A DNA stretch of 64,000 nucleotides from Roseimicrobium gellanilyticum (GTDB lineage Bacteria > Verrucomicrobiota > Verrucomicrobiia > Verrucomicrobiales > Verrucomicrobiaceae): NCBI RefSeq assembly GCF_003315205.1, contig NZ_QNRR01000003.1:558001-622000 (forward strand), written 5' to 3'. How positions within the stretch are numbered: position 1 is the first letter of the stretch; every line of letters begins with the position of its first letter. The notes beneath the pieces are model-generated. The model saw nothing but the letters and a program-made list of their open reading frames with translations, made no database searches and was not told the origin of the DNA. Positions 1-64,000 of this stretch are shown here, one piece after another. The translations under genes were made by a program, and so were the position numbers.

Positions 1-767
1 GCCTGCACTCGCAGGCCGGGACGGATGGTGCCCTCCTTGTTATCCAGCAACAACCTCACGCGGAAGAGCCCACTGCGGGCATCGACTTCAGGGTCGATGA
101 AATTGACCTTCGCCTTCAAACTCTTCACGTTTGGCATCTCGGGAAACTGCACAGCGAATTCCTGGCCCAGACTGATGGCCGGAAGTTGCGATGCCTCCAG
201 GTGGAAGAGAAGCAGCACCTGATCCGTGGTCATCACTTGCAGGATGGGGTCGTTCTCACTGATGGACTCGCCCGACTCCTTGAACTTCCGCACGACCACG
301 CCGGTGAGCGGGGAGAGGATCTCGCGCTCCGCGAGTTCCGCTTTCGCAATGCTCAGCTCTGCCTGGAGACGTTTCAGCTCCACCTCTTTCGCGAGGGCAT
401 CATCGCGACTCGAGACATTTTGATCAAAGAGACGCTTGGCTGCATTGTAGTCGAACTGCGCCTTGCTGATCATCTGCTCGTACCGTTCCACGGCGAGCTG
501 CTGCTTCTCCGATTGAAGATTGACCAGAGGCTGCCCCTCCTTGATTCGGTCCCCTTCTTCCACCTGGATCTTGCGGATGATTTCGCGGATGGAAGCGCTG
601 ATGGTCACAGCACGAAAGGGTTTCACGACACCCTCGCTGAGTGCGGGCGCATCTGCTGCGTCTCCGAAAGGCGCCATGCAACAGGTCGCGACCACCAGCA
701 GCGCCAGCACACCCCGGCTCCGTGGCCGCTGCATGATTGGGCGAACTGGCAGGGGAATCTCAGGCAT
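1..767 (-). CDS. HlyD-family efflux periplasmic adaptor (partial, cut by window edge)
   Basis: Reading the minus strand gives an open frame that runs off the left edge. It starts with an N-terminal hydrophobic segment (LALLVVATCCMAPFGDA). A lipoyl/barrel-sandwich half motif follows (VEEGDRIKEGQPLVNL), then a charged coiled-coil hairpin, then the second half (ILSPLTGVVVRKFKESGE). This is the membrane-fusion protein of an RND or type I tripartite pump, linking an inner-membrane transporter to an outer-membrane TolC. It lies 20 bases downstream of a TolC-type gene on the same strand, so the two probably form an operon. The start is either the ATG at 767 or the in-frame ATG at 734; neither has a strong ribosome binding site. 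The C-terminus and any pump gene lie outside the window. Confidence 0.85.
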   Translation of the reverse strand, partial: MPEIPLPVRPIMQRPRSRGVLALLVVATCCMAPFGDAADAPALSEGVVKPFRAVTISASIREIIRKIQVEEGDRIKEGQPLVNLQSEKQQLAVERYEQMISKAQFDYNAAKRLFDQNVSSRDDALAKEVELKRLQAELSIAKAELAEREILSPLTGVVVRKFKESGESISENDPILQVMTTDQVLLLFHLEASQLPAISLGQEFAVQFPEMPNVKSLKAKVNFIDPEVDARSGLFRVRLLLDNKEGTIRPGLRVQ

Positions 768-787
768 GTGTTACGGACTCGACTGGC

Positions 788-2428
788 TTATTTCTGGGAC
801 GGCACGGCACGCGCCTCTTTGTCATCGCTTTCCACGACAATGCCCTGCTTCTCCAACATCTGGCCCGTCACCAGCCAGAGATCCACTTGATCCTTGTTGA
901 GGTCCGCGAGGGCAGCCAGTTCGCGGCTGCGAGTCTGGGAATACTCCTCCTGATACTGCAGCACCTGATAGCTCGTGGACACGCCCTCGGCGAGTTTCTT
1001 CACTTCACCCTCCATGGTCTGGAAGGCGACCTCGCGGCTCTTGCGAGCGGAGACCAGACGTTGACGATCCATTTCGATGCGGCTCAACACCGTATCCAGT
1101 TCCAGGGAGATTTGGGCCTTCACCCGATCCACATCAATAATCGCCTGTGTCTCCTGGTGCGCCGCGAGGCGGGCCTGCGAACGGTTGCGCTTGAAGCCCA
1201 GCGGCACGGAGAATGTCACGCCCACCGTCCACTCTGGACCTTGTCCATCCAACGCCCTGTCATAGGATCGACCGGTGCCGCCAGCGAGACCATGCACCCC
1301 GGCGCTGGCGATGAGGTCCAGGCGCGGACGGGATTGATTTTCCGCAAGCAAGGTCTGGTGCCGGCGCTGGTCCACAATCTCCATCGCCTGGAGGATGTCA
1401 TACCGGGCCGCAGACGCCTTGCCCAGCAACTCTTCGCGGGAGGAAACTTCTACCGAGTCCTTCAGTCGATCGGCAGGACGGATTCTCAAGCTCTTCGCGG
1501 CATCCGTACCCTTCTTGAAAAGAACCTGCAGAGTATTCTGGCGCTCGATGTACTGGGTCTCTGCGAGCAATGCTCCGTCCTTGCGCTCATACACAGCGGC
1601 CTCCGCGGCGAGTACGTCATTTGGCTGAATCACACCCTGCTCGCTCCGCTTCTTGTTATCACTGTACAGCTTCTGCGCCAGTTCGATGGAGTCACGTTGC
1701 ACCGCCATGTTCTCGTACGTAAAGATGACATCGTAGTAGAGCTTCATGGCATTTCCTACCGTGGCAGCCGTCCGGGAGCGCCACTCCAAATCCGCCACGC
1801 GCATGTTAGATTTGGCAATCCTCAACTCGGCCAGGTTCGCCGTGGAGCCAAAGTCCTTCAAAAGGGGTTGGGTCAACGTCAGACCGGAAAACGTTTCGTA
1901 CTCCGGATTGAAGAGCCCGGGCGGCATGTTGCGATTCAGCGTGTTGTCCAGCACGCGAAGACTGCTGCCCAGTTCGAGGGTGGTGCCCCACGGGACCTTC
2001 TGCACCACGGCAAGTTTTGCCACGTGATTGCGCTGCTCAAAAATCGACGGCTCCGTCAGGAATGGCGTCGAGAGACCCGTCTGCGAAGCGATGACCTCAG
2101 GCGTGGCGGCACCACCACCCGTGGCCACGTAGTCCTGCGCGTTCTGCGGAGTGTCGATGAACTGATAGGCATAGGCGCCCTCCAACTTTGGATCGAATGT
2201 CGCCCGGGCAATGTTCGCGCGCTCCAGCTCAATGACCTTGTTCAGATTCTGTACGGCGATGTCGTGATTGTTCTCCAAGGCCAATGCCACCACCTGTTTC
2301 AGCGTCATGTGCTCGACGGCAGGCTCAGCATGAACTTCCACACCAAACATAATTGCCACAGCGACTACTGCGTGCGGGATGGAGAAATGATAGAAAGAAG
2401 GCCTCACTGAAACACAAGACTGTTTCAT
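788..2428 (-). CDS. TolC-family outer-membrane efflux protein
   Basis: The 546-residue product begins with a signal-like hydrophobic segment (about residues 18-36) and has the duplicated helical organisation of the outer membrane efflux family. It includes the typical LTQPLLKDFG turn near the middle and long amphipathic helices rich in Ala, Leu, Glu and Arg. In this family a trimer forms an outer-membrane barrel with a periplasmic alpha-tunnel that docks to HlyD-type adaptors. The adaptor gene follows directly on the same strand. No inner-membrane pump gene is visible, so the substrate is unknown. The start at 2428 gives a sensible leader, although no Shine-Dalgarno sequence is apparent. Confidence 0.9.
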   Translation of the reverse strand: MKQSCVSVRPSFYHFSIPHAVVAVAIMFGVEVHAEPAVEHMTLKQVVALALENNHDIAVQNLNKVIELERANIARATFDPKLEGAYAYQFIDTPQNAQDYVATGGGAATPEVIASQTGLSTPFLTEPSIFEQRNHVAKLAVVQKVPWGTTLELGSSLRVLDNTLNRNMPPGLFNPEYETFSGLTLTQPLLKDFGSTANLAELRIAKSNMRVADLEWRSRTAATVGNAMKLYYDVIFTYENMAVQRDSIELAQKLYSDNKKRSEQGVIQPNDVLAAEAAVYERKDGALLAETQYIERQNTLQVLFKKGTDAAKSLRIRPADRLKDSVEVSSREELLGKASAARYDILQAMEIVDQRRHQTLLAENQSRPRLDLIASAGVHGLAGGTGRSYDRALDGQGPEWTVGVTFSVPLGFKRNRSQARLAAHQETQAIIDVDRVKAQISLELDTVLSRIEMDRQRLVSARKSREVAFQTMEGEVKKLAEGVSTSYQVLQYQEEYSQTRSRELAALADLNKDQVDLWLVTGQMLEKQGIVVESDDKEARAVPSQK

Positions 2429-2632
2429 ATGTACAGATTATCTAGAACGGTCAACCGTCCTTCTACTTAGCAGGCCCTCGTGCAAAAAGTCGAGGACGTT
2501 TTCTCTGCAATTTGGTTGAAAGGTGAGAATGTCACCTGGATCAAGCAATGGTAGGCAAATGCACCCGCACTTTTGGTGAAGTACGCCTTTTTGTTTTACC
2601 AGAGATCCGTGTTTCTCAGTGATGTGCCCGCG

Positions 2633-4378
2633 TCACTTGGCCACCTTGGTGACCGTCACGGACTGGAGGTAGTATTTGTTGTACTGGTTGCCGTCCGACT
2701 CGAGGGCAAAGTTGTAGCCCCAGTAGTTCACAAACTGCGCATCGTCGATCTTCCAGCGCACGGTGTGCCACTCCTTGTTGTCTGGAACGGTATACCAACC
2801 TGCCTTGGCAGTTTTCAGTCCACGGGTGGACTCATACACGAGCTTGAATCCCGCGTTGTCATTCGCCTCATTGCGGCGCACGACCGCGGTGATCTCAATG
2901 GGCGTGGTGGTGTAGGACAAGAACTGCGGATCGACGATGAAGATGTTTCCTCCGGGAACATTGCCGGCACGCGCCGAGCCGCCGTAGGCCACAACCGCCC
3001 CGGCGACGGATTCTCCCGAGAAGGTATGCAATCCCTTTTCGATAGGCCGCCCCTCACCATCCATGGTGATGGATACGGACCGGGCTTCGGCGTAGTCACC
3101 GCCCCAGGGGAGCGGCTTCCCCTTGCTTTCTCGTGCTTCTTTGAGAGTCGCCTCCGGTACATCCAGCACGAGCACAGGTGCCACAGACAAGCTGAGCTTG
3201 TCCGCACGCGTGATTTGGCCCGTCAGCGGATCCACCACCTCCAGTTCCTTGCCAAACTGAAGGTCCGCCGCGTTTGCCTGGCGGGCCCAAGTCACCAGCA
3301 CCGTACCCTTCGCCCCCTGAAACACGAAGCCATAGTGTTTCTCCTGGTAGATCACCCAGCCAAGGTACTCCGGATGCTGGCCAAGATGACGGATCATCTG
3401 CCCCATGGCTGTGTAGGAGGGACGCTCGACACCTTTGCGATCCAGCAGTCCCAACGGGCCACTGTCTCCATCCATGCCCTCGAACCACTGGATGCACGCC
3501 ACCCCTTGCGCGATGCCCATGGTGTACGCTTTCACCAAAGCGTGGGCCTGCACGTCCGCGCCTTTCTTCACATCACATCCCAGCTCCGTGAATACGATGG
3601 GTACATGCATCTTCTCCGGGTTCCGGACAGCAAGCATCTTGCGCACCGTGGGCACGATGTTCATGAAGACGGCTTCGGTACCGGCATTGTCCGCGATGCC
3701 ATTCAGCACTTCATAGGGATGCAGAGTGATGTAGTCGAAGTGATCCTTTGCTCCCGCCTGGATGGCTTGATCGAGGTAGTTCACGTGCACTGATTTCGCG
3801 GCGATGCCAATCAAGCTCTCGGAGTCCGCCGACTTTGCCGCCTTGTAAGTGGCCACCACGAGCTTTGCGTAGTCCGCCGGCGTTTGGTCGCGACCGGTGC
3901 CATTTGGCGGCTCATTCCACACCTCCCAACGCTTCACGCGTTCCTTCGAATGCCCCACGAGCGCGGCAACATATCTTGACCACGCCGGCAGATTGTTGAC
4001 TGGCAGGGTGCCAGGTTTGTCCAGCGTGTTCCACTTCACGCCGCCGTTGAGCAGCCCACCCACCACGAAGCCATGCTCGTTGAGATACTGTAGCTGGGCA
4101 TCCAGAGCCTTCCAATCCCACCTTCCCTCCTCCGGTTCCACCTGCGACCACCCCGTGGGCAGTGCCCGGTAGTACTTCAACCCAATCGCCTGCATCTGCG
4201 GCACCCACCGCTCCGCGTCCTGCACCGAGCGATTGTTGATGTGGCAGCTCCCAATGCCAAAGGGACCGAGGGCGGTGGGGTCCAATGCCTCTTCTGCGCA
4301 CAAAAGTGCTCCGGGCGCCGAGTTAATGACAAGGATAGCAGCCAATGCGCCACGGAGAAAGCAGGAGGAAAGAATCAT
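2633..4378 (-). CDS. secreted glycoside hydrolase, clan GH-A-like (GH39/GH5 type)
   Basis: The ATG at 4378 gives a 581-residue protein. It is preceded by GGAACC and begins directly with a signal peptide (ILSSCFLRGALAAILVINS...); longer in-frame starts would add about 30 residues before the leader. The catalytic half is a TIM-barrel-like domain. WEVWNEPPNG carries the likely acid/base Glu (about residue 156), and PIVFTELGCD carries the likely nucleophile (about residue 265), the pattern of clan GH-A retaining hydrolases. The C-terminal third looks like a beta-sandwich or carbohydrate-binding domain. It probably acts in the periplasm or outside the cell on polysaccharide; the substrate cannot be read from sequence. 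The gene stands alone on its strand. Confidence 0.8.
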   Translation of the reverse strand: MILSSCFLRGALAAILVINSAPGALLCAEEALDPTALGPFGIGSCHINNRSVQDAERWVPQMQAIGLKYYRALPTGWSQVEPEEGRWDWKALDAQLQYLNEHGFVVGGLLNGGVKWNTLDKPGTLPVNNLPAWSRYVAALVGHSKERVKRWEVWNEPPNGTGRDQTPADYAKLVVATYKAAKSADSESLIGIAAKSVHVNYLDQAIQAGAKDHFDYITLHPYEVLNGIADNAGTEAVFMNIVPTVRKMLAVRNPEKMHVPIVFTELGCDVKKGADVQAHALVKAYTMGIAQGVACIQWFEGMDGDSGPLGLLDRKGVERPSYTAMGQMIRHLGQHPEYLGWVIYQEKHYGFVFQGAKGTVLVTWARQANAADLQFGKELEVVDPLTGQITRADKLSLSVAPVLVLDVPEATLKEARESKGKPLPWGGDYAEARSVSITMDGEGRPIEKGLHTFSGESVAGAVVAYGGSARAGNVPGGNIFIVDPQFLSYTTTPIEITAVVRRNEANDNAGFKLVYESTRGLKTAKAGWYTVPDNKEWHTVRWKIDDAQFVNYWGYNFALESDGNQYNKYYLQSVTVTKVAK

Positions 4379-4533
4379 CGCGGTTCCGTTTTCACGAAGC
4401 ATAGCGAAGCCGGTGCCGGCAATGCAACTCTGCTGCTCCGCTCTGTGGAGCTCAAGGCTCGTGATCACAAGCCAGCCGAGTTGACCTCAGCCTTCGCAAC
4501 AGTCAGCGGCCTTCTTGGCATCGCTGAAAAACA

Positions 4534-4608
4534 TGGTGGGTTCGGTGGGGGTCGAACCCACGACCAAGAGATTAAGAGTCTCCTGCTCTACCACTGAGCT
4601 ACAAACCC
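4534..4608 (-). tRNA. tRNA-Lys (anticodon CTT)
   Basis: The minus strand folds as a full cloverleaf. The acceptor arm GGGTTTG pairs with CGAACCC, with TA at positions 8-9. The D arm is GCTCAGTGGTAGAGC. The anticodon stem GGAGA/TCTCT encloses the loop CTCTTAA with anticodon CTT (complement of 4574-4576). The T arm GTGGG-TTCGACC-CCCAC follows, then discriminator A and an encoded CCA. It decodes AAG (lysine). Confidence 0.97.
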
Positions 4609-4701
4609 ATGTGCGAGGGTTGAGAACCTGCCTGAACCTGCCAAAAATGCAAGCTGAATGAGACCAGAATTTCACTTTCTGGGCTCTTTTTCTTCTCCGT
4701 C

Positions 4702-5064
4702 TTACGCGGCGAAGCTTTCCCCACAAGAGCACGTCACAATGGCGTTCGGATTCTTCACCTTGAAACCCTCGCTCTGGAGATCGTCGCTGTAGTCCAGTTC
4801 GCTGCCGGAGACGAACAGGGCGCTCTTGGGATCAATGACCACGCGAACTTCGTTGGAGACGACCATGATGTCCCGGTTGGCCGGGCCATCCACGAGATCC
4901 ATCTTGTACTGGAGCCCCGAGCAGCCCCCTCCCACCACGGCAATACGCAATGCGCCATGCTCGGCCCGGCCCTGCTTCTTCAGCAGGCCCAGGAGGCGGT
5001 TCGAGGCGCCGGGAAGCACTTTGATCAGCTTCTCATTGCCCAGCTTGTAGGTGGGTTCACTCAT
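4702..5064 (-). CDS. HesB/IscA-type iron-sulfur cluster assembly protein
   Basis: This 120-residue A-type Fe-S carrier shows the three conserved cysteines of the family. One lies in VGGGCSGLQYKM and two in the C-terminal CSCGESF motif, which together can hold a transient 2Fe-2S or 4Fe-4S cluster for delivery to apoproteins. The length is typical of IscA, SufA or ErpA. No isc or suf operon genes are adjacent, so the specific paralogue cannot be assigned. The start at 5064 is the only sensible ATG. It lies just upstream of the tRNA-Lys gene on the same strand. Confidence 0.93.
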   Translation of the reverse strand: MSEPTYKLGNEKLIKVLPGASNRLLGLLKKQGRAEHGALRIAVVGGGCSGLQYKMDLVDGPANRDIMVVSNEVRVVIDPKSALFVSGSELDYSDDLQSEGFKVKNPNAIVTCSCGESFAA

Positions 5065-5168
5065 TCAAAAACGGTTCTGGAATCTCAAGCCCTATCCCCC
5101 CTGTCCCAAGATGCAAAAATGGCAACCAGGAACTAAGAATCACGAACTCGAAGCTCAACCATATACCC

Positions 5169-7175
5169 CTACGCCTCGCTCATCAATTGCCGACGCATCG
5201 CAGCCATGAAATCGGTGGCGTCGTCCTTGTCCAGATCCTCATTCATGTAAGCGGCGTGGTCGAACTCCTCCACGTACTGGCGATCCAGTTCCTGAAGGAA
5301 GCTGCTGGCCATGCAGGTCTGCTTCTGGCCCCACTTCACACGGTAACGGCAGTGGCTGATGGTCAGCTTGCGCATGGCACGGGTGATGCCCACGTAGAAG
5401 AGGCGGCGCTCCTCGTCCTTGCGATTCTCATCAATGGACCGCTTGTGTGGAAGGATGCCCTCCTCCATGCCGGGGAGCCACACATAGGGGAACTCCAGCC
5501 CCTTGGAGGCGTGCAGGGTGATCAAGCACACACCCGTTTTCTTGGTGATGTCCTCCTTCTCCTCACGATCGTCGTTGAGGCTCGTCTCATCGAGGAACCC
5601 CTGCAGACCTTCGCCCTTCGCGCGCTCGTCATAGCCGGTGAGTGACTGCATGAGCATCTTCACACCGTTCTTCCACGTCTCAAAATCTTCCGGCGTCTTT
5701 GCCTGCTTCTCCAGGTACTCCATGTACCGGATCTCCGCGATAAACTTTTCCGCCAGCGGTTGCAGCGGTTGCAGCGGTTGGTGGGCCTGGCCGCGGAAGC
5801 TTTCCATGGTCTCGACGAAGCCATTGATCACCACCTGCAGGCGCTGCGAGATGTTCTCCAAAAACTCCGGATCCTTCAGCGCGGCGAAGACACTCGTCCG
5901 CTTCTTGATGGAATGCTCGCGAGCCAACTCCGCCGTAGCAGCACCGATGCCGCGCGTGGGCGTATTTAGAATGCGCTGCAAGCTCACGTCATCGTCCGGA
6001 TTCGCCAGCACCGTGAGGTAGGCCAGAATATCCTTCACCTCACGACGATCAAAGAAGCTGCGGGCACCGATGATGCGGTAGGGAATCTTGCGTTTGCGGA
6101 ATTCACCTTCCAGCACGCGGCTCTGCTCATTCGTGCGGAAGAGCACCGCCATGTCATCCCACTTCTCACCCTTGGTCTGCGCGTCCGTCATCTCATCAGC
6201 AATGAGCGCGGCTTCTTCCTTTTCATCTTCCGTCACCACGAGACGAACGGGATCCTGGCCGGCATTGCGGCTCCAGAGGGACTTGTCGCGACGCCCTACG
6301 TTGTTGCGAATGAGGCTGTTTGCCGTGTGCAGAATGGGCGTGGTACTGCGGTAGTTCTCCTCCAGCTTGATGATCTTCGGATCAGGGAAGAAGGACTCGT
6401 ACTCGTTGATGTTGGTGATATCCGCGCCACGCCATCCGTAGATACTCTGGTCATCATCACCCACCACGCAGATGTTGTGGGGAGGCGGCACCAGCGCACG
6501 CAGGAGACGCATCTGCAGCGTGTTGGTGTCCTGGAATTCATCCACCATCACGTAGCGCAGTTTGCCCTGCACGGCCTCGCGCACTTCCGGATGATCCTCC
6601 AGCAGCTTCACGCCATTGAGCAGAAGGTCATCGAAGTCCATCGCGTTCATCGCACGCAACTCGTCGGTATAGAGCTGCTGCAAGGCGCCATCCACCGTCT
6701 GCATGGGATCACCCAGGCTCTCACCGGCATTCTTCGCCTTGCTGATGCGGCTGAGCGCCATGCTGGGGTCGTAGTTCTCCTCCTTCACCAGCAGGCGCGC
6801 GAGAATCTTCTTCACCAGGCTGATCTGTTCACCCTGGCTGTAGATGGTGAAATTGTTCTTGTAACCCAGGGCTTCAGCGTGCTGCCGGAGCAAGCGCATG
6901 CAGAAGGCATGGAATGTGCCCAGCGTCAGCTTCTTCGCCTTTTCCTTGCCGAGGATTTCGGTGATGCGCTCTCGCATTTCACTCGCGGCCTTGTTCGTGA
7001 AGGTCACGGACACGATGTTCTCAGGCGAAATGCCCTGGTCCACCATGTTGGCGATGCGCATGGTAATCACACGCGTTTTGCCGGTGCCAGCCCCGGCGAG
7101 AATCAAGACGGGACCATGAATGGTCTGGACAGCATCACGTTGCTGGAGGTTGAGAAGAGCGAAGGAAAACGACAT
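5169..7175 (-). CDS. UvrD/PcrA/Rep-family ATP-dependent DNA helicase
   Basis: This is a 668-residue superfamily 1A 3'-5' helicase. The motifs are in order: Q motif near the N-terminus (LNLQQRDAV), Walker A (LAGAGTGKTRVIT), motif II (VDEFQDTNTLQ), motif III (GDDDQSIYGWRGAD), motif IV region (LEENYRSTTPIL), motif V (TLHASKGLEFPYVWLPG) and motif VI (YVGITRAMRKL). The family unwinds DNA in repair and replication restart and removes RecA filaments. The length is near that of Rep/PcrA; the C-terminal region ends acidic rather than with a long PcrA tail, so it is left unnamed. It is transcribed alone. Confidence 0.95.
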   Translation of the reverse strand: MSFSFALLNLQQRDAVQTIHGPVLILAGAGTGKTRVITMRIANMVDQGISPENIVSVTFTNKAASEMRERITEILGKEKAKKLTLGTFHAFCMRLLRQHAEALGYKNNFTIYSQGEQISLVKKILARLLVKEENYDPSMALSRISKAKNAGESLGDPMQTVDGALQQLYTDELRAMNAMDFDDLLLNGVKLLEDHPEVREAVQGKLRYVMVDEFQDTNTLQMRLLRALVPPPHNICVVGDDDQSIYGWRGADITNINEYESFFPDPKIIKLEENYRSTTPILHTANSLIRNNVGRRDKSLWSRNAGQDPVRLVVTEDEKEEAALIADEMTDAQTKGEKWDDMAVLFRTNEQSRVLEGEFRKRKIPYRIIGARSFFDRREVKDILAYLTVLANPDDDVSLQRILNTPTRGIGAATAELAREHSIKKRTSVFAALKDPEFLENISQRLQVVINGFVETMESFRGQAHQPLQPLQPLAEKFIAEIRYMEYLEKQAKTPEDFETWKNGVKMLMQSLTGYDERAKGEGLQGFLDETSLNDDREEKEDITKKTGVCLITLHASKGLEFPYVWLPGMEEGILPHKRSIDENRKDEERRLFYVGITRAMRKLTISHCRYRVKWGQKQTCMASSFLQELDRQYVEEFDHAAYMNEDLDKDDATDFMAAMRRQLMSEA

Positions 7176-7364
7176 CGAAATTCAGCGATCCACAGTCCCG
7201 GAAAACGGGCGTGCTCATACGCTGATCGACGCTTCAAAACAAGTGATTGCCTCAAGAAAGTAATTCACCGGAATCCCTGTGAACAACGCATCATGTTCAC
7301 CGCGAGGAATGGGCTCACCAGCCCACCCTTCCAGCATTCCTGTCCTCCGCCATCCCGTGGACAC

Positions 7365-8822
7365 TCAACCCACCGGCAGCCCGCTCTCGCGCCAGTTGTT
7401 CAGCACTTCCGGCAGCAGCAGATGTTCTTCTGCCTGGATGCGGTAGAAGACATCGTCCGCCGTATCACCGATGTGGATCGGCACCTTGGCCTGCGCCAGG
7501 ACTCTTCCACCATCCACTTCTGCATTTACGAGATGCACGGTGCAGCCGGTTTCCACTTCCCCTTCTTCCAACGCCTGCACCCAGGCAGCCTTGCCTTTGA
7601 ACTTGGGAAGCAATGAAGGATGGATGTTCACGATGCGATCCTTGTACCCGGAGAGAAGTGGATCTTTAATCACCCGCATGAAGCCGGTGAGGACCACCAC
7701 CTGCACCTCGTGTGCCTTGAGCTGCTCGTAGATTTCCTCCTGCGCCTCGATCGGAAGCACCCTGGCATTCGGACCGGGATCTACAAACACACGAGACAGG
7801 CCTGACTCACGCGCCTTGGCGAGAAGACGTGAGCCCTCCACATCCGAAATCACCACGGCGATTTCCGCATTCAGGCGGCCGTCATCAATGGCACGCTGGA
7901 TGGCCTCGAAGTTGGTTCCCTGACCACTCCCCAACACGCCAATGCGGAGGGGCAAAACTCTCGGCGAGAGAGGCACCGCGCCCGTCGCCCGGGATTGGAT
8001 GGAGAGCGTCTCCTCCCGAGGTGCAATGGTAGTCGTGATGACTCTGGGAATGCCCTGCGTCACCGTGGCAGGCTTGCGCGGCTCCACCGGCGGAATGCTC
8101 TGGGTATTCGTCTTCCTGATTTCAGAAAGTGGAAGCGGAATGCTCTGTGTGACGACCTTTCCGGGCTCCTGCAAAACGGCGACAGCGGCTGCCGCGGGCT
8201 CGGGAGCCGTTGGCTCAAGCTCGGGGGCAGGAACGGATGCAGCCGCTGGAAGCGGAACTGAAACGGGAACAGGCGCATCATCCGCAGCGGCAGCCACGGG
8301 CGGTGTGTTTTTGGGAGGAGCAGGCACAGGAGCATCCTCACCGGCACGCATGCGCCCGATGGTGTTCGTGGTGGATCTACCCGGCACAAGCGGCAGCAGG
8401 CAGATGGTGGATCCTGCCTTGATGAGAGCTTCGCGCTCACCGGCGTCGAGCGTCTCCAGGGTATAGTCTCCACCCTTGGCATACACATGCGGGCGAATGA
8501 TCTCGATGAGCTTCGTCACGCGGGGATCATCAAAGATCACCACGCCATTCACGCTCTGGAGAGCCATGAGGATTTCCGCGCGATCTTCCTGGTGGTTGAT
8601 CGGCCGTGCCTCCCCCTTCAACGCACGTACCGAGGCGTCAGAATTCAGCGCCACCACCAGGCCATCCCCCAATGCGCGAGCCTGCCTCAGGTAGCGCACA
8701 TGACCGGCATGCAGGAGATCGAAGCATCCGTTGGTGAAGACCAGTTTCCTTCCCTCCGCATCGAGCTGATCTCGAAAGTCGCGGACGGCTTCCGCGGTGG
8801 TGATCCAGGAATCTTGGGACAT
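7365..8822 (-). CDS. fusion: HldE/RfaE2-like cytidylyltransferase-fold domain plus PurN-like glycinamide ribonucleotide formyltransferase
   Basis: This 485-residue protein joins two enzymes. Residues 1-160 are an RfaE domain-II nucleotidyltransferase with TNGCFDLLHAGHV and GRSTTNTI motifs; in its family it adenylylates D-glycero-beta-D-manno-heptose 1-phosphate for LPS core synthesis. Residues 161-290 form a Pro/Ala-rich linker with three TQSIP/TQGIP repeats. Residues 291-485 are a PurN-like domain (GVLGSGQGTNF, NIHPSLLPKF with Asn399 and His401, and VDGG with Asp437), which formylates GAR in purine synthesis with 10-formyl-THF. The frame is open throughout, so this is a true fusion as sequenced. 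An alternative is that the C-terminal part formylates another amine, since sugar formyltransferases share this fold. No hldA or pur genes are adjacent. Confidence 0.85.
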   Translation of the reverse strand: MSQDSWITTAEAVRDFRDQLDAEGRKLVFTNGCFDLLHAGHVRYLRQARALGDGLVVALNSDASVRALKGEARPINHQEDRAEILMALQSVNGVVIFDDPRVTKLIEIIRPHVYAKGGDYTLETLDAGEREALIKAGSTICLLPLVPGRSTTNTIGRMRAGEDAPVPAPPKNTPPVAAAADDAPVPVSVPLPAAASVPAPELEPTAPEPAAAAVAVLQEPGKVVTQSIPLPLSEIRKTNTQSIPPVEPRKPATVTQGIPRVITTTIAPREETLSIQSRATGAVPLSPRVLPLRIGVLGSGQGTNFEAIQRAIDDGRLNAEIAVVISDVEGSRLLAKARESGLSRVFVDPGPNARVLPIEAQEEIYEQLKAHEVQVVVLTGFMRVIKDPLLSGYKDRIVNIHPSLLPKFKGKAAWVQALEEGEVETGCTVHLVNAEVDGGRVLAQAKVPIHIGDTADDVFYRIQAEEHLLLPEVLNNWRESGLPVG

Positions 8823-8940
8823 GGGGCTGATGAAAATGGAAGCGCGGGATTTCCCGAAATGGGCTGACTCACTAAGCGAACGGAGACGGAGCCCCGTGGC
8901 AACAAAAATATTCCTCAGGTATCGCAGATCCCGCGTCCGC

Positions 8941-10647
8941 CTAGGCCATCAAACTCGTCCGGCACAGGCCGGCATACAAACCGTTTTTTGCCATGAGTTC
9001 GTCGTGCGTGCCGTGCTCCACGACCGTCCCCTTCTCCAGTACGTAGATGCGGTCGGCGTGCCGTACCGTGCTCAGACGGTGGGCAATCACGAAGCTGGTG
9101 CGGTTCTTCATCAGGGCATCCAGCGCCTGCTGGATCTGCCGTTCGGTCTCGGTATCCACGCTGGCGGTGGCCTCATCCAGCAGCAGAATCCTGGGATTCC
9201 GCAACAGGGCGCGGGCAATGGACACGCGTTGTTTTTCCCCCACACTGAGCTTGATACCGCGCTCACCCACCTTGGTGCCCAGACCGTCCGGCAGGGCTTC
9301 CACGAAGTGTCTGGCGTTCGCGTTCTCCAGCGCCGTCCAGAGTTCCTCGTCAGTGGCCTCACGGCGTCCAATGAGCAGATTCTCCCGCACCGTGCCGTTA
9401 AACAGGAAGCTCTCCTGCGTGACGTAGCCGGTGTTTGCCCGGAGCCAGGCCTTGTTCAGGTCCCGCACCGGCACGCCGTCCAGGTAGATGCAGCCGGAGT
9501 CGTACTCATAAAAACGGGTGAGCAGGTTGATAAGCGTGCTTTTCCCAGCGCCCGTAGGACCCACCAAGGCAATGGTCTGGCCCGGCTGCGCCTCCAGAGA
9601 CACCTCATTCACGGTGGGCACACTCCCATAGCTGAAGTGCACCCGGTCATAGACGATGTGGCCCTCAATGCTGTCGAGCTTCCGGCCGGTGTCATTGTCC
9701 TTTTCCTCCTCCGCATCCAGGATGTCGAACACCCGCTCGCCCGCACTTCGTCCACCCACAAAGAGCTGGTTCAGCGAGTGGATTTGCCCGATAGGTTCAT
9801 AGAACATCCGCAACAGGATGATGAAGGAGAGGATCTCGCCGGCGGAGATTTCACCACGGTACAGCGCAGTCGCACCCACCCAGACCACGAGGATGTAGCC
9901 CAGGTTCGTCATGAAGTTCATGGTTGGCCGGTACACGGACCACACCCGCATGATGTGGAGGGTGGCCCGGCGCAGGGCATCACTCGCCAGGTTGAAGCGA
10001 GTGTGCTCCTCCTTCTCCATGGCATAGGCCTTGATCTGCCGCATGCCCGCCACGTTGTCGTGCAGCAGCGAGTTCATGGCACTGCTGGCTTTGCGCACCT
10101 TGCGAGCCCGCTCTTTGGAGGTCAGCGTGTAGGCGAGTGCTCCGAAGGCGATGAACGGCACCGGTGCGCACGTGGCCCACGCAAGGGTGGTGTTCACGTT
10201 GAACATGTACACCGCCACGATGGCAATCTGCAGAATGGCGATGACTCCCTGCTCAATGCCATCGATGAGCACACGTTCCACCGCGGGAATGTCCTCACTC
10301 ACCGTCGTCATGATGTCGCCGGTGGGCCGGTTGTCGAACCAGCGCAGTGGCAGGCGCTGCAGGCGCTCGTACATCTCACTCCGCAGATCGTAGATGACGA
10401 GCTGCTCGAAGGTGTTGTTGAGCTGGATGCGCATCGCGTTCAGAAAGTCCTGGGCGAAGAACGCACCCAGACCGATCAGAATCGCCGTGCCGATGTGCTC
10501 GCGCGGCACCTGGCCATCCACGATGCGCTGCGCGAGATTCGGAAACACCAGCACCAACACCGTGCCCAGGATCGCGCAGGTAAGCTGCGCCATCGCCATG
10601 CCGGGATACCGGCGGACGTAGCCAAAGACACGGAGGATGACCTTCAT
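8941..10647 (-). CDS. ABC transporter, fused permease/ATPase (MsbA-like exporter)
   Basis: This 568-residue half-transporter has an N-terminal six-helix type 1 exporter domain (residues 1 to about 310) and a C-terminal nucleotide-binding domain. The latter has Walker A (LVGPTGAGKSTLIN), Q-loop (YVTQESFLFNGTVREN), signature (LSVGEKQRVSIA), Walker B (ILLLDEATASVD) and H-loop (VIAHRLSTV). Such homodimers flip lipids, lipid A or drugs across the inner membrane; the substrate is not deducible. It lies downstream of the PfkB kinase gene with a 16-base gap that contains a perfect hairpin, so the two are probably co-transcribed. Confidence 0.93.
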   Translation of the reverse strand: MKVILRVFGYVRRYPGMAMAQLTCAILGTVLVLVFPNLAQRIVDGQVPREHIGTAILIGLGAFFAQDFLNAMRIQLNNTFEQLVIYDLRSEMYERLQRLPLRWFDNRPTGDIMTTVSEDIPAVERVLIDGIEQGVIAILQIAIVAVYMFNVNTTLAWATCAPVPFIAFGALAYTLTSKERARKVRKASSAMNSLLHDNVAGMRQIKAYAMEKEEHTRFNLASDALRRATLHIMRVWSVYRPTMNFMTNLGYILVVWVGATALYRGEISAGEILSFIILLRMFYEPIGQIHSLNQLFVGGRSAGERVFDILDAEEEKDNDTGRKLDSIEGHIVYDRVHFSYGSVPTVNEVSLEAQPGQTIALVGPTGAGKSTLINLLTRFYEYDSGCIYLDGVPVRDLNKAWLRANTGYVTQESFLFNGTVRENLLIGRREATDEELWTALENANARHFVEALPDGLGTKVGERGIKLSVGEKQRVSIARALLRNPRILLLDEATASVDTETERQIQQALDALMKNRTSFVIAHRLSTVRHADRIYVLEKGTVVEHGTHDELMAKNGLYAGLCRTSLMA

Positions 10648-10650
10648 TCA

Positions 10651-10669
10651 GCGTAACAAAGTGTTACGC
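10651..10669. other. perfect hairpin over the pfkB-family stop codon
   Basis: GCGTAAC and GTTACGC form a perfect 7-bp stem with a 5-base loop. The stem contains the TAA stop of the sugar kinase gene and ends four bases before the start codon of the ABC exporter. There is no T-run, so an effect on translation coupling or mRNA ends is more likely than termination. Confidence 0.5.
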
Positions 10670-11584
10670 CGCGAACGCGGTATAGGCCTTCAATTCTTCG
10701 AGTCTCTTTTTCACGTCGGCTCCATCCACGCGCTCCAGGCGCTGGGTGCTGAAGGCCTCACAAGTGAAGCTGGCCACCACGCTGCCGTGGGCCACGGCGA
10801 CCTTGAGTTCCTCAAAGGTGGGCTTGCTCTTGCTCTGCGAGGCGAGCCAGCCGATCATGCCGCCGAGGAAGCTGTCGCCGGCGCCCGTCGGATCAAACAC
10901 GCTGCTCAACGGATAGGCCGAGCAGGCGAAAAACTCCTCCGGACCATTGCCGAAGAGGAAGCTGCCGTGCTCACCACGCTTCACGACCACATACTTGGGC
11001 CCCTTTTGCTGCAGGCGGCGTCCGGCCTCGATCAAGTTGGAGGTGCCGGTGAATTGCTTCGCCTCGCCGTCGTTGATAACCAGGAGGTCGAGCTTCTTCA
11101 TCACGTCATGCAGGCGATCATTGGCGATGTTGATCCAAAGGTCCATCGTGTCTGCCGCGACGAACTCCACTGCCTTGCACTGCTCCAGCGTCTGCAGCTG
11201 GTTGTCCGGGCTCATGTTCCCCAGCATGGCAAACTTCACTCCGGCTGCCTCTGCGGAAAGCTTGGGCTGCCAGTGTTCCAGCACGTTGATGCCCACCTTC
11301 AAGGTGTCGCGGGTGTTCATGTCCGCATGGTACTCGCCGCTCCAGGTGAAGCTCTCGCCGGCGCTGCGCTCCACACTGCCGAGCTCGATGCCCTTGCCGG
11401 TCAGCATGTCGAGGTGAGCCTTCGGGAAGTCCGCGCCCACAATGCCCACCAGGTGCACCGGCTTCACAAACAGGCCGGCCGCCAGCGCAGCATATGCGGC
11501 GGAGCCACCCAGCAGGCCGTCTTCAGAGGCGGTGGGGGTCTTGATGTTGTCGATGCCAATGGAGCCGGAAATGAGTAGGGACAT
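10664..11584 (-). CDS. PfkB-family carbohydrate/nucleoside kinase
   Basis: This 306-residue ribokinase-fold protein has the N-terminal glycine motif (GGSAAYAALAAGLF) and the C-terminal PfkB signature with anion hole and catalytic Asp (DPTGAGDSFLGG). The length is normal. The family phosphorylates sugars, adenosine or related compounds with ATP; the substrate is not clear, though LLISGSIGIDNIKTP at the N-terminus resembles bacterial adenosine-kinase-like members. Transcription probably starts in the 252-bp gap shared with the divergent BON-OmpA gene and may continue into the ABC exporter. Confidence 0.9.
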   Translation of the reverse strand: MSLLISGSIGIDNIKTPTASEDGLLGGSAAYAALAAGLFVKPVHLVGIVGADFPKAHLDMLTGKGIELGSVERSAGESFTWSGEYHADMNTRDTLKVGINVLEHWQPKLSAEAAGVKFAMLGNMSPDNQLQTLEQCKAVEFVAADTMDLWINIANDRLHDVMKKLDLLVINDGEAKQFTGTSNLIEAGRRLQQKGPKYVVVKRGEHGSFLFGNGPEEFFACSAYPLSSVFDPTGAGDSFLGGMIGWLASQSKSKPTFEELKVAVAHGSVVASFTCEAFSTQRLERVDGADVKKRLEELKAYTAFAA

Positions 11585-11836
11585 GGAGTAAAGGTTCTGG
11601 ATTCGGTTCCCGGATGGGAGGGGCGGGAGTGTTTCACCCCATCCACCGTCTCTGCAACTGAAAGTGAGTCCAGACAGGGATGCCCAGATTGCAGGCTTTG
11701 GCCAGAGCGAAGCAGCTCAGGTTCAGCCGACCTCAGGGAACGGTCCACTTCCGCCCGAAGCTCAAAAACACTTTGGACCTCCCCGCCCTTGAATTCCGGC
11801 CGTTTGGCTACGTAATTATTCAGACCGCGTCCCGGC

Positions 11837-13078
11837 ATGAGGTTTCTCTACACCATCATCCTGCTCCTTGCGCTTCCAGTGCTCGCCCTCCTGTTCCGGC
11901 AGGAGTTCCTGGACCGTCTGCAGCCAAAGCTTGCCACTCAGGTGGCGGCAGCGCTCTCCAGGCCTGCGTTCTCCGGAGTGAAAGCGGAGCTCAACTATGT
12001 CGACGTCTCCCTGCGCGGGACCGTGGATCAGCCATCGCAACGGGAGGAGGCACGAGCGGCTGTAGACGCCGTCCCGGGCCTGCGCTGTCGGGAAGAAGAC
12101 AATCACCTCCAAATCCGCCCCGGGATCACTGGCACGCTCGCCGGGTCACGGCTCACCTTGACCGGCTGGCTGCACCGCACCGCAGAGCTCGCTGAGATCA
12201 GTTCCTGGATTCAGGAGCTGAGGCCCGGCTTGGAAGTCGAGGACTCGGGTGTGCAGGTCCTCCCGCACGTGATTCCGCAATCCATCTCCTCTGCACAGGA
12301 ACTGCCCGCTCTGCTGACCCAGCTTCAGGGCGTTCTCCGGGCCAAAGCCAGCCTGAAGGTCACGCGGGGGAATGATACCTTTCGAATCAGCGGCGATCTG
12401 CCGACGATGAAACTTCGGCAGGCCATCGTGCTGGCAGTGCCCTTGGGCGGTGGCACCACGCCTCTGGACTTCAGTGAACTCCGCGCGGGGCCGTACGTCA
12501 CTGCAGCCGCCTTTGCCGATGAGGAAGCGCTACCCCCCTTGCTCTCCGTCTTCCTCACGTCTCCCGGCGCGCAGAGCATCGAAGCCAGGGGACAAGAACT
12601 GCTCATTCGTGGCTATGCCACGCCTTCCATGCGTGACCGCTGGATGACGTCGCTCAATCGCTTCCCGGAGCGGATCACCATCATCGCCGGCTTTCAGGTG
12701 TTCCCCTCCCTGTATCACTTCCCTTCGTACAAACCGCAGTCGCGCCTAGCCGCGGACAAGGTGAAGGGTGTACAGAAGTCGCTCTCGAAAGCGGTGATTC
12801 AGTTTGAGAACGGCGCCGTCACGGCCGCCCCTACCCAGGCGGCCATGCTCGATGACGCAGCCGCCACGATTCGGGATGCGGGTGCTGAGGTGCGTGTCAT
12901 TGCCGGTGCAGCACCGCTGGCAAATGAGACTGCTGATGCTGCGCGGAGTCGCGCGGAGTCCATCGTCAGCGAATTGGTATCGCGTGGCGTACCCGCCGCC
13001 TGTCTGGAGGCAGGTGTCTTTGAACCCGTTTCCTCTGCCGAAGAACCCGTGGCTCGAGTCGAGCTGCTGGTGAAGTGA
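11837..13078 (+). CDS. BON plus OmpA-like envelope protein (ArfA-like architecture)
   Basis: The 413-residue product has an N-terminal signal anchor (FLYTIILLLALPVLALLF), then one or more BON-like modules (about residues 35-200; VDVSLRGTVDQPSQREEA, LTGWLHRTAELAEI). It ends in an OmpA-like peptidoglycan-binding domain (about 320-413; FENGAVTAAPTQAAML, then DAARSRAESIVSELVSRGV matching the family's RA..V..L...G pattern). The order membrane anchor-BON-OmpA is that of mycobacterial ArfA/OmpATb, although sequence similarity is not claimed. It should bridge inner membrane and cell wall. The next gene starts 25 bases downstream and is likely co-transcribed. It is divergent from the sugar kinase. Confidence 0.7.
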   Translation: MRFLYTIILLLALPVLALLFRQEFLDRLQPKLATQVAAALSRPAFSGVKAELNYVDVSLRGTVDQPSQREEARAAVDAVPGLRCREEDNHLQIRPGITGTLAGSRLTLTGWLHRTAELAEISSWIQELRPGLEVEDSGVQVLPHVIPQSISSAQELPALLTQLQGVLRAKASLKVTRGNDTFRISGDLPTMKLRQAIVLAVPLGGGTTPLDFSELRAGPYVTAAAFADEEALPPLLSVFLTSPGAQSIEARGQELLIRGYATPSMRDRWMTSLNRFPERITIIAGFQVFPSLYHFPSYKPQSRLAADKVKGVQKSLSKAVIQFENGAVTAAPTQAAMLDDAAATIRDAGAEVRVIAGAAPLANETADAARSRAESIVSELVSRGVPAACLEAGVFEPVSSAEEPVARVELLVK

Positions 13079-13103
13079 AGTCTGCCAGCAACCGCCGCCA
13101 ATC

Positions 13104-14177
13104 ATGGGCTCCAACTCATCCCTTTCCGAACTGCTCCAAAGCCTGGACGCGACGACTTATTTCTTCGTCACCAGCGGTCTCTTCATCAGCATCGTGGGGC
13201 TGGTGTTCTTCATCCTGGGTCTCTGGTTCGGAGGCCTGCTGTGGCGGGGTTACAAGCGGCGCTATCGGGTTGCTGAAGCCACCATCGAGTCCCTGAAGAA
13301 TGAGGCCGCACAGCTCAAGCGGCGCATCGCCGGGCAGTCGCCCCGCACTCAGGGCAACGCTTCTACGTTGGAGCTTTCAGAACCTGACCTACCACCTGCG
13401 GAGGAGCCGGGTGAGACCTCAGCGCCACCCGCCAGCCGCGCCTTCACCATCTGGACCGAGCCTGCCACTCCGAAGGTGGTGTGCATCGCCGAGGTCCTGT
13501 CCAATACTCCTGCGGAATCGCCCGCACCGGAAGACACCGGATTCACGGCCCCCTTGCTCTTCCCTACCCCTCCAGAACGGGAGCTCGATGTCCCGCCTCT
13601 CGTCTTTCCCCCGAGCCAGGCATTCTCGCTGTGGACAGAGGAGGGCTGGGAACCCACACCAGCTCCCACCGCGCCGCAGCTCTTTCCGCCCAGCTCTGCT
13701 TTTACCTTGTGGACCACGGACGATTTCCAGCCCGCGCATGTTCGTCTCGCTTGGCCGCCCAGTGCAGCCTTCACCCTGTGGACGTGCACCGACTTCGTCC
13801 CGCCCCTTACGCTTCCACTCCCTGAGCCGGAATCAGAACCGGCGCCGGCTGCCTTGTCTGCTTTGCCTCCCTCTCGCGATGCCCTGATCGCAGCCACGGC
13901 CACTGCAGTGCGCAGTGTGGCAAGCTACCCACGGCCGGCTGAGCGACGTGTCATCGTGACTTTCCCGGATGAACGCCCTGCCTCTCCACGCGGCCAGGCA
14001 TTTACGCTCTGGACTCAATCCTCAGGGACCCCCACACCTGATGGCAGCGGCATTTCCCAACGGAGTGCCCTGACATCGCTGATTCGCAGCCGCGTGGAAG
14101 CTCCACCGCATCCTCCCCTGCCACCACTCGACATGGAGCCGCTTCCCTTCGTGCCCGCTGCCGAGACAGATGCGTGA
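13104..14177 (+). CDS. membrane protein with five AF(T/S)(L/I)WT repeats
   Basis: No known family is recognised. The 357-residue product has one strong transmembrane helix (about residues 20-48), a short coiled coil (about 56-76, IESLKNEAAQLKRRIAG) and a long Pro/Ala/Glu-rich tail. The tail carries five copies of the hexapeptide AF(T/S)(L/I)WT at 113-118, 173-178, 199-204, 222-227 and 299-304. Each copy is preceded by a small residue (Ser, Gly, Arg or Ala in context SxAF) and followed by a few mostly polar or acidic residues. The spacing is irregular, which suggests short linear binding motifs on a disordered tether rather than a folded repeat. It directly follows the BON-OmpA gene, so the two products probably work together in the envelope. 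Confidence 0.75.
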   Translation: MGSNSSLSELLQSLDATTYFFVTSGLFISIVGLVFFILGLWFGGLLWRGYKRRYRVAEATIESLKNEAAQLKRRIAGQSPRTQGNASTLELSEPDLPPAEEPGETSAPPASRAFTIWTEPATPKVVCIAEVLSNTPAESPAPEDTGFTAPLLFPTPPERELDVPPLVFPPSQAFSLWTEEGWEPTPAPTAPQLFPPSSAFTLWTTDDFQPAHVRLAWPPSAAFTLWTCTDFVPPLTLPLPEPESEPAPAALSALPPSRDALIAATATAVRSVASYPRPAERRVIVTFPDERPASPRGQAFTLWTQSSGTPTPDGSGISQRSALTSLIRSRVEAPPHPPLPPLDMEPLPFVPAAETDA

Positions 14178-14215
14178 GCATCGTAGCGATGCCAGCGCTC
14201 ACGCGGAAAAAAGAT

Positions 14216-14860
14216 CTACCCACCCACCGTTCGACTGGCCTCCAGAGCCTGCTTCACCTGACGCACCGCGGCGCGCACATCGGGAGCGCAAAGGAACGCG
14301 GACACCACCACCACGCGTTGCGCTCCTGCGGCGAGTATCTCCGGAAGACGCTCCCAATTCACGCCACCGATGCAAAACGCCGGGCAGGTGGCAAAGGAGT
14401 ACACTTCCTTGATGTTCTCCAGGCCAATGGGCACGTAGTCGGGCTTCGTGCCAGTGGCATAGAGCGGTCCGAAGCCGATGTAGTCAGCGCCCTCGTCCAT
14501 CGCAGCGCGGGCCTGCGCCACGCTATGCGTGGACTTCCCCACAAAGCAAGCCGACCCCACCAACGCACGAGTCTCCGCCACGCTGAGATCATCCTGTCCC
14601 ACATGAATGCCTTCGCTGCCCACGCTGGCGGCCACAGCCGGGTGATCGTTGATCACCAGCGGCACGCCTGCCAGGCGGGTGATGGGCAGCATTTCCCGCG
14701 CAAGGCGCTCCACCTCTCCGGCAATGAGCTTCTTGGCGCGAAGCTGCAGCACGTCCACCCCCCCCTCGACGAGGGCATGGGTCATTTCCGGCACCTTTCG
14801 GGGCTCGACATACCCCAGATCCACGATGCCATACAGGTGACAGTCCTCGATGCGACGCAT
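14216..14860 (-). CDS. thiE: thiamine-phosphate synthase
   Basis: This 214-residue TIM-barrel enzyme couples HMP-pyrophosphate and the thiazole phosphate to give thiamine monophosphate. The family motifs are visible: DVLQLRAKKL (pyrophosphate-binding Arg/Lys), INDHPAVAASVGSEGIHVGQ (Asp and GQ), KSTHSV and GFGPLYATGTKP, then a C-terminal GGV phosphate loop. The ATG at 14860 is preferred because the family begins at GIVDLGYV; longer frames to 14929 or 14989 would overlap the divergent gene. thiL, acting on the product, lies 3 kb away in another operon. Confidence 0.92.
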   Translation of the reverse strand: MRRIEDCHLYGIVDLGYVEPRKVPEMTHALVEGGVDVLQLRAKKLIAGEVERLAREMLPITRLAGVPLVINDHPAVAASVGSEGIHVGQDDLSVAETRALVGSACFVGKSTHSVAQARAAMDEGADYIGFGPLYATGTKPDYVPIGLENIKEVYSFATCPAFCIGGVNWERLPEILAAGAQRVVVVSAFLCAPDVRAAVRQVKQALEASRTVGG

Positions 14861-14988
14861 AGGGGGCAACGCTTCCACGGGACACGGCCAGTGGTCAACG
14901 CTCTTGCGAGGTTTCCTGTTGACCGGCATGCCCTGTGTGCGGAGTCTCACGACCGCATTTTGCGTTCTCACGTTTAGTCCACGTTCCA

Positions 14989-15903
14989 ATGTCCACGAAA
15001 CCCACCCTCCTCATCCTCGCTGCCGGCATGGGCAGTCGCTATGGCGGTCTCAAGCAGCTCGACCCCATGGGTCCCAACGGCGAAACCGTGCTGGACTATT
15101 CCGTGTTCGACGCCGTGCGCGCGGGCTTCGGCAAGGTGGTCTTCGTCATCCGCCGCGATTTTGAAGAGGAGTTCAAGACGAAGGTTGGCAGCCGCTTCGA
15201 CAAGCGCGTGCCGGTGGAGTACGCCTTCCAGTCCATCACGGACCTACCGGAAGGATTCAGCGTCCCTGAGGGCCGCGTGAAACCCTGGGGCACCACGCAT
15301 GCCGTGCTCGCCGCCGAAGCGCAGGTGAAGGAACCCTTCGCCATGATCAATGCGGACGACTTCTATGGTCGTGACGCCTTTGCCAAGCTCGCCGCAAACC
15401 TGCCCACGCTTCATCCCGTGGATGGACGCAAGCGCTACTCGCTCGTTGGCTTCCAACTCAAGAATACCCTCTCCGAGCACGGCAGCGTGGCCCGCGGCGT
15501 GTGCACCAGCCACGAAGGCAAACTCACCTCCGTGACGGAGATGACCAAGATCGTGAAGACTCCCTCCGGCGCCCGCAACGAGGAAGACCCGGACAACCAC
15601 ATCGAACTCACCGGGCACGAACTCGTGAGCATGAACTTCTGGGGCTTCACCCCGGATGTCTTCCCGCAGCTTCGCGAGGCGTTTGTAAACTTCCTCAAGA
15701 AGGATGGCACCAGCCAGAAGTCCGAGTGCTACGTGCCCAAGGAAGTGGACCTCTTCATCAAGCAGGGCACCGCGGAAGTGGAAGTGCTGCAGACCTCCAG
15801 CTCCTGGTTCGGCGTGACCTATCCCGAGGACAAGGAAATCGTCGTCGCCAGCATCAAGAAACTCACGGACGCCGGAGAATACCCTGCGCCTCTGTGGGGT
15901 TAA
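14989..15903 (+). CDS. NDP-sugar pyrophosphorylase-type nucleotidyltransferase
   Basis: The ATG at 14989 gives 304 residues beginning MSTKPTLLILAAGMGSRYGG, the nucleotide-binding loop of the NTP-transferase (GT-A fold) superfamily. It continues with KQLDPMGPNGETVLDY and INADDFYGRDAF, the acidic metal-binding segment. Members transfer NMP to sugar phosphates or phosphocholine-like alcohols; the exact substrate is unknown. It is slightly longer than typical RmlA and lacks an obvious C-terminal hexapeptide domain. The hypothetical gene 21 bases downstream may be in the same transcript. Confidence 0.85.
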   Translation: MSTKPTLLILAAGMGSRYGGLKQLDPMGPNGETVLDYSVFDAVRAGFGKVVFVIRRDFEEEFKTKVGSRFDKRVPVEYAFQSITDLPEGFSVPEGRVKPWGTTHAVLAAEAQVKEPFAMINADDFYGRDAFAKLAANLPTLHPVDGRKRYSLVGFQLKNTLSEHGSVARGVCTSHEGKLTSVTEMTKIVKTPSGARNEEDPDNHIELTGHELVSMNFWGFTPDVFPQLREAFVNFLKKDGTSQKSECYVPKEVDLFIKQGTAEVEVLQTSSSWFGVTYPEDKEIVVASIKKLTDAGEYPAPLWG

Positions 15904-15924
15904 GACGTCAACGATTGCCACACC

Positions 15925-16482
15925 ATGCCCAGCCCCACGGTAGAGAAGCTCATGCGCGTTCTCTACCGGGACGGCGTGGTGTATGACATCGATACGGATA
16001 GCCTTATCCGCGAGTGTGCGAACAACATGAGCGCGCTCGCGCTCTTTGGGGTGCTCTCCCGCATGGATGATGCGGCACCGGATTTCGGTGACCAACTCAG
16101 GGAGCGGATGAAGGAGTTGAACGTCTTTGGTCCTAGTTATCTCATCAGCTTCAATGACGGCAGATGGGACGGCCTTAAGGCAGAAACAAGCGATGCGGAG
16201 GAAGAGCTGGGTGCTTCATCGCGTTTCGAGTGCTTCCTGAAGCTGATATGGATGTCGGATGAGGCCGCGTACTTCGCCTTCAGCTTTGTGGACTATCTCA
16301 GCGCGCCTTATGTGCACGGCGCTTCCAGAAAGCGAGAAGGCAACATGCACCATGTTCGCTTGGAACTAGATTCACCCGAGTGCCTCAACAAATTTATCGA
16401 GTCGCTGCGAGGACCGTTCTTTGTGAAAGTAGAGGAGTCCTCCGAAGAGATCTTTTGGAAGGCGCCCTCGCACGCAGTGTGA
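15925..16482 (+). CDS. hypothetical protein, 185 aa
   Basis: No family is recognised. The product is soluble, acidic and lacks a signal peptide. It begins MPSPTVEKLMRVLYRDGVVY and contains aromatic-rich stretches (FVDYLSAPYVHG). It follows the nucleotidyltransferase gene by 21 bases and ends 14 bases before a palindromic element that separates it from the convergent tsaB. Coding character (GC-rich third positions, no frame conflict) supports it as a real gene. The function is unknown. Confidence 0.65.
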   Translation: MPSPTVEKLMRVLYRDGVVYDIDTDSLIRECANNMSALALFGVLSRMDDAAPDFGDQLRERMKELNVFGPSYLISFNDGRWDGLKAETSDAEEELGASSRFECFLKLIWMSDEAAYFAFSFVDYLSAPYVHGASRKREGNMHHVRLELDSPECLNKFIESLRGPFFVKVEESSEEIFWKAPSHAV

Positions 16483-16495
16483 GGCGAGGCGAAGC

Positions 16496-16668
16496 AGAAA
16501 GTAGTCCGCCGAGCCTCGGCGGTCAGTTGCAGGAAGTCGGGTCTCCTGACCGGACAGTGGCTGGCGGGTTTTCCTACCCGCCACTTACTTTCCGCATTCG
16601 TCAAAGATGTCGGCTCACATCCCCCCCACCGCCGCCCTGACCGCCGAAGGCTCGGCGGACTACTTTCT
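16496..16668. repeat. palindromic interspersed element with 31-32-bp inverted ends
   Basis: The left arm 16496-16526 (AGAAAGTAGTCCGCCGAGCC then TCGGCGGTCAG) is repeated in inverse at 16637-16668 with a single extra base. An internal perfect hairpin sits at 16562-16583 (TGGCGGGT/ACCCGCCA). The element is noncoding except that its right end supplies the last codons and the TAG stop of tsaB. It lies between convergent genes and could act as a bidirectional terminator. The structure resembles REP/MITE-like elements; mobility is inference. Confidence 0.75.
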
Positions 16669-17319
16669 TTTCGGCTGCGTCACATACGCCTCCGCAAGAT
16701 AGACAGGCTCCAGCGCCCGTTTCGCCAGTTCGGCAATCTCATCCTCCACCATCCCCGCAGCAATCTCCGCGAGTCCAATCGCCGAGGGCATGACACACAT
16801 CACATCCTCCAGCCCAAGCGGCACCTTGCCATCATAGGTGTACCAGGGTGTATCCATTCCTCGTGCCGCATGCTTCTCGCGGAAAGCATCTGCATCCATG
16901 GTGACCACTTCGCCCACCAGTTCATCACCACGCACCTCCGCCACGAAATACTTCCCACGCCGCGCATCGCCACACACGACAAACCTGTCACCCACCCCAC
17001 CATCCACCTCCGGTGCCAGCACCGAAGGCAACCCAATCAACGGAACGCCACGAGACATGGCCACACCTTGCGCCGCAGCAATGCCGATGCGCACACCGGT
17101 ATAAGACGCCGGACCAGTCCCCACGACAATCGCGCGCAAGTCGTCTCCGCACTTCTCCAGTGCTTCCCGCAAGGGCTCAAAGAGCTGCGAGTTGTGCGAA
17201 CGTTCGGACGAGAAGCTGTGCTCGTACACCACAGTCGCGTCACCTTTCACCACCGCCACGCTGCCGCGAGGGGTGGAGGTTTCGATGGCAAGAACACAGT
17301 CAGGCATGGCAAGGCTCAA
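16660..17319 (-). CDS. tsaB: tRNA threonylcarbamoyladenosine biosynthesis protein TsaB
   Basis: This 219-residue ASKHA-fold protein partners TsaD and TsaE in forming t6A37 on ANN-decoding tRNAs. It shows LAIETSTPRGSVAVV at the N-terminus, SHNSQLFEPLREAL and VGTGPASYTGVRIG, all typical of TsaB. It starts three bases after the end of tsaE and should be translationally coupled. The last codons, including the stop, come from the palindromic element, so the C-terminal residues (TQPKRK) may be a recent replacement. tsaD is not in the window. Confidence 0.93.
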   Translation of the reverse strand: MSLAMPDCVLAIETSTPRGSVAVVKGDATVVYEHSFSSERSHNSQLFEPLREALEKCGDDLRAIVVGTGPASYTGVRIGIAAAQGVAMSRGVPLIGLPSVLAPEVDGGVGDRFVVCGDARRGKYFVAEVRGDELVGEVVTMDADAFREKHAARGMDTPWYTYDGKVPLGLEDVMCVMPSAIGLAEIAAGMVEDEIAELAKRALEPVYLAEAYVTQPKRK

Positions 17320-17322
17320 GCA

Positions 17323-17733
17323 TCACCTTTCCACCACCTGCCGCGCGCCGTCAGGCAGGATTTCAAAATGAAACCACCGGGCCCCATCAGGGATCAGTTC
17401 CGGAAAGCGGTCGGCCCATTCCACGATGACCACGCCACCACCATCCAGATAGTCATCCCACGCGATGTTCAGCACTTCCTGCGCGGCATCGAGCCTGTAG
17501 AAATCGAAGTGGAATGCCGGAAGCCTGCCGCCTTCGTATTCATGCACCAGGGTAAACGTGGGGCTGCTCACCTCCGCATCGCTCCCAAGCCCGGCCACGA
17601 TGCCCTTGGTGGCATGCGTCTTGCCGGCACCGAGGTTGCCCACGAGCGCAACGATTTCCCCGGATTTCAAGGTCGATGCCAGTTCTCGCCCCCAAGCCAC
17701 CGTGTCTTCCACCTGTGCGAGCCGCGCTGTCAT
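17323..17733 (-). CDS. tsaE: tRNA threonylcarbamoyladenosine biosynthesis ATPase TsaE
   Basis: This small P-loop protein of 136 residues has Walker A LVGNLGAGKTHATKG, the family motif SPTFTLVHEYEG, HFDFYRL and the Walker-B-like VIVEWADRFPELIP. TsaE binds the TsaBD complex and drives its ATP-dependent turnover during t6A synthesis. The start codon overlaps the thiL stop (ATGA, 17730-17733) and tsaB follows at once, so thiL-tsaE-tsaB form a tight operon. Confidence 0.95.
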   Translation of the reverse strand: MTARLAQVEDTVAWGRELASTLKSGEIVALVGNLGAGKTHATKGIVAGLGSDAEVSSPTFTLVHEYEGGRLPAFHFDFYRLDAAQEVLNIAWDDYLDGGGVVIVEWADRFPELIPDGARWFHFEILPDGARQVVER

Positions 17734-18632
17734 CTTGCCGGTCCAAAATGATCCCAGCCATGCCCGGCAAAAGAGGGCTTCACCCCGTGACCTACCGGGA
17801 CAAACCTGCCGATGCAGGTCATCGGCGTTTCAGGAAACTTCCGGCTCCATGCGCTCTCAAGCCGTCGGGCGGCTCTCAGCGGCACGGCAAGCAGCAACTC
17901 ATAGTCCTCCCCGTCGCTCCATGCCTGTTCACGCGTGCAACCAAGATGCACAGGGAGGGAACTTTCCTCCAGCACGAACTCCACCCCACTGGCCAACGCC
18001 ATGCGCGGCAGGTCCTTGGCGAGGCCATCACTGATGTCCATCATCGCATGCAGCCGGGCATTGTCCGCCAGCCAGTCAGCCTCCGAGAGACGCGGGATGA
18101 AGGTGAGATGGTGCCCCCCTTGCGAACCACCGAGCTTTCCCGTGACCATGATGGCATCGCCTTCTCTCGCACCGTCACGGCGGGCGCAGCGCGTGGTTTT
18201 CACCCTCCCGGCGAGGCTCACGGAGATCACCAGTTGATTTCCTGACGAGGTCTCTCCACCCACGAGAGCGATGTTGAAGAGGTTCGCGCAACGCTGCAGA
18301 CCATCATAGAGCCGCTCCACCCATGACACCTGCGTGTCGGGCGGGAGCACCAGCGTGACGAGCGCATGCTGGGGCTCTCCGGCCATGGAGGCGATGTCGC
18401 TCACCACACGAGCCATGGCTTTCCACCCCACCTGCTCGGGAGCGTGCTCACGGAGGAAATGCACACCTTCCACCACACAATCCGTCTTCAGCAGTTGAAG
18501 CCACCCACGCGGCGCGGGTAGTACCACAGCACAATCGTCACCCACGCCTTTCACCACGTCCTCACGCCCCGGCAACTTCTCAGTGAGCAGTTGCACCAGG
18601 CGGTTCTCTCCAATCTCGGAAACAGTCGACAT
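17730..18632 (-). CDS. thiL: thiamine-monophosphate kinase
   Basis: This 300-residue PurM-fold kinase phosphorylates thiamine monophosphate to the pyrophosphate cofactor with ATP. The N-terminus has FSEIGE-like ENRLVQLL and KGVGDDCAVV (Mg/ATP-binding Asp pair), followed by VVSDIASMAGEP and MDISDGLAKDLPRM, as in ThiL. It overlaps tsaE by four bases and starts ten bases after the CPBP protease gene, so it sits inside a minus-strand operon of housekeeping genes. Confidence 0.94.
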   Translation of the reverse strand: MSTVSEIGENRLVQLLTEKLPGREDVVKGVGDDCAVVLPAPRGWLQLLKTDCVVEGVHFLREHAPEQVGWKAMARVVSDIASMAGEPQHALVTLVLPPDTQVSWVERLYDGLQRCANLFNIALVGGETSSGNQLVISVSLAGRVKTTRCARRDGAREGDAIMVTGKLGGSQGGHHLTFIPRLSEADWLADNARLHAMMDISDGLAKDLPRMALASGVEFVLEESSLPVHLGCTREQAWSDGEDYELLLAVPLRAARRLESAWSRKFPETPMTCIGRFVPVGHGVKPSFAGHGWDHFGPAR

Positions 18633-18642
18633 GGTTGGAATC

Positions 18643-19485
18643 TCAGGAAAAGGCAGCAGCCGCAGCCATCAGGAAAATGTTCCAGGCATTAAAAAACATG
18701 TGCATGAAGACGGGCACCAACAGGCTTCCCGTCTGCTCGTACGCCACAGCAAAGCCCAGGCCGAGGACAAACAATTCCGGCGCGGTTCCAACGTGGAAAT
18801 GGACGATGGCGAACATGACTGCGGAGAAGATGGTGGCAAACCAACGGTCCGTGAAGCGCTTGGCTACTCCATACACAAACCCCCGGAAGATCAACTCCTC
18901 CGTGACAGGCGCAATAACAATCGCCATAAATCCCATCAAAATGCGGAACCCCCAGTCCGTGGTCTTGCGAAAGGAGTCCACGGTTTCCTGCGGGGACTGA
19001 TCCTGGGAGATACCATCTTTCAGTGATGCCACCAAAAACACCACCGCGTAGGTAACGACGATCGCCAGGAACCCCCACAACAAGGCGTGGTGCACCGGCA
19101 TGTGCCTCAAACCGAAGAGCTCCGGCGGGTGCAAATCCCGGAAGAGCCTCAGGTAGACGATGATGAAGGTGCAGATCACGAGCATGAACAGCATGCTCGC
19201 CAGGATGCCCACGGTATTGGGTCCGTCCGGGTCCTCGGTTGCCCGGGTTGCTGCGCCCGACTCTCCACCCGGGGCGAAGAAGCTCGACCCGATGATGACC
19301 AGCAGAAGCAGCACGGCCATGCCGTCCAGCACATTGTAGGGCCGGGCGAGGACGTTCCCCTGGTAGTTCCACGCCAGGTGGGATTTGCTGCGGATGAGCC
19401 CGTACACCAGCACGGCCACGGCTGCCGAGGCCATGCCAATAAGGTACACGTCCCGCAGGACGGCCATGGACTCAGCGTGACTCAT
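18643..19485 (-). CDS. CPBP-family intramembrane metalloprotease (CAAX-like)
   Basis: The 280-residue product has about eight hydrophobic segments and the three CPBP/Abi motifs. These are EELIFRGFVYG (tandem Glu and Arg), FAIVHFH (His) and HMFFNAW (His/Asn), which form the zinc-type active site of the family. Family roles include prenyl-protein processing, bacteriocin self-immunity and membrane-protein turnover; no bacteriocin gene is adjacent. It heads the thiL-tsaE-tsaB cluster with a ten-base gap. Confidence 0.9.
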   Translation of the reverse strand: MSHAESMAVLRDVYLIGMASAAVAVLVYGLIRSKSHLAWNYQGNVLARPYNVLDGMAVLLLLVIIGSSFFAPGGESGAATRATEDPDGPNTVGILASMLFMLVICTFIIVYLRLFRDLHPPELFGLRHMPVHHALLWGFLAIVVTYAVVFLVASLKDGISQDQSPQETVDSFRKTTDWGFRILMGFMAIVIAPVTEELIFRGFVYGVAKRFTDRWFATIFSAVMFAIVHFHVGTAPELFVLGLGFAVAYEQTGSLLVPVFMHMFFNAWNIFLMAAAAAFS

Positions 19486-19607
19486 GAGGAGGGGAAAAGC
19501 AAAGGGTGCACATGAGGCACTCCCTCACGAAGCGGCGGGGCGGTTTCCCAGCCGGTTTCAGCGCAAGCATGACTGCCTTTGATTTGATGGCACGAGCCCC
19601 GGACAAC

Positions 19608-20636
19608 TCAAGGAATCATGTGGGACGGCAGCAAATACATGCGACCGGCCTCCAGGCGCGGCAGCAGACGTTCGCTCACATCAATTTTCAAAGTGCCCTT
19701 GGATGCCTGGGACTCTCCCAGCACACCGAGGATATCACCAAAGCTGGGGGTGTGCTGATAGCGCACCACCATGGCATTGGCGGAGCTCGAGAGTTCCTTC
19801 GCCAGAGCGTAGGCATCTTCAATGTAGCCGACCTTGTCCACCAGCTTCTTCTCCAGGGCTTCCTTGCCGGTGAGCACACGTCCATCGGCGATGCCGTTCT
19901 TCAGAGTCTCGGTATCGATGCCACGCGCCTGGGAGACGATGCCGAGGAACTTGTCATACATCTGTGTCACGAGGTTTTGGATGTAGGCCTTTTCATCATC
20001 ACGCATGGGACGGGAACCACTGAGGCTGTCCTTGAAGGCGCCGCTGGCAAAGGTCAGGGTCTGCAGGCCCACCTTGTCAAAAGTCTGGCTGTAGTTCAGC
20101 GTCTGGATGATCACACCGATGCTGCCGGTGAGCGTGGTCTCATTGGCCACAATCTTGGTGGCGCCGCAGGCGAGGTAGTAGCCGCCGGAAGCCGCCATGC
20201 TGTCCATGTACACCACCACCGGCTTGATTTTCGCGGCCTGTTTTACTGCGTGATACAACGTATCCGACGCTGTGACTTCACCGCCGGGGGAGTTCACTTT
20301 CAAAACGATGGCCCTCACGGCACCGTCTTTCGTGGCCTGTTCCAGCGCGCGCCTGACACCATCCACACTCATGCCGCCGGAGGAAAACAGCTGACCCGCG
20401 GACCCGCTGGCAATGATGCCCTCCATGTCAATCTGCACAATCTTGTCCTTGGAGTCGTTCAACGCATTCTGCTCCAGCACCTGGCTGAACCTCTGCTTCG
20501 GCTGCACATAGGCGAACTGCGACTCCTCCAAGCCGATGCCCAGCAAGGCCGCCGCTCCGACGAAATTGAACAGCACGCTGAAAACCAGCGCGACAACAAG
20601 GAAAGTGATCAGGCACCCGAGTCCTTTGCTTTTCAT
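19608..20636 (-). CDS. sppA: signal peptide peptidase SppA (36K type)
   Basis: The ATG at 20636 gives 342 residues starting with a membrane anchor (GLGCLITFLVVALVFSVLFN). The S49 core shows LKVNSPGGEVTASDTLY, the catalytic Ser in MAASGGYYLACGA, TGSIGVI and a Lys in GAFKDSLSGSRPM, the dyad used to degrade cleaved signal peptides in the membrane. The length matches the short Bacillus-type SppA rather than the double-length E. coli form. It stands between the CPBP operon and nnr on the same strand. Confidence 0.93.
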   Translation of the reverse strand: MKSKGLGCLITFLVVALVFSVLFNFVGAAALLGIGLEESQFAYVQPKQRFSQVLEQNALNDSKDKIVQIDMEGIIASGSAGQLFSSGGMSVDGVRRALEQATKDGAVRAIVLKVNSPGGEVTASDTLYHAVKQAAKIKPVVVYMDSMAASGGYYLACGATKIVANETTLTGSIGVIIQTLNYSQTFDKVGLQTLTFASGAFKDSLSGSRPMRDDEKAYIQNLVTQMYDKFLGIVSQARGIDTETLKNGIADGRVLTGKEALEKKLVDKVGYIEDAYALAKELSSSANAMVVRYQHTPSFGDILGVLGESQASKGTLKIDVSERLLPRLEAGRMYLLPSHMIP

Positions 20637-20725
20637 GGCGCGGGACTGTAAACGGGCCGGGGCAGAAGGCAATGGCCGGACCGGAATGATTCCGCCAGCT
20701 TTCAGCGCCCCGTCTACTCAGGCCG

Positions 20726-22237
20726 TCAAAACACCCCACGTTTCAGGTCGGTAAACGCCTCGCCCAAATGCGCAAGCACGTCGCCCGGCGACAGGGACTC
20801 CGCCGACTGCCCGGCAAGCATTGCCCGCTCTGCCGATCTCCCACTGAGCCAGGCTCCAAGGCACGCTCCTTCATGAAGCGACAATCCCTGACCCATCAGC
20901 GCGGCGCACAATCCGGTGAGCACATCCCCCATGCCACCCGTGGCCATGCCGGGTTGTCCGGTGGTGTTGAAGGAGGTCGCCTGATCCTGCGTTGCGATCA
21001 CCGTACGTGAACCTTTCAAGAGCCAGGTGGTACCGGGGAAAGCGACGGACATCTTCTCGGCCTGTTCACGCCGGGTAGCACCGGCATGCACGTGAGCTCC
21101 GCCTTTGGTCAGGCGCTGCATCTCTCCCGGATGCGGTGTCAGCAGTGCCGGTGCCTTGAGAGTCTTCAAAAGATCCAGATGTCCCTCAGCAAGCATGTTC
21201 AGAGCGTCCGCGTCGAGGACCATGGGCGCCTCCGAGAGCTGGATGATCTCAAGAATGCGCTCCTGGGATTCTTTTCCCAAACCGGGGCCAATGGCCAGGG
21301 CATCGTGCTTGTTCGCCAGCACCTCCAGATAGTCCGCGACAGGCTTCACCATGACCTCAAGCGGAGCCTGCGCTGCGAAGATGGAGTAGTCCTCCTCCAT
21401 GACATACAGGGTGATCAGTCCTGCCCCTCCCCTGAGGGCAGCTGTGGCCGTCAGAAGCGCCGCACCTACAAAACCTCGCGAACCCGCCACGATGCCCACC
21501 CGTCCAGCCTGTCCCTTGTGGAAATCAAATGAGCGGCACGGCAGCTCCGGTAGCAGATCACGCGAAGTGATCACGCGGGCGGTCTCCTCGGTGTGGATGC
21601 TTTCCAGCTCTGCCAGGGGAGCGATGGCCAGTCGGCCCACCCACTTCGTGGCGCCATCGGCGAGCAGGACATCCTTCGCATGAGCGACCGTGACGGTGAG
21701 GTCAGCCTCCACACAAGCGCTCTCCGATGGCGCATCCGCCGTGGGATTCAGCCCCGAGGGCAAATCGATGGCGACCGTGAAGGCATGACGGGCACGGCGC
21801 AGGGCATTCATCTCCCCCACTGCTGCCGCATAGGCGCCTTTGAGCGGAGAGGGCGACGCACCAATCCCGAGGATGCCGTCCACGAGCACCAAAGCACCAG
21901 GCTCGCGGTACAAAGGAGAGAGATCCGCAACGATCGGCACCCGGTCGGAGATCACCTGCCAATGCTTTGCCGGAAGTTCCTTGAACTCCGCCACCTCACC
22001 CACGGGACGCGCGAGCACCTTCCAGCCCGAGTCCAGCATGAGGCGCCCCACCACCAGTGCATCACCCGCGTTGTTCCCTTTGCCAAGATAGAGGACCGCC
22101 GTACCCGGCTGGGGATGGAATTGGCGAATGGCCTCAAAAATACCACGGGCAGCCTCCTCCATGAGATCGGCGGCACTCACGCCACGCGCAAACGCCACCC
22201 GTTCACCCTCCAGCATCTGCGCGCACGAGACAATCAT
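20726..22237 (-). CDS. nnr: bifunctional NAD(P)H-hydrate epimerase / ADP-dependent dehydratase
   Basis: The protein has 503 residues with an N-terminal YjeF-N epimerase domain (about 1-210, LYLGKGNNAGDALVVGRLM) and a C-terminal CARKD dehydratase domain. The latter shows VAGSRGFVGAALLTATAALR, IGPGLGKES, VLDADALNML, LTPHPGEMQRL and GQPGMATGGMGDVLTG. It repairs hydrated NADH and NADPH. The ATG at 22237 is chosen because the frame upstream would overlap the amidase gene, whose stop lies 12 bases before; the two are probably an operon. Confidence 0.95.
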   Translation of the reverse strand: MIVSCAQMLEGERVAFARGVSAADLMEEAARGIFEAIRQFHPQPGTAVLYLGKGNNAGDALVVGRLMLDSGWKVLARPVGEVAEFKELPAKHWQVISDRVPIVADLSPLYREPGALVLVDGILGIGASPSPLKGAYAAAVGEMNALRRARHAFTVAIDLPSGLNPTADAPSESACVEADLTVTVAHAKDVLLADGATKWVGRLAIAPLAELESIHTEETARVITSRDLLPELPCRSFDFHKGQAGRVGIVAGSRGFVGAALLTATAALRGGAGLITLYVMEEDYSIFAAQAPLEVMVKPVADYLEVLANKHDALAIGPGLGKESQERILEIIQLSEAPMVLDADALNMLAEGHLDLLKTLKAPALLTPHPGEMQRLTKGGAHVHAGATRREQAEKMSVAFPGTTWLLKGSRTVIATQDQATSFNTTGQPGMATGGMGDVLTGLCAALMGQGLSLHEGACLGAWLSGRSAERAMLAGQSAESLSPGDVLAHLGEAFTDLKRGVF

Positions 22238-22248
22238 GCGCCAGCATA

Positions 22249-22902
22249 CTACTTGTCCATGCGATACGCCAGAATGCCCTTGGCGATGCCCACGGCCAGA
22301 CGCTCGCGGTACAGGCCGGTCATCATGGCGGCACGCTCGCTGGAATTGCTCACAAATCCACACTCTACCAGCACGGCGGGGTTCTTGGACGTTTCGCGGA
22401 TCACGTGGTAGTTCGCATGCTTCACGCCACGATTGGAGAGACGCGACTCCTGGATGATGTAGGCCTGGATGTAGCCAGCCAGCTTGTAGCTGTCATTGTG
22501 GCAGTAGAAGGTTTCCAGACCATTGCCAGAGCCGCCACGGCTGTAATTGTAGTGGATGCTGACAAAGACAGCATTGCGAACGCTGTTCCCCTTTGAGGAA
22601 CGTCCGGGCAGCGGGATGAAGACATCCGAGCTGCGGGTCATGATAACCTTGAGCCCCTGGGCGCGAAGCAGCTGCTCCACCCGGCGTGCGGTATCGAGTG
22701 CCAGATGCTTTTCAAACACGTACCCAATGGCCGCTCCGCGGTCATGCCCGCCGTGACCCGGGTCAAGAATCACCGTATCAAAAGCACGCACCGCTCCAGT
22801 GCCGGCCATCCAGCAACACAGAGTCAGGAACAACGCCATGCGAACGCTGAACGACCTGCGCCGCAACGTGGCTCCGATTTCATTCACAAGGGTGGCTGAC
22901 AT
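22249..22902 (-). CDS. N-acetylmuramoyl-L-alanine amidase (Amidase_3)
   Basis: This 217-residue protein has an N-terminal signal segment (RMALFLTLCCWMAGTGAV) and the zinc amidase fold. The zinc ligands and catalytic residues are visible in ILDPGHGGHDRGA (His), FVSIHYN (His) and VLVECGFVSNSSE (catalytic Glu). It cleaves the amide between MurNAc and the stem peptide in the periplasm during cell separation or recycling. The catalytic domain is present without an AMIN or SPOR domain. It is followed by nnr. Confidence 0.93.
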   Translation of the reverse strand: MSATLVNEIGATLRRRSFSVRMALFLTLCCWMAGTGAVRAFDTVILDPGHGGHDRGAAIGYVFEKHLALDTARRVEQLLRAQGLKVIMTRSSDVFIPLPGRSSKGNSVRNAVFVSIHYNYSRGGSGNGLETFYCHNDSYKLAGYIQAYIIQESRLSNRGVKHANYHVIRETSKNPAVLVECGFVSNSSERAAMMTGLYRERLAVGIAKGILAYRMDK

Positions 22903-22985
22903 GAAATGCTGGGAATGAACTGCGGCTGCCTGCGCAGCGCAAGGAAAGCTGTGCTTTTAAACCAAAGCACCGCTGTCGCAACCCC

Positions 22986-23020
22986 AAAAAAGATGCCGCA
23001 GGCGGTCGGCCTGCGGCATC
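22986..23020 (-). terminator. rho-independent terminator of the pilin-like gene
   Basis: A perfect 11-bp stem (GATGCCGCAGG at 22992-23002 and its complement at 23010-23020) has a 7-base loop. On the minus strand it is followed by six T residues (complement of 22986-22991). It lies 33 bases after the stop of the pilin-like gene. Confidence 0.93.
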
Positions 23021-23052
23021 ATGATCAACACTGTTACCAGTTGAGCAATTTC

Positions 23053-23742
23053 TTAGCCACCTTCGGCAATGTCGAGCACTTCGAAGTCTTCACCATGCTG
23101 GCTGAAGAGGTTGTTGCCCTCGCCCATGTCCTTGAGCTTGGACGTACCCTTCTTCTCTTCCAGCGGCTGGATGCCCACGCTGCTGTCGTTCATGCCGATG
23201 ACCACGCCACTGGACCACGAACGGCCGCGCGCGTTGGTGCCCTTCTTGTCGATGTCCCAGGTGGGATCCCACTCTCCGCTCGTGGCGTTTTCATACACGA
23301 GAGGCACGCTGCCGGAGGCTGAGTCGGAGAGGCCCTTGGTCATCATCCAGTGGCATTCGCCGCTTTCCACCGCCTTGGTGCGTTGCGTATCGTCCTTGCC
23401 CCCGATGTTGCCATCAGGCACATACTTGCTCACCGGGCTGCCGAAGATAAGTTCGTTGTCCAGGATGTTTTCCGTAAAGAGAATACGGAACGCCGAGTTG
23501 GCATCCTGAGGATTCGTGTCGTCCTCGGTCTTGGCATTGTCCATGTAGTTGCCGCCATGATCCGAAGAATAGATGCGCATGGCGGTGATGATCTGACGGC
23601 AATTGCTAATCGCCTTCGTGATGTTGCCCTTTTCCTGGATTCGACCAAAGGTCGGCACCGCCAGGCTCGCCAGAATGGCGATGATGGTGATCACGACCAG
23701 GAGTTCGATCAGGGTGAAGCCCTGTTGGAGTCTCGTTTTCAT
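23053..23742 (-). CDS. type II secretion/type IV pilin-like protein with prepilin leader
   Basis: The 229-residue product opens with a short basic leader and the prepilin peptidase site QGFTLIELLVVITIIAIL, so it should be cleaved after Gly and methylated on Phe. The C-terminal two thirds form a globular domain with HGGNYMDNA and WSSGVVIGMNDSS segments, the style of the many pseudopilin-like proteins of Verrucomicrobia and Planctomycetes. It is monocistronic, with its own strong terminator. Whether it builds a pilus or a secretion pseudopilus cannot be told, since no pil or gsp genes are near. Confidence 0.9.
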   Translation of the reverse strand: MKTRLQQGFTLIELLVVITIIAILASLAVPTFGRIQEKGNITKAISNCRQIITAMRIYSSDHGGNYMDNAKTEDDTNPQDANSAFRILFTENILDNELIFGSPVSKYVPDGNIGGKDDTQRTKAVESGECHWMMTKGLSDSASGSVPLVYENATSGEWDPTWDIDKKGTNARGRSWSSGVVIGMNDSSVGIQPLEEKKGTSKLKDMGEGNNLFSQHGEDFEVLDIAEGG

Positions 23743-24079
23743 GTTTTATTACTGAGGTATTTAGGTTATGTATATGTTATATTCTGCGGGAGAGTCCCCA
23801 AGCCAGGGGTGTCTTTCCGATCCGATTAGAACAAAAAAGACTTCCGCTGTGTAGATTTTTATTTGCGGAATTTTTGAACGGTAGCGCTCCGTGCCCCAGA
23901 GGGTTGATTTTCAGGGATTTTAGTCTTGTCTAGGGAGTCTTGTACCCCCGGGGATTCTTCAGCAATTTACCACGGCATGGCACAAAGATCTTGAGCCCCC
24001 GCTGCGGACCTGATAGCAAGGGAATTTCTTATCGAAGTTAAGAAAACTCCTGTCGTCCGAGCCTCCACACGCAATCGCC
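23743..24079. promoter_or_regulatory. 337-bp divergent intergenic region
   Basis: This region separates the pilin-like gene (minus) from the giant repeat protein (plus) and must hold both promoters. It is clearly AT-richer than its surroundings, with runs such as TTATGTATATGTTATAT (about 23766-23782) near the pilin start and TTATCGAAGTTAAGAAAACTCC before the plus-strand gene. No convincing -35/-10 pair, tRNA or small ORF could be fixed by eye. Confidence 0.4.
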
Positions 24080-27000
24080 ATGCCAGCACGCTCCGCCCGT
24101 CACACCCATTTGCTCTCTCGGTGTCGTCGTCCTTGGGCGGGCTGGATGCAAATCCTTGCGGTCGCCGCAATGAGTTTTAGCCCCCTGCCCAGCGGCATGG
24201 CCAGCTGGTCGGATTCAGACTTCAACGGCAGCAACGATACCTGGTCCGATCCACTGACGAGTCAGGTGACGACCCTGGCGGATCTCAATCTGCAGAACAA
24301 CGATGCGGACAACGACGGCGCCACAAATGACGAGGAAGCCAGCGAAGGCAGCGATCCCTTCAGCTTCGACACCGATTACGATGGACTCTCCGACGGCGAC
24401 GAATTGCATCTCGTAAAACCGTCCCTCGCCGTCTCTCTCACGGACTGGGATACGGACAATGACGAGGTCTCCGACTATGACGAGTGGCACAATTTCAGCG
24501 GCGTGACCTATCCCGGCGGGCAGCTTCCAAGCTACCCAGGCGCCAGCTACTCGGACTATGATGGAGACGGCTTCAAGAATCCCGTGGACCCGCAGCCCAC
24601 GGTCCCCTACGACCCCACAACGACGGATAGTGATTCCGACAATTGGTATGATGCGTACGACCCCTTTCCCAACGATCCGACCAACTTCAGCCCCATCAAT
24701 GGCATCGCATGGGGACAAACCTTTCACGATGACCAAGACGGCGATCTCCTTCTCAATTGGGAGGATCCGGTGCCATATGGCCCTTCCGACAGCGATTCGG
24801 ATGGGATCACTGACGGAGAAGATCCCTATCCAATCGATCCGTACAACTACAGCCAAATCAATCACATCTACTGGCATGGAGAGGTCCGGGGGGATTCCGA
24901 CAACGACGGCACGCTCAATTGGGAGGATCCACAGCCCTACGGCCCGCCCGACAGCGATTCGGATGGAATCATTGACGAGGAAGATCCCTATCCAAGTGAT
25001 CCCAACAATTACAGCGAAACCAACTACGTCCACTGGTATGCAGAAGTCCTGGGCGATTCCGACAACGACGGTACGCCCAACTGGCAGGATCCGCAGCCCT
25101 ATGGCCCCCCAGCCAACGATGCGGACGCAGACGGGTTTGCGAATGACATTGACCCGTTTGCTTTTGATGCCTCCAACTACAGTGCCATAAACAACACCAA
25201 CTGGTATGCCGATGTCTTGGGAGACATAGATTCCGACCAGATACTCAATTGGACCGATCCCTTCCCAAACGACAGCACCAACTACAGCGCCATAAACTCC
25301 ACCAGTTGGCATGCCGATGTGTTGGGAGACGCCGATAGCGACACCATACAAAACTGGCAGGATGGCGCTCCTTACGGCGATACGCCTCCGCCCCCGGATC
25401 CGGACAGCGATGGTGATGGACTCACGGAGTCTACAGAAGCAGCGTATGGCACCAGCGACTCGGATGTCGACTGTGATGACGATGGTCTCACGGACCATGA
25501 GGAACTGGTAATCTACTACACCAATCCTCTGAATATGTATCACCTGAGCCAGACAGCTGGCTGGGGCGATCTGTATACGGACTACCAGATGGTGGACCCT
25601 ACCGATTTCGACGGCGACAGCATCCCAGACCGCATTGAATTGCACTATGGCATGCTGCCCAATGATGCCGCTGATGCCGCAGGAGACCTGGACGGCAATG
25701 GCATTTCCAACTCGGCGCAGTACGCCGCCGGACGTTCTCTCCTCGCGGATATCCTCGTTTATGACGGGGATGGCGATGGGATGACTGACGTCTTTGAGGA
25801 CGCTCATCAGCTGAATAAAAACTATTTCGGCGACGCGATGGCGGATGAGGACATGGATGGCGTGTTCAACTTCGAGGAGTCCAAGCTCCAACTCAACCCC
25901 CGGATACCCGATACCCACGCCAGAGGTGGTCTGGGTGACCTCGGCGTCCTCATGGAAGCCATGCTCTATCCCGAGGGCGGCGCTCCTACGGTGGATGGGG
26001 ACAGTGATGGCATCCCTGACTGGCAAGAGGTCTCCCTGACGGCGGCCAGCCCGGTATTCACACGCCTGGCGCCCAATGATATGGACGGTGACAGCATGCC
26101 CGATATCTGGGAACATCAGTACGGGCGGTGGAAGTATCCCACGAATGGTCTCTACGTGCGCCATCACGACGGCGCGGGAGACATCGAAGGAGATGGCCTC
26201 TCAAACTATCACGAATACTGGCTCATGTGCGACCCGATGATCAATGACGGAGGCGCAGATCCCGATGGGGATGGATTGGGCTATGCGGCCGAGTTGGCGC
26301 TGGGCACCCACCTCTGGGTAGCGGACACGGACATGGATGGCATCTCCGATGGCGAGGAAGACTTTGACGGGGACGGCCTGTCAAACATCACGGAAAGAAG
26401 CCTCTCCACGAACGCCCTCAATAAGGACACCGACGCCGATGGTTGGGACGATGACGAGGAACAAGCGATGGGCAGCAATCCCCTCTCTCCAGAGGATCAG
26501 CCCATACTGGAACCGATGTCCTCCTATGTTTCCATCCAAACGCGGTGGGTACATTCCAGCTGGCAGGAGCACGGCGGTGAATACTACAGCAGATATTGGT
26601 ACTGGACCTGGGACAGCGTGGACCCGCCCATGGGGCACTGGGAGGAACAATTCTACAGCACCACCACGCCACGGGATGAAGCAGGCCAGGCAAACTTCAG
26701 TGATGGCACCAGCCAGCCCATCTCCACCTTCTCCGCAGCCCAGGGAGCACTGGGTCAGGTGAGCCAGATGGACTGGCAGGAAAGCGGAGAAAGGTCCGTG
26801 AGTTCCTCATGGACGGAAATTACCGGCCGACCCATGCCCGAGCCGCCCCAGTACTTTTTCTATCCGGATGGCGGAGAAGAATCCCCCGGTTGGTCCGGCT
26901 ATACGGAAGACAATCGCGTGTGGAGCGGCGGCTCTTTGGAAGTGCGTTTGGCGTGGAAGCCCAACGCGCCCAAGCCGCATCGGCGGCATGACCTTACGGT

Positions 27001-28333
27001 TACCTTCATGGAAACTGAAACAGTCAATGAAGCAGAACCCGATATCACCTTCCATGCGCTTAAAATCCTGGCCAATCAGCAATTCTCGAGCGCCGGTGGC
27101 ACCAATGGCGGAGCGATCAATTTGGTCGCCAATGCGTCAACTCCTGAAACTACTGTGGTCAAATCATTGGTCCAAAATGCCGAGATCAGAACCTATGACT
27201 ACTACTGGAAGAACCAGGGCAGCGCGACCAATCCTCGTCCTGATGACAATGTCAGAACACACTATCCAGACTCATCTTCCCCAACAGGCTATCGCACAAA
27301 GAAAACTGATAAGCTCAAAATCGCACAGTGGTATGACGTCGTTAACGGCGGGGTGTTTCATCCGAACAAAATCGAAGCTGACACAGACGCATTTTTTATC
27401 CGACTGACAAATCCACCTCAGCTACCCAGCGGAACCACCTACCGCGCCAAAGTGTGGACCGAAAATGCCTCAGGAGCAGTGGTAGATTCAGGGGCAGATG
27501 TTGAGTTGCAACCGGTGGCGAATCAACCAGGCACCTACCAGTCCAAAGGGCTCTGTCTAGTGAGTAACAGTTATGATGACGCGCAAGCCACTGTCAGTGG
27601 TCCTGACAATGGCTTAAATGACCAGTCCTATAACGCAGAGCTTGGTGGTAGCGTGAAAATAAGATTCCTATTTGGGACAAATCCAACTGCGACCACTGTA
27701 GACATGGTACTCCCAGTACCGGTGAAGAAAACACTGACTGTTCAGGGATACATTCTCAAATCAGGAACCATATCCCCGTCGGATGTGATTGCGCCAGCTG
27801 CAGCCAACACATACCTGGAACTTGCCAAAGAGAGGTTGGCCCAAGTCGGCGTGGAGCTGGACGGAACAATCTCTACCGTGACGGCAAATCCGTCAGGCGT
27901 CTCATTTGGCGGATTTTTCCCCGCAAAGTTCGAAGAGCCACATGGAGCCTCCTCCTTGACGATACCTCCAGAGTCCGTGGCTCTTTTCACTGCCCTCAAC
28001 CCACAGGTAGACGTGACCTTCTATTTTGTTAGCGACTTCGCAAACAGCAGCAATCAGGGCATGACGGTCGTGCCAAAAACCACCTCGTTGACGGCTTTTC
28101 ACAATCGTATCCTTATCGACGTTCCCGCGATGGCGGACGACACGCTGGCGCACGAATTCCTACATGTTCTGATGAATGCAGTTCATGGCCCACCGTTTAA
28201 CGACTTCCTACGTGAACATGGAAGCGATGACAACAACCTCTGGCACCACAACGATGGCGCGATCGGTGACATTTTCAAGAGGACAAGGATCAACGATGCC
28301 ATGTACTATAAAATGTATCCGACACCGCCATGA
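24080..28333 (+). CDS. giant secreted Asp-rich repeat protein with C-terminal HExxH domain; candidate polymorphic toxin
   Basis: The 1417-residue product has a signal peptide (residues 1 to about 41). A long stretch of thrombospondin-3/EF-loop-like Asp-rich repeats (about 45-812; DSDSDGITDGEDP, DGDGDGMTDVFED, DMDGDSMPDIWE) should bind calcium. A Trp/Tyr-rich segment (about 813-960) and a beta-rich linker follow. The C-terminal domain (about 1215-1417) carries the zincin motif HEFLH at 1358-1362 with another His at 1369. The last third is lower in G+C (27 of 60 bases at 27121-27180). The stop overlaps the next start (ATGA), coupling it to a lipoprotein gene that has two paralogues downstream. 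The context suggests a metallopeptidase-tipped toxin with immunity proteins; a secreted protease with lipoprotein partners is the alternative. No anchor or known secretion tail is present. Confidence 0.75.
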   Translation: MPARSARHTHLLSRCRRPWAGWMQILAVAAMSFSPLPSGMASWSDSDFNGSNDTWSDPLTSQVTTLADLNLQNNDADNDGATNDEEASEGSDPFSFDTDYDGLSDGDELHLVKPSLAVSLTDWDTDNDEVSDYDEWHNFSGVTYPGGQLPSYPGASYSDYDGDGFKNPVDPQPTVPYDPTTTDSDSDNWYDAYDPFPNDPTNFSPINGIAWGQTFHDDQDGDLLLNWEDPVPYGPSDSDSDGITDGEDPYPIDPYNYSQINHIYWHGEVRGDSDNDGTLNWEDPQPYGPPDSDSDGIIDEEDPYPSDPNNYSETNYVHWYAEVLGDSDNDGTPNWQDPQPYGPPANDADADGFANDIDPFAFDASNYSAINNTNWYADVLGDIDSDQILNWTDPFPNDSTNYSAINSTSWHADVLGDADSDTIQNWQDGAPYGDTPPPPDPDSDGDGLTESTEAAYGTSDSDVDCDDDGLTDHEELVIYYTNPLNMYHLSQTAGWGDLYTDYQMVDPTDFDGDSIPDRIELHYGMLPNDAADAAGDLDGNGISNSAQYAAGRSLLADILVYDGDGDGMTDVFEDAHQLNKNYFGDAMADEDMDGVFNFEESKLQLNPRIPDTHARGGLGDLGVLMEAMLYPEGGAPTVDGDSDGIPDWQEVSLTAASPVFTRLAPNDMDGDSMPDIWEHQYGRWKYPTNGLYVRHHDGAGDIEGDGLSNYHEYWLMCDPMINDGGADPDGDGLGYAAELALGTHLWVADTDMDGISDGEEDFDGDGLSNITERSLSTNALNKDTDADGWDDDEEQAMGSNPLSPEDQPILEPMSSYVSIQTRWVHSSWQEHGGEYYSRYWYWTWDSVDPPMGHWEEQFYSTTTPRDEAGQANFSDGTSQPISTFSAAQGALGQVSQMDWQESGERSVSSSWTEITGRPMPEPPQYFFYPDGGEESPGWSGYTEDNRVWSGGSLEVRLAWKPNAPKPHRRHDLTVTFMETETVNEAEPDITFHALKILANQQFSSAGGTNGGAINLVANASTPETTVVKSLVQNAEIRTYDYYWKNQGSATNPRPDDNVRTHYPDSSSPTGYRTKKTDKLKIAQWYDVVNGGVFHPNKIEADTDAFFIRLTNPPQLPSGTTYRAKVWTENASGAVVDSGADVELQPVANQPGTYQSKGLCLVSNSYDDAQATVSGPDNGLNDQSYNAELGGSVKIRFLFGTNPTATTVDMVLPVPVKKTLTVQGYILKSGTISPSDVIAPAAANTYLELAKERLAQVGVELDGTISTVTANPSGVSFGGFFPAKFEEPHGASSLTIPPESVALFTALNPQVDVTFYFVSDFANSSNQGMTVVPKTTSLTAFHNRILIDVPAMADDTLAHEFLHVLMNAVHGPPFNDFLREHGSDDNNLWHHNDGAIGDIFKRTRINDAMYYKMYPTPP
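24680..25381 (+). repeat. in-frame internal repeat block of the giant protein
   Basis: Residues 201-434 consist of about six tandem units of two sizes. The core is NYSxIN, then W(Y/H)(A/G)(D/E)V, LGD, DSD and NWxDPxPYG; some units insert DSDSDGIxDEEDPYPxDP. The units are similar at DNA level too, pointing to expansion by duplication. The acidic DxDxDG loops are probable calcium sites. Confidence 0.8.
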
Positions 28334-28959
28334 AGACGCTGAATAAACTCTCTCGAATTGCCGGAATAGCCATCTGCGTTCTCGGGAGCGGATGCGATGG
28401 CCCTCCCCCCTCTCCTGCCGCCCCTCTGGAAGCACTTTCTCCAACAATTCAACAAGGGGGCAGGGTAGCTTCAAAGACAGCTGAAATTGATTTCACTAGA
28501 TTGGAATCGTCCCCGCTTGAAAACCTTGAAAAAGAACTCTGGTCTGGGAATGCCGATGAAGCCAACACCATCCTGTTTGAACTTACACGTCGGCGTACAG
28601 ACGAAGGATGCAGGCTCATGATCAAGTTTCTCCGTGAGCAATCCGCACAACTCCCCAAGGATCTGCCTTCAATGGAGGAGATGAAAAAGCTGGAAGCTGA
28701 ATACCACGTGACACGTAAGAGGCCCACCGGCAATCATTGGAGTCAGACTTTGGGAAAGGCGACGGCAGCAGCCAGGAGACTCGTTGAGTTGGACATGCCT
28801 ACAGCCGACCAAGCAGCAAAAGAGTTTCGTGAGGAACTCGCAGTGAAGTGGAAAGGGAGCGAGGGCGGAACACTATTTCTGAATCTCATTCAGATGGAGT
28901 ATGAGCAAGCAAAGGAGGGCGTTCGGACTGGCGCGGTGCCTTGGTCGCCTCCAAAGTGA
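28330..28959 (+). CDS. small lipoprotein, putative immunity protein 1
   Basis: The family is unknown to me. The 209-residue product begins with a hydrophobic leader ending VLGSGCDGP, a loose lipobox with Cys-Asp. The mature part is helical and charged; the motif ELTRRRTDEGCRLMIKFLRE is shared with the two following genes (ELARRRTDESCKLLIQVLRE in the next). All three also share a HWSQ segment, a LDMP..(D/N)QAAK.FREE segment and a GAVPW end. Its ATG overlaps the stop of the giant protein by ATGA, so the two must be co-translated. G+C is low (30 of 60 bases at 28321-28380). Membrane-tethered periplasmic immunity against the C-terminal domain is the favoured role, by context only. Confidence 0.7.
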   Translation: MKTLNKLSRIAGIAICVLGSGCDGPPPSPAAPLEALSPTIQQGGRVASKTAEIDFTRLESSPLENLEKELWSGNADEANTILFELTRRRTDEGCRLMIKFLREQSAQLPKDLPSMEEMKKLEAEYHVTRKRPTGNHWSQTLGKATAAARRLVELDMPTADQAAKEFREELAVKWKGSEGGTLFLNLIQMEYEQAKEGVRTGAVPWSPPK

Positions 28960-29037
28960 AGGCCACCAAGAACTACAAACGCTGGCGGGCTCTTGATGTT
29001 TGTCGCTGCTCTCTTTCTCCTTAAACGGCGAAAGTGA
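28960..29037 (+). pseudogene. start-less ORF encoding an anchor-like tail (displaced C-terminus)
   Basis: Directly after the stop of the first lipoprotein gene, and in its frame, 25 codons end in AGGLLMFVAALFLLKRRK followed by a stop. A Gly-Gly segment, one transmembrane helix and a terminal basic cluster are the layout of C-terminal sorting tails (LPXTG, PEP-CTERM, GlyGly-CTERM types). No start codon or ribosome site belongs to it. It is probably the discarded end of a former surface protein; chance cannot be excluded. Confidence 0.45.
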
Positions 29038-29044
29038 GCGTAAA

Positions 29045-29179
29045 ATGGGATCATTTCAGGAACGCACCCGCCTACCAATCTGGAAAAGGATTCCGGTGCC
29101 GGCAGATGGAGACATCTGTGATCGTACTCGGATCAACGCTCCGATGCTTTATCAAATTCATCCTACGCTCCCTCCATGA
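29045..29179 (+). pseudogene. orphan remnant of the toxin C-terminal tip
   Basis: An open frame of 44 codons ends with GDICDRTRIN, then a Met-Leu-Tyr stretch and HPTLPP. It aligns with the end of the giant protein (GDIFKRTRIN, then Met-Tyr-Tyr and YPTPP) at about 13 of 23 positions, and its stop overlaps the next lipoprotein ATG as ATGA, exactly as in the intact toxin-lipoprotein junction. No HExxH is left. It looks like the stump of a second toxin-tip/immunity cassette. Confidence 0.7.
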
Positions 29180-29817
29180 AACGAAAATTTACAGTGGCGG
29201 TTACAATATTGCTAAGCGTAGCGTCGAGTTCTTGCGATCATCCAGAATCACCCAAGGGCCTCAACCAAAATGAGCAACCGGGTGGGCCGGTGACCACCAA
29301 GCCGATTCCACCACCATTGGTTGCGGACGAGATCGCTGCAGAGGAGATCACGATGCCCGCAGAGTCTTTGATGACAATCATCACCGCCGGCAATGCAGAT
29401 GAGGCAGGCAGGGCCATGAGAGAACTGGCGCGACGGCGCACGGACGAATCTTGCAAACTATTGATTCAGGTGCTCCGAGAACAGGCATCTCACCTGCCAT
29501 CCCAATTGCCATCCCTCGAAGAGGCAAAGCGCTTTGAAAAAGAGTTCATCGCCACACGCAAGTACCCAACTGTGGACCATTGGTCGCAGCGTTTCCGCAA
29601 GGCAGCTTACGCTGCGGAATGGCTGGTATTGTTGGACATGCCTGAGGCCAATCAAGCTGCCAAAAAGTTCCGCGAGGAATTTGCCGCCAAATGTAAGGAC
29701 AGTGAACTTGGCAAAATTCTTTTGAATACCGTAGAGACGGAGTATCACCAGGCCTTGGAGTCTGTGAAAATGGGCGCGGTTCCGTGGAAGCGTCCGGAGA
29801 AGAGCGGCAATCCATAG
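29176..29817 (+). CDS. small lipoprotein, putative immunity protein 2
   Basis: This 213-residue paralogue of the first lipoprotein begins MKRKFTVAVTILLSVASSSC, a leader ending in Cys followed by Asp-His. It shares ELARRRTDESC, LREQASHLPSQLPSLEEAKR, TRKYP, HWSQRF, LVLLDMPEANQAAKKFREE and GAVPWKRPEKSGNP with the others. It is closest to the third copy, mainly in the C-terminal half. The start overlaps the stop of the orphan toxin remnant. If the immunity reading is right, this gene protects against a toxin tip now lost from the locus. Confidence 0.7.
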   Translation: MKRKFTVAVTILLSVASSSCDHPESPKGLNQNEQPGGPVTTKPIPPPLVADEIAAEEITMPAESLMTIITAGNADEAGRAMRELARRRTDESCKLLIQVLREQASHLPSQLPSLEEAKRFEKEFIATRKYPTVDHWSQRFRKAAYAAEWLVLLDMPEANQAAKKFREEFAAKCKDSELGKILLNTVETEYHQALESVKMGAVPWKRPEKSGNP

Positions 29818-29839
29818 GATGCAAACTGGTGCATTTCCC

Positions 29840-30494
29840 ATGAAGAACCCTTCTCGAATTGCCGGAATATTTTTCTGTTTCCTGGGGTGCGCATGCGACG
29901 GTCCTCAAGCTCCCCCAGCCAAACCTCCTGAGGCACCCTCTGCTGCAGCGGGGTTCGATGCTCACAAGATTACCAAAGCGGATCTCCCGCCATTGGTTGT
30001 GGACGAGAGCGCTGGGGAAGAGTACACGATGCCAGCAGATTCCCTGATGGCCATCATCACTGCTGGCAATGCACGCGAAGCAGGCAGGGCCATGAGAGAG
30101 CTAGCGCGCCGACGCACGGACGAATCTTGCACACTATTGATCAAGGTGCTCCGGGAACAAGCGTCTCACTTGCCAGCCCAACCACCCTCCCTTGAAGAGG
30201 CAAAGCGTGTTGACGAGGGGTATCTCGCCACGCGCAAGTACCCCCCCTGCGAATCATTGGTCGCAGCGTTTTGGCAAGGCAAATTACGCTGTCAAATGGC
30301 TGGTATTGTTAGACATGCCTGAGGCGGATCAAGCGGTCAAAGTGTTCCGCGAGGAACTTGCCACCAAATGGAAAGACAGTGAATACGGCAAAATTCTTTT
30401 AAATACATTGGAGACAGAGTATCGCCACGCCTCGCATGATGTGAAAATGGGTGTGGTTCCGTGGAAGCGCCCGGAGAAGAGTGGCAATCCATAA
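29840..30494 (+). pseudogene. small lipoprotein, putative immunity protein 3, frameshifted at a C7 tract
   Basis: The ATG at 29840 (an in-frame ATG also exists at 29819) gives a leader ending FLGCACDGP and the same family motifs (ELARRRTDESC, LREQASHLPAQPPSLEEAKR, TRKYP). At 30241-30247 a run of seven C residues shifts the frame. With six C residues the frame would continue into NHWSQRFGKANYAVKWLVLL and on to the normal end KRPEKSGNP at 30494. As sequenced the protein stops at 30322, missing its C-terminal third. The cause may be decay, phase variation by slippage, or a read error. Confidence 0.75.
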
Positions 30495-30517
30495 AATAGC
30501 CCGATGGCATCCGAAAC

Positions 30518-31537
30518 TCACTCTTTGCCACCCACCCAATACCGCTCCCGATTCGCCAGGAAATCAAAAACGGCTCCGTGGTAAGGACTGAAGTCCGGTT
30601 CGGGAATGCCACTGGGTGGGCATGCCGGCGTGCCGTAGCCGGTCTGGAACATGTCATGGTGATACACGCTGTGCCCGCCTGCCTCCCACACAGCGTGCAT
30701 GTGCAAGATGTGGTCGATGGGTTGAGTTGCCTCCTTGGGTCCACCAAACTTGGAGGTGCCGTTGCGCGCAGGTTCATCGTCCACCACGGGCTTGTTGAAC
30801 TTCTTCAGCAGGGACGCGATTTCACGAGGAGCGATCTCCCAGGTGCGGCCCGCACCCTGACGACTGGTGTGCGGCGTGAGGAAATCGAGCGCGGCATTTT
30901 CGTCATCCTTGCCCAGGTCACCAGCGAAGCCGGGAGAGTTGGTGACGAGTCTCTTGGGATCATGGGCTTTGATCACACGCAGCATGTCCAGCGTGCGCAG
31001 CGATTTTTCATTCCAGATCTGGAAGACCAAATTGCGCCACGGCTTCAATTCATTCGTGAGCGCTGCGACAGCCTTGTCCTGCGGATCAGGATCGAGCCGG
31101 ATGTGATGAGCATAACTCTCCTGCGAGAAGAGGCAGAGCTCGATGACAAAGCCTGTGGCATCGGCATCCTTCAGAATCTCCTTGAGGCGATCCACATTCC
31201 CGGCACGAAGGGTGCCATCTGGGTGGTAGAGCGTAGCCTCAGGTGAGGCATCCACAAAGCCGCGCCTGTTATCCCACTGCGCCCAGACACGCAGCACATT
31301 GATGCCGTGCCTGGAGAATTGTCCCAGCCACTCACGGCGCACTTCTGGAGACGCATTGAACGTGGGATTGTAGATCGCATTGAAGAAGCTCACCCCGGTG
31401 AACGGGAAAGGCTTGCCATCAAGCTGGAAGCGCGTTCCCGAGATGGTGAGCTCCGCGGCCGGTGCCATCGCCGTCATGATGCCCGCGAAGGCGACACAGA
31501 TCACTGCTCTCAGACAAGCCCCAGCTCTTTGGCGCAT
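30518..31537 (-). CDS. secreted glycoside hydrolase, cellulase-like (clan GH-A)
   Basis: The 339-residue product has a signal peptide (ICVAFAGIMTAMAPAAE) and a TIM-barrel domain beginning with LDGKPFPFTGVSFFN. The likely acid/base Glu177 is in VFQIWNEKSL and the likely nucleophile Glu255 in KPVVDDEPARNG, consistent with a GH5-like retaining enzyme. The closing segment HSVYHHDMFQTGYG lines the active site in such folds. It is convergent with the lipoprotein cluster. The substrate is unknown. Confidence 0.78.
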   Translation of the reverse strand: MRQRAGACLRAVICVAFAGIMTAMAPAAELTISGTRFQLDGKPFPFTGVSFFNAIYNPTFNASPEVRREWLGQFSRHGINVLRVWAQWDNRRGFVDASPEATLYHPDGTLRAGNVDRLKEILKDADATGFVIELCLFSQESYAHHIRLDPDPQDKAVAALTNELKPWRNLVFQIWNEKSLRTLDMLRVIKAHDPKRLVTNSPGFAGDLGKDDENAALDFLTPHTSRQGAGRTWEIAPREIASLLKKFNKPVVDDEPARNGTSKFGGPKEATQPIDHILHMHAVWEAGGHSVYHHDMFQTGYGTPACPPSGIPEPDFSPYHGAVFDFLANRERYWVGGKE

Positions 31538-31621
31538 GCACGAATGAAATAAAGATTCCTGCCCAAAGCAAGCCTGCGCATCCAGTTACTCTCCTTGTAC
31601 CCTGTCCCTTATCCCGCTCCC

Positions 31622-32293
31622 TCAGTGGCCCGCCTCTTCAGAAAGGCGCTCCGCTTCGCGCTTCAAGATGCGGCCCACACGGTGCTTCGCGAGGTACACC
31701 TGCGCGGCGTTCACGCCGAGTTCCTCTTTGACACGCTCGGGACTCCAGCCCTTGAGCACATAGCAGGAGAAAATTTGAAACTGCCTTGGCGAGACCAGCG
31801 AACGCACACGGCGGAGAGCGAGCTCCATCACCTGATCCTGCCACTCCTTGTCCCAGAGCTTTTCCAAAGTCACCCCCTGGGGATCGGCGCAGCGATCAAT
31901 GGGCGCAGTGCGGCGCTCCTCATCCTCATCGAAGTGGATGTTCGCCTCGCGCTCGTATTGCTTCTTCCGCCGGCGGAACTGATCAAGGATGCGCCAGCGC
32001 GCCTGATTGAGAAGGAAGCTTTTGAAGGAGCCCTGGCTGGTGTCGAACTTCTTCTTCTGCAGGTTCTTCGCCACCCCGATGAAGGTCTCCTGGACCACGT
32101 CATTGGCCTCGTCATCGCTCAGACCGGACTTCCGTGCCACATGCCAGACGAAGCCCGAGTAGGTGCGGTAGAATTCATCCCAGCTGGACCAGTCGGACCA
32201 GTTGTCCAGCTTCTCGATGAGGGTTTTGCGCGTCTGGGGAGAACTGCTGACTTTCTCCGGAGTGCTCGCGGGCTTGACGGTGGGTTCGGCCAT
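31622..32293 (-). CDS. ECF-type RNA polymerase sigma factor
   Basis: With the ATG at 32293 the product has 223 residues. Region 2 is visible as GFVWHVARKSGLSDDEANDVVQ (split over helices) and WRILDQFRRRKK, and region 4 as LVSPRQFQIFSCYVLKGWS with the helix-turn-helix EELGVNAAQVYLAKHRVGR. Such factors direct stress or surface regulons in Verrucomicrobia. No anti-sigma gene is adjacent. It is divergent from the export operon starting at 32454 and may control it. A start 33 bases further upstream is possible. Confidence 0.9.
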   Translation of the reverse strand: MAEPTVKPASTPEKVSSSPQTRKTLIEKLDNWSDWSSWDEFYRTYSGFVWHVARKSGLSDDEANDVVQETFIGVAKNLQKKKFDTSQGSFKSFLLNQARWRILDQFRRRKKQYEREANIHFDEDEERRTAPIDRCADPQGVTLEKLWDKEWQDQVMELALRRVRSLVSPRQFQIFSCYVLKGWSPERVKEELGVNAAQVYLAKHRVGRILKREAERLSEEAGH

Positions 32294-32453
32294 GTCGTGG
32301 GGATTGGAAGTTAGGTACAACCACAATCAGCTGCAAAGGTTCTTTACGTGAATCGCCCGGGCGGATGAAAGAGCTTTTGAAAGGTGCCCGTTTGCCTTCA
32401 TCCCCAAATTGCTCCCGCAAGCCGCCCTCCAGCGGCTTGTTTGTTCTGGATTC

Positions 32454-34292
32454 ATGACAAAAAAAACCGCCTCCCTGCATGCCTTTCTTGGACTGAGCCT
32501 CGCCGCTTTGCCGCTGGCCTCGTGCTCACCCAGTTACATGCGGAAGTCCGCCGACCGTGAGGTGAAGGGAGCTCTCTTTTCCAAGCTCGTCACCGTGCCC
32601 AATGCTGGCACCGGACTTCTGGACATCACCCCGCCAGCGCCTCTCTCCCTGGCAGAGCTGAGCAAGGCTGGCAGCGGTCCCGACTTCCTGGGCGATCGCG
32701 CTCAGCTTGAGAAGAATGCACGTGTCCTTCCCCTTTCCGAGGCCCTCAAAATGGCGGTCACTCACAACCGTGACTACCGCAATGAGAAGGAACTGCTGTT
32801 CCTTGAGGCACTTGACCTGACCCTGGTCCGCCACGAGTTCGCCCCCATCTTCACGGCCACCGGTGAGGCCGGTACCCTGCGGCAAATCGACCCGGTCATT
32901 TCGACCCTCCGCGAGCCGAATCCAGCCTACCCTGCCGCCGCAGCAGCAGCGGCCGCAGCCACAGCCGCCAACAACGCAGCAGCCGCAGCAACCGGCAAAC
33001 CCGCTCCTGCTGCCGTGACCACAGCGGTTCCGCAATTCCTTGAGCGTCAAATCACCACGCTGGTCACAGAGAACACCTTCACCGCCACTGGGAATGTGGG
33101 CGTCAGTGTCCTCACCCGTACCGGCGCCCGGATCGCGGCGGATTTCACCACGGATTTCCTCCGGTTCCTGACCGGCAGCGGCCCCAGCGTGAGCAACTCC
33201 TCCCTGGCTGTGACCCTCACCCAGCCCCTCCTCCGTGGGGCGGGCTACCGGGCCACCATGGAGAACCTCACCCAGGCGGAACGGAACCTCCTGTACTCCA
33301 TCCGTGACTTTACCCAGTATCGCAAAACCTTCACGGTCGACATCACCTCCCGCTATTACCGCACCTTGGAGGCGCGCGATGCCGCCAGGAACGGTTACCT
33401 CGCCTACCGGGCCTTCGAGGCCATCTTGGAGAGCGAGCGAGCCTTGGGTGAAGAAGGCCGCCGCACCAACTCCCAGCTCGGCCTCATCGAGCAGGCCGCC
33501 CTCAGGTACAAGCGGTTGTGGATTGCCGCTGTGCGCGTGTACGAGCAGCAACTCGACGACCTGAAAATCGCGCTCGGCATCCCCGTCGAAGAGAAAGTCA
33601 TCCTCGATGACAAGGAGTTGTCCAAGCTCTCCCTGGAAGATCCCGAAATGACCATGGACGACACCATCAAGACCGCCCTGGTCACGCGGTTGGACCTTTA
33701 TAACCAAAGAAATACGCTCGAAGATTCGGAACGCAAAATCAAAGTCGCCTCCCAAAACCTTCTGCCCCAGCTGGATATCGGCGCCCGCTATGAGGTGCTG
33801 GGCACGAAAGACAACGACAAGCTGGACCTGAACTTTGACCGCACGCGCCTCACTGGCACGGGCGTGGTGGACCTCCGACTGGACAAGAAGGCCGACCGCA
33901 ACAACTACCGCGCCGCCCTCATCTCCCAACAGCGCTCCGCCCGCGTGCTCGACCTGGCCGAGGAGAACGTGCGCAACGCCATCCGCACCAACTGGCGCGA
34001 CCTGGACACGGCGAGAAAGCAGTATGACATCGCCCAGACGGGGGTGGACCTGAGCGCCCGCCGGCTGGAGGAGGAAGAACTGCTGCGCAGCCTCGGCCGC
34101 GGCACCGCCCGTGACCTTATTGATGCCCAGCAGGACCTGATTGAGGCGAGAAACGCGCTCACGGCAGCGTTGATTTCTCATACCCTGGCACGTCTCCGCC
34201 TCTGGAGAGACATGGGGATTCTATACATTCAGAAAGACGGCTCATGGATACGCGTATTGAACCAGGAAGCAAAATTGGCTGCCGATGAGTAA
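32454..34292 (+). CDS. TolC-family outer-membrane efflux lipoprotein
   Basis: The 612-residue product starts at the ATG at 32454 after a GGA site, with the lipobox LPLASC in its leader, so it should be lipidated like NodT/OprM-type TolC proteins. It has the double helical repeat of the family, the turn VTLTQPLLRGAGYR and a low-complexity Ala insert (about 160-185). It opens a four-gene operon: the adaptor gene overlaps it by eight bases, followed by ABC ATPase and permease genes. Confidence 0.92.
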   Translation: MTKKTASLHAFLGLSLAALPLASCSPSYMRKSADREVKGALFSKLVTVPNAGTGLLDITPPAPLSLAELSKAGSGPDFLGDRAQLEKNARVLPLSEALKMAVTHNRDYRNEKELLFLEALDLTLVRHEFAPIFTATGEAGTLRQIDPVISTLREPNPAYPAAAAAAAAATAANNAAAAATGKPAPAAVTTAVPQFLERQITTLVTENTFTATGNVGVSVLTRTGARIAADFTTDFLRFLTGSGPSVSNSSLAVTLTQPLLRGAGYRATMENLTQAERNLLYSIRDFTQYRKTFTVDITSRYYRTLEARDAARNGYLAYRAFEAILESERALGEEGRRTNSQLGLIEQAALRYKRLWIAAVRVYEQQLDDLKIALGIPVEEKVILDDKELSKLSLEDPEMTMDDTIKTALVTRLDLYNQRNTLEDSERKIKVASQNLLPQLDIGARYEVLGTKDNDKLDLNFDRTRLTGTGVVDLRLDKKADRNNYRAALISQQRSARVLDLAEENVRNAIRTNWRDLDTARKQYDIAQTGVDLSARRLEEEELLRSLGRGTARDLIDAQQDLIEARNALTAALISHTLARLRLWRDMGILYIQKDGSWIRVLNQEAKLAADE

Positions 34293-36159
34293 GTTATTTC
34301 GCAGCAAGTTTGGACTCGTGACGCTGGCCACTGTGGCCGTAGCGATCGTCGTGTGGTTTGTAAACCGGAACGCCGGAGCCAGCGCGGCCGAGGTACCGCT
34401 CATTTCCGTGCAAAAAGGCAACCTGCAGATCAACGTACTGCAGGGCGGGGAAATCCGCGCCTTGCAGAACTACGAGGTGAAGTCGGAGATTGAGCTCCCC
34501 ACGAAGATCCTGAGCCTCATCCCGGAAGGCTACCGCATCACCGAGGAAGATGTGAAAAATGGCAAGGTGCTCATCGAACTCGACAGCGCCGATCTCAGGG
34601 ACCGCATCACCAATCACGAGATCGAATTCCAGACCACCGTCTCGGCGTTCATTGATGCGGATGAGAACCGCGCCATCCAGACCAGCGACAACCAGAGCCT
34701 CGCAAGGGATGCCGAGCAGGCCATGCGTTTCGCACTGATGGACTTTGAGCGCTATATGGGCAAGGAAGTGGCCCAGGCCGTGCTGAAGGCGCGCCGCATT
34801 CCCGCCAACCAGGAAGAATTGGATCGCCATGTGGGCAAGCTCAATGAAGCCCGTCCACGCGTGCTGAACCTGGACGACAAGAAGGAAGTGGCGCCCGCCA
34901 AGCCCATGGAAGACCCTCTCGCCATCAAGGATGAGAAGGATGACAAGACAGCGGAAACCGAAGAAGATGCCGAGGCAGCAAAGAAAAAGGCGGCAGAAGC
35001 GACGGATCCTCCCCGCATCGATTTCCTTTCCTTTCTGACCAACGATCAGCTTGGAGACGGCGAGGCCCAGCAAAAGCTCCGCCAGCTCAGCAATGACCTG
35101 CTCCTGCGCCAGTCGGAACTCGGCATCGCGAAGCAGAACATCGAGGCCAGCACGCGCCTCGCAGCGAAGGAGTTCATCACGAAGACGACCTTGGAAAACG
35201 ATCAGGTGAACTTCGACAAGGCCAACCTGGCAGTGCATGCTGCCACCACCCAGCTCGACCTCTTCAAGAAGTATGAATTCCCCAAGCAGGCGGAGCTCTT
35301 CCTCAGCGCCTACCAGGAAGCGTTGACCAAGCTGCAACGCACTCTTCGTGCAAACCGCTCCCGCATGGCGCAGGCGGAGTCCCGCTTCCAGACCGCGAAG
35401 CGCCGCTATGAAGTAGAGCTCACCCGCCGCGAAGACATGGAGCGCCAGCTCAAGGCTTGCATCATCAAGGCCCCGGTCCCCGGACTGGTGGCCTACGGAT
35501 CCCATTCGGGCTCCGCGAAGTTCTCCAACGACACGATTGAGGAAGGGGCTGGTGTCCGGTTCCGCCAGACGCTGCTCACCATTCCAAACATGTCCGCCAT
35601 GAGCGTGGCGGTGAGCATTCACGAATCCCAGGTGAAGAAGGTGCGCCTCGGCCAGCCCTGCCGCATCACCGTCGATGCCGAGCCCGGCAAGACCCTCACC
35701 GGCAACCTACGTGAGATGGCCGTGCTGCCGGACTCCAGCAGCTCACGATTCACACCGAACCTCAAGCTCTATCCTGCGGTCGTACACGTGGATGGCACGC
35801 ATGACTGGCTGAAGCCGGGCATGAACGCCAAGGTGGAGATCATCGTGAACGAGCTGGATGACGTGCTCTTCGTCCCCGTGCAAAGCATCGAGGTGGAGAA
35901 TGACCACTTCTTCACCTATGTGAAGCAGGGCAGCTCCCTGGAGCGTCGTGAGGTGAAGACCGGCTCCTTCAATGATGAGTTCATTGAGATTCGCAGTGGT
36001 CTCACGCACGAAGACCAGGTGGCCCTGGCCATTCCGAAGCGTCAGACTCTCGACAACAACGGCGCCAGCTCTCCAAGCCCGACCGCTCCCAAGAAGGAAA
36101 AGGCCAAGGAGCCGGCGGCAGAGGCTGCCCCTGCCAAGAAGATCGCGGCCGCAAGCTGA
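34285..36159 (+). CDS. HlyD/MacA-like periplasmic adaptor
   Basis: This 624-residue membrane fusion protein has an N-terminal anchor (GLVTLATVAVAIVVWFV), the first barrel-sandwich half near residue 40 and a long coiled-coil hairpin. The second half (CIIKAPVPGLVAYGSH) follows, then beta-barrel and membrane-proximal domains (PGMNAKVEIIVNEL, FVPVQSIEVE). The charged Glu/Lys/Ala insert at about 205-240 and the Lys/Ala/Pro tail make it longer than usual MacA. The gene lies between its TolC and ABC partners. Confidence 0.9.
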   Translation: MSKLFRSKFGLVTLATVAVAIVVWFVNRNAGASAAEVPLISVQKGNLQINVLQGGEIRALQNYEVKSEIELPTKILSLIPEGYRITEEDVKNGKVLIELDSADLRDRITNHEIEFQTTVSAFIDADENRAIQTSDNQSLARDAEQAMRFALMDFERYMGKEVAQAVLKARRIPANQEELDRHVGKLNEARPRVLNLDDKKEVAPAKPMEDPLAIKDEKDDKTAETEEDAEAAKKKAAEATDPPRIDFLSFLTNDQLGDGEAQQKLRQLSNDLLLRQSELGIAKQNIEASTRLAAKEFITKTTLENDQVNFDKANLAVHAATTQLDLFKKYEFPKQAELFLSAYQEALTKLQRTLRANRSRMAQAESRFQTAKRRYEVELTRREDMERQLKACIIKAPVPGLVAYGSHSGSAKFSNDTIEEGAGVRFRQTLLTIPNMSAMSVAVSIHESQVKKVRLGQPCRITVDAEPGKTLTGNLREMAVLPDSSSSRFTPNLKLYPAVVHVDGTHDWLKPGMNAKVEIIVNELDDVLFVPVQSIEVENDHFFTYVKQGSSLERREVKTGSFNDEFIEIRSGLTHEDQVALAIPKRQTLDNNGASSPSPTAPKKEKAKEPAAEAAPAKKIAAAS

Positions 36160-36231
36160 CCTCTGCCGGGAAATCCAACCAGGTCATCTGCAGTCGGCGC
36201 GACTCAGGTCCCCTCCAAGCTTTTGCATTGC

Positions 36232-37041
36232 ATGCAGCCCATCATCGAACTGCGAAACATCCGTAAAGTTTACCGGCAGGGTGAATTTGAAACGGTGGTT
36301 CTGCAGGGCATCAACATCACCATCAACCCCGGTGAGTATGTCTGCATCATGGGCCCGTCAGGTTGCGGCAAATCCACGCTGCTGAATGTGCTGGGCTGCC
36401 TGGATCAGCCCTCGAGTGGCCAGTACCTGCTGGGTGGTGAGGACGTGGCGATCCTCAATGACGACGACCTCTCGAAAGCGCGCTGCCGTAACCTGGGCTT
36501 CATTTTCCAGAGCTACAATCTGATCCAGCAGCTCACCGTCGTGGAGAACATCGAAGTGCCCCTCTACTACAAGGGGGTGCAGGAACAGGAAAGCCGGGCG
36601 ATTGCGGAAAAACTCGCCGGACAGGTGGGCCTGGCGCACCGTCTGCATCACAAGCCAAATGAACTGAGCGGCGGCCAGCAGCAGCGCGTGGCCATTGCCC
36701 GGGCGCTGGCCAATGATCCTCTGATGATCCTCGCCGACGAAGCGACCGGCAACCTCGACTCCAAGTCCGGCAAAGAGATTCTCGACATCTTCGACGACCT
36801 CAACTGTGCAGGGAAGACCATGGTCTTCGTCACGCACGATGAGCGCATGGTGCAGCGCTGCACGCGCGTGATTCGTCTGAAGGACGGTCTGGTGGAGAAG
36901 GACGAACCCGGGGCTGCAGCAGCCCGCCTGATCGCTTCCGGTGGAAAGCAGGGCACCTCCGTGGTGACCAAGTTCCCCGTCTCCGAGGCCGCACCAGGAG
37001 AAGAACACATGCACCTGCCCGCCCCGGCCCTCGCCACCTGA
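36232..37041 (+). CDS. ABC transporter ATPase, MacB/LolD type
   Basis: The protein has 269 residues from the ATG at 36232 (a TTG lies three codons upstream). Walker A is GPSGCGKST, the Q-loop segment is [11 protein letters not shown], the signature is LSGGQQQR, Walker B is [14 protein letters not shown] and the H-loop is VFVTHDERM. The sequence type matches ATPases of MacB- and Lol-like mechanotransmission exporters, which use a separate permease as encoded next. The C-terminal 40 residues are an unusual Pro/Ala/Glu extension. Confidence 0.94.
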
Positions 37042-37067
37042 AACGATAGTTCGTTTGGCTGATTTCG

Positions 37068-38402
37068 ATGTTTTCCCTCGCCTCTCATCCCATCCTTCGC
37101 CTTGCGATGTCTCCACAGCACATGTGGAGATCCATCGTACTGGGTTCGAAGAGCATCTGGCTGCACAAGCTGCGGTCCATGCTCACGGCTCTGGGAGTGG
37201 TGTTTGGCGTGGCCTCCGTGGTCGCGATGCTGGCGATTGGTGAGGGCGCGAGTCACGAAGCCCAGGAGCAGATTCGCAAATTGGGCTCCCAGAACGTGAT
37301 TCTGGAAAGCGTGAAGCCGCCGGACAACCAGGGTCCGGGTCAGCAGACACGCAGCATGGTCCTCGAATACGGCCTGACCACGCGCGACATCAATCAGATC
37401 CGACAGACCATTCCCGGCATCTCCATCGTGGTGCCGAGCCGCATGATCAGCGAGAACCTCTGGAACGAGAGCTACAATCTGGATGCTTCCATCCTGGGTG
37501 TGCTCTCCATCTATCCCGAAATGCGCAATCGCAAACTCAGCCTGGGTCGATTCTTCACCGAGGTGGAATACAATGACCGCATCCCGGTGTGCGTGCTGAA
37601 TCAAACCGCTGCGGCGAAGCTCTTCCCTCTGGCCACCCCAGTGGGCAAGTCTGTGCGTGTACGCGGCTTTTACTACCGTGTCGTCGGCGTGATCGAGGAT
37701 GAAAGCATGCGCTCCACCGGAGATGATGGAGCGCCCAAGAGCGGCGGCACCAAGAGCAACAGCGTCGGTCAGATGCTCATCCCCTTCAGCACACTGATGG
37801 ATCACTATGGCGACACCTTCTTCCGTTTCCGCAGCGGCAGCTTCGAAGCGGAGAAGGTCGAGTTTCACGAAGCCATCGTGCGTGTCGATGATGTGAATGC
37901 AGTGATGACCCGCGCGGAAGCCATCCGCCACGTGCTCGCACGCAATCATCCACGCGAAGACTATCGTGTGACCGTGCCGATTGAACTGCTGCGCCAGGCA
38001 GAGCGCACGAAGCGTATTTTCAGCATCGTGCTCGGAAGCATCGCCGCAATCTCACTGCTGGTGGGCGGTATCGGCATCATGAACATCATGCTCGCCAGCG
38101 TGACGGAGCGTACTCGCGAAATTGGAATCCGCCGTGCGCTTGGCGCACGCCAGACGGACATCGTGTTGCAGTTCCTGATCGAGACCGTCCTGCTCGCTGG
38201 CGCGGGTGGCGTGATCGGCGTGGTGCTGGGACTTGGCATCCCAATCGCCATCAGTCATTTCGCCGGAGTCACCACTGTGATCAAAGCCTGGGCTCCCACC
38301 CTCGCCTTCTCCATCTCCGTCTTCACCGGCATCGCCTTCGGCATCTATCCCGCCATGCGCGCGGCGAAGATGAATCCGGTGGAAGCACTGAGGCACGAGT
38401 AA
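37068..38402 (+). CDS. ABC transporter permease, MacB/FtsX family
   Basis: The 444-residue product has one N-terminal helix ([21 protein letters not shown]), a large periplasmic MacB-PCD-type domain (about 75-300) and three C-terminal helices starting [20 protein letters not shown]. The conserved [15 protein letters not shown] coupling segment and the [15 protein letters not shown] end are present. With the preceding ATPase, adaptor and TolC genes it forms a full MacAB-TolC-like exporter for peptides, lipoproteins or antibiotics; the substrate is unknown. Confidence 0.93.
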
Positions 38403-38423
38403 CCTGCTCTCTTGCGGTTACTC
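38397..38423. terminator. hairpin spanning two convergent stop codons
   Basis: GAGTAACC (38397-38404) and GGTTACTC (38416-38423) form a perfect 8-bp stem around an 11-base loop. Each arm contains the TAA stop of one of the two convergent genes. No T-run follows, so rho-independent activity is uncertain. Confidence 0.45.
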
Positions 38424-38846
38424 ACGCTCAATCACGTGGATGCGAGTGACCCTGCCTCCACCGTTATCGCGTACGATCAAAAGTGGAAGGTCCGGAGCTG
38501 CCGCGATGAGAGCCTGCTGTTCTCTATCCAGCCCCTCCGGCATGGGAGGTGGATGAAGCCTGGCTTCTTCTTCAGTTTGCACCTGCACCAATGCACGCAC
38601 TACCGGCGTAGGCAGAGGAGTTGTGTTCGAAGCAATGACGGGTGCTTTCGAGACATCACCCGGTCGTAACCACCACACGCTTACACCCAGGAGCACCACA
38701 GCCGCAGCGGCAACCAAGCCACGCTGTTGCAGTCGTCTCTGCAACGCACGCTGGCGTGCAACGAGAGCGGCGCGTGCAGGCAGATCGATCGCTTCGGCAG
38801 CAAGACTTTGCAGCAACGGATCAGAAGATTTGCGCGGAGGCGTCAT
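38418..38846 (-). CDS. small single-pass membrane protein, possible anti-sigma partner
   Basis: The 142-residue protein has an N-terminal Arg-rich cytoplasmic part (about 1-42), one transmembrane helix (GLVAAAAVVLLGVSVWWL) and a periplasmic tail. Its start overlaps the stop of the sigma factor gene (ATGA, 38843-38846), the usual layout of sigma/anti-sigma pairs. No zinc-finger ZAS motif (HxxxCxxC) is seen, so the anti-sigma role is inferred from position and topology only. Confidence 0.65.
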   Translation of the reverse strand: MTPPRKSSDPLLQSLAAEAIDLPARAALVARQRALQRRLQQRGLVAAAAVVLLGVSVWWLRPGDVSKAPVIASNTTPLPTPVVRALVQVQTEEEARLHPPPMPEGLDREQQALIAAAPDLPLLIVRDNGGGRVTRIHVIERE

Positions 38847-39415
38847 CGGATGCGAAGGATGATGTCCATCAAACGTGCTCGCAAACGGGCGAGGCGTCGC
38901 TCGATGGCTTTGGGTGTGGCGCCAAGTTCAGAGGCAAGCTCCTCCGTGGTACTGCCATGGCAATATTTCTTGCGGAGCAATTCGGCATCCTCAGCAGGTA
39001 ATTGGGCAAGCGCCTCCTCAGCAAGCGCAGCTTCCCCATTCATGGAAGCATGCCACGCCGTGTCAGGTCCATCTTGCGAGGCCCGCCAGTGGGCAAAGCG
39101 TTCCGCGAGAAGATGGCGGCGTGCCTTGTGCCTCGTGTGGTCGACCGCCGCACAACGCACCAGGCAGGAGAGCCAGTTGGAGAAGGCTTCATCACTGGTG
39201 AAGGGCTTCGCATGACGGGCGATGCGAAGATAAGCCTGCTGCACGATTTCACTCGCGGCAGCAGCATCACCCGAGCGATGTACTGCATAGCGAAGCAGCG
39301 TGAGGTAGTAGCGCGCATGAAACCAGCGCCACGCTTCATCATCCCCCTCTGCGAGAAGGCTGGTCCACTGGGCCAGCGTGCGTTCGGCAGACCGCTCGGG
39401 GCTTTCGGTGTCCAT
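38843..39415 (-). CDS. ECF-type RNA polymerase sigma factor
   Basis: The ATG at 39415 gives 190 residues beginning MDTESPERSAERTLAQW; the longer open frame to 39655 overlaps the upstream gene and is not credible. Region 2 appears as SEIVQQAYLRIARHAKPF and FSNWLSCLVRCAAVDHTRHK, and region 4 as LPAEDAELLRKKYCHG then TEELASELGATPKAIERRL. It is probably co-translated with the small membrane protein that follows. The upstream secreted protein ends 64 bases before it and may be in the same transcript. Confidence 0.9.
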   Translation of the reverse strand: MDTESPERSAERTLAQWTSLLAEGDDEAWRWFHARYYLTLLRYAVHRSGDAAAASEIVQQAYLRIARHAKPFTSDEAFSNWLSCLVRCAAVDHTRHKARRHLLAERFAHWRASQDGPDTAWHASMNGEAALAEEALAQLPAEDAELLRKKYCHGSTTEELASELGATPKAIERRLARLRARLMDIILRIR

Positions 39416-39479
39416 GCTGCGCAGGAGGCAAGACGGAAAAGGGAATGTCAGGTCATGCTGCACGAGTACAAGGTGATGC

Positions 39480-40973
39480 TCATGGCTTGTCCTTGTTGCG
39501 TTGAGTCTCCGCAAGCGCATCCTCGTCCACCGCAAGCTTTTCGGCAGCGAGAATGAAGCTCTCCATGCCATCGAGCATATCTTCGGGACCAAACAATACG
39601 AACAACTTTTGTTCCGGGCGGGACTCCAGTTGGGCCCCGATGCCGAGATCTTCAATTACGCCATAGCTTTGCGCAACTGCTCTGACCAGAGTCGCGCGGA
39701 GTGAGATCATCTCCTCTGCCGCCTTCCTCACCTTGTCGAGCCTGGAAGCGTTTTGAAACACATGGGGGGCAGCGACCGCACGCATCTTCGGCACGGCGGC
39801 AGTGGCGAGGGCCTTCTTCGTGGCTGCCTCTTCCGCAGCGCGCAGCTCGGCAGCCTTGAGGAAACTTTCCAGTCCATCCACGCCTTCTTCACTGCCCACC
39901 AGCACAAAGACCTTCTGGCTTGTGAGTCGCTGTACGCTGGTGGAGTTTCCCCGGGTCATGGTACCATGGGCAGCCACCGAAGCGGATACGGCGGTATCGA
40001 GTCGCAAGTGTTCAAGCTCGCGCAATACATCAAGCTCGATTTTCGCGGCTACCTTCTCGTCGGCAAAAAGGTGTGGCGTGGCGACGGCGCGCATCTTCAC
40101 CTCTCCTTTGGTCGCAGATGTGGGACGATTGCCGGAGATGCGCCAGATATTGCCCGGCATCTCGGCATCCTTTTCCACCATTTCGACCATCAGACGCCCC
40201 TCGCTGAGAAACTCAATGGTTCGCGCCAGCTCGCTCAATCGCACATTTCGCACTTCGAAGCCAGGCAACACCTGTTGTTCCGCTGAGGGGCTCAGCACAA
40301 CGTTGTCTCCAGGGAAGGCGTACCGAAGTGCGTCCCGCAAAGTCTGTATCTCGGTGCCGTCGAAGCGAACTGTGTAGAGCCGCGTGCCCTTCTCGGTGGC
40401 GGTGGAAAATGCGTAGTTCAAAGGGATTCGCCGCACGATGATCATGGCCTTGTCCGTGACGGTCTTGGCCTTCCCGCTGACTGACACGCTGGGATATTTA
40501 AACTCGTATTGGAACTGGGGCGTCTTCACGTTACCGGATTGAGCGGGTGTCCAATCCCGACCCAAGGTGATTGGCGCGAATGCGGGCTTGCCGTCCTGGG
40601 AGAACTCAAGCACCAGCTTGTCATCATCGCCTGATTTCACTATTACATCGAAGTCCTTTGGCTTGCCTTCCTCCTGCACGGGAAAGGAATCACCGACGCC
40701 CGCGTGCGCAATGAACGTAAGCACGCCCGGATCGCCGAGCTCCTCTTGCCGCAGGCTACTGAAGGTTGCCCCACTGCCATTTGTCGCTGGCGAGGGAACG
40801 AATCGCCGCCGCACGCTCACTTCTGCGGGTTTCGAAGGATCCGATTGGGCAGGAAGATTGAGTGCGAGGAAGTGAACCGTCGCGACCGCGACGAAGCATG
40901 CACGCCATGAATATAAGCGAGCGCCTGCGCGGTGCGAGAGCGGGACTTTGATGCTGGGAATCGGAGCATTCAT
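39480..40973 (-). CDS. secreted protein with STN/secretin-like region and internal duplication
   Basis: The 497-residue product has an N-terminal signal segment (about 20-43). A central region (about 200-285; TLRDALRYAFPGDNVVLSPS, LSELARTIEFLSEGRLMVEM, IWRISG) resembles the short N-terminal STN modules of secretins and TonB receptors. A tandem duplication of about 90 residues follows (293-383 and 396-486): both copies begin KMRAVA(T/A)PH(L/V)F and end with KVFVLVG or KLFVLFG, then DG(L/M)ESF and an AAE helix. No barrel domain is present, so it is not a secretin itself. Its gene precedes a sigma factor gene. Confidence 0.7.
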   Translation of the reverse strand: MNAPIPSIKVPLSHRAGARLYSWRACFVAVATVHFLALNLPAQSDPSKPAEVSVRRRFVPSPATNGSGATFSSLRQEELGDPGVLTFIAHAGVGDSFPVQEEGKPKDFDVIVKSGDDDKLVLEFSQDGKPAFAPITLGRDWTPAQSGNVKTPQFQYEFKYPSVSVSGKAKTVTDKAMIIVRRIPLNYAFSTATEKGTRLYTVRFDGTEIQTLRDALRYAFPGDNVVLSPSAEQQVLPGFEVRNVRLSELARTIEFLSEGRLMVEMVEKDAEMPGNIWRISGNRPTSATKGEVKMRAVATPHLFADEKVAAKIELDVLRELEHLRLDTAVSASVAAHGTMTRGNSTSVQRLTSQKVFVLVGSEEGVDGLESFLKAAELRAAEEAATKKALATAAVPKMRAVAAPHVFQNASRLDKVRKAAEEMISLRATLVRAVAQSYGVIEDLGIGAQLESRPEQKLFVLFGPEDMLDGMESFILAAEKLAVDEDALAETQRNKDKP

Positions 40974-41119
40974 TGGGATGGGCGCTGGATTGAAAGGAGT
41001 GGCAAAGGCATCCGGGGCATCGTCGGCCTTCGGAATGGAAACGCCCGGGAAGCCATCTATCCCCCGCGCGATCTCAAGACAGCATCACACAGTGGCGCGG
41101 GGAAACGCTCTTTTGGTTA

Positions 41120-41259
41120 GCCGCAAAAAGACGCAAAAAATCACAAAAAAAGAGCAGCCTTGGGAGCTGCTCCTGTGATGTGGATACATCTAGCCGAGGT
41201 GGGACTCAATCCTCGGAATCGATCCGCTCTCTTCTGAGTTTTTTGCGTCTCTTTGCGGC
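41120..41259. repeat. inverted repeat GCCGCAAAaAGACGCAAAAAA
   Basis: The 21-base arms 41120-41140 and 41239-41259 are inverted copies with one mismatch and enclose about 100 bases. The interior holds the terminator at 41145-41172 and a weaker CCGAGG/CCTCGG stem. It occupies nearly half of the 305-bp gap between the secreted duplicated protein and the ROK gene; I see no gene there. Confidence 0.65.
41145..41172 (-). terminator. rho-independent terminator of the ROK-MFS-oxidoreductase operon
   Basis: GAGCAGC (41152-41158) and GCTGCTC (41166-41172) make a perfect 7-bp stem with a 7-base loop. On the minus strand it is followed by seven T residues (complement of 41145-41151). It lies about 107 bases after the ROK stop codon. 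Confidence 0.85.
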
Positions 41260-41278
41260 CAATCAGTTCAGTGGAAAC

Positions 41279-42442
41279 TCACCCCAGATCCTGCGGCCGC
41301 CACTTCTCCAGGGCGAGTGCGGCAGCGCCCACGGCACCGGCGAACTCACCTAGCTCGGAGATGCGAATGGGAGTACCGGGATGATAGTCGCTCTCGAATT
41401 GAAGAGCGACATTCTGCACCGGTTCCAGGTAAGTGGTGCCCAAGGTCGTCAGAGGACCAGCGAGCACGACGATTTCCGGATCGATAAGCTGTGTCATCTG
41501 GGAAACCACCCAGCCATGGACCGCAGCCACTTCACGAAGCGCCAGAAGCGCTGCCTCTTCTCCGCCTTCCACCGCACGGAGGAATTCATCGAGCGTGGCT
41601 TCGCTGGAGCCCTTGAGCTCAGCATAGCGGGCAGCGGCGCCTCCAACTGAAGAAGCCTTTTCCACCGTAGCGCCAGGGCGCCATTCCCACTTCTCTGCCT
41701 TGGCATCGAACACGGGACAGTTCCATCCGCGGATTTCACCACCGAGTTCCTGATGTCCGGTGGCGAGCTGGCCTCCACGAATCACCCCTGCAGCCACGCC
41801 GTAGCGCACGCCCAGGCAGATGAGTTCCTGACAGCCCTGACCTTCACCGAACCACCGCTCGGCCAGTGCCATGGTGCGGATGTTGTTCTCAATGAAGACA
41901 GGCACTTTCATCGCCCTGCTGACGTGCTCGACGATGGGCACATTGTCCCACCCGGGGACATGCACATAGCGGATGCCCACGCCATTGCGGGTGTCCACCC
42001 GGCCCGGCACCGCCAGCCCCACGGAGAGCAGGTTGAGCTGCGTCTCCCTCTGCAGGTCGGTGAGAGTATCAATGATCTGCTGCACCACGGCGTCCGCACC
42101 CAGAGTTCCCTTCAGGGATACCTTGCGCCGCGCAATGGGGCGCTGGGCGAAGTCCACCGCCGTGGCAAAGGCAGTGTCCGCGTAGAAGTCCAAACCCAGG
42201 AAACAGCCACGAGCCGGGTTGGGTCTCAGTTTCGTCGGAGGGCGCCCTGCCTCCTTGGTCGGTTCGACGGTTTCCGTGAAATAGCCACCAGCCACCAGTG
42301 AATCGACATGCCTGCCGATGGTGGACGCGGCCACCCCGAGTACGCGGGCAAGCTCGACCCGGGAGAGGCTTTCGTAGTCTCTCACCTTCCGGATGATCTC
42401 GGCGCCGAAATCGGCGTTGTCCTGCACTTTAAGTCCCAACAT
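41279..42442 (-). CDS. ROK-family transcriptional regulator
   Basis: The protein has 387 residues. Residues 1-70 are a winged helix (LSRVELARVLGVAASTIGRH) and the rest an ASKHA sugar-kinase-like ROK domain (GCFLGLDFYADT, FIENNIRTMALAERWFG, GQLATGHQELGGEIRGW). The glucokinase GGT loop, the END catalytic Asp (here ENN) and the CxCGxxGC zinc site are all missing, so it should be a sugar-sensing repressor without kinase activity. It is the last gene of a minus-strand cluster with the MFS transporter (6-base gap) and oxidoreductase, which it probably regulates. Confidence 0.88.
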   Translation of the reverse strand: MLGLKVQDNADFGAEIIRKVRDYESLSRVELARVLGVAASTIGRHVDSLVAGGYFTETVEPTKEAGRPPTKLRPNPARGCFLGLDFYADTAFATAVDFAQRPIARRKVSLKGTLGADAVVQQIIDTLTDLQRETQLNLLSVGLAVPGRVDTRNGVGIRYVHVPGWDNVPIVEHVSRAMKVPVFIENNIRTMALAERWFGEGQGCQELICLGVRYGVAAGVIRGGQLATGHQELGGEIRGWNCPVFDAKAEKWEWRPGATVEKASSVGGAAARYAELKGSSEATLDEFLRAVEGGEEAALLALREVAAVHGWVVSQMTQLIDPEIVVLAGPLTTLGTTYLEPVQNVALQFESDYHPGTPIRISELGEFAGAVGAAALALEKWRPQDLG

Positions 42443-42448
42443 GAGGTT

Positions 42449-43741
42449 TTAATCGGGTAGTTCCTTATTCTTCGTCTCGGGTAGAAAACACAGGAACACA
42501 AGCCCCAGCAAGAAAAATCCCGCCAGCAGCGTGATTGCCAGATGCAGCTCCAGTTCTTGTTTCAGCCACGCGGAGAGCCAGATAAGCACGGGTGCGGCAA
42601 GGATCCGGCCCGTGTTAAAGCAGAACCCCGAGCCGGTGGCGCGGAGGTGCGTGGGGAACAATTCAGGAAAGTACACGGCGTATCCCGCGTGGATGCCCAG
42701 GCCGAAGAAACCGAAGACGGGCAGCAGGCACAGCAGCAGCCCATAGCTCCCCACGGCGGAGGGCACCCAGCAAATAATTACGGTCATGACGAGCGCGCAG
42801 ATGTGCATCATCGCGAAAGTTGCACGACGACCAAACCGCATGCTGAGCGGCCCAAAGCAGACCATGCCCACAGCAGCTCCCGCCGTCAGCACAAAGCCAT
42901 AGGCTATTTTGCCCTGGCTGGCCGCCTCCTTGGGATCCACGCCCTGGCTCTTGAGAAGTTCCTCCGCGAGATTCTGCGCGGCGACTACCACGCCCCAGAA
43001 AGTTGCCAGGCCCACCATGGCCAGCAAAGCGCCGAAGATCGCTCGTGAGCGCCAGCGGGAATCTCCCAACAGATCCGAAAAGCTGCCAAGCTTGTCCGAC
43101 CTGGTCTCTCTGGCATGCAACCAGGAGTCCGGCTCCTTCACGCTCACCCGCACCCAAAGTACCAGCAACGCCGGCACGACCCCGATGAGGTAGGCAATAC
43201 GCCAATGCTCCCCCACCGCCAGCCCCGTGGCCGCCGCCAGCCAGGCACCGATAACGCTGGACGCATGAAAGATGCCTCCGGCACGGGCGCGGGCCTTCGA
43301 GGGGAACACCTCTGCAACCAATGCCGCGCCCACAGCCCACTCCCCGCCGACGCCCATGGCCACCAGGAAACGAAGCACTCCCACCTGCCACAAGTCCGTG
43401 GCCATCGCAGTGAGGCCCGTGAAGATGGAATAGAATAGGATGGTGAGGGCCATCACGGGCTTCCGCCCCCACTTGTCCGCCAGCGAGCTGAAGAGCCAGC
43501 CTCCGAGGGTGCCGCCGATGAGGAAGATGCCGAGAAACCTCTCGCCCCATGCCTTCACCTCGGGCGAGTCGGACGGCACCTTGAGCAGATCCGGCAGCAT
43601 GTCGCCGCGAGTGATGTTGTAGATCTGCCCTTCGAACGCATCGAAGACCCAGCCTGCAGAGGCGATGATGAGCACCAGCCACTGGTACCGGGTCACTCCG
43701 TGGTACCAGGGCGTCTCCAGTCGGTGCTTCATGTCACTCAT
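42449..43741 (-). CDS. MFS transporter, sugar/organic-acid:H+ symporter type
   Basis: The 430-residue product has 12 predicted helices and the MFS signature between helices 2 and 3 (SSLADKWGRKPVMALTIL), plus FLVAMGVGGEWAVGAALVAE and PSKARARAGG. These are typical of the metabolite:H+ symporter group that includes sialic acid and aromatic acid carriers. Its start overlaps the stop of the upstream oxidoreductase gene (ATGA, 43738-43741) and the ROK gene follows after six bases. The substrate is presumably the compound sensed by that regulator. Confidence 0.9.
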   Translation of the reverse strand: MSDMKHRLETPWYHGVTRYQWLVLIIASAGWVFDAFEGQIYNITRGDMLPDLLKVPSDSPEVKAWGERFLGIFLIGGTLGGWLFSSLADKWGRKPVMALTILFYSIFTGLTAMATDLWQVGVLRFLVAMGVGGEWAVGAALVAEVFPSKARARAGGIFHASSVIGAWLAAATGLAVGEHWRIAYLIGVVPALLVLWVRVSVKEPDSWLHARETRSDKLGSFSDLLGDSRWRSRAIFGALLAMVGLATFWGVVVAAQNLAEELLKSQGVDPKEAASQGKIAYGFVLTAGAAVGMVCFGPLSMRFGRRATFAMMHICALVMTVIICWVPSAVGSYGLLLCLLPVFGFFGLGIHAGYAVYFPELFPTHLRATGSGFCFNTGRILAAPVLIWLSAWLKQELELHLAITLLAGFFLLGLVFLCFLPETKNKELPD

Positions 43742-44784
43742 GCCTTGAGAAACTCCTGAAGATGCACCGTCTTGCCAGTTTCAATCGATTGCTCCGCAGC
43801 GAGGCACAAGGCGGTGCTCCACAGGCCATCCATTCCCGTGGCGGCAGGTGCTGAGCCCTCACGAACGCAGCGCACGCACATGGCGATCTCTTCGCGAAGC
43901 TCGAAGACTTCGCCGGATTTCTGCGTCATCTTCACCTCCTCGATTTCTTTTCCGTCAAATACGCGGAGTGAGAAACTGGGATCCATGGTGCGATCCATGG
44001 CGCCACTCCACGCCGCCCAGATGGCTCCCTTCGTTCCCGCCACCTTCACAGTCTGATGGTGCTCGAAGGCCGCCAGTGTCTGGGAAATCACCGCATACGC
44101 ACCGCTTTCGTACTTCATGATGGCGCTGAAATTGTCGTGCAAGTGAGGACGGGAGGAGTCGATGGAATTTCCGGCACCATACACGGTAACGGGATCCCCT
44201 TCCCCACTGAGATACCAGCGGGCGAGGTCAAAGAAGTGAATCGGCTCCTCCAGTACCCAGCTCCCCACGCGTGCTCCGTCATAGCGCCAACCGCTTGCAC
44301 CTAGCCGATAGGGTTTTCTCGATAGTTCCACTAATACATAACGCGGGGTGCCGATGACGCCCTGCTCGATGCGGCGCTTCACCTCGCCCCACTGGGACGA
44401 AAGACGTAACTCATGACCGATGGCCAGCATGCGTTGTTTGCTCGACGCGAGCTCGGTCAATGTGCGACAGTCCCTCACGCTCAAGGCCATGGGTTTTTCC
44501 AGAAGGACGTGGCACCCTGCCTCCAGAGCCTCACGGCACGCTTGCAAGTGTGTGTGGCTGGGCGTAACTATGTCCACGATGTCGAGGTGACCAGCCGCCA
44601 GCATGGAGCTGACATCAGCATGGATCGTGGCATTGGGATATAGGCTACGTGCTTCAGCGCGAGTGACATCTGAGGGGGCAACGATCGCTTTCAGTTCGGC
44701 ATCGGGACAAGAGGTGATGGACTGGGCATGCATGCGCCCCCAAGCACCAAATCCTGCCAAACCGAAAAAAAGTTTCTTGCTCAT
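43738..44784 (-). CDS. Gfo/Idh/MocA-family oxidoreductase
   Basis: The protein has 348 residues from the ATG at 44784. The N-terminal Rossmann fold is GLAGFGAWGRMHAQSI, and the family EKPMALSVRDCR motif holds the conserved Lys. The C-terminal alpha/beta domain has the GARVGSWVLEEPIHFFDLARW segment (split), which carries the substrate-binding Asp and His. The family oxidises or reduces sugars, inositols and amino sugars with NAD(P). It heads a three-gene operon with transporter and regulator and is divergent from an FMN-dependent monooxygenase. Confidence 0.9.
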   Translation of the reverse strand: MSKKLFFGLAGFGAWGRMHAQSITSCPDAELKAIVAPSDVTRAEARSLYPNATIHADVSSMLAAGHLDIVDIVTPSHTHLQACREALEAGCHVLLEKPMALSVRDCRTLTELASSKQRMLAIGHELRLSSQWGEVKRRIEQGVIGTPRYVLVELSRKPYRLGASGWRYDGARVGSWVLEEPIHFFDLARWYLSGEGDPVTVYGAGNSIDSSRPHLHDNFSAIMKYESGAYAVISQTLAAFEHHQTVKVAGTKGAIWAAWSGAMDRTMDPSFSLRVFDGKEIEEVKMTQKSGEVFELREEIAMCVRCVREGSAPAATGMDGLWSTALCLAAEQSIETGKTVHLQEFLKA

Positions 44785-44919
44785 CGCTCCGAAATTAGGT
44801 AACAAAAGTATCAGAACAAGCCAAAGTTATTTTTTACCGAAAATAAGTGGTGGCACAATGGCAACATTGGTGCTTCCGTTGGCTGGTTTGCAATCCCCCC
44901 AACCCCAACCCCCCGTACC
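44785..44919. promoter_or_regulatory. divergent promoter region, oxidoreductase operon / monooxygenase
   Basis: This 135-bp AT-rich gap contains GGTAACAAAAGTAT and TTATTTTTTACCGAAAATAA, a partly symmetric stretch. It must hold both promoters and is the natural place for a ROK operator, but no perfect palindrome is visible. Confidence 0.4.
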
Positions 44920-46083
44920 GTGAATGCTCCCCCCAGCATCCCGATAAGGACGACCCCACGTATCGCAGAAGTCTCGTGGTTCTCCGCCTTGTGCTCCGAT
45001 GATTTTGAATATCTCGGCGTGCCGGACGGAAGTTTGAGAAGCAGCTTTGAGCATTGCTCGAGCATCGTAAAGAAGGCCGATGAGCTTGGCTACCAGAACG
45101 TCCTGCTGCCCTCCGGCTTCGTGCCAGGGCAGGATGCGCTGGGTTTCGCCTTCTCCATGGCGGTCCTGACCAAACAGATCAACCAGCTCGTAGCCCTGCG
45201 CATGGGTGAGGTGCATCCGCCCATGCTGGCGCGCGCCATCTCCTCGCTGGATCACATTGCGAAAGGCCGCCTCGCCTTGAACATCATCTCCAGCGACATG
45301 CCCGGGCTGAAGGAGTCCAACGAAGAGCGCTACTCGCGAAGCGACGAGATCATCCAATTCCTGAAGCAGTGCTGGACGCAGGAGACCGTGGAGTTTCACG
45401 GGCGCTTCTATGATTTCCATCCACTGCCCACGGATCCGGTGAAGCCCTACCAGCAGAATGGTGGACCTCTGCTGTACTTCGGCGGCATCTCCCCCATGGC
45501 CCAGGCGCTGTGCGCGAAGCATTGCGATGTCTTCCTGATGTGGCCGGAGACCACGCCCCTGCTGACAGAAACCATGAGAGGGGTCGCTGCCCAAGCAGCG
45601 GAGCATGACCGGAAGATTGACTTCGGTCTACGCATCCATGTCATCGTGCGCGAAACCGAAAGCGAGGCTCGCGAGGCCGCACGAAAGCTGGTCTCCAAGC
45701 TCGACGACACGAAAGGTCTTGAGATCAAGTCCCGCTCTCAAGACAGCAAGTCCGCCGGTGTGCTGCGCCAGGATGCACTCCGCGAAGCGGCTGATGATGA
45801 AGGCTACATTGAGGAGCACATTTGGAGTGGCATCGGCCGGGCCCGCAGCGGCTGTGGCAGCGCCATCGTGGGCGACCCGGATCAAGTCTATGCGAAATTG
45901 CAGAGCTACATGGACCTCGGCATGCGCTCCTTCATCTTGAGCGGCTATCCTCACTTGGAAGAGTGTGACCTTTTTGCGAAGTACGTGCTGCCCCGCATGC
46001 AGACGTGCCGGCTGAACGAGGTGCAGGGAAGGTTGCCGAAGGAAACACCGGTGACGCCGCTGACGACAGGGAAGAGGAAGTAG
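44920..46083 (+). CDS. LLM-class FMN-dependent monooxygenase, SsuD/alkanesulfonate type
   Basis: The 387-residue TIM-barrel protein has the SsuD-style core VLLPSGFVPGQDALGFA, NQLVALRMGEVHPPMLAR, GRLALNIISS and LKQCWTQETVEFHGRFYDF. These are typical of reduced-flavin-dependent desulfonating monooxygenases (SsuD, SfnG and relatives). It needs FMNH2 from a flavin reductase, which is not encoded nearby. Divergence from an oxidoreductase-MFS-ROK operon hints at a role in using a sulfonate or sulfone, possibly sugar-derived; this is inference. The N-terminal 15 residues are uncertain. Confidence 0.85.
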   Translation: MNAPPSIPIRTTPRIAEVSWFSALCSDDFEYLGVPDGSLRSSFEHCSSIVKKADELGYQNVLLPSGFVPGQDALGFAFSMAVLTKQINQLVALRMGEVHPPMLARAISSLDHIAKGRLALNIISSDMPGLKESNEERYSRSDEIIQFLKQCWTQETVEFHGRFYDFHPLPTDPVKPYQQNGGPLLYFGGISPMAQALCAKHCDVFLMWPETTPLLTETMRGVAAQAAEHDRKIDFGLRIHVIVRETESEAREAARKLVSKLDDTKGLEIKSRSQDSKSAGVLRQDALREAADDEGYIEEHIWSGIGRARSGCGSAIVGDPDQVYAKLQSYMDLGMRSFILSGYPHLEECDLFAKYVLPRMQTCRLNEVQGRLPKETPVTPLTTGKRK

Positions 46084-46097
46084 AGGAGTACACCCAC

Positions 46098-46655
46098 TCA
46101 CGGTTTCTCGTCCCTGGCAAAAGGGTCGAGCGGGGTCGTATCTGTGCTCGGCCTGGGGGAAGGAATGAATCTCTGAACTGAATCTGGAAGAATCATGACC
46201 ACTTTAGCCAGGCGCATGACAAGCCAATATTCCGCTCCCGAGCACCAGTGGTATTTCACCTTCGCGCCGTGATCCGAGGCCTCGCGATGCCACTGTGTGC
46301 TCATATCTGCCACCAGACGAGTTCGCTGACCTCCCCTTAGCTCCACTCCCATGGCATCACGATTGAGGACTGAAGGTTGTTGATCCCGAAGATGGATGTT
46401 CCCCAAAGTCGAGATGCGCATGTCCTCCCTGCCTACATCCGCCATGAAAAACACCAGTGGAAATCGGGTCGTGTTCTCCACCTCGATTTCGACGAGTTGA
46501 GGATACGTGGGGTCTGCTGCTGCGGCTGTCAGTGGATCAGTCACGCGAAAACGCAAAGGATTCTCAGGGCTCCAAGCTAGAGCCAAATACACCACGGGGC
46601 CTGTGAGTAGCAGGAGAAAGATGGCAGCAATCCACCACTTGACGCGACGAGACAT
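46098..46655 (-). CDS. hypothetical membrane-anchored protein, 185 aa
   Basis: No family is recognised. One N-terminal helix (WWIAAIFLLLLTGPVVYLALAW) is followed by a soluble domain with beta character (VEIEVENTTRFPLVFFMADV, GVELRGGQRTRLVADM) and a Pro-rich end. The topology suggests a periplasmic domain. It lies downstream of recG on the same strand, 32 bases away, and convergent with the monooxygenase gene. Confidence 0.65.
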   Translation of the reverse strand: MSRRVKWWIAAIFLLLLTGPVVYLALAWSPENPLRFRVTDPLTAAAADPTYPQLVEIEVENTTRFPLVFFMADVGREDMRISTLGNIHLRDQQPSVLNRDAMGVELRGGQRTRLVADMSTQWHREASDHGAKVKYHWCSGAEYWLVMRLAKVVMILPDSVQRFIPSPRPSTDTTPLDPFARDEKP

Positions 46656-46687
46656 GGATTAGTTGATGCGCATTGAATTCCGGTGCC

Positions 46688-48886
46688 TCACTGTCTTCCC
46701 ACTTCCTCATCGGCCTCCACATTACCCAGGAGAGGACGAAGGCGTAGGTGCTCCGATTTCTCGAGCTCCGGATCCTGCTCCAGCGTGCGTTCCGCGAGCC
46801 GGCGGGCCAGCGTGATGAGGCGGGTATCCGCGAGCATCTCACCGAAGAGCAACGGGGCCTGACCGCTCTGGGCGTGCCCCAGGACGTTGCCGGGGCCGCG
46901 GCGTTTGAGATCTTCTTCCGCGATGCGGAAACCATCGTGCGTCTCTTCGAGCAGATGCAGGCGTTCCTTCGCCTCCTTGTCACCCTTCGGCACGAAGAGG
47001 ACGCACCAGGAGGTGTGCGACCCACGACCGATGCGACCGCGCAACTGGTGGATCTGCGCAAGACCAAAACGTGCGGCATCGTGAATGAGCATGACGGTGG
47101 CGTTCGGCACGTCCACACCCACTTCGATGACGGTAGTGCTCACCAGCGCCTTCAACTCGCCCGAGCGGAAGCGGCGCATCACGGCCTCCTTTGCATCGCC
47201 GTCCATGCGACCGTGCAGCAGTCCCACGGCATGCGGTGTCAGACGTTCGGTCCACTCGGCATGACCTTTCACCGCAGCGCCAGCGTCAAGTTTCTCTGAT
47301 TCTTCGATGAGGGGATAGACGATGTAGCACTGCCTGCCTTCTTCGATCTGAGTGCGGACGAATTTGGTCACCTCGTCCACCTTGGTGACTTCACGGACGG
47401 CGGTGATCACCTTGCCTCGTTCCTTGGGACGCTCATCTATCGTAGAGACATCAAGGTCTCCGTACATGGTGAGCGTCAGGGTCCGCGGAATGGGCGTAGC
47501 GGTCATCACCAGCACATCGGGAGCCTCGCCGCGCGAGATGAGGCGGGCGCGCTGGGCGACGCCAAACTTGTGCTGTTCATCGATCACCACGAGGCCGAGC
47601 TTCGAGAGGGCGGATTCGTTTTCGCCATACAACAAGGCATGCGTGCCGATGAAGATGTGCGGCTGGCCTGCCTCACCATTTGTCGGGCCGGTTTTGAACT
47701 CGAAAAGCTCCAGCGCACCACCATCCGCCTTCTTGTCTCCCGTGCGGAGACTCACGCGCATGCCCAGGGGCTCCAGCAGGCGCAGCGCATTTTGATAGTG
47801 TTGCTCGGCGAGGATCTGCGTGGGTGCCATGAGTGCGCCTTGTCTTCCGGACTCCACGGCAATGAGCATCGCAGCGAGAGCCACCACCGTCTTGCCGCTG
47901 CCCACATCGCCGTGCAGCAGTCGATTCATGGGCTGGGGCATGGCCATGTCTGCCGCAATCTCACGCAGCGAGCGATCCTGTGCTTCGGTAAAGGCGAATG
48001 GCAGAGAAGCGAGGAATTGTTGGAGGAGTTTCCCCTCTGGCTTCAGCGCATGCCCTCCGGTGTGCTTGAAGCGCAGACGACGGCGCACCACACGCAATTG
48101 CAGGATATAAAACTCCTCCAGCGCCAGATACCTGCGCGCCTGCTCCAGCACGCTCATCTCCGATGGCTTGTGCAGCGTACGCAGCGCCTGGGCACGACCG
48201 AGACCATCGAACTCACCACCGGCCTTGGGAGGCGGCAGCAAGTCCGCCATGCCGCGATCATCCAGATGCTCCAGCACCCGCCAGATGGCGGTGCGCAGCA
48301 TCTTCTGCTTCAGGGCACCCTTGAGCGGGTAGATGGGAACGATGCGGCTCGTGTGGATTTCGGCGTCTCCTTCTTCATCGCCCTTCACCACTTCGTACTC
48401 GGGGTGCCCCATCACGAGGCGGTCTTTGATCTGCTTGATCTTGCCGTACACCATCATCTCCATGCCCACGGCAATGGCCTTCTGCAGAAAGGGCATCCCG
48501 AACCACCGGAGCGTGAGCTGCTGGTGCATGGGATTGTCCTGCGCCGCCTCCACCACGGCTTCGAAATTTCCCCCACGTCTGCCGCCAAAGCGCATCACGC
48601 GAGTGCTGAGCACCTGCACCTGATGACATACCGGAATCTCACTGGGTGAGAATCCCTTGAACTCCATCTTGCGGCGATCCTCGTGGCGCGAGGGCAGGTG
48701 AAGGACCAGCTGCTCCACGGTGAGGAATCCTTCCTTGCCCAGAGACTTGGCGATGGCAGCCGACAAGCCCGGCACACCGGAGAGCGGGGTATCAAGGGTC
48801 AACGATGACTTTGAAGAAGAGGCGGACAAAGGAATGAGATGGAGATGGCTCGGGATGGCAAAGGACAGGGCGCAGTATTCAGGCAA
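46688..48886 (-). CDS. recG: ATP-dependent DNA helicase RecG
   Basis: This 732-residue protein has an N-terminal wedge/OB region (GVPGLSAAIAKSLGKEGFL, LPSRHEDRRK) and SF2 helicase motifs: LLHGDVGSGKTVVALAAM, VVIDEQHKFGV, MTATPIPRTLTLTMYGD, IHDAARFGLAQIHQLRGRIG. RecG regresses stalled forks and branch-migrates Holliday junctions. No ATG exists in the first 70 codons; TTG codons at 48886, 48829 and 48802 are the candidates, the last fitting the usual N-terminus best. It is divergent from the deacetylase-family gene. Confidence 0.95.
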   Translation of the reverse strand: MPEYCALSFAIPSHLHLIPLSASSSKSSLTLDTPLSGVPGLSAAIAKSLGKEGFLTVEQLVLHLPSRHEDRRKMEFKGFSPSEIPVCHQVQVLSTRVMRFGGRRGGNFEAVVEAAQDNPMHQQLTLRWFGMPFLQKAIAVGMEMMVYGKIKQIKDRLVMGHPEYEVVKGDEEGDAEIHTSRIVPIYPLKGALKQKMLRTAIWRVLEHLDDRGMADLLPPPKAGGEFDGLGRAQALRTLHKPSEMSVLEQARRYLALEEFYILQLRVVRRRLRFKHTGGHALKPEGKLLQQFLASLPFAFTEAQDRSLREIAADMAMPQPMNRLLHGDVGSGKTVVALAAMLIAVESGRQGALMAPTQILAEQHYQNALRLLEPLGMRVSLRTGDKKADGGALELFEFKTGPTNGEAGQPHIFIGTHALLYGENESALSKLGLVVIDEQHKFGVAQRARLISRGEAPDVLVMTATPIPRTLTLTMYGDLDVSTIDERPKERGKVITAVREVTKVDEVTKFVRTQIEEGRQCYIVYPLIEESEKLDAGAAVKGHAEWTERLTPHAVGLLHGRMDGDAKEAVMRRFRSGELKALVSTTVIEVGVDVPNATVMLIHDAARFGLAQIHQLRGRIGRGSHTSWCVLFVPKGDKEAKERLHLLEETHDGFRIAEEDLKRRGPGNVLGHAQSGQAPLLFGEMLADTRLITLARRLAERTLEQDPELEKSEHLRLRPLLGNVEADEEVGRQ

Positions 48887-48988
48887 TGCGCCTGGAAGCC
48901 AACATCAAACCTCATTTGCACCCTGGGCGCTTTCTGCATTTCCATCTACGCACTTGCCATCGTCCACCACCTGCGCTGCACTAAGCGC

Positions 48989-49945
48989 ATGGCCACCGAC
49001 ACCACTGCGCTGCCCACGGGACTGCTGCTTGATAACGTCTATCGTGATCACGACACCGGCCCTGGACATCCGGAACAGCCTGCCCGGTACAAGGTTGTCA
49101 CGGAGGCCCTCACCCAAGCAGGCCTGGTGCAAAAGACCCAGGCACTGACCCAGCAGCCGTGCGAGGATGACCACATCCTGCTGTGCCATACCAAGGCCTA
49201 TCTCGACATCGCCAAGCGCGACGTGGCGAGTGGCCGCGACGAACTCAGCACCGGGGACACCATCATCTGCCCGCGCTCGCTGGATGTGGCGCAACGTGCC
49301 GTGGGCGCCGTAGTCAATGCCGTGGATGCGGTGATGACTGGCAAACTGAAGAACGCCTTCTGCGCCGTACGGCCTCCCGGACACCACGCCCGGCCCGCTC
49401 AAGGGATGGGCTTCTGCCTTTTCAACAACATCGCCATCGGCGCGCGCCATGCGCAAAAGAAACATGGCGCCGCGAAGGTGCTCATCGTGGATTGGGACGT
49501 GCATCACGGCAATGGCACCCAGGACATCTTTTATGAAGACGGGAGCGTCTTCTTCTTCAGCTCGCACCAGGCGCCATGGTATCCCTTCACCGGTTGGGCT
49601 GAGGAGACAGGAACCGGCAAAGGAAAAGGGTGCACGATGAATGCACCCTTTGCCGCAGGTTCCGGCATGAAGGAGATTGGTGGTGCGATCGAAGGCCCCC
49701 TGGCGGAGGTGGCGGCGAAATTCAAACCGGATCTGGTGATGATCTCCGCGGGCTTTGATTCACGTGTCGATGACCCCTTGGGACGATTCACACTGACGGA
49801 TGACCAGTTCGCGTCGCTCACCAAGACGCTGCGCCAGTTTGCCGGGGAGCATTGCGGTGGCAGGATTGTGTCCGTATTGGAAGGCGGATACAATCTCGAT
49901 GGGCTCGGCAAGGCGGTGGCAGCCCATGTGGGAGCCCTCGTTTAA
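48989..49945 (+). CDS. histone deacetylase-family amidohydrolase
   Basis: The ATG at 48989 gives 318 residues; an upstream extension would run into recG. The arginase/deacetylase fold is clear from HPEQPARYKVV, VRPPGHHARPAQGMGFCLFN (tandem catalytic His), VDWDVHHGNGTQ (zinc ligands Asp and His) and MISAGFDSRVDDPLG (third zinc ligand Asp). Bacterial members act on acetylpolyamines, acetoin-related or other acetylated substrates. The gene stands alone between recG and the DUF1275 gene. Confidence 0.93.
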   Translation: MATDTTALPTGLLLDNVYRDHDTGPGHPEQPARYKVVTEALTQAGLVQKTQALTQQPCEDDHILLCHTKAYLDIAKRDVASGRDELSTGDTIICPRSLDVAQRAVGAVVNAVDAVMTGKLKNAFCAVRPPGHHARPAQGMGFCLFNNIAIGARHAQKKHGAAKVLIVDWDVHHGNGTQDIFYEDGSVFFFSSHQAPWYPFTGWAEETGTGKGKGCTMNAPFAAGSGMKEIGGAIEGPLAEVAAKFKPDLVMISAGFDSRVDDPLGRFTLTDDQFASLTKTLRQFAGEHCGGRIVSVLEGGYNLDGLGKAVAAHVGALV

Positions 49946-50026
49946 TATCGCATTACGATATACTTTCGGTGCTCTGGCAGGTAAAGCCGTTTGCCCGGGG
50001 CACTGTCCTTGCTACGTAGCAGGGAA

Positions 50027-50686
50027 ATGATCTCCAAGCTGCCGAAGTGGGTGGGCATCGGGGCGTGGGCCCTGGCGTTCGTGGCTGGCATGGTGAATGT
50101 GGTGGGCTTTCTGAGCTTTGAGCATCAGGCAGTGACACATCTTACCGGCACGACCTCCATGCTGGGAGCCGCCATTGCGGAGGGGCGGGGCCGCGACGTG
50201 ATGGGACTGGGGCTGGTGATCGCGTCGTTCCTCGCTGGCGCCATGCTGAGCGGCTTCATCATCCAGGACAGTGCGTTGCGACTGGGTCGGCGATACGGCG
50301 TGGTGCTGGTACTGGAGTCCCTGCTCCTTTGCACCGCGGCATTCCTCCTGCGAACACATCATACCTCGGGTATGTACCTGGCAGCTGGAGCGTGCGGTCT
50401 GCAGAATGCGATGGCCACGACCTACAGCGGTGCCGTGATCCGCACCACGCACCTGTCCGGCATGTTCACGGATCTCGGTATTTCCCTGGGGCATTTATTG
50501 AGAGGGTTGCCCGTGGAGCCCAGACGCCTGCGCATTTCATGGATCATCATCTCGGCCTTTCTCACGGGCGGCATCGCGGGAGCGGCTGCCTTCCACTGGT
50601 GGAGCTACAACACACTTTTCATCCCGGCGGCGCTGACAGGACTGGCGGGCATGGCGTATGGCATCTATCGACACACTCGCCGCTGA
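50027..50686 (+). CDS. DUF1275 (YoaK-like) membrane protein
   Basis: This 219-residue protein has six or more helices and the DUF1275 pattern GMVNVVGFLSFEHQAVTHLTG followed by CGLQNAMATTY, TTHLSGMFTDLGISLG. The role of the family is unknown. The ATG at 50027, preceded closely by AGGGAA, is preferred to an upstream TTG. It lies 18 bases before bioA, so the two may be co-transcribed. Confidence 0.88.
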   Translation: MISKLPKWVGIGAWALAFVAGMVNVVGFLSFEHQAVTHLTGTTSMLGAAIAEGRGRDVMGLGLVIASFLAGAMLSGFIIQDSALRLGRRYGVVLVLESLLLCTAAFLLRTHHTSGMYLAAGACGLQNAMATTYSGAVIRTTHLSGMFTDLGISLGHLLRGLPVEPRRLRISWIIISAFLTGGIAGAAAFHWWSYNTLFIPAALTGLAGMAYGIYRHTRR

Positions 50687-50704
50687 TGGCACGTCTTCTT
50701 CCTC

Positions 50705-52000
50705 ATGCCTCCCGATTTCGTCGCCCTCGATAAGGCCCATGTCTGGCATCCCTTCACGCCGATGCAGGACTGGTGCGCCCCTGATCACGAGCCCATCATG
50801 CTCGTGGACGGCGAAGGCTGCTGGCTCACCGACCAGCATGGCAATCGCTACCTCGATGGCAACTCCTCCATCTGGACGAACATCCATGGCCATCGCCACC
50901 CGCGCATTCATGCGGCCATCAAGGCCCAACTCGATCACGTAGCACATACTTCGTTTCTGGGATTCGCCAATCCACCCGCCGCTCAACTCGCCGGCGAACT
51001 GACCGCTCTTATCCCCGGTGGCAGGCTCAACAAGGTCTTCTACACGGACAACGGCTCCACCGCGATCGAGTCCGCAGTGCGCATGTCCTTGCAATACTGG
51101 GAGCAGAATGGATCGCCGCAACGCACGCGCATCATTTCCTTTGATGCCGCCTATCACGGGGACACCCTGGGTGCCGCGAGCTTGGGGGGGATTCCACTCT
51201 TCAAGGGCAGTGGCAATCAATTTGGCTACGCCGTCCAGCGGATCAGTTCCGCTGAGCAACTCGAGTCATTAGACGATGTTACGAGTATCGCAGCCGTCAT
51301 CATCGAACCCCTCATTCAAGGGGCTGCAGGCATGCGCGTGTGGCCCCAAGGGATGTTGAAGCAGATCGAAACCTGGTGCCGGGCGCATGATGTGTTTCTG
51401 ATTCTCGACGAGGTCATGACCGGCTTTGGCCGCACCGGGAAGATGTTTGCCTGCGAGCATGAAGATGTCGTGCCGGACTTCCTCTGTCTCGCCAAAGGTC
51501 TCACCGGTGGCTATTTACCGCTGGCCGCCACGCTCACCACGCAGCGTGTGTTTGATGGCTTCCTCGGTGATGCGAGCGAAGGCCGCACCTTCTTCTACGG
51601 CCACAGCTATGCGGGAAGCCAGCTAGGTTGTGCCGCAGCACTGGCGAGCCTCGCCGTATTCCGTGAAGAGCGTCTACTAGAGCAGTTGCCTGCGAAGGTC
51701 ACATCCTTCACCTCCGTGCTCGATACGCTGCGCGCTCATCCACACGTGATCGATATTCGCCAATGCGGCCTCATTGCCGGCATTGAGATTGGCAAGAGCA
51801 AGGACCCACGGGAGGAATACCCGGCTGCTGATCGCATGGGTGTGAAGGCATGCCTCGCTGCACGCAGGCATGCGCTGCTCACGCGGCCAGTGGTGAATAC
51901 GCTGGTGCTGATGCCGCCCCTCTGTGCGACGGAAGGAGAGATGCAGCGGATGGCGGAGGCCTTGCGTGCGAGCATTGATGAAGTGTGTGGCAGCGATTAG
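50705..52000 (+). CDS. bioA: adenosylmethionine-8-amino-7-oxononanoate aminotransferase
   Basis: This 431-residue class III PLP aminotransferase uses S-adenosylmethionine to make 7,8-diaminopelargonate in biotin synthesis. BioA features are the N-terminal KAHVWHPFTPMQDWC, DNGSTAIESAVRMSLQYW, ISFDAAYHGDTLGAASLGGI, DEVMTGFGRTGKMFACEH and the PLP-Lys motif LCLAKGLTGGYLP. The WHPFT start separates it from other class III enzymes. No bioB, D or F genes are adjacent. Its stop overlaps the stop of the convergent sigma factor gene by four bases. Confidence 0.94.
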   Translation: MPPDFVALDKAHVWHPFTPMQDWCAPDHEPIMLVDGEGCWLTDQHGNRYLDGNSSIWTNIHGHRHPRIHAAIKAQLDHVAHTSFLGFANPPAAQLAGELTALIPGGRLNKVFYTDNGSTAIESAVRMSLQYWEQNGSPQRTRIISFDAAYHGDTLGAASLGGIPLFKGSGNQFGYAVQRISSAEQLESLDDVTSIAAVIIEPLIQGAAGMRVWPQGMLKQIETWCRAHDVFLILDEVMTGFGRTGKMFACEHEDVVPDFLCLAKGLTGGYLPLAATLTTQRVFDGFLGDASEGRTFFYGHSYAGSQLGCAAALASLAVFREERLLEQLPAKVTSFTSVLDTLRAHPHVIDIRQCGLIAGIEIGKSKDPREEYPAADRMGVKACLAARRHALLTRPVVNTLVLMPPLCATEGEMQRMAEALRASIDEVCGSD

Positions 52001-53250
52001 CGGGGCACCCACTTTCCCCCGTTGTGTCGCAGCTCCTGAATCCACTCCTTGAAGCCCTTCTCTCTGGCAACGGCCCGCTCGATAGGGTCCGCAATATTGA
52101 TACCCTGCGTGGCCCGCGCCTTCAACACTGAGATGATTATGTCTTCACGCTGTTTGCGTCTGAACTCATCCAATGTCTGGCCTTTTTCCGATAACGCGCG
52201 CTCGAACGCTGCCTGACTTCCCCCGTAGTTTCGCTCGACGATGTCAGTCAAGGTCTGGTCGACGTAATCCTCCTTGATCGTACCGCCCGACTTCCTGAAG
52301 TAGGCGAGGGCCACCTCCCGGTCATCCATGTCGACAATGAGTTCCTCCCACTTTCTTTTTTCTTCCTCAGGATCTTTGGGCGGCTGGATGGCGGCAGACT
52401 GCGGCCTTGAATCTGCAGTGAGCGTAGCAAAGCCCCGCGAACCCGGTGGTGGGGCTGAAGCAGCAGAAGTTGTCGCAGGGTTCGCCGTCGAAGGCGTATT
52501 GGATGGTGACAGAAGAAAAGGAATGCTGACAACAGCAGCAGTTCCCGCAGCGAAGAGTATCTTGGTGGTCGCAGTCATGGTGAGAAGAGTGCTGGAAGTG
52601 GCGATGGATCCCACAGCGCTTGTACCAGCGCCGGTCATGCCTATCTTGTTGAGCGAGGTGACCAATGTGCCCGGCGTCGCGTGCGCGGACTGCGTTATCA
52701 GCAAGCCCGCGAGACCTGCGCCGCACAGCACCCCCTTTTTTGCCAGGCCCTCGCGCAGTGCCTGCAACGCCGTCTCTAGCTTTCGCGAGACCGTGGACTG
52801 GCTTACGCCCATCCGCCGCGCGATTTCCTGCTGGGCACGCTGCTCAAGAAAATGCTCCACAAGAAGCGACCGTAACTCCTCCGGCAGTGCATCCAGCACC
52901 TCATCCACGAGTGGCTCGATCTCTGCCCAGGAAGCTTCACGCGCAGTATCATGCCAGTGCTCCGCCGCAGGCTCATACCGCTGGCGTGTCACCTTGCTGC
53001 GAATGGCATCACAGGCGCGCTGCCGTGTCACGTGATGCAGCCATGCTCCCACACAGTCGATGGTCTGATGACTGGCACGCGCCAGTTTCAGAAAGGCCTC
53101 CTGCGCCACATCCTCAGCCAGTGCAGCATCACGCGTCACCCGCTGCGCCGTGGCATACACCATGCCCGCATGCGTACGAACCAACTCCGCAAACGCACCC
53201 GCATCACCATGGTGATGATAGCGCTGCAGGAGGGCGAGATCGGTCTTCAT
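51997..53250 (-). CDS. ECF sigma factor with transmembrane segment and SurA-like C-terminal domain
   Basis: This is a 417-residue fusion. Residues 1-165 are an ECF sigma factor (region 2: AEDVAQEAFLKLARAS and VGAWLHHVTRQRACDAIR; region 4: LPEELRSLLVEHFLEQRAQ then RMGVSQSTVSRKLETAL). Hydrophobic segments at about 174-186 and 229-247 could cross the membrane. After a Ser/Pro/Thr linker, residues 327-415 resemble SurA/PpiC N-terminal chaperone segments (TDIVERNYGGSQAAFERALS, KGQTLDEFRRKQREDIIIS, KEWIQELR). A sigma domain in the cytosol would thus carry an envelope-sensing tail. The SurA similarity is judged by eye. Confidence 0.75.
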   Translation of the reverse strand: MKTDLALLQRYHHHGDAGAFAELVRTHAGMVYATAQRVTRDAALAEDVAQEAFLKLARASHQTIDCVGAWLHHVTRQRACDAIRSKVTRQRYEPAAEHWHDTAREASWAEIEPLVDEVLDALPEELRSLLVEHFLEQRAQQEIARRMGVSQSTVSRKLETALQALREGLAKKGVLCGAGLAGLLITQSAHATPGTLVTSLNKIGMTGAGTSAVGSIATSSTLLTMTATTKILFAAGTAAVVSIPFLLSPSNTPSTANPATTSAASAPPPGSRGFATLTADSRPQSAAIQPPKDPEEEKRKWEELIVDMDDREVALAYFRKSGGTIKEDYVDQTLTDIVERNYGGSQAAFERALSEKGQTLDEFRRKQREDIIISVLKARATQGINIADPIERAVAREKGFKEWIQELRHNGGKWVPR

Positions 53251-53317
53251 GCTTTCTGATCATGATGCCGCGCGCCATGTCTGGTCTATGCAAAAAAGTG
53301 GACTATCGACCCAGAAG

Positions 53318-53632
53318 CTACCCCGCTGCTGATGAGTGAGCATGCCAGATCAAGAAGGGCACTACGACCAGGGCACACCAACCCAGAACAGACCCGAACC
53401 ATGCAACCGTCAACAGAGCAAAGTTCCCATTGTTCTTCCTCAGATTAGGTTCAAAGCACATGATCATCCGGTGGTAGCTGAGCGGCAGCCGTGGCAGTCC
53501 GGCAGGTGGCAACTTCATGGAGTTCGCCCAACATGGATTCTCATGCCAAACCCGCTTCAGCAGTAGTCGTTCGGCGAGATGGCCCACAAAAAGAAGACCC
53601 ATCATCAGCTTAAACCACGACTCATAGCTCAT
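53318..53632 (-). CDS. small membrane protein, 104 aa, unknown
   Basis: The product has two or three hydrophobic segments (FKLMMGLLFVGHLAE; LLTVAWFGSVLGWCALVVVPFLIW) and no recognised domain. It begins MSYESWFKLMMG and ends near a His-rich tip. It lies between the sigma factor fusion and the NtrC-like gene on the same strand, with gaps of 57-67 bases. Coding is supported by topology only. Confidence 0.5.
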   Translation of the reverse strand: MSYESWFKLMMGLLFVGHLAERLLLKRVWHENPCWANSMKLPPAGLPRLPLSYHRMIMCFEPNLRKNNGNFALLTVAWFGSVLGWCALVVVPFLIWHAHSSAAG

Positions 53633-53689
53633 GAATAGTTGTACCTCCTCGCGGCCGACTGCTCAATCGGCACAGGCAATCTTCAGTCA

Positions 53690-55105
53690 CTATTTACCAT
53701 TCAACCCGTGCTGATGCAGCTTCTCCCGCAAGGTAAGCCGTGAGATGCCCAGCCACCGCGCGGCCTTGGCTTTGTTCCCCTCGGAGAGATCCATGGCAGC
53801 ACCGATGAGCTCGCGCTCCATGAGGCGCTGCATCTCAGCATAGGCACCGGGAATTTCTCCGTCCATGGCGCGACGCAGCACCTGTCCGGCCGCCTCGGCG
53901 AGGGTGTTCTGCTCTTGCCGCGGACGGACCAGGGCGGACTCGGTGATGAGTTCACGCACATCATCCTCGGTGATGGTATAGCTGCGACGCTTGAGCAGGG
54001 CCTTGCGCAGGATGTTCTGCACCTGGCGCACATTTCCCGGCCAGGGTTGTTGCTGTATGGCGCGCACCGCCTCGGGTGCGATGGAGACTTTTTCAATGCC
54101 GAAGTCCTCCGCATACTTCGCGAGGAAGTAGTCGACCAGGAGCGGAATGTCCTCCGGCCTCTCACGCAGTGGAGGAAGCTGGATGGTGGCGACATTCAGC
54201 CGGTAGTAGAGGTCCTCGCGGAACTCACCCTTGTTGATCATGTCCTCCAGATTCCGATGCGTCGCGGCGATGAAGCGCACATCCACGGGAATGTCCTCGC
54301 GGCCGCCCACACGCTGGATGCGCTTTTCCTGGAGCACGCGCAGCAGCTTCGCCTGCAGGTGCAGATCCATGTCGCCAATCTCATCAAGGAAGAGCGTGGC
54401 ATTGTGCGCCTGCTCAAAGCGCCCGATGCGTGCGCTCACCGCGCCGGTGAACGCCCCTTTTTCATGGCCGAAGAGTTCGCTCTCCAGGAGACTCTCCGGA
54501 ATGGCGGCGCAGTTCACTGCGATGAAAGGCTTGTGAGCGCGGTGGCCGTGCTGGTACAGCGCACGTGCGATGAGTTCCTTGCCCGTGCCGGTCTCACCAC
54601 GGATGAGCACGGTCACGGGAGTGGCGGCAATCTTCGCCAGCTCACGATACACCCGGCCCATGGCGCGGCTCTTTCCAATCAGCGTGTCCTGCTCCTCATA
54701 CACGCGGCCGATTTCCACCGGCTTGGACATCTGGCGCGCGGCAGCAATGGCCTCCTCCAGCACGCTACGAAGTTCCGCGCCGTCCACCGGCTTGGGCAGA
54801 ATGTCATACGCCCCACTCTTCACGGCGTGAATGGCCACATCGCCATCGCGAGCGCCGGTGAGGAGAATCAAAGGCAGGCGTGGCTTCTTGATATGCACGG
54901 TGGAGATCACCTGTAGGCCACCCGCCCCCGGCAGGCGGTACTCCGTGACCACGGCGTCCACTTCCTCTCCCAAGGCGGCATCGATGCCCTCGGTTCCGTT
55001 GGTGGCAATGCTCACCTCGTAGCCGCCCTCGCGGAGGGCATCCGCCGTGCGCGCCGCATCTTCCGCCGAGGCATCGACGATGAGGATACGGAAGGGACGT
55101 TTCAT
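53690..55105 (-). CDS. sigma-54-dependent response regulator (NtrC-like) with Glu at the phospho-site
   Basis: This 471-residue activator has a receiver (1-120), an AAA+ domain (about 142-370; Walker A RGETGTGKE at 169-177, sigma-54 contact GAFTGA at 217-222, Walker B LFLDEIGD) and a Fis-type HTH (AARWLGISRLTLREKLHQ). In the receiver the usual phospho-acceptor Asp is Glu55 (VVTEYRLPG) and one acidic-pocket residue is Ala12, while Lys105 remains. It may therefore be phosphorylation-independent. No histidine kinase gene is adjacent. It is divergent from glnB, whose sigma-54 promoter it probably activates. Confidence 0.92.
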   Translation of the reverse strand: MKRPFRILIVDASAEDAARTADALREGGYEVSIATNGTEGIDAALGEEVDAVVTEYRLPGAGGLQVISTVHIKKPRLPLILLTGARDGDVAIHAVKSGAYDILPKPVDGAELRSVLEEAIAAARQMSKPVEIGRVYEEQDTLIGKSRAMGRVYRELAKIAATPVTVLIRGETGTGKELIARALYQHGHRAHKPFIAVNCAAIPESLLESELFGHEKGAFTGAVSARIGRFEQAHNATLFLDEIGDMDLHLQAKLLRVLQEKRIQRVGGREDIPVDVRFIAATHRNLEDMINKGEFREDLYYRLNVATIQLPPLRERPEDIPLLVDYFLAKYAEDFGIEKVSIAPEAVRAIQQQPWPGNVRQVQNILRKALLKRRSYTITEDDVRELITESALVRPRQEQNTLAEAAGQVLRRAMDGEIPGAYAEMQRLMERELIGAAMDLSEGNKAKAARWLGISRLTLREKLHQHGLNGK

Positions 55106-55197
55106 GAAAGGGAAGGCGCGACGCCTTCACAGTCAGCATGTCGGATGCCGGACGGATGGCGCAAGTGCCATCCTCCCCAAAACCTCATGCCGCGCAA

Positions 55198-55216
55198 GTG
55201 GTAAGCCACTTACCAC
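55198..55216. promoter_or_regulatory. palindrome, candidate upstream activator site
   Basis: GTGGTAAG and CTTACCAC form a perfect 8-bp inverted repeat with a 3-base spacer. Its centre lies about 119 bases upstream of the -24 GG of the glnB promoter, a normal distance for an enhancer bound by an NtrC-type dimer, and about 100 bases upstream of the activator's own start. Confidence 0.6.
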
Positions 55217-55324
55217 CAGGCGGTCACCGGCTCACCAATCACGCTTAATTCCCAACACATGGAGAAAACAAAACCAACACACAATCAACTCTAAACCAAT
55301 AACTTACAACCTAAACGATCCACT

Positions 55325-55340
55325 TGGCACGCCCTTTGCC
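55325..55340 (+). promoter_or_regulatory. sigma-54 (-24/-12) promoter of glnB
   Basis: TTGGCACGCCCTTTGC fits the sigma-54 consensus TGGCACG-N4-TTGC. GG lies at 55326-55327 and GC at 55338-55339, ten bases apart as required. Transcription should start near 55351, about 78 bases before the glnB ATG. Confidence 0.85.
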
Positions 55341-55344
55341 TTAA

Positions 55345-55767
<423 letters not shown>

Positions 55768-55801
55768 TTCGCAAAAAGTCCCCCAAGAGCCAAACCCCAA
55801 G

Positions 55802-55832
55802 GGCACGCGACCTCGCCGGCGCGTGCCTTTTT
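55802..55832 (+). terminator. rho-independent terminator of glnB
   Basis: GGCACGCG (55802-55809) and CGCGTGCC (55820-55827) form a perfect 8-bp stem with a 10-base loop, followed by TTTTT. It lies 34 bases after the glnB stop. Confidence 0.9.
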
Positions 55833-55974
55833 GTGCCCAAAGCGAGCGGATGGGACCTCGGACCGGGGAAGGGCCATCCATTGCTAATAAACCCGGCTCG
55901 CGTACGTTTTACCGGTTCATACCCGGCCTGGTCCGGCTCTGCCTGCTTCCCCTCCCCTGCCTTCTCCACCCACC

Positions 55975-57018
55975 ATGCATTTCTTCCGCCTGCCCCTGCT
56001 GCTTGCCCTTGGATTGAGCATTTCCCTCTCCCCGGCGAGAGCAGAAAAGAAGGAAACGGAAGAAAAGCCGGCTGCGGAAGCCGCCGCCACGGTCAAAGAA
56101 GCCGACAAGAAGATGGAAGAGGAGGCTCCCAAGGATCCTCTCGCTGAGGCGGAGGCCCTGCTCAAGGCGCATGCGGAGACCGGCATTGGCGACTTTGGCA
56201 GCATGGAACCGCTACAGCGGCAGGACACCCCGGATCGCGGCGTGGTGGCCTTCAATGTGGATGAGAACAAGGCGGTCTTCAGCCCCATGGCCCACTGGGA
56301 GCAGTACAACATCCCCATGGAGACGAAACGCTGGGGCCGGTACAACGTGCGCATCACCTACACCCTGAAATCACCTGCTCTTGGTGTGCAGGTGAAGATT
56401 GCAGGCAGCACACCAGAGTCCGGTGGCACGCTCAAGAAGCAGATCAAAGGGACCTCCGGCGCACGGAATTCCACGTTTGTCGGGCAGATCTATGTGAAGG
56501 AGGCCGGTCCCCTCTTCGTCGCGCTCTACACCCCTGGTGGCATCGGCTTCTCGAACTTCTACCTGCATGAAGTCGCGCTCGTTCCCGCCCCTGAAAGCGA
56601 AAATGTCCTCTCGCCTACAGAAGATGGATCTCTGCAGCTCCTCGCCAATGCTGCCACCACCTGGAGCGAGAACATGCGCTACGAACCCAAGCCCGAAAAG
56701 AACTGCCTCGGCTTCTGGACGGAGAAGGATGACTTCGCCGAATGGGAATTCACCGTAACCAAGCCCGGCAAGTACGCCGTGACCGTGCACCAGGGATGCG
56801 GTGCCGGCGGTGGCAGCAAAGTGGCTGTGATGCTTGGCGAGCAGAAGTTGAACTTCACTGTGAAGGACACCGGAGGCTTCCAGAAATGGGCTCCCGTAAA
56901 TGCCGGTGAAGTCACCATCAGTGAACCCGGCACCTATCGCCTGGCGGTAAAGCCCGAGACGAAGAATGGCAAGGCCATCATGGACATCCAGAAGGTCGTG
57001 CTCGCTCCCGTGAGCTGA
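55975..57018 (+). CDS. secreted protein with two beta-sandwich-like halves, unknown
   Basis: The 347-residue product has a signal peptide (FRLPLLLALGLSISLSPARA) and an acidic Lys/Glu/Ala stretch (about 22-75). Two similar halves follow: WGRYNVRITYTLKSPALGV, then VKEAGPLFVALYT; and FAEWEFTVTKPGKYAVTVHQ, then VTISEPGTYRLAVKPETK. The layout recalls carbohydrate-binding or lectin-like CBM6-type modules repeated twice, judged by eye. No enzyme motif is seen. It follows glnB after a terminator and has its own strong terminator. Confidence 0.7.
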   Translation: MHFFRLPLLLALGLSISLSPARAEKKETEEKPAAEAAATVKEADKKMEEEAPKDPLAEAEALLKAHAETGIGDFGSMEPLQRQDTPDRGVVAFNVDENKAVFSPMAHWEQYNIPMETKRWGRYNVRITYTLKSPALGVQVKIAGSTPESGGTLKKQIKGTSGARNSTFVGQIYVKEAGPLFVALYTPGGIGFSNFYLHEVALVPAPESENVLSPTEDGSLQLLANAATTWSENMRYEPKPEKNCLGFWTEKDDFAEWEFTVTKPGKYAVTVHQGCGAGGGSKVAVMLGEQKLNFTVKDTGGFQKWAPVNAGEVTISEPGTYRLAVKPETKNGKAIMDIQKVVLAPVS

Positions 57019-57048
57019 GAAGAGTACCACATCAGGCTCGATGACACC

Positions 57049-57080
57049 ACGCGGTTTGGATTGACCCAAACCGCGTTTTT
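57049..57080 (+). terminator. rho-independent terminator
   Basis: ACGCGGTTTGG (57049-57059) and CCAAACCGCGT (57066-57076) form a perfect 11-bp stem with a 6-base loop, followed by a T-run to 57080. It ends the secreted-protein transcript. Confidence 0.93.
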
Positions 57081-57095
57081 CTTTAGGCTCGTGCC

Positions 57096-57389
57096 ATGGT
57101 GTATCTGCAGATTGTCCTGCTGCTGTTGATCGCACTGACCCAAATTCTGCGTGCCACGGCGATTGCACGCTGGGATCGGTTGTGGAGAGCGAAGCTGTTC
57201 CTTGCGATTTCTCTGGGGACGGCGCCAGTACTGATGCTGCTAAGCCGCCTGCGGATCATCAACAAGGATTACAGCGCAGTGATCCCCTGGGAATCTGCAC
57301 TGGAGGGGATCTTCTTCATGGTGGCGGTTTGTTTCTATCTCTTCTGCCTGCGCGGTGATGCTGCGAGGCCGACGGGTGAGGAGAAGTGA
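57096..57389 (+). CDS. small membrane protein, 97 aa, unknown
   Basis: The product has three hydrophobic stretches (YLQIVLLLLIALTQILRA; LFLAISLGTAPVLMLL; LEGIFFMVAVCFYLFCL) and a charged C-terminus, with no known family. It starts only 16 bases after the preceding terminator, so it needs its own promoter or read-through. Coding is supported by topology and a clean frame. Confidence 0.55.
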   Translation: MVYLQIVLLLLIALTQILRATAIARWDRLWRAKLFLAISLGTAPVLMLLSRLRIINKDYSAVIPWESALEGIFFMVAVCFYLFCLRGDAARPTGEEK

Positions 57390-57502
57390 GGATGGACTCG
57401 ATATCCAAATCTCCTCTTGTCTCTAACAAAGACAGACAGCCCATCGCATTATTGAATGCATGGTGTTGGAGCAAGACCTACCCCGACAAAAAGGAGCCGC
57501 AG

Positions 57503-57755
57503 TTCGCCCTGAAGGGGCGAAGGAGCCCAGCCTAGGGTTAGGGAGCTTCAGCGACCGACACCCTAGGTGGCGATCTAAAAAGTCACACGACCCTGAAGGG
57601 GTCGAGGAGAGGTTCGCATGGTCTGCGCTGCCGAAAGATACCAGCGACGTCTCCTCCACCCTTTCAGGGTGGCACCCGTTTTTCTACGCTACCCAAGGTG
57701 TCGGTCGCTGAGGCTCCCTAACCTTGGGCTGGGCTCCTGCTGCCCTTCAGGCAGC
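57503..57755. repeat. long palindromic interspersed element with 47-bp inverted arms
   Basis: Arms at 57522-57568 (GGAGCCCAGCCTAGGGTTAG...) and 57691-57737 are inverted copies with a few mismatches. They are bordered outside by hairpins TTCGCCC/GGGCGAA (57503-57521) and GCTGCC/GGCAGC (57739-57755). Two more hairpins on the motif CCCTGAAGGG or its variants lie inside (near 57590 and 57660). No ORF in it is convincing. It fills much of the 675-bp gap before argF. The form is REP/MITE-like. Confidence 0.75.
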
Positions 57756-57833
57756 GACTTCGGAACGGAGCTGACTTGCGGAGTCTGATGGCTTGCCAGC
57801 CTCTCTCTCAAGTGTTTGCGAAATCCCACCAAC

Positions 57834-57974
57834 TCAGCGCAACCACCGGGAAAGCAGACGCTTTGCATCAGCATGCGACAGAACCTTGCCCTCCATGATC
57901 GCGCGCTCGCCTCGTTCGATGCATTCAAGCACCACCGCTTTTTGTTTCGACGCGGGTCTCTCTGGCTCTTTCAT
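57834..57974 (-). CDS. possible orphan antitoxin-like small protein, 46 aa
   Basis: A short minus-strand frame begins MKEPERPASK and ends GKVLSHADAKRLLSRWLR. The end resembles the C-terminal part of small type II antitoxins, where a helix before 'G.v.sh..a...l..wl' binds the toxin. No intact toxin gene follows: the next frames are short and run into the palindromic element. The ribosome site is weak. It may be a remnant of a toxin-antitoxin pair or non-coding. Confidence 0.4.
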   Translation of the reverse strand: MKEPERPASKQKAVVLECIERGERAIMEGKVLSHADAKRLLSRWLR

Positions 57975-58064
57975 GTGTTCGAGTCGGTTTGACGCCAGCC
58001 GGAGGCCAGCGCGCCCACGACTGCTCAGTGTGAAGGCCTCTGGAGAGACCTTCTACCTTTCCAT

Positions 58065-58964
58065 CTACTTCCGCAGCATCCAGCAGATGACGGCCTTCTG
58101 CACATGCAGGCGGTTCTCTGCCTCGTGGAAGATGACGTCGGCGTGCTGCTCGAGCACTTCGTCGGTGATTTCCTTCTCGCGGTAAGCGGGCAGGCAATGC
58201 ATGACAATGGCATCCTTCGCGGCGTGCTTCATGAGCGCGCTGTTGATCTGGTAGGGTTGGAGGATCTTGAGGCGGTGGGCGCTCTCCTCTTCCTTGCCCA
58301 TGCTGACCCACACGTCGGTGTATACCACATCCACGCCTGACACGGCCTTCACGGGATCATCCTCCAGCTTCACCATGCCGGACTTGAAGTTTTCCATGAA
58401 GGATTGCGGAGGCTGGAATTGCTTCGGTGCGCCGATGACGAGTTCGAAGCCGAGACGTTCGGCAGCCCACATCCAGGAGCGGGCCACATTGCAATCGCCA
58501 TCACCGAGGAAACACACGCGCTTTCCCGCCCAGCCACCGAGACGCTCGTACATCACCTGCAGGTCCGCGAGGATCTGGCAGGGATGCTCTTCGTCCGTAA
58601 GCGCATTGATGGTCGGAAGGCTGCTGTACTTGGCGAAGTCCTCCACATCCGCCTGCGCGTAGGTGCGGATCACAGCGCCGTGCACCATGCGGCCCAGCAC
58701 ACGGGCCGTATCCTTCACGGGTTCGCCGCGACCGAGCTGTGTGTCCGCCCCGCTCAAGAACATCACACTGCCGCCCAGTTCGCGAATGCCGACCTCAAAG
58801 CTCACGCGCGTGCGCGTGGAGGATTTGTTGAAGATGAGTGCCCAGCACTGGCCATTGAGAATCTGCGGGGTAGCGTTGCGATTTTTGCGCAGCTTGGCCC
58901 CGAGCTCGACGATGTCCGTGATCTCACCGGCGGTGAGAGCTTCGATGGAAAGAAGATGTTTCAT
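58065..58964 (-). CDS. argF: ornithine carbamoyltransferase
   Basis: This 299-residue enzyme makes citrulline from ornithine and carbamoyl phosphate. It has the carbamoyl-phosphate motif SSTRTRVSFE, HPCQILADLQ and the ornithine-binding HCLPAYR, plus DVWVSMGKEEE. The length is normal. It is the last gene of the arginine cluster, 21 bases after argD. Confidence 0.96.
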   Translation of the reverse strand: MKHLLSIEALTAGEITDIVELGAKLRKNRNATPQILNGQCWALIFNKSSTRTRVSFEVGIRELGGSVMFLSGADTQLGRGEPVKDTARVLGRMVHGAVIRTYAQADVEDFAKYSSLPTINALTDEEHPCQILADLQVMYERLGGWAGKRVCFLGDGDCNVARSWMWAAERLGFELVIGAPKQFQPPQSFMENFKSGMVKLEDDPVKAVSGVDVVYTDVWVSMGKEEESAHRLKILQPYQINSALMKHAAKDAIVMHCLPAYREKEITDEVLEQHADVIFHEAENRLHVQKAVICWMLRK

Positions 58965-58985
58965 CGTGAATAGGCAGGACTGGGA

Positions 58986-60260
58986 TTAGGACAGTTTGGA
59001 GAGCACCGTTTGCATGATGCCCAGGCCTTCCTTGGCCTCGGCTTCGATGGTGTTCATGGGAGCGAGCCAGCGAATGACCTTCGGACCAGCAGGCACGACC
59101 AGCAGACACGCATCCATGAGCAGCTTCGCCACCCAGATGGAGGGCACCTTGCCGCTCGCCTTGAAGTCTTCATTGGCTTCGATGAGCGGCACGTTCAGTT
59201 CAAATCCGATCATGAAACCAAAGGCGCGCACTTCGCTGAGCACCGGCAATTTCCATGCCAGCGCTTCTTTCGCGATGAAGGCACCCATGGCTTTCGCGTG
59301 AGCGGCAAGGTTGTCACGCAGGATGACCTTGAGCGTTGCCATGCCCGTGGCACATGCGAGCGGTGAACCGCCGTACGTGGTGCCGTGCGTGCCAGCACTC
59401 AGGAGATTGCAAAGCCGGGTGCCTGCGGCATCACCGACCGAGCGATCTCTCGCCCAGAAGGAACCCAGCGGGTAACCGCTGCCGATGGACTTCGCCCAAC
59501 TGATGGCATCCGGCAGAATCTCATCCCCTGGCACAATGCTGCGCCATCCAGCGAGTTCACCGGTACGACCGAGACCACACTGCACTTCATCGAGCAGCAG
59601 GAGCAGGTCATGCTGATCGCGCAGCTGCGCCGCGATGCGTAGGAACTCGGGCGTCACCGGGTTCACGCCGCTCTCGCCCTGCACGGGCTCCAGCAGGATG
59701 GCCACGGTGTTTTCATTCACGGCTGCTTTCAGCTCCGCAGCATCGTTGAAAGGCACGTACTTGAAGCCGGGAAGCAGCGGACCGAAGCCGCCATGAATCT
59801 TCTCCTGCGCCGTGGCCGTCATGGTGGCAAAGGTCCGGCCGTGGAAGCTGCCGGTGCAGGTGATGATCTCAAAGCGTGGCGAACCATCCGCCTTGGGCCG
59901 GGTGACACCGAACTTTCTAGCGAGCTTGATGAGACCTTCATTCGCCTCGGCACCGCTGTTGGAGAAGAAGCACTTGCCGGGAATGCCCAGCACCTCTTCC
60001 ACCAGCATCTGCGCCAGCTCACCTTGCTGACGGATGTTGTACCAGTTGGAGACGTGAATCAGCGTCGCTGCCTGCTGGCTGATGGCCTGCACCACTTCCG
60101 GGTGACAGTGGCCGAGCGGACACACCGCCACACCGCCGGCGAAGTCGAGGTACTCGCGTCCGTCCTTGTCCCAGACGCGCGCGCCCTGGCCCCGCTCGGG
60201 CCAGAAGTCGTACCGTCCGTAGTTTGGCATGACGTACTTTGAAATGAGGGAATCAGACAT
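58986..60260 (-). CDS. argD: acetylornithine aminotransferase
   Basis: This 424-residue class III PLP enzyme transfers an amino group to N-acetylglutamate semialdehyde, and in many bacteria also serves lysine synthesis. The motifs are GGVAVCPLGHCHPEVV, FSNSGAEANEGLIKLARK, TGSFHGRTFATMTAT and DEVQCGLGRTGELAGW. In the PLP-Lys region, ISWAKSIGSGYPLGSF replaces the usual T(L/M)AKGLG(G/N)G; the Lys is present. Context (argB upstream, argF downstream) fixes the assignment. Confidence 0.94.
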   Translation of the reverse strand: MSDSLISKYVMPNYGRYDFWPERGQGARVWDKDGREYLDFAGGVAVCPLGHCHPEVVQAISQQAATLIHVSNWYNIRQQGELAQMLVEEVLGIPGKCFFSNSGAEANEGLIKLARKFGVTRPKADGSPRFEIITCTGSFHGRTFATMTATAQEKIHGGFGPLLPGFKYVPFNDAAELKAAVNENTVAILLEPVQGESGVNPVTPEFLRIAAQLRDQHDLLLLLDEVQCGLGRTGELAGWRSIVPGDEILPDAISWAKSIGSGYPLGSFWARDRSVGDAAGTRLCNLLSAGTHGTTYGGSPLACATGMATLKVILRDNLAAHAKAMGAFIAKEALAWKLPVLSEVRAFGFMIGFELNVPLIEANEDFKASGKVPSIWVAKLLMDACLLVVPAGPKVIRWLAPMNTIEAEAKEGLGIMQTVLSKLS

Positions 60261-60394
60261 GGATGAAAATCAGGATGAGAAAGAATGAATCGTAACAGGA
60301 TGGAATGACTAACGAACGAAGATGAAGCGTCATCGTCGTCGCAGTCGTGTCCACACGCTGCTCTCTGCCTGATGGGTGCTGTGCCAGAACGTGC

Positions 60395-61276
60395 TCACAG
60401 CGTGATCTCCGTGCCGATGCCCCGGTCCGTGAAGCACTCCAGCACCAGTGAGTGCGGGATGCGTCCATCAATCATGTGCACCTTGCCCACGCCGCCATGT
60501 AGCGAGTCCAGGGCGCTGTCCACCTTTGGAATCATGCCACCAGAGATGATGCCTTCCTTCTTGAGCTGGGTGATGGAAGCCTCGTTCAAAGTTGGGATGA
60601 GCGTTGCGTTGTCCTTGGGATCACGCATCACGCCCAGCACATCACTGAGGAAAATGAGCTTGGTGGCCTTCAGTTTCTTTGCCAGTGCGCAAGCCGCGAT
60701 GTCGGCATTCACATTGAGTGTATTTCGGGTACCGAGCTCACGAGCGACCGGTGAGACCACCGGCACCACCTCACCGGCCACGGCCAGGTCGATGACCTCC
60801 GTGTTGCACACGGTGACTTCTCCGACAAAGCCGAGATCCGCGGGTTCCCCCGTGGCGGGATCCTTCCCGAGCATCCGCTGCCCTGAGAACACCGTGGTAC
60901 CGGGAAGGCCGATGGCACGACCGCCGAGCGCCTTGATGCGCTCCACAAGATCAGGGTTGATGACCCGGGCCAGGGTTTCTTCCACGATGCGAATAGTCGC
61001 TTCATCCGTCACGCGAAGGCCGCCGATGAACTTGGCCTCCAAACCGGAGTCCTTCATGGCCTTGTTGATGGCCTTGCCGCCACCGTGCACCAGCACAGGG
61101 TTGATGCCCACGGCCTCGAGGAAAACGATGTCGCGCAGCAGGCTGTCCACCAAAGACTGTTCTTCCATGGCGCTGCCACCCACCTTGATGAGGAAGGTCT
61201 GGCCGCGGAAGCTCTGCATGTACGGCAGGGCTTCGAGAAGGACGGCGGCTTTGCTAATCTGGTCGTTCAGGCTCAT
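60395..61276 (-). CDS. argB: acetylglutamate kinase
   Basis: This 293-residue amino-acid-kinase-fold enzyme phosphorylates N-acetylglutamate. The sequence has FLIKVGGSAMEE, PVLVHGGGKAINKAM, GLRVTDEATIRIVEETL, NVNADIAACALAKKL and FLSDVLGVMRDPKD, with the C-terminal GGMIPKVDSALDSLHGGV. The length and N-terminal helix are compatible with the arginine-inhibited hexameric type. It follows argJ by 120 bases and precedes argD by 134. Confidence 0.96.
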   Translation of the reverse strand: MSLNDQISKAAVLLEALPYMQSFRGQTFLIKVGGSAMEEQSLVDSLLRDIVFLEAVGINPVLVHGGGKAINKAMKDSGLEAKFIGGLRVTDEATIRIVEETLARVINPDLVERIKALGGRAIGLPGTTVFSGQRMLGKDPATGEPADLGFVGEVTVCNTEVIDLAVAGEVVPVVSPVARELGTRNTLNVNADIAACALAKKLKATKLIFLSDVLGVMRDPKDNATLIPTLNEASITQLKKEGIISGGMIPKVDSALDSLHGGVGKVHMIDGRIPHSLVLECFTDRGIGTEITL

Positions 61277-61346
61277 GGCAGGGGAGGAAGGGGAAGCACT
61301 AAGGAAAGCTGGCGCAGGCTCACAACGAAAAAAACGTCACATCCAC

Positions 61347-61365
61347 GGGGATCGCCAAGATCCCC
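61347..61365. other. hairpin between argJ and argB
   Basis: GGGGATC (61347-61353) and GATCCCC (61359-61365) form a perfect 7-bp stem with a 5-base loop. On the minus strand a T-rich stretch starts about 11 bases further on. It may attenuate or process the argCJBDF transcript, but it is not a clear terminator. Confidence 0.4.
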
Positions 61366-61396
61366 GGGAGAAGGCCAAAACGGCTGGGACTGACGT

Positions 61397-62683
61397 TTAC
61401 GCCAGTCCGGTCTGTCGTTTCGAGTGTACCGCAGCGGAGTATTCGCTGCTGTTGAAGTCCACGTACTCTTCGCTGAGGTCCGTGGTGAAGACGTTGTAGC
61501 AGGCGTCGCCGAGATTCAGGTCGATGGTGACGGTGAAGTTCGCCTTGGCGGTGACCTTCTCCAGCTCCTTCACAGGAGTAGAGGTGGCCAGGCCGCCCTT
61601 GGCCGCGCACAATCCTCCAAAGTAGATGTCCACCAGCTCCTCCCTCACCCGGGCGTCGGCATAGCCGACCGCGTGGATGACGCGGCCCCAGTTCGGGTCG
61701 CCACCGTGGAAGGAGCACTTCACCAGCATGGACTTCGCAACCGTCTCAGCGACGGCTTTGGCATCCCGGTGGGTCTTGGCTCCATGGACGCGGATTTCTA
61801 CAAACTTGGTTACGCGCTCGCCATCGCGCACGATCATCTTGGCGAGGTTCATCATCACGTGCTTCAGCGCGGCGCGGAAAATTTCCGTGCAGGGTGACTT
61901 GCTCTTGATCAGCGGCACCTCACTGGCGCCATTCGCCATGACAATCACGGTGTCATTCGTGCTGGTATCACCGTCGATGGTGATGCGGTTGAAAGTCTCT
62001 TCGACGGCGGCGTTCGTGGCTTTCTTGAGCTCTCCCGCCTGAATCTTCGCGTCCGTGGTGATGAAGGCCAGCATGGTGGCCATGTTCGGGCAGATCATGC
62101 CAGCGCCCTTGGCGACGCCCCCCACGCGGAAGGTTGCGCCCTCGCACTCCACCTCGACCGCGAATGTCTTCGGCTTGGTGTCGCTGGTCATGATGGCATG
62201 CATCGCGTCCTCAGAACCGGCCGGGCCGGATTTCAGAGACTGCACAAGATCCTCAATGCGCGGCGTGACCCTCTGCATGGGCATCGGCATGCCGATGATG
62301 CCGGTGGAGCACACGAGTACCTGACGCATTTTCACGCCAAGCTTGTCCGCCGTGGCCTTCGTCATGGCCTTGGCATCTGCGATGCCCTGGGGGCCGGTGC
62401 AAGCGTTGGCGTTGCCGCTGTTCGCGATGATGGCGCGCACGTCGCCCACCTTCACATGTTGCTGCGAGACGCGAACGCATCCGGCCTTCACCTTGTTCGT
62501 GGTGAAACAGGCCTCCGTATGCGTGGGCAGATCGGAGGTGATGAGCGCCAAGTCCAGCCGGGTGGCCGTGGGGTTCTTGATGCCGCAGGAAATCGCGCCC
62601 GCGCGGAAACCCTTCGCGGCAGTCACGCCACCGGCGATCTGCTTGAAGGGAAACTCAACGGCGGATGGGGGCTCCTTGCTCAT
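61397..62683 (-). CDS. argJ: glutamate N-acetyltransferase / ornithine acetyltransferase
   Basis: This 428-residue Ntn-hydrolase-like enzyme recycles the acetyl group from N-acetylornithine to glutamate and is processed into two chains. The autocleavage site is AKGAGMICPNMATMLAF, before the nucleophilic Thr. Other marks are ANSGNANACTGPQG, CSTGIIGMPMPM, ITIDGDTSTNDTV and GGDPNWGRVIHA. The presence of ArgJ indicates the cyclic acetyl pathway, so argA may be dispensable. It lies 31 bases after argC. Confidence 0.96.
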   Translation of the reverse strand: MSKEPPSAVEFPFKQIAGGVTAAKGFRAGAISCGIKNPTATRLDLALITSDLPTHTEACFTTNKVKAGCVRVSQQHVKVGDVRAIIANSGNANACTGPQGIADAKAMTKATADKLGVKMRQVLVCSTGIIGMPMPMQRVTPRIEDLVQSLKSGPAGSEDAMHAIMTSDTKPKTFAVEVECEGATFRVGGVAKGAGMICPNMATMLAFITTDAKIQAGELKKATNAAVEETFNRITIDGDTSTNDTVIVMANGASEVPLIKSKSPCTEIFRAALKHVMMNLAKMIVRDGERVTKFVEIRVHGAKTHRDAKAVAETVAKSMLVKCSFHGGDPNWGRVIHAVGYADARVREELVDIYFGGLCAAKGGLATSTPVKELEKVTAKANFTVTIDLNLGDACYNVFTTDLSEEYVDFNSSEYSAAVHSKRQTGLA

Positions 62684-62714
62684 GGATTTCTACGGGAGTG
62701 CTGAGGGAAAGCAC

Positions 62715-63764
62715 TTAGACGACCATGAGGCCCGTTTCTTCCGGGAATCCATGGACGAGATTGAAGTTTTGCACGGCCTGGCCGGAGGCTCCCTTCACCA
62801 GGTTGTCCTCCGTGCTCATGAGAATGAGGCGTCCGGCACGTTCGTCGAACGCCCAGCCCACATCGATGAAATTGGTGCTCGTGATGTTCTTCGTGTCCGG
62901 GCACTGGTTCTTGCCCAGCAGCCGCACAAAGGGCCTGCCAGCGTACGCGGAGGCATAGGCGGCACTCACATCGTCGATGGTCACGCCTTCGCGCAGTCCG
63001 GCGAAAATGGTGGTGCAGATGCCCTGATTCACCGGAATGAGATGCGTCACAAAGGTGAAGCGCACCTTTCGCCCGGCAGCGAGGTCCAGCTCCTGGCCGA
63101 TCTCACTGACGTGCCGGTGCTTCGGCACGCTGTAGGCGCGTACGCTCTCATTGCACTCGACGAACAGGAAGGGGATGCTCTCCTTGCGTCCAGCACCGCT
63201 CACGCCGCTCATGCTGGAAACCGAAATGGGCGACTCATCCAGCAAGCCTGCTTTCAAGAGCGGCAGCAGCGGAACGAGCACGCTGGTCGGGTAGCAGCCC
63301 GGACAGGCAATGAGCCGGGCGTTCTTGATCTCATCCGCCCGCCATTCGGAGAGGGCATACACCGCCTCATCCAGGAGGGCCGGCGCGGGATGCGCGTGAT
63401 CGTAGTACTCCGCGTACACCTTGGCATCCCGAAGACGGAAGTCCGCGCTGAGGTCGATGACCTTCAACCCGGCCTCCAGCAGGGGACCTGCAAACTCATG
63501 CGCCACGCCGTGAGGCAGGGCGAGGAAGGCGACCGTCGCACCCAGCGCTTTGATGGCCGCCACGTCCGGCGCGATGAACTTCAGAGCCTCCGCCTGGGGG
63601 AATCCGCGCAACCTGGGAAACTCAGACACCAGCGGCTTTCCAGCCAGCGCCCGGGAGGTCACGGCCACGATTTCCGCGTGCGGGTGCAGCAGCAACAGAC
63701 GCAGGAGCTCTCTGCCTGAGTAGCCACTGGCGCCGACCACTGCGACTTTCACCGGGGAGGACAT
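62715..63764 (-). CDS. argC: N-acetyl-gamma-glutamyl-phosphate reductase
   Basis: The ATG at 63764 gives 349 residues beginning MSSPVKVAVVGASGYSGREL, the NADP-binding start typical of ArgC; an ATG at 63797 would add 11 residues. The catalytic Cys is in IACPGCYPTSVLVPL, with the family motifs MSGVSGAGRK and HRHVSEIGQ. It reduces N-acetylglutamyl phosphate to the semialdehyde. It is the first gene of the argC-J-B-D-F cluster; no Shine-Dalgarno sequence is evident before either start. Confidence 0.95.
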   Translation of the reverse strand: MSSPVKVAVVGASGYSGRELLRLLLLHPHAEIVAVTSRALAGKPLVSEFPRLRGFPQAEALKFIAPDVAAIKALGATVAFLALPHGVAHEFAGPLLEAGLKVIDLSADFRLRDAKVYAEYYDHAHPAPALLDEAVYALSEWRADEIKNARLIACPGCYPTSVLVPLLPLLKAGLLDESPISVSSMSGVSGAGRKESIPFLFVECNESVRAYSVPKHRHVSEIGQELDLAAGRKVRFTFVTHLIPVNQGICTTIFAGLREGVTIDDVSAAYASAYAGRPFVRLLGKNQCPDTKNITSTNFIDVGWAFDERAGRLILMSTEDNLVKGASGQAVQNFNLVHGFPEETGLMVV

Positions 63765-63824
63765 GTTTTTTTGGGAGGGGGCGGAGTATGTGATCATGTG
63801 GGGCAGAAGCAAGGCGATTCACAC

Positions 63825-63848
63825 TTGTTCACGAAGAAAGTTGTTCAC
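63825..63848. promoter_or_regulatory. direct repeat TTGTTCAC upstream of argC, candidate operator
   Basis: TTGTTCAC occurs at 63825-63832 and 63841-63848, a 16-base period, 61-84 bases before the argC ATG. A second stretch with partial symmetry (ATTCATGGATGCATTC, from about 63852) follows. The region 63813-64000 has no gene and should hold the arg operon promoter. ArgR boxes of the E. coli type are not clearly matched. Confidence 0.35.
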
Positions 63849-64000
63849 ATGGATTCATGGATGCATTCGCCTAAAATGCTTACGTTTTGCAAAGCGATTC
63901 AGCTTGAGCCTGACACTCCCCCTTTTCCGTTTTTCGTGAGAAAGATGCATCAGACACTTGCAATCAGGCGCGCTTCATCCAGACTGCCCGTCCTGCCAAC

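Follow-up and report, generated by a model that had tools for sequence, protein, structure and literature searches.

A single open reading frame in the window (the whole stretch of DNA that was analysed, 64,000 nucleotides from Roseimicrobium gellanilyticum) was found to join an RfaE2/HldC-type nucleotidyltransferase to a PurN-type GAR formyltransferase. We consider this best explained as a bifunctional housekeeping protein whose two halves would work separately and would owe their joining to the head-to-tail position of the rfaE2 and purN genes (probability roughly 0.86). The N-terminal half would be the cell's heptose-1-phosphate adenylyltransferase, in the role of HldC, and the C-terminal half a folate-dependent GAR formyltransferase (PurN), the substrate and activity of each being predicted; no product would be expected to pass between them. 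As for its origin, the best reading is that rfaE2 and purN, presumably coupled in translation, have fused repeatedly, with each half keeping its own job: the stop codon of one and the start codon of the other often overlap, and a small alteration where they meet could be enough to fuse them. We did not find this domain architecture in print: among the open-licence PMC papers listed for such a fusion, and among those listed for Verrucomicrobiota, none described it. The fusion gene, its parts and its two neighbours are as follows.

7365..8822, minus strand: rfaE2(hldC-type)-purN fusion gene, a single open frame of 485 codons plus stop (485 aa)
8343..8822, minus strand: RfaE2/HldC-type nucleotidyltransferase, residues 1-160 (TIGR02199 match; best solved relative 5x9q)
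8169..8342, minus strand: linker part 1, residues 161-218, Pro/Ala-rich and fast-evolving, with indels
7950..8168, minus strand: linker part 2, residues 219-291, conserved, with three TQ(S/G)IP repeats
7368..7949, minus strand: PurN, GAR formyltransferase, residues 292-485 (TIGR00639 match, residues intact)
5169..7175, minus strand: UvrD/PcrA-type helicase gene, which follows purN (PcrA 655 bits, under the cut-off of 911)
8941..10647, minus strand: MsbA-like ABC transporter gene, just upstream of the fusion (TIGR02203 436 bits, under the cut-off of 602)

The two halves and the predicted formyl acceptor

The initial annotation had placed both sets of catalytic motifs in one 485-codon frame, and the frame, both family matches and the catalytic residues bear this out. 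The best family match for the N-terminal half was TIGR02199 (rfaE_dom_II), to which residues 18-159 scored 172.9 bits (E 3.3e-51), not reaching the cut-off of 181.5; the four other fusions scanned gave close and uniform scores of 168.3-176.1 bits, all likewise below it. For this reason the half is named HldC-type rather than HldC. Its top solved relative, aligned over residues 10-160 at E 8.7e-32, was 5x9q, which is titled "putative cytidylyltransferase" in its record and which we take to be Burkholderia pseudomallei HldC. H38-A39-G40-H41, the HxGH motif of the nucleotidyltransferases, was invariant across the five aligned fusions.

Residues 293-476 of the C-terminal half matched TIGR00639 (PurN) with 172.6 bits and passed its cut-off of 150.1, as did three other fusions (183.2, 180.9 and 203.5 bits). 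When this half was compared to solved structures, the 18 best rows were all GAR transformylases, ahead of any other formyltransferase. A structure model of the fusion, which was built from 7 sequences (mean pLDDT 65.5) and served for domain limits and linker disorder, had two folded ends with residues 161-287 disordered between them; pLDDT in the linker block was 25-35 up to residue 280 and 47 for residues 281-290.

In PurN of E. coli we take Asn106 to be a catalytic residue, the G-S/T-N loop to contact the phosphate of GAR and Glu173 to be a further GAR contact. His108 and Asp144 are also described as catalytic, in PMC3261824. The window protein has N399, H401 and D437 at the positions of Asn106, His108 and Asp144, and it keeps the GAR contacts as the G302-T303-N304 loop and E466 (Glu173). 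To look at conservation we picked 67 PurN sequences out of 100 PurN-like frames in the fetched loci, setting aside duplicates of places already covered, loci of other families that have PurN alone, and the Fmt and PurU frames. N13, N106, H108, D144 and E173 (E. coli numbering) were intact in 65 of the 67, fused and unfused, the two exceptions being L060, truncated at the edge of its contig, and the decayed L186 of genome G423. The C-terminal half is therefore PurN by a curated model, with catalytic and GAR-contact residues in place, and is predicted to transfer a formyl group to GAR.

As one of two options, the initial annotation had suggested that the first domain makes an activated sugar to which the second adds a formyl group, so that the envelope would contain a formylated sugar. 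The presence of both halves in one chain and of an MsbA-like gene upstream would fit this, and the PurT which is also encoded in the genome (see below) might, in principle, leave PurN available for a different task. Against this, the fusion passes the PurN equivalog cut-off and falls far below those of the models for ArnA (a long model of two domains; 48.3 bits against 777) and for the dTDP-sugar formyltransferase PRK07579 (29.2 bits against 238). Among the best 60 of 67 matches to solved structures, the alignments of sugar formyltransferases began no earlier than residue 69 in the 201-aa C-terminal query; the GAR loop, at residues 18-20 of that query and conserved with E173 in the 65 sequences, lies outside the aligned part. 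Furthermore, heptose and ADP-heptose have no amine to N-formylate, and the genome encodes no second PurN. On model scores, residues and copy number we reject the C-terminal half as a sugar formyltransferase and regard a formylated envelope sugar as very improbable: the join is unusual and recurrent, yet it does not point to such a product.

Copy number and distribution in relatives

The host genome (7.93 Mb in 32 contigs, 99.7% complete) encodes three Formyl_trans_N proteins: the fusion, Fmt (276.2 bits; cut-off 201.5) and PurU (391.5 bits; cut-off 285.95). Neither the Pfam family nor a protein search revealed a second purN, which the initial annotation had looked to as a sign of a new role; the fusion carries the only purN, which that annotation had itself named as one part of a case against such a role. 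It had also proposed looking for another hldE/rfaE2 and for purT. Three CTP_transf_like proteins were found (the fusion, CoaD and a NadD-NadK frame), with no second rfaE2 by Pfam family or protein search, and when the entire fusion was used as a protein query, with E values up to 10 allowed, the only hits apart from itself were PurU and Fmt and another three at E 0.46-0.98. The NadD-NadK frame (465 aa, L006 1465-2862; G000:C2, ~1,121,500) consists of a NadD-like adenylyltransferase and a NAD kinase; both halves pass Pfam cut-offs and are under NCBIfam cut-offs, and the start codon is putative. It is another adenylyltransferase fusion of this genome, but one within a single pathway.

PurT is present in one copy (612 bits; cut-off 502). 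In E. coli, PurU provides PurT with its formate and deletion of purN or purT singly still allows FGAR to form, according to PMC3261824. GAR formylation is therefore redundant in the host, as in E. coli: the PurN of the fusion is the host's sole PurN, yet not its sole route of GAR formylation. That PurT makes PurN dispensable in principle counts against our preferred reading.

On the heptose side, contig C17 holds an HldA-type kinase match which, at 345.8 bits, just reaches the cut-off of 345, with a GmhA-like match 124 nt away (183.4 bits, below the cut-off of 209.45); a second GmhA-like match, on C2, also scored below that cut-off (196.4 bits), and such matches were below it in all 10 of the 10 genomes searched. 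Since both the N-terminal half and the GmhA-like matches are under their cut-offs, which counts against our preferred reading, heptose 1-phosphate is only the probable sugar substrate. A frame of the Glyco_transf_9 (heptosyltransferase) type lies near fmt (L002 2838-3518; G000:C11) and is either cut by the stretch or uncertain in its start.

We searched 59 genomes of the same family, 56 of which had a match to the fusion at 1e-20 (G400, G401 and G431 had none). Both halves were in one frame in 49 of the 56 and in two adjacent genes in three (G234, G388 and G395); the remaining four comprised G389 and G391, with the halves on different contigs, G438, with PurN near a contig end, and G423, with one frame whose PurN half is decayed. 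Of the 11 genera sampled in the family, eight include one or more fused genomes; genus g5 had none in its single genome, the other two genera were ambiguous, and genus g199 holds both fused and separate forms. A two-domain frame in 49 of 56 genomes is neither chance nor a sequencing artefact. The earlier suggestion of an operon fusion is upheld, by adjacent and often overlapping genes in relatives and by more than one change on the tree described below. A second RfaE2-like match was seen in G429 (L068 ~1504-1971), about 15 kb from the fusion, with no PurN half in the fetched stretch.

Across the phylum, counting fused and separate forms together, a match at 1e-10 to some or all of the protein was obtained in at least 385 of 387 genomes. 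A contig scan with the single protein as query found no relative; a scan with an alignment, whose patterns were drawn solely from the RfaE2 end, did, and of its 564 loci the best 80 were kept. Both domains were present in 12 of these 80, eight in one frame without a stop and four in different frames. Of the eight, L082-L085 coincide with genomes already in the family survey and L086, L087, L088 and L092 are additional. The other 68 of the best 80 had no purN in the fetched flank, indicating that the rfaE2-purN pairing is not general.

The pattern of losses was also informative. No PurT over or near the cut-off was found in four of the 59 genomes (G390, G396, G398 and G400), all of which have PurM over its cut-off; G422 and G402 have partial PurT matches just under the cut-off. 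The fused PurN is intact in G390, G396 and G398, and each single absence of PurT is weak as these genomes are only 86-94% complete. G390 and G396 are the two genomes sampled from one genus, and G393, the congener of G398, has PurT. G400 (85% complete) has neither PurT nor fused PurN. Conversely, G423 has PurT, and its fused frame (L186 679-1893) remains open for ~190 codons over a decayed PurN half which, by alignment, lost the Asn of its GAR loop along with two catalytic residues (Asn and Asp), scored 22.7 bits against a Pfam cut-off of 26.1 and gave no TIGR00639 match at 1e-5. This half is either a pseudoenzyme or a recent decay. Taken together, the pattern is as expected if fused PurN makes FGAR. 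A C-terminal half retained as a structural part with no FGAR-forming activity would have a precedent in G423; in the window protein, however, the catalytic residues are intact and dN/dS of the PurN half is about 0.03 (0.031 against the protein of G387), and we find this explanation highly unlikely.

Junctions, neighbours and linker

A tree of both domains (65 rows, 348 columns; quick method with SH-aLRT only) was built with L082-L084 omitted as duplicates and L085 and L204 being identical. The fused or separate state changed five times, with at least four changes forced by starred branches, although single placements are unsure as several rows have long branches. Four fused loci on the tree lie beyond the family sample.

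At six of the 10 unfused junctions a purN start precedes the stop codon of rfaE2; four of these six overlaps are GTGA or ATGA, two of the four coming from one genus. At the other four junctions the distance between the first purN start found and the rfaE2 stop codon, counted from its first base, is 5, 16, 34 or 184 nt. A uvrD gene follows purN in 10 of 21 compared stretches (L047, L049, L054, the window's own L055 and L082-L087), and the order rfaE2-purN-uvrD occurs at fused and unfused loci alike; the other 11 stretches have no uvrD homologue beside purN, some of them ending at a contig edge. The MsbA-like gene directly adjoins the fusion in one other of the 21, from G066 (L048). This only partly conserved neighbourhood counts against our preferred reading. 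Adjacency, overlaps and neighbour order are what a pair fusing now and then would leave if, as we infer, it is translationally coupled. Next to the MsbA-like gene in the window is a PfkB-family sugar kinase gene (10664-11584, minus strand) which passes no listed NCBIfam cut-off.

It may be that the join itself is functional, with one chain holding heptose activation and purine synthesis, which both draw on pentose-phosphate sugars, in a fixed ratio or place, and that it recurs for this reason. The spread of the fusion over the eight genera and the four outside loci and the conservation of linker residues 219-291 argue for this. However, G234, G388 and G395 keep two genes, the distance between the domain matches varies from 0 to 123 aa and overlapping genes can fuse with no benefit at all, so that we consider a functional join rather unlikely.

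The linker was earlier described as some 130 residues of Pro/Ala with three TQ(S/G)IP repeats. Its length and repeats were confirmed, the latter starting at residues 225, 240 and 255 with an exact spacing of 15; the Pro/Ala-rich part covers only residues 161-218, and residues 219-291 are distinct and conserved. Between the domain matches there are 123 and 109 residues in the window's genus and 0-33 in other fused proteins, apart from L186, whose gap of 109 is an effect of its decayed PurN half. A long disordered linker containing GTG and TTG codons might suggest that the cell cleaves the chain, or starts translation anew within it, to give two separate enzymes, the fusion being a mere expression device. 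In 48 of the 55 fused tree rows, though, the domain matches are 0-15 aa apart, which leaves little room for this, and we judge it quite improbable.

We compared the linker between two Roseimicrobium genomes of two species, the window's and G387. In residues 161-218, 40 of 58 positions aligned and 18 were gapped, with an amino acid identity of 0.53 and dN/dS of 0.32. Residues 219-291 had an identity of 0.93, dS of 1.36, dN of 0.05 and dN/dS of 0.038 (bootstrap 0.010-0.090), beside dN/dS of 0.031 for the PurN half and 0.069 for the RfaE2 half (dS 0.9-1.4 over these three parts); they are thus about as conserved as the catalytic domains, these ratios being rough with two sequences and high dS. 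An antisense gene over the linker (7942-8466, plus strand) is unlikely to be the cause, since the dS and dN of the sense frame indicate constraint on the sense protein. The frame without stops on the antisense strand of the window (offset 1 from the PurN boundary) is interrupted by two of them in the sister species, in which it is another offset that stays open.

The linker had no Pfam match, and a search with residues 219-291 in 7 genomes found only its own copy and that of G387 (next best E 0.2). T-x-x-I occurs five times in this segment of the window species, a count reached by 7/20000 shuffles, and three times in the sister species (568/20000); with I, L or V allowed, 237/20000 and 1240/20000 shuffles reached the respective counts. 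As the repeats are not independent, this excess is a hint only. In Roseimicrobium, residues 219-291 might have become a conserved docking or regulatory element whose TQ(S/G)IP repeats bind a partner, perhaps once the threonine is phosphorylated (pT-x-x-I suits FHA domains), so that heptose activation and purine synthesis would answer to one signal; we hold this to be unlikely. This conserved half of the linker is the one part which our preferred reading leaves unexplained, and together with the recurrence of the fusion it hints at a benefit of joining that goes beyond that reading.

Implications and comparison with known systems

Two enzymes of unrelated pathways have been fused more than once here, apparently by way of adjoining genes, which urges caution against inferring function from fusion alone. 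Annotation in this family should assign both roles to the gene. Relatives that have lost PurT, together with the one whose PurN half has decayed, provide a natural set for complementation, and the genus-specific conserved linker is a concrete target for binding studies.

The C-terminal half resembles the PurN structures 3auf (E 7e-43) and the 1c2t/1gar group, which we take to be E. coli PurN (E 4.4e-34), with catalytic residues kept; the fusion differs from them by its N-terminal RfaE2-type domain. ArnA, WlaRD and other sugar N-formyltransferases have a related formyltransferase domain with far lower scores and no GAR loop in the aligned part (among the best 60 of 67 matches). The N-terminal half aligns with HldC (5x9q) and, unlike HldC, is fused to PurN and scores just under the TIGR02199 cut-off. 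It is also matched by the C-terminal part (323-473 of 475) of the heptose kinase/adenylyltransferase HldE (RfaE), which joins two steps of one pathway, whereas in this genome the kinase has a gene of its own and the fused partner comes from purine synthesis. In Neisseria and Ralstonia, HldA and HldC replace HldE as separate proteins, according to PMC10221265. As in the window protein, PurN is one domain of a longer chain in two known fusions whose partners, unlike here, share its pathway: human GART and the PurN-PurH1 fusion of Halobacteria, the latter as reported in PMC3261824.
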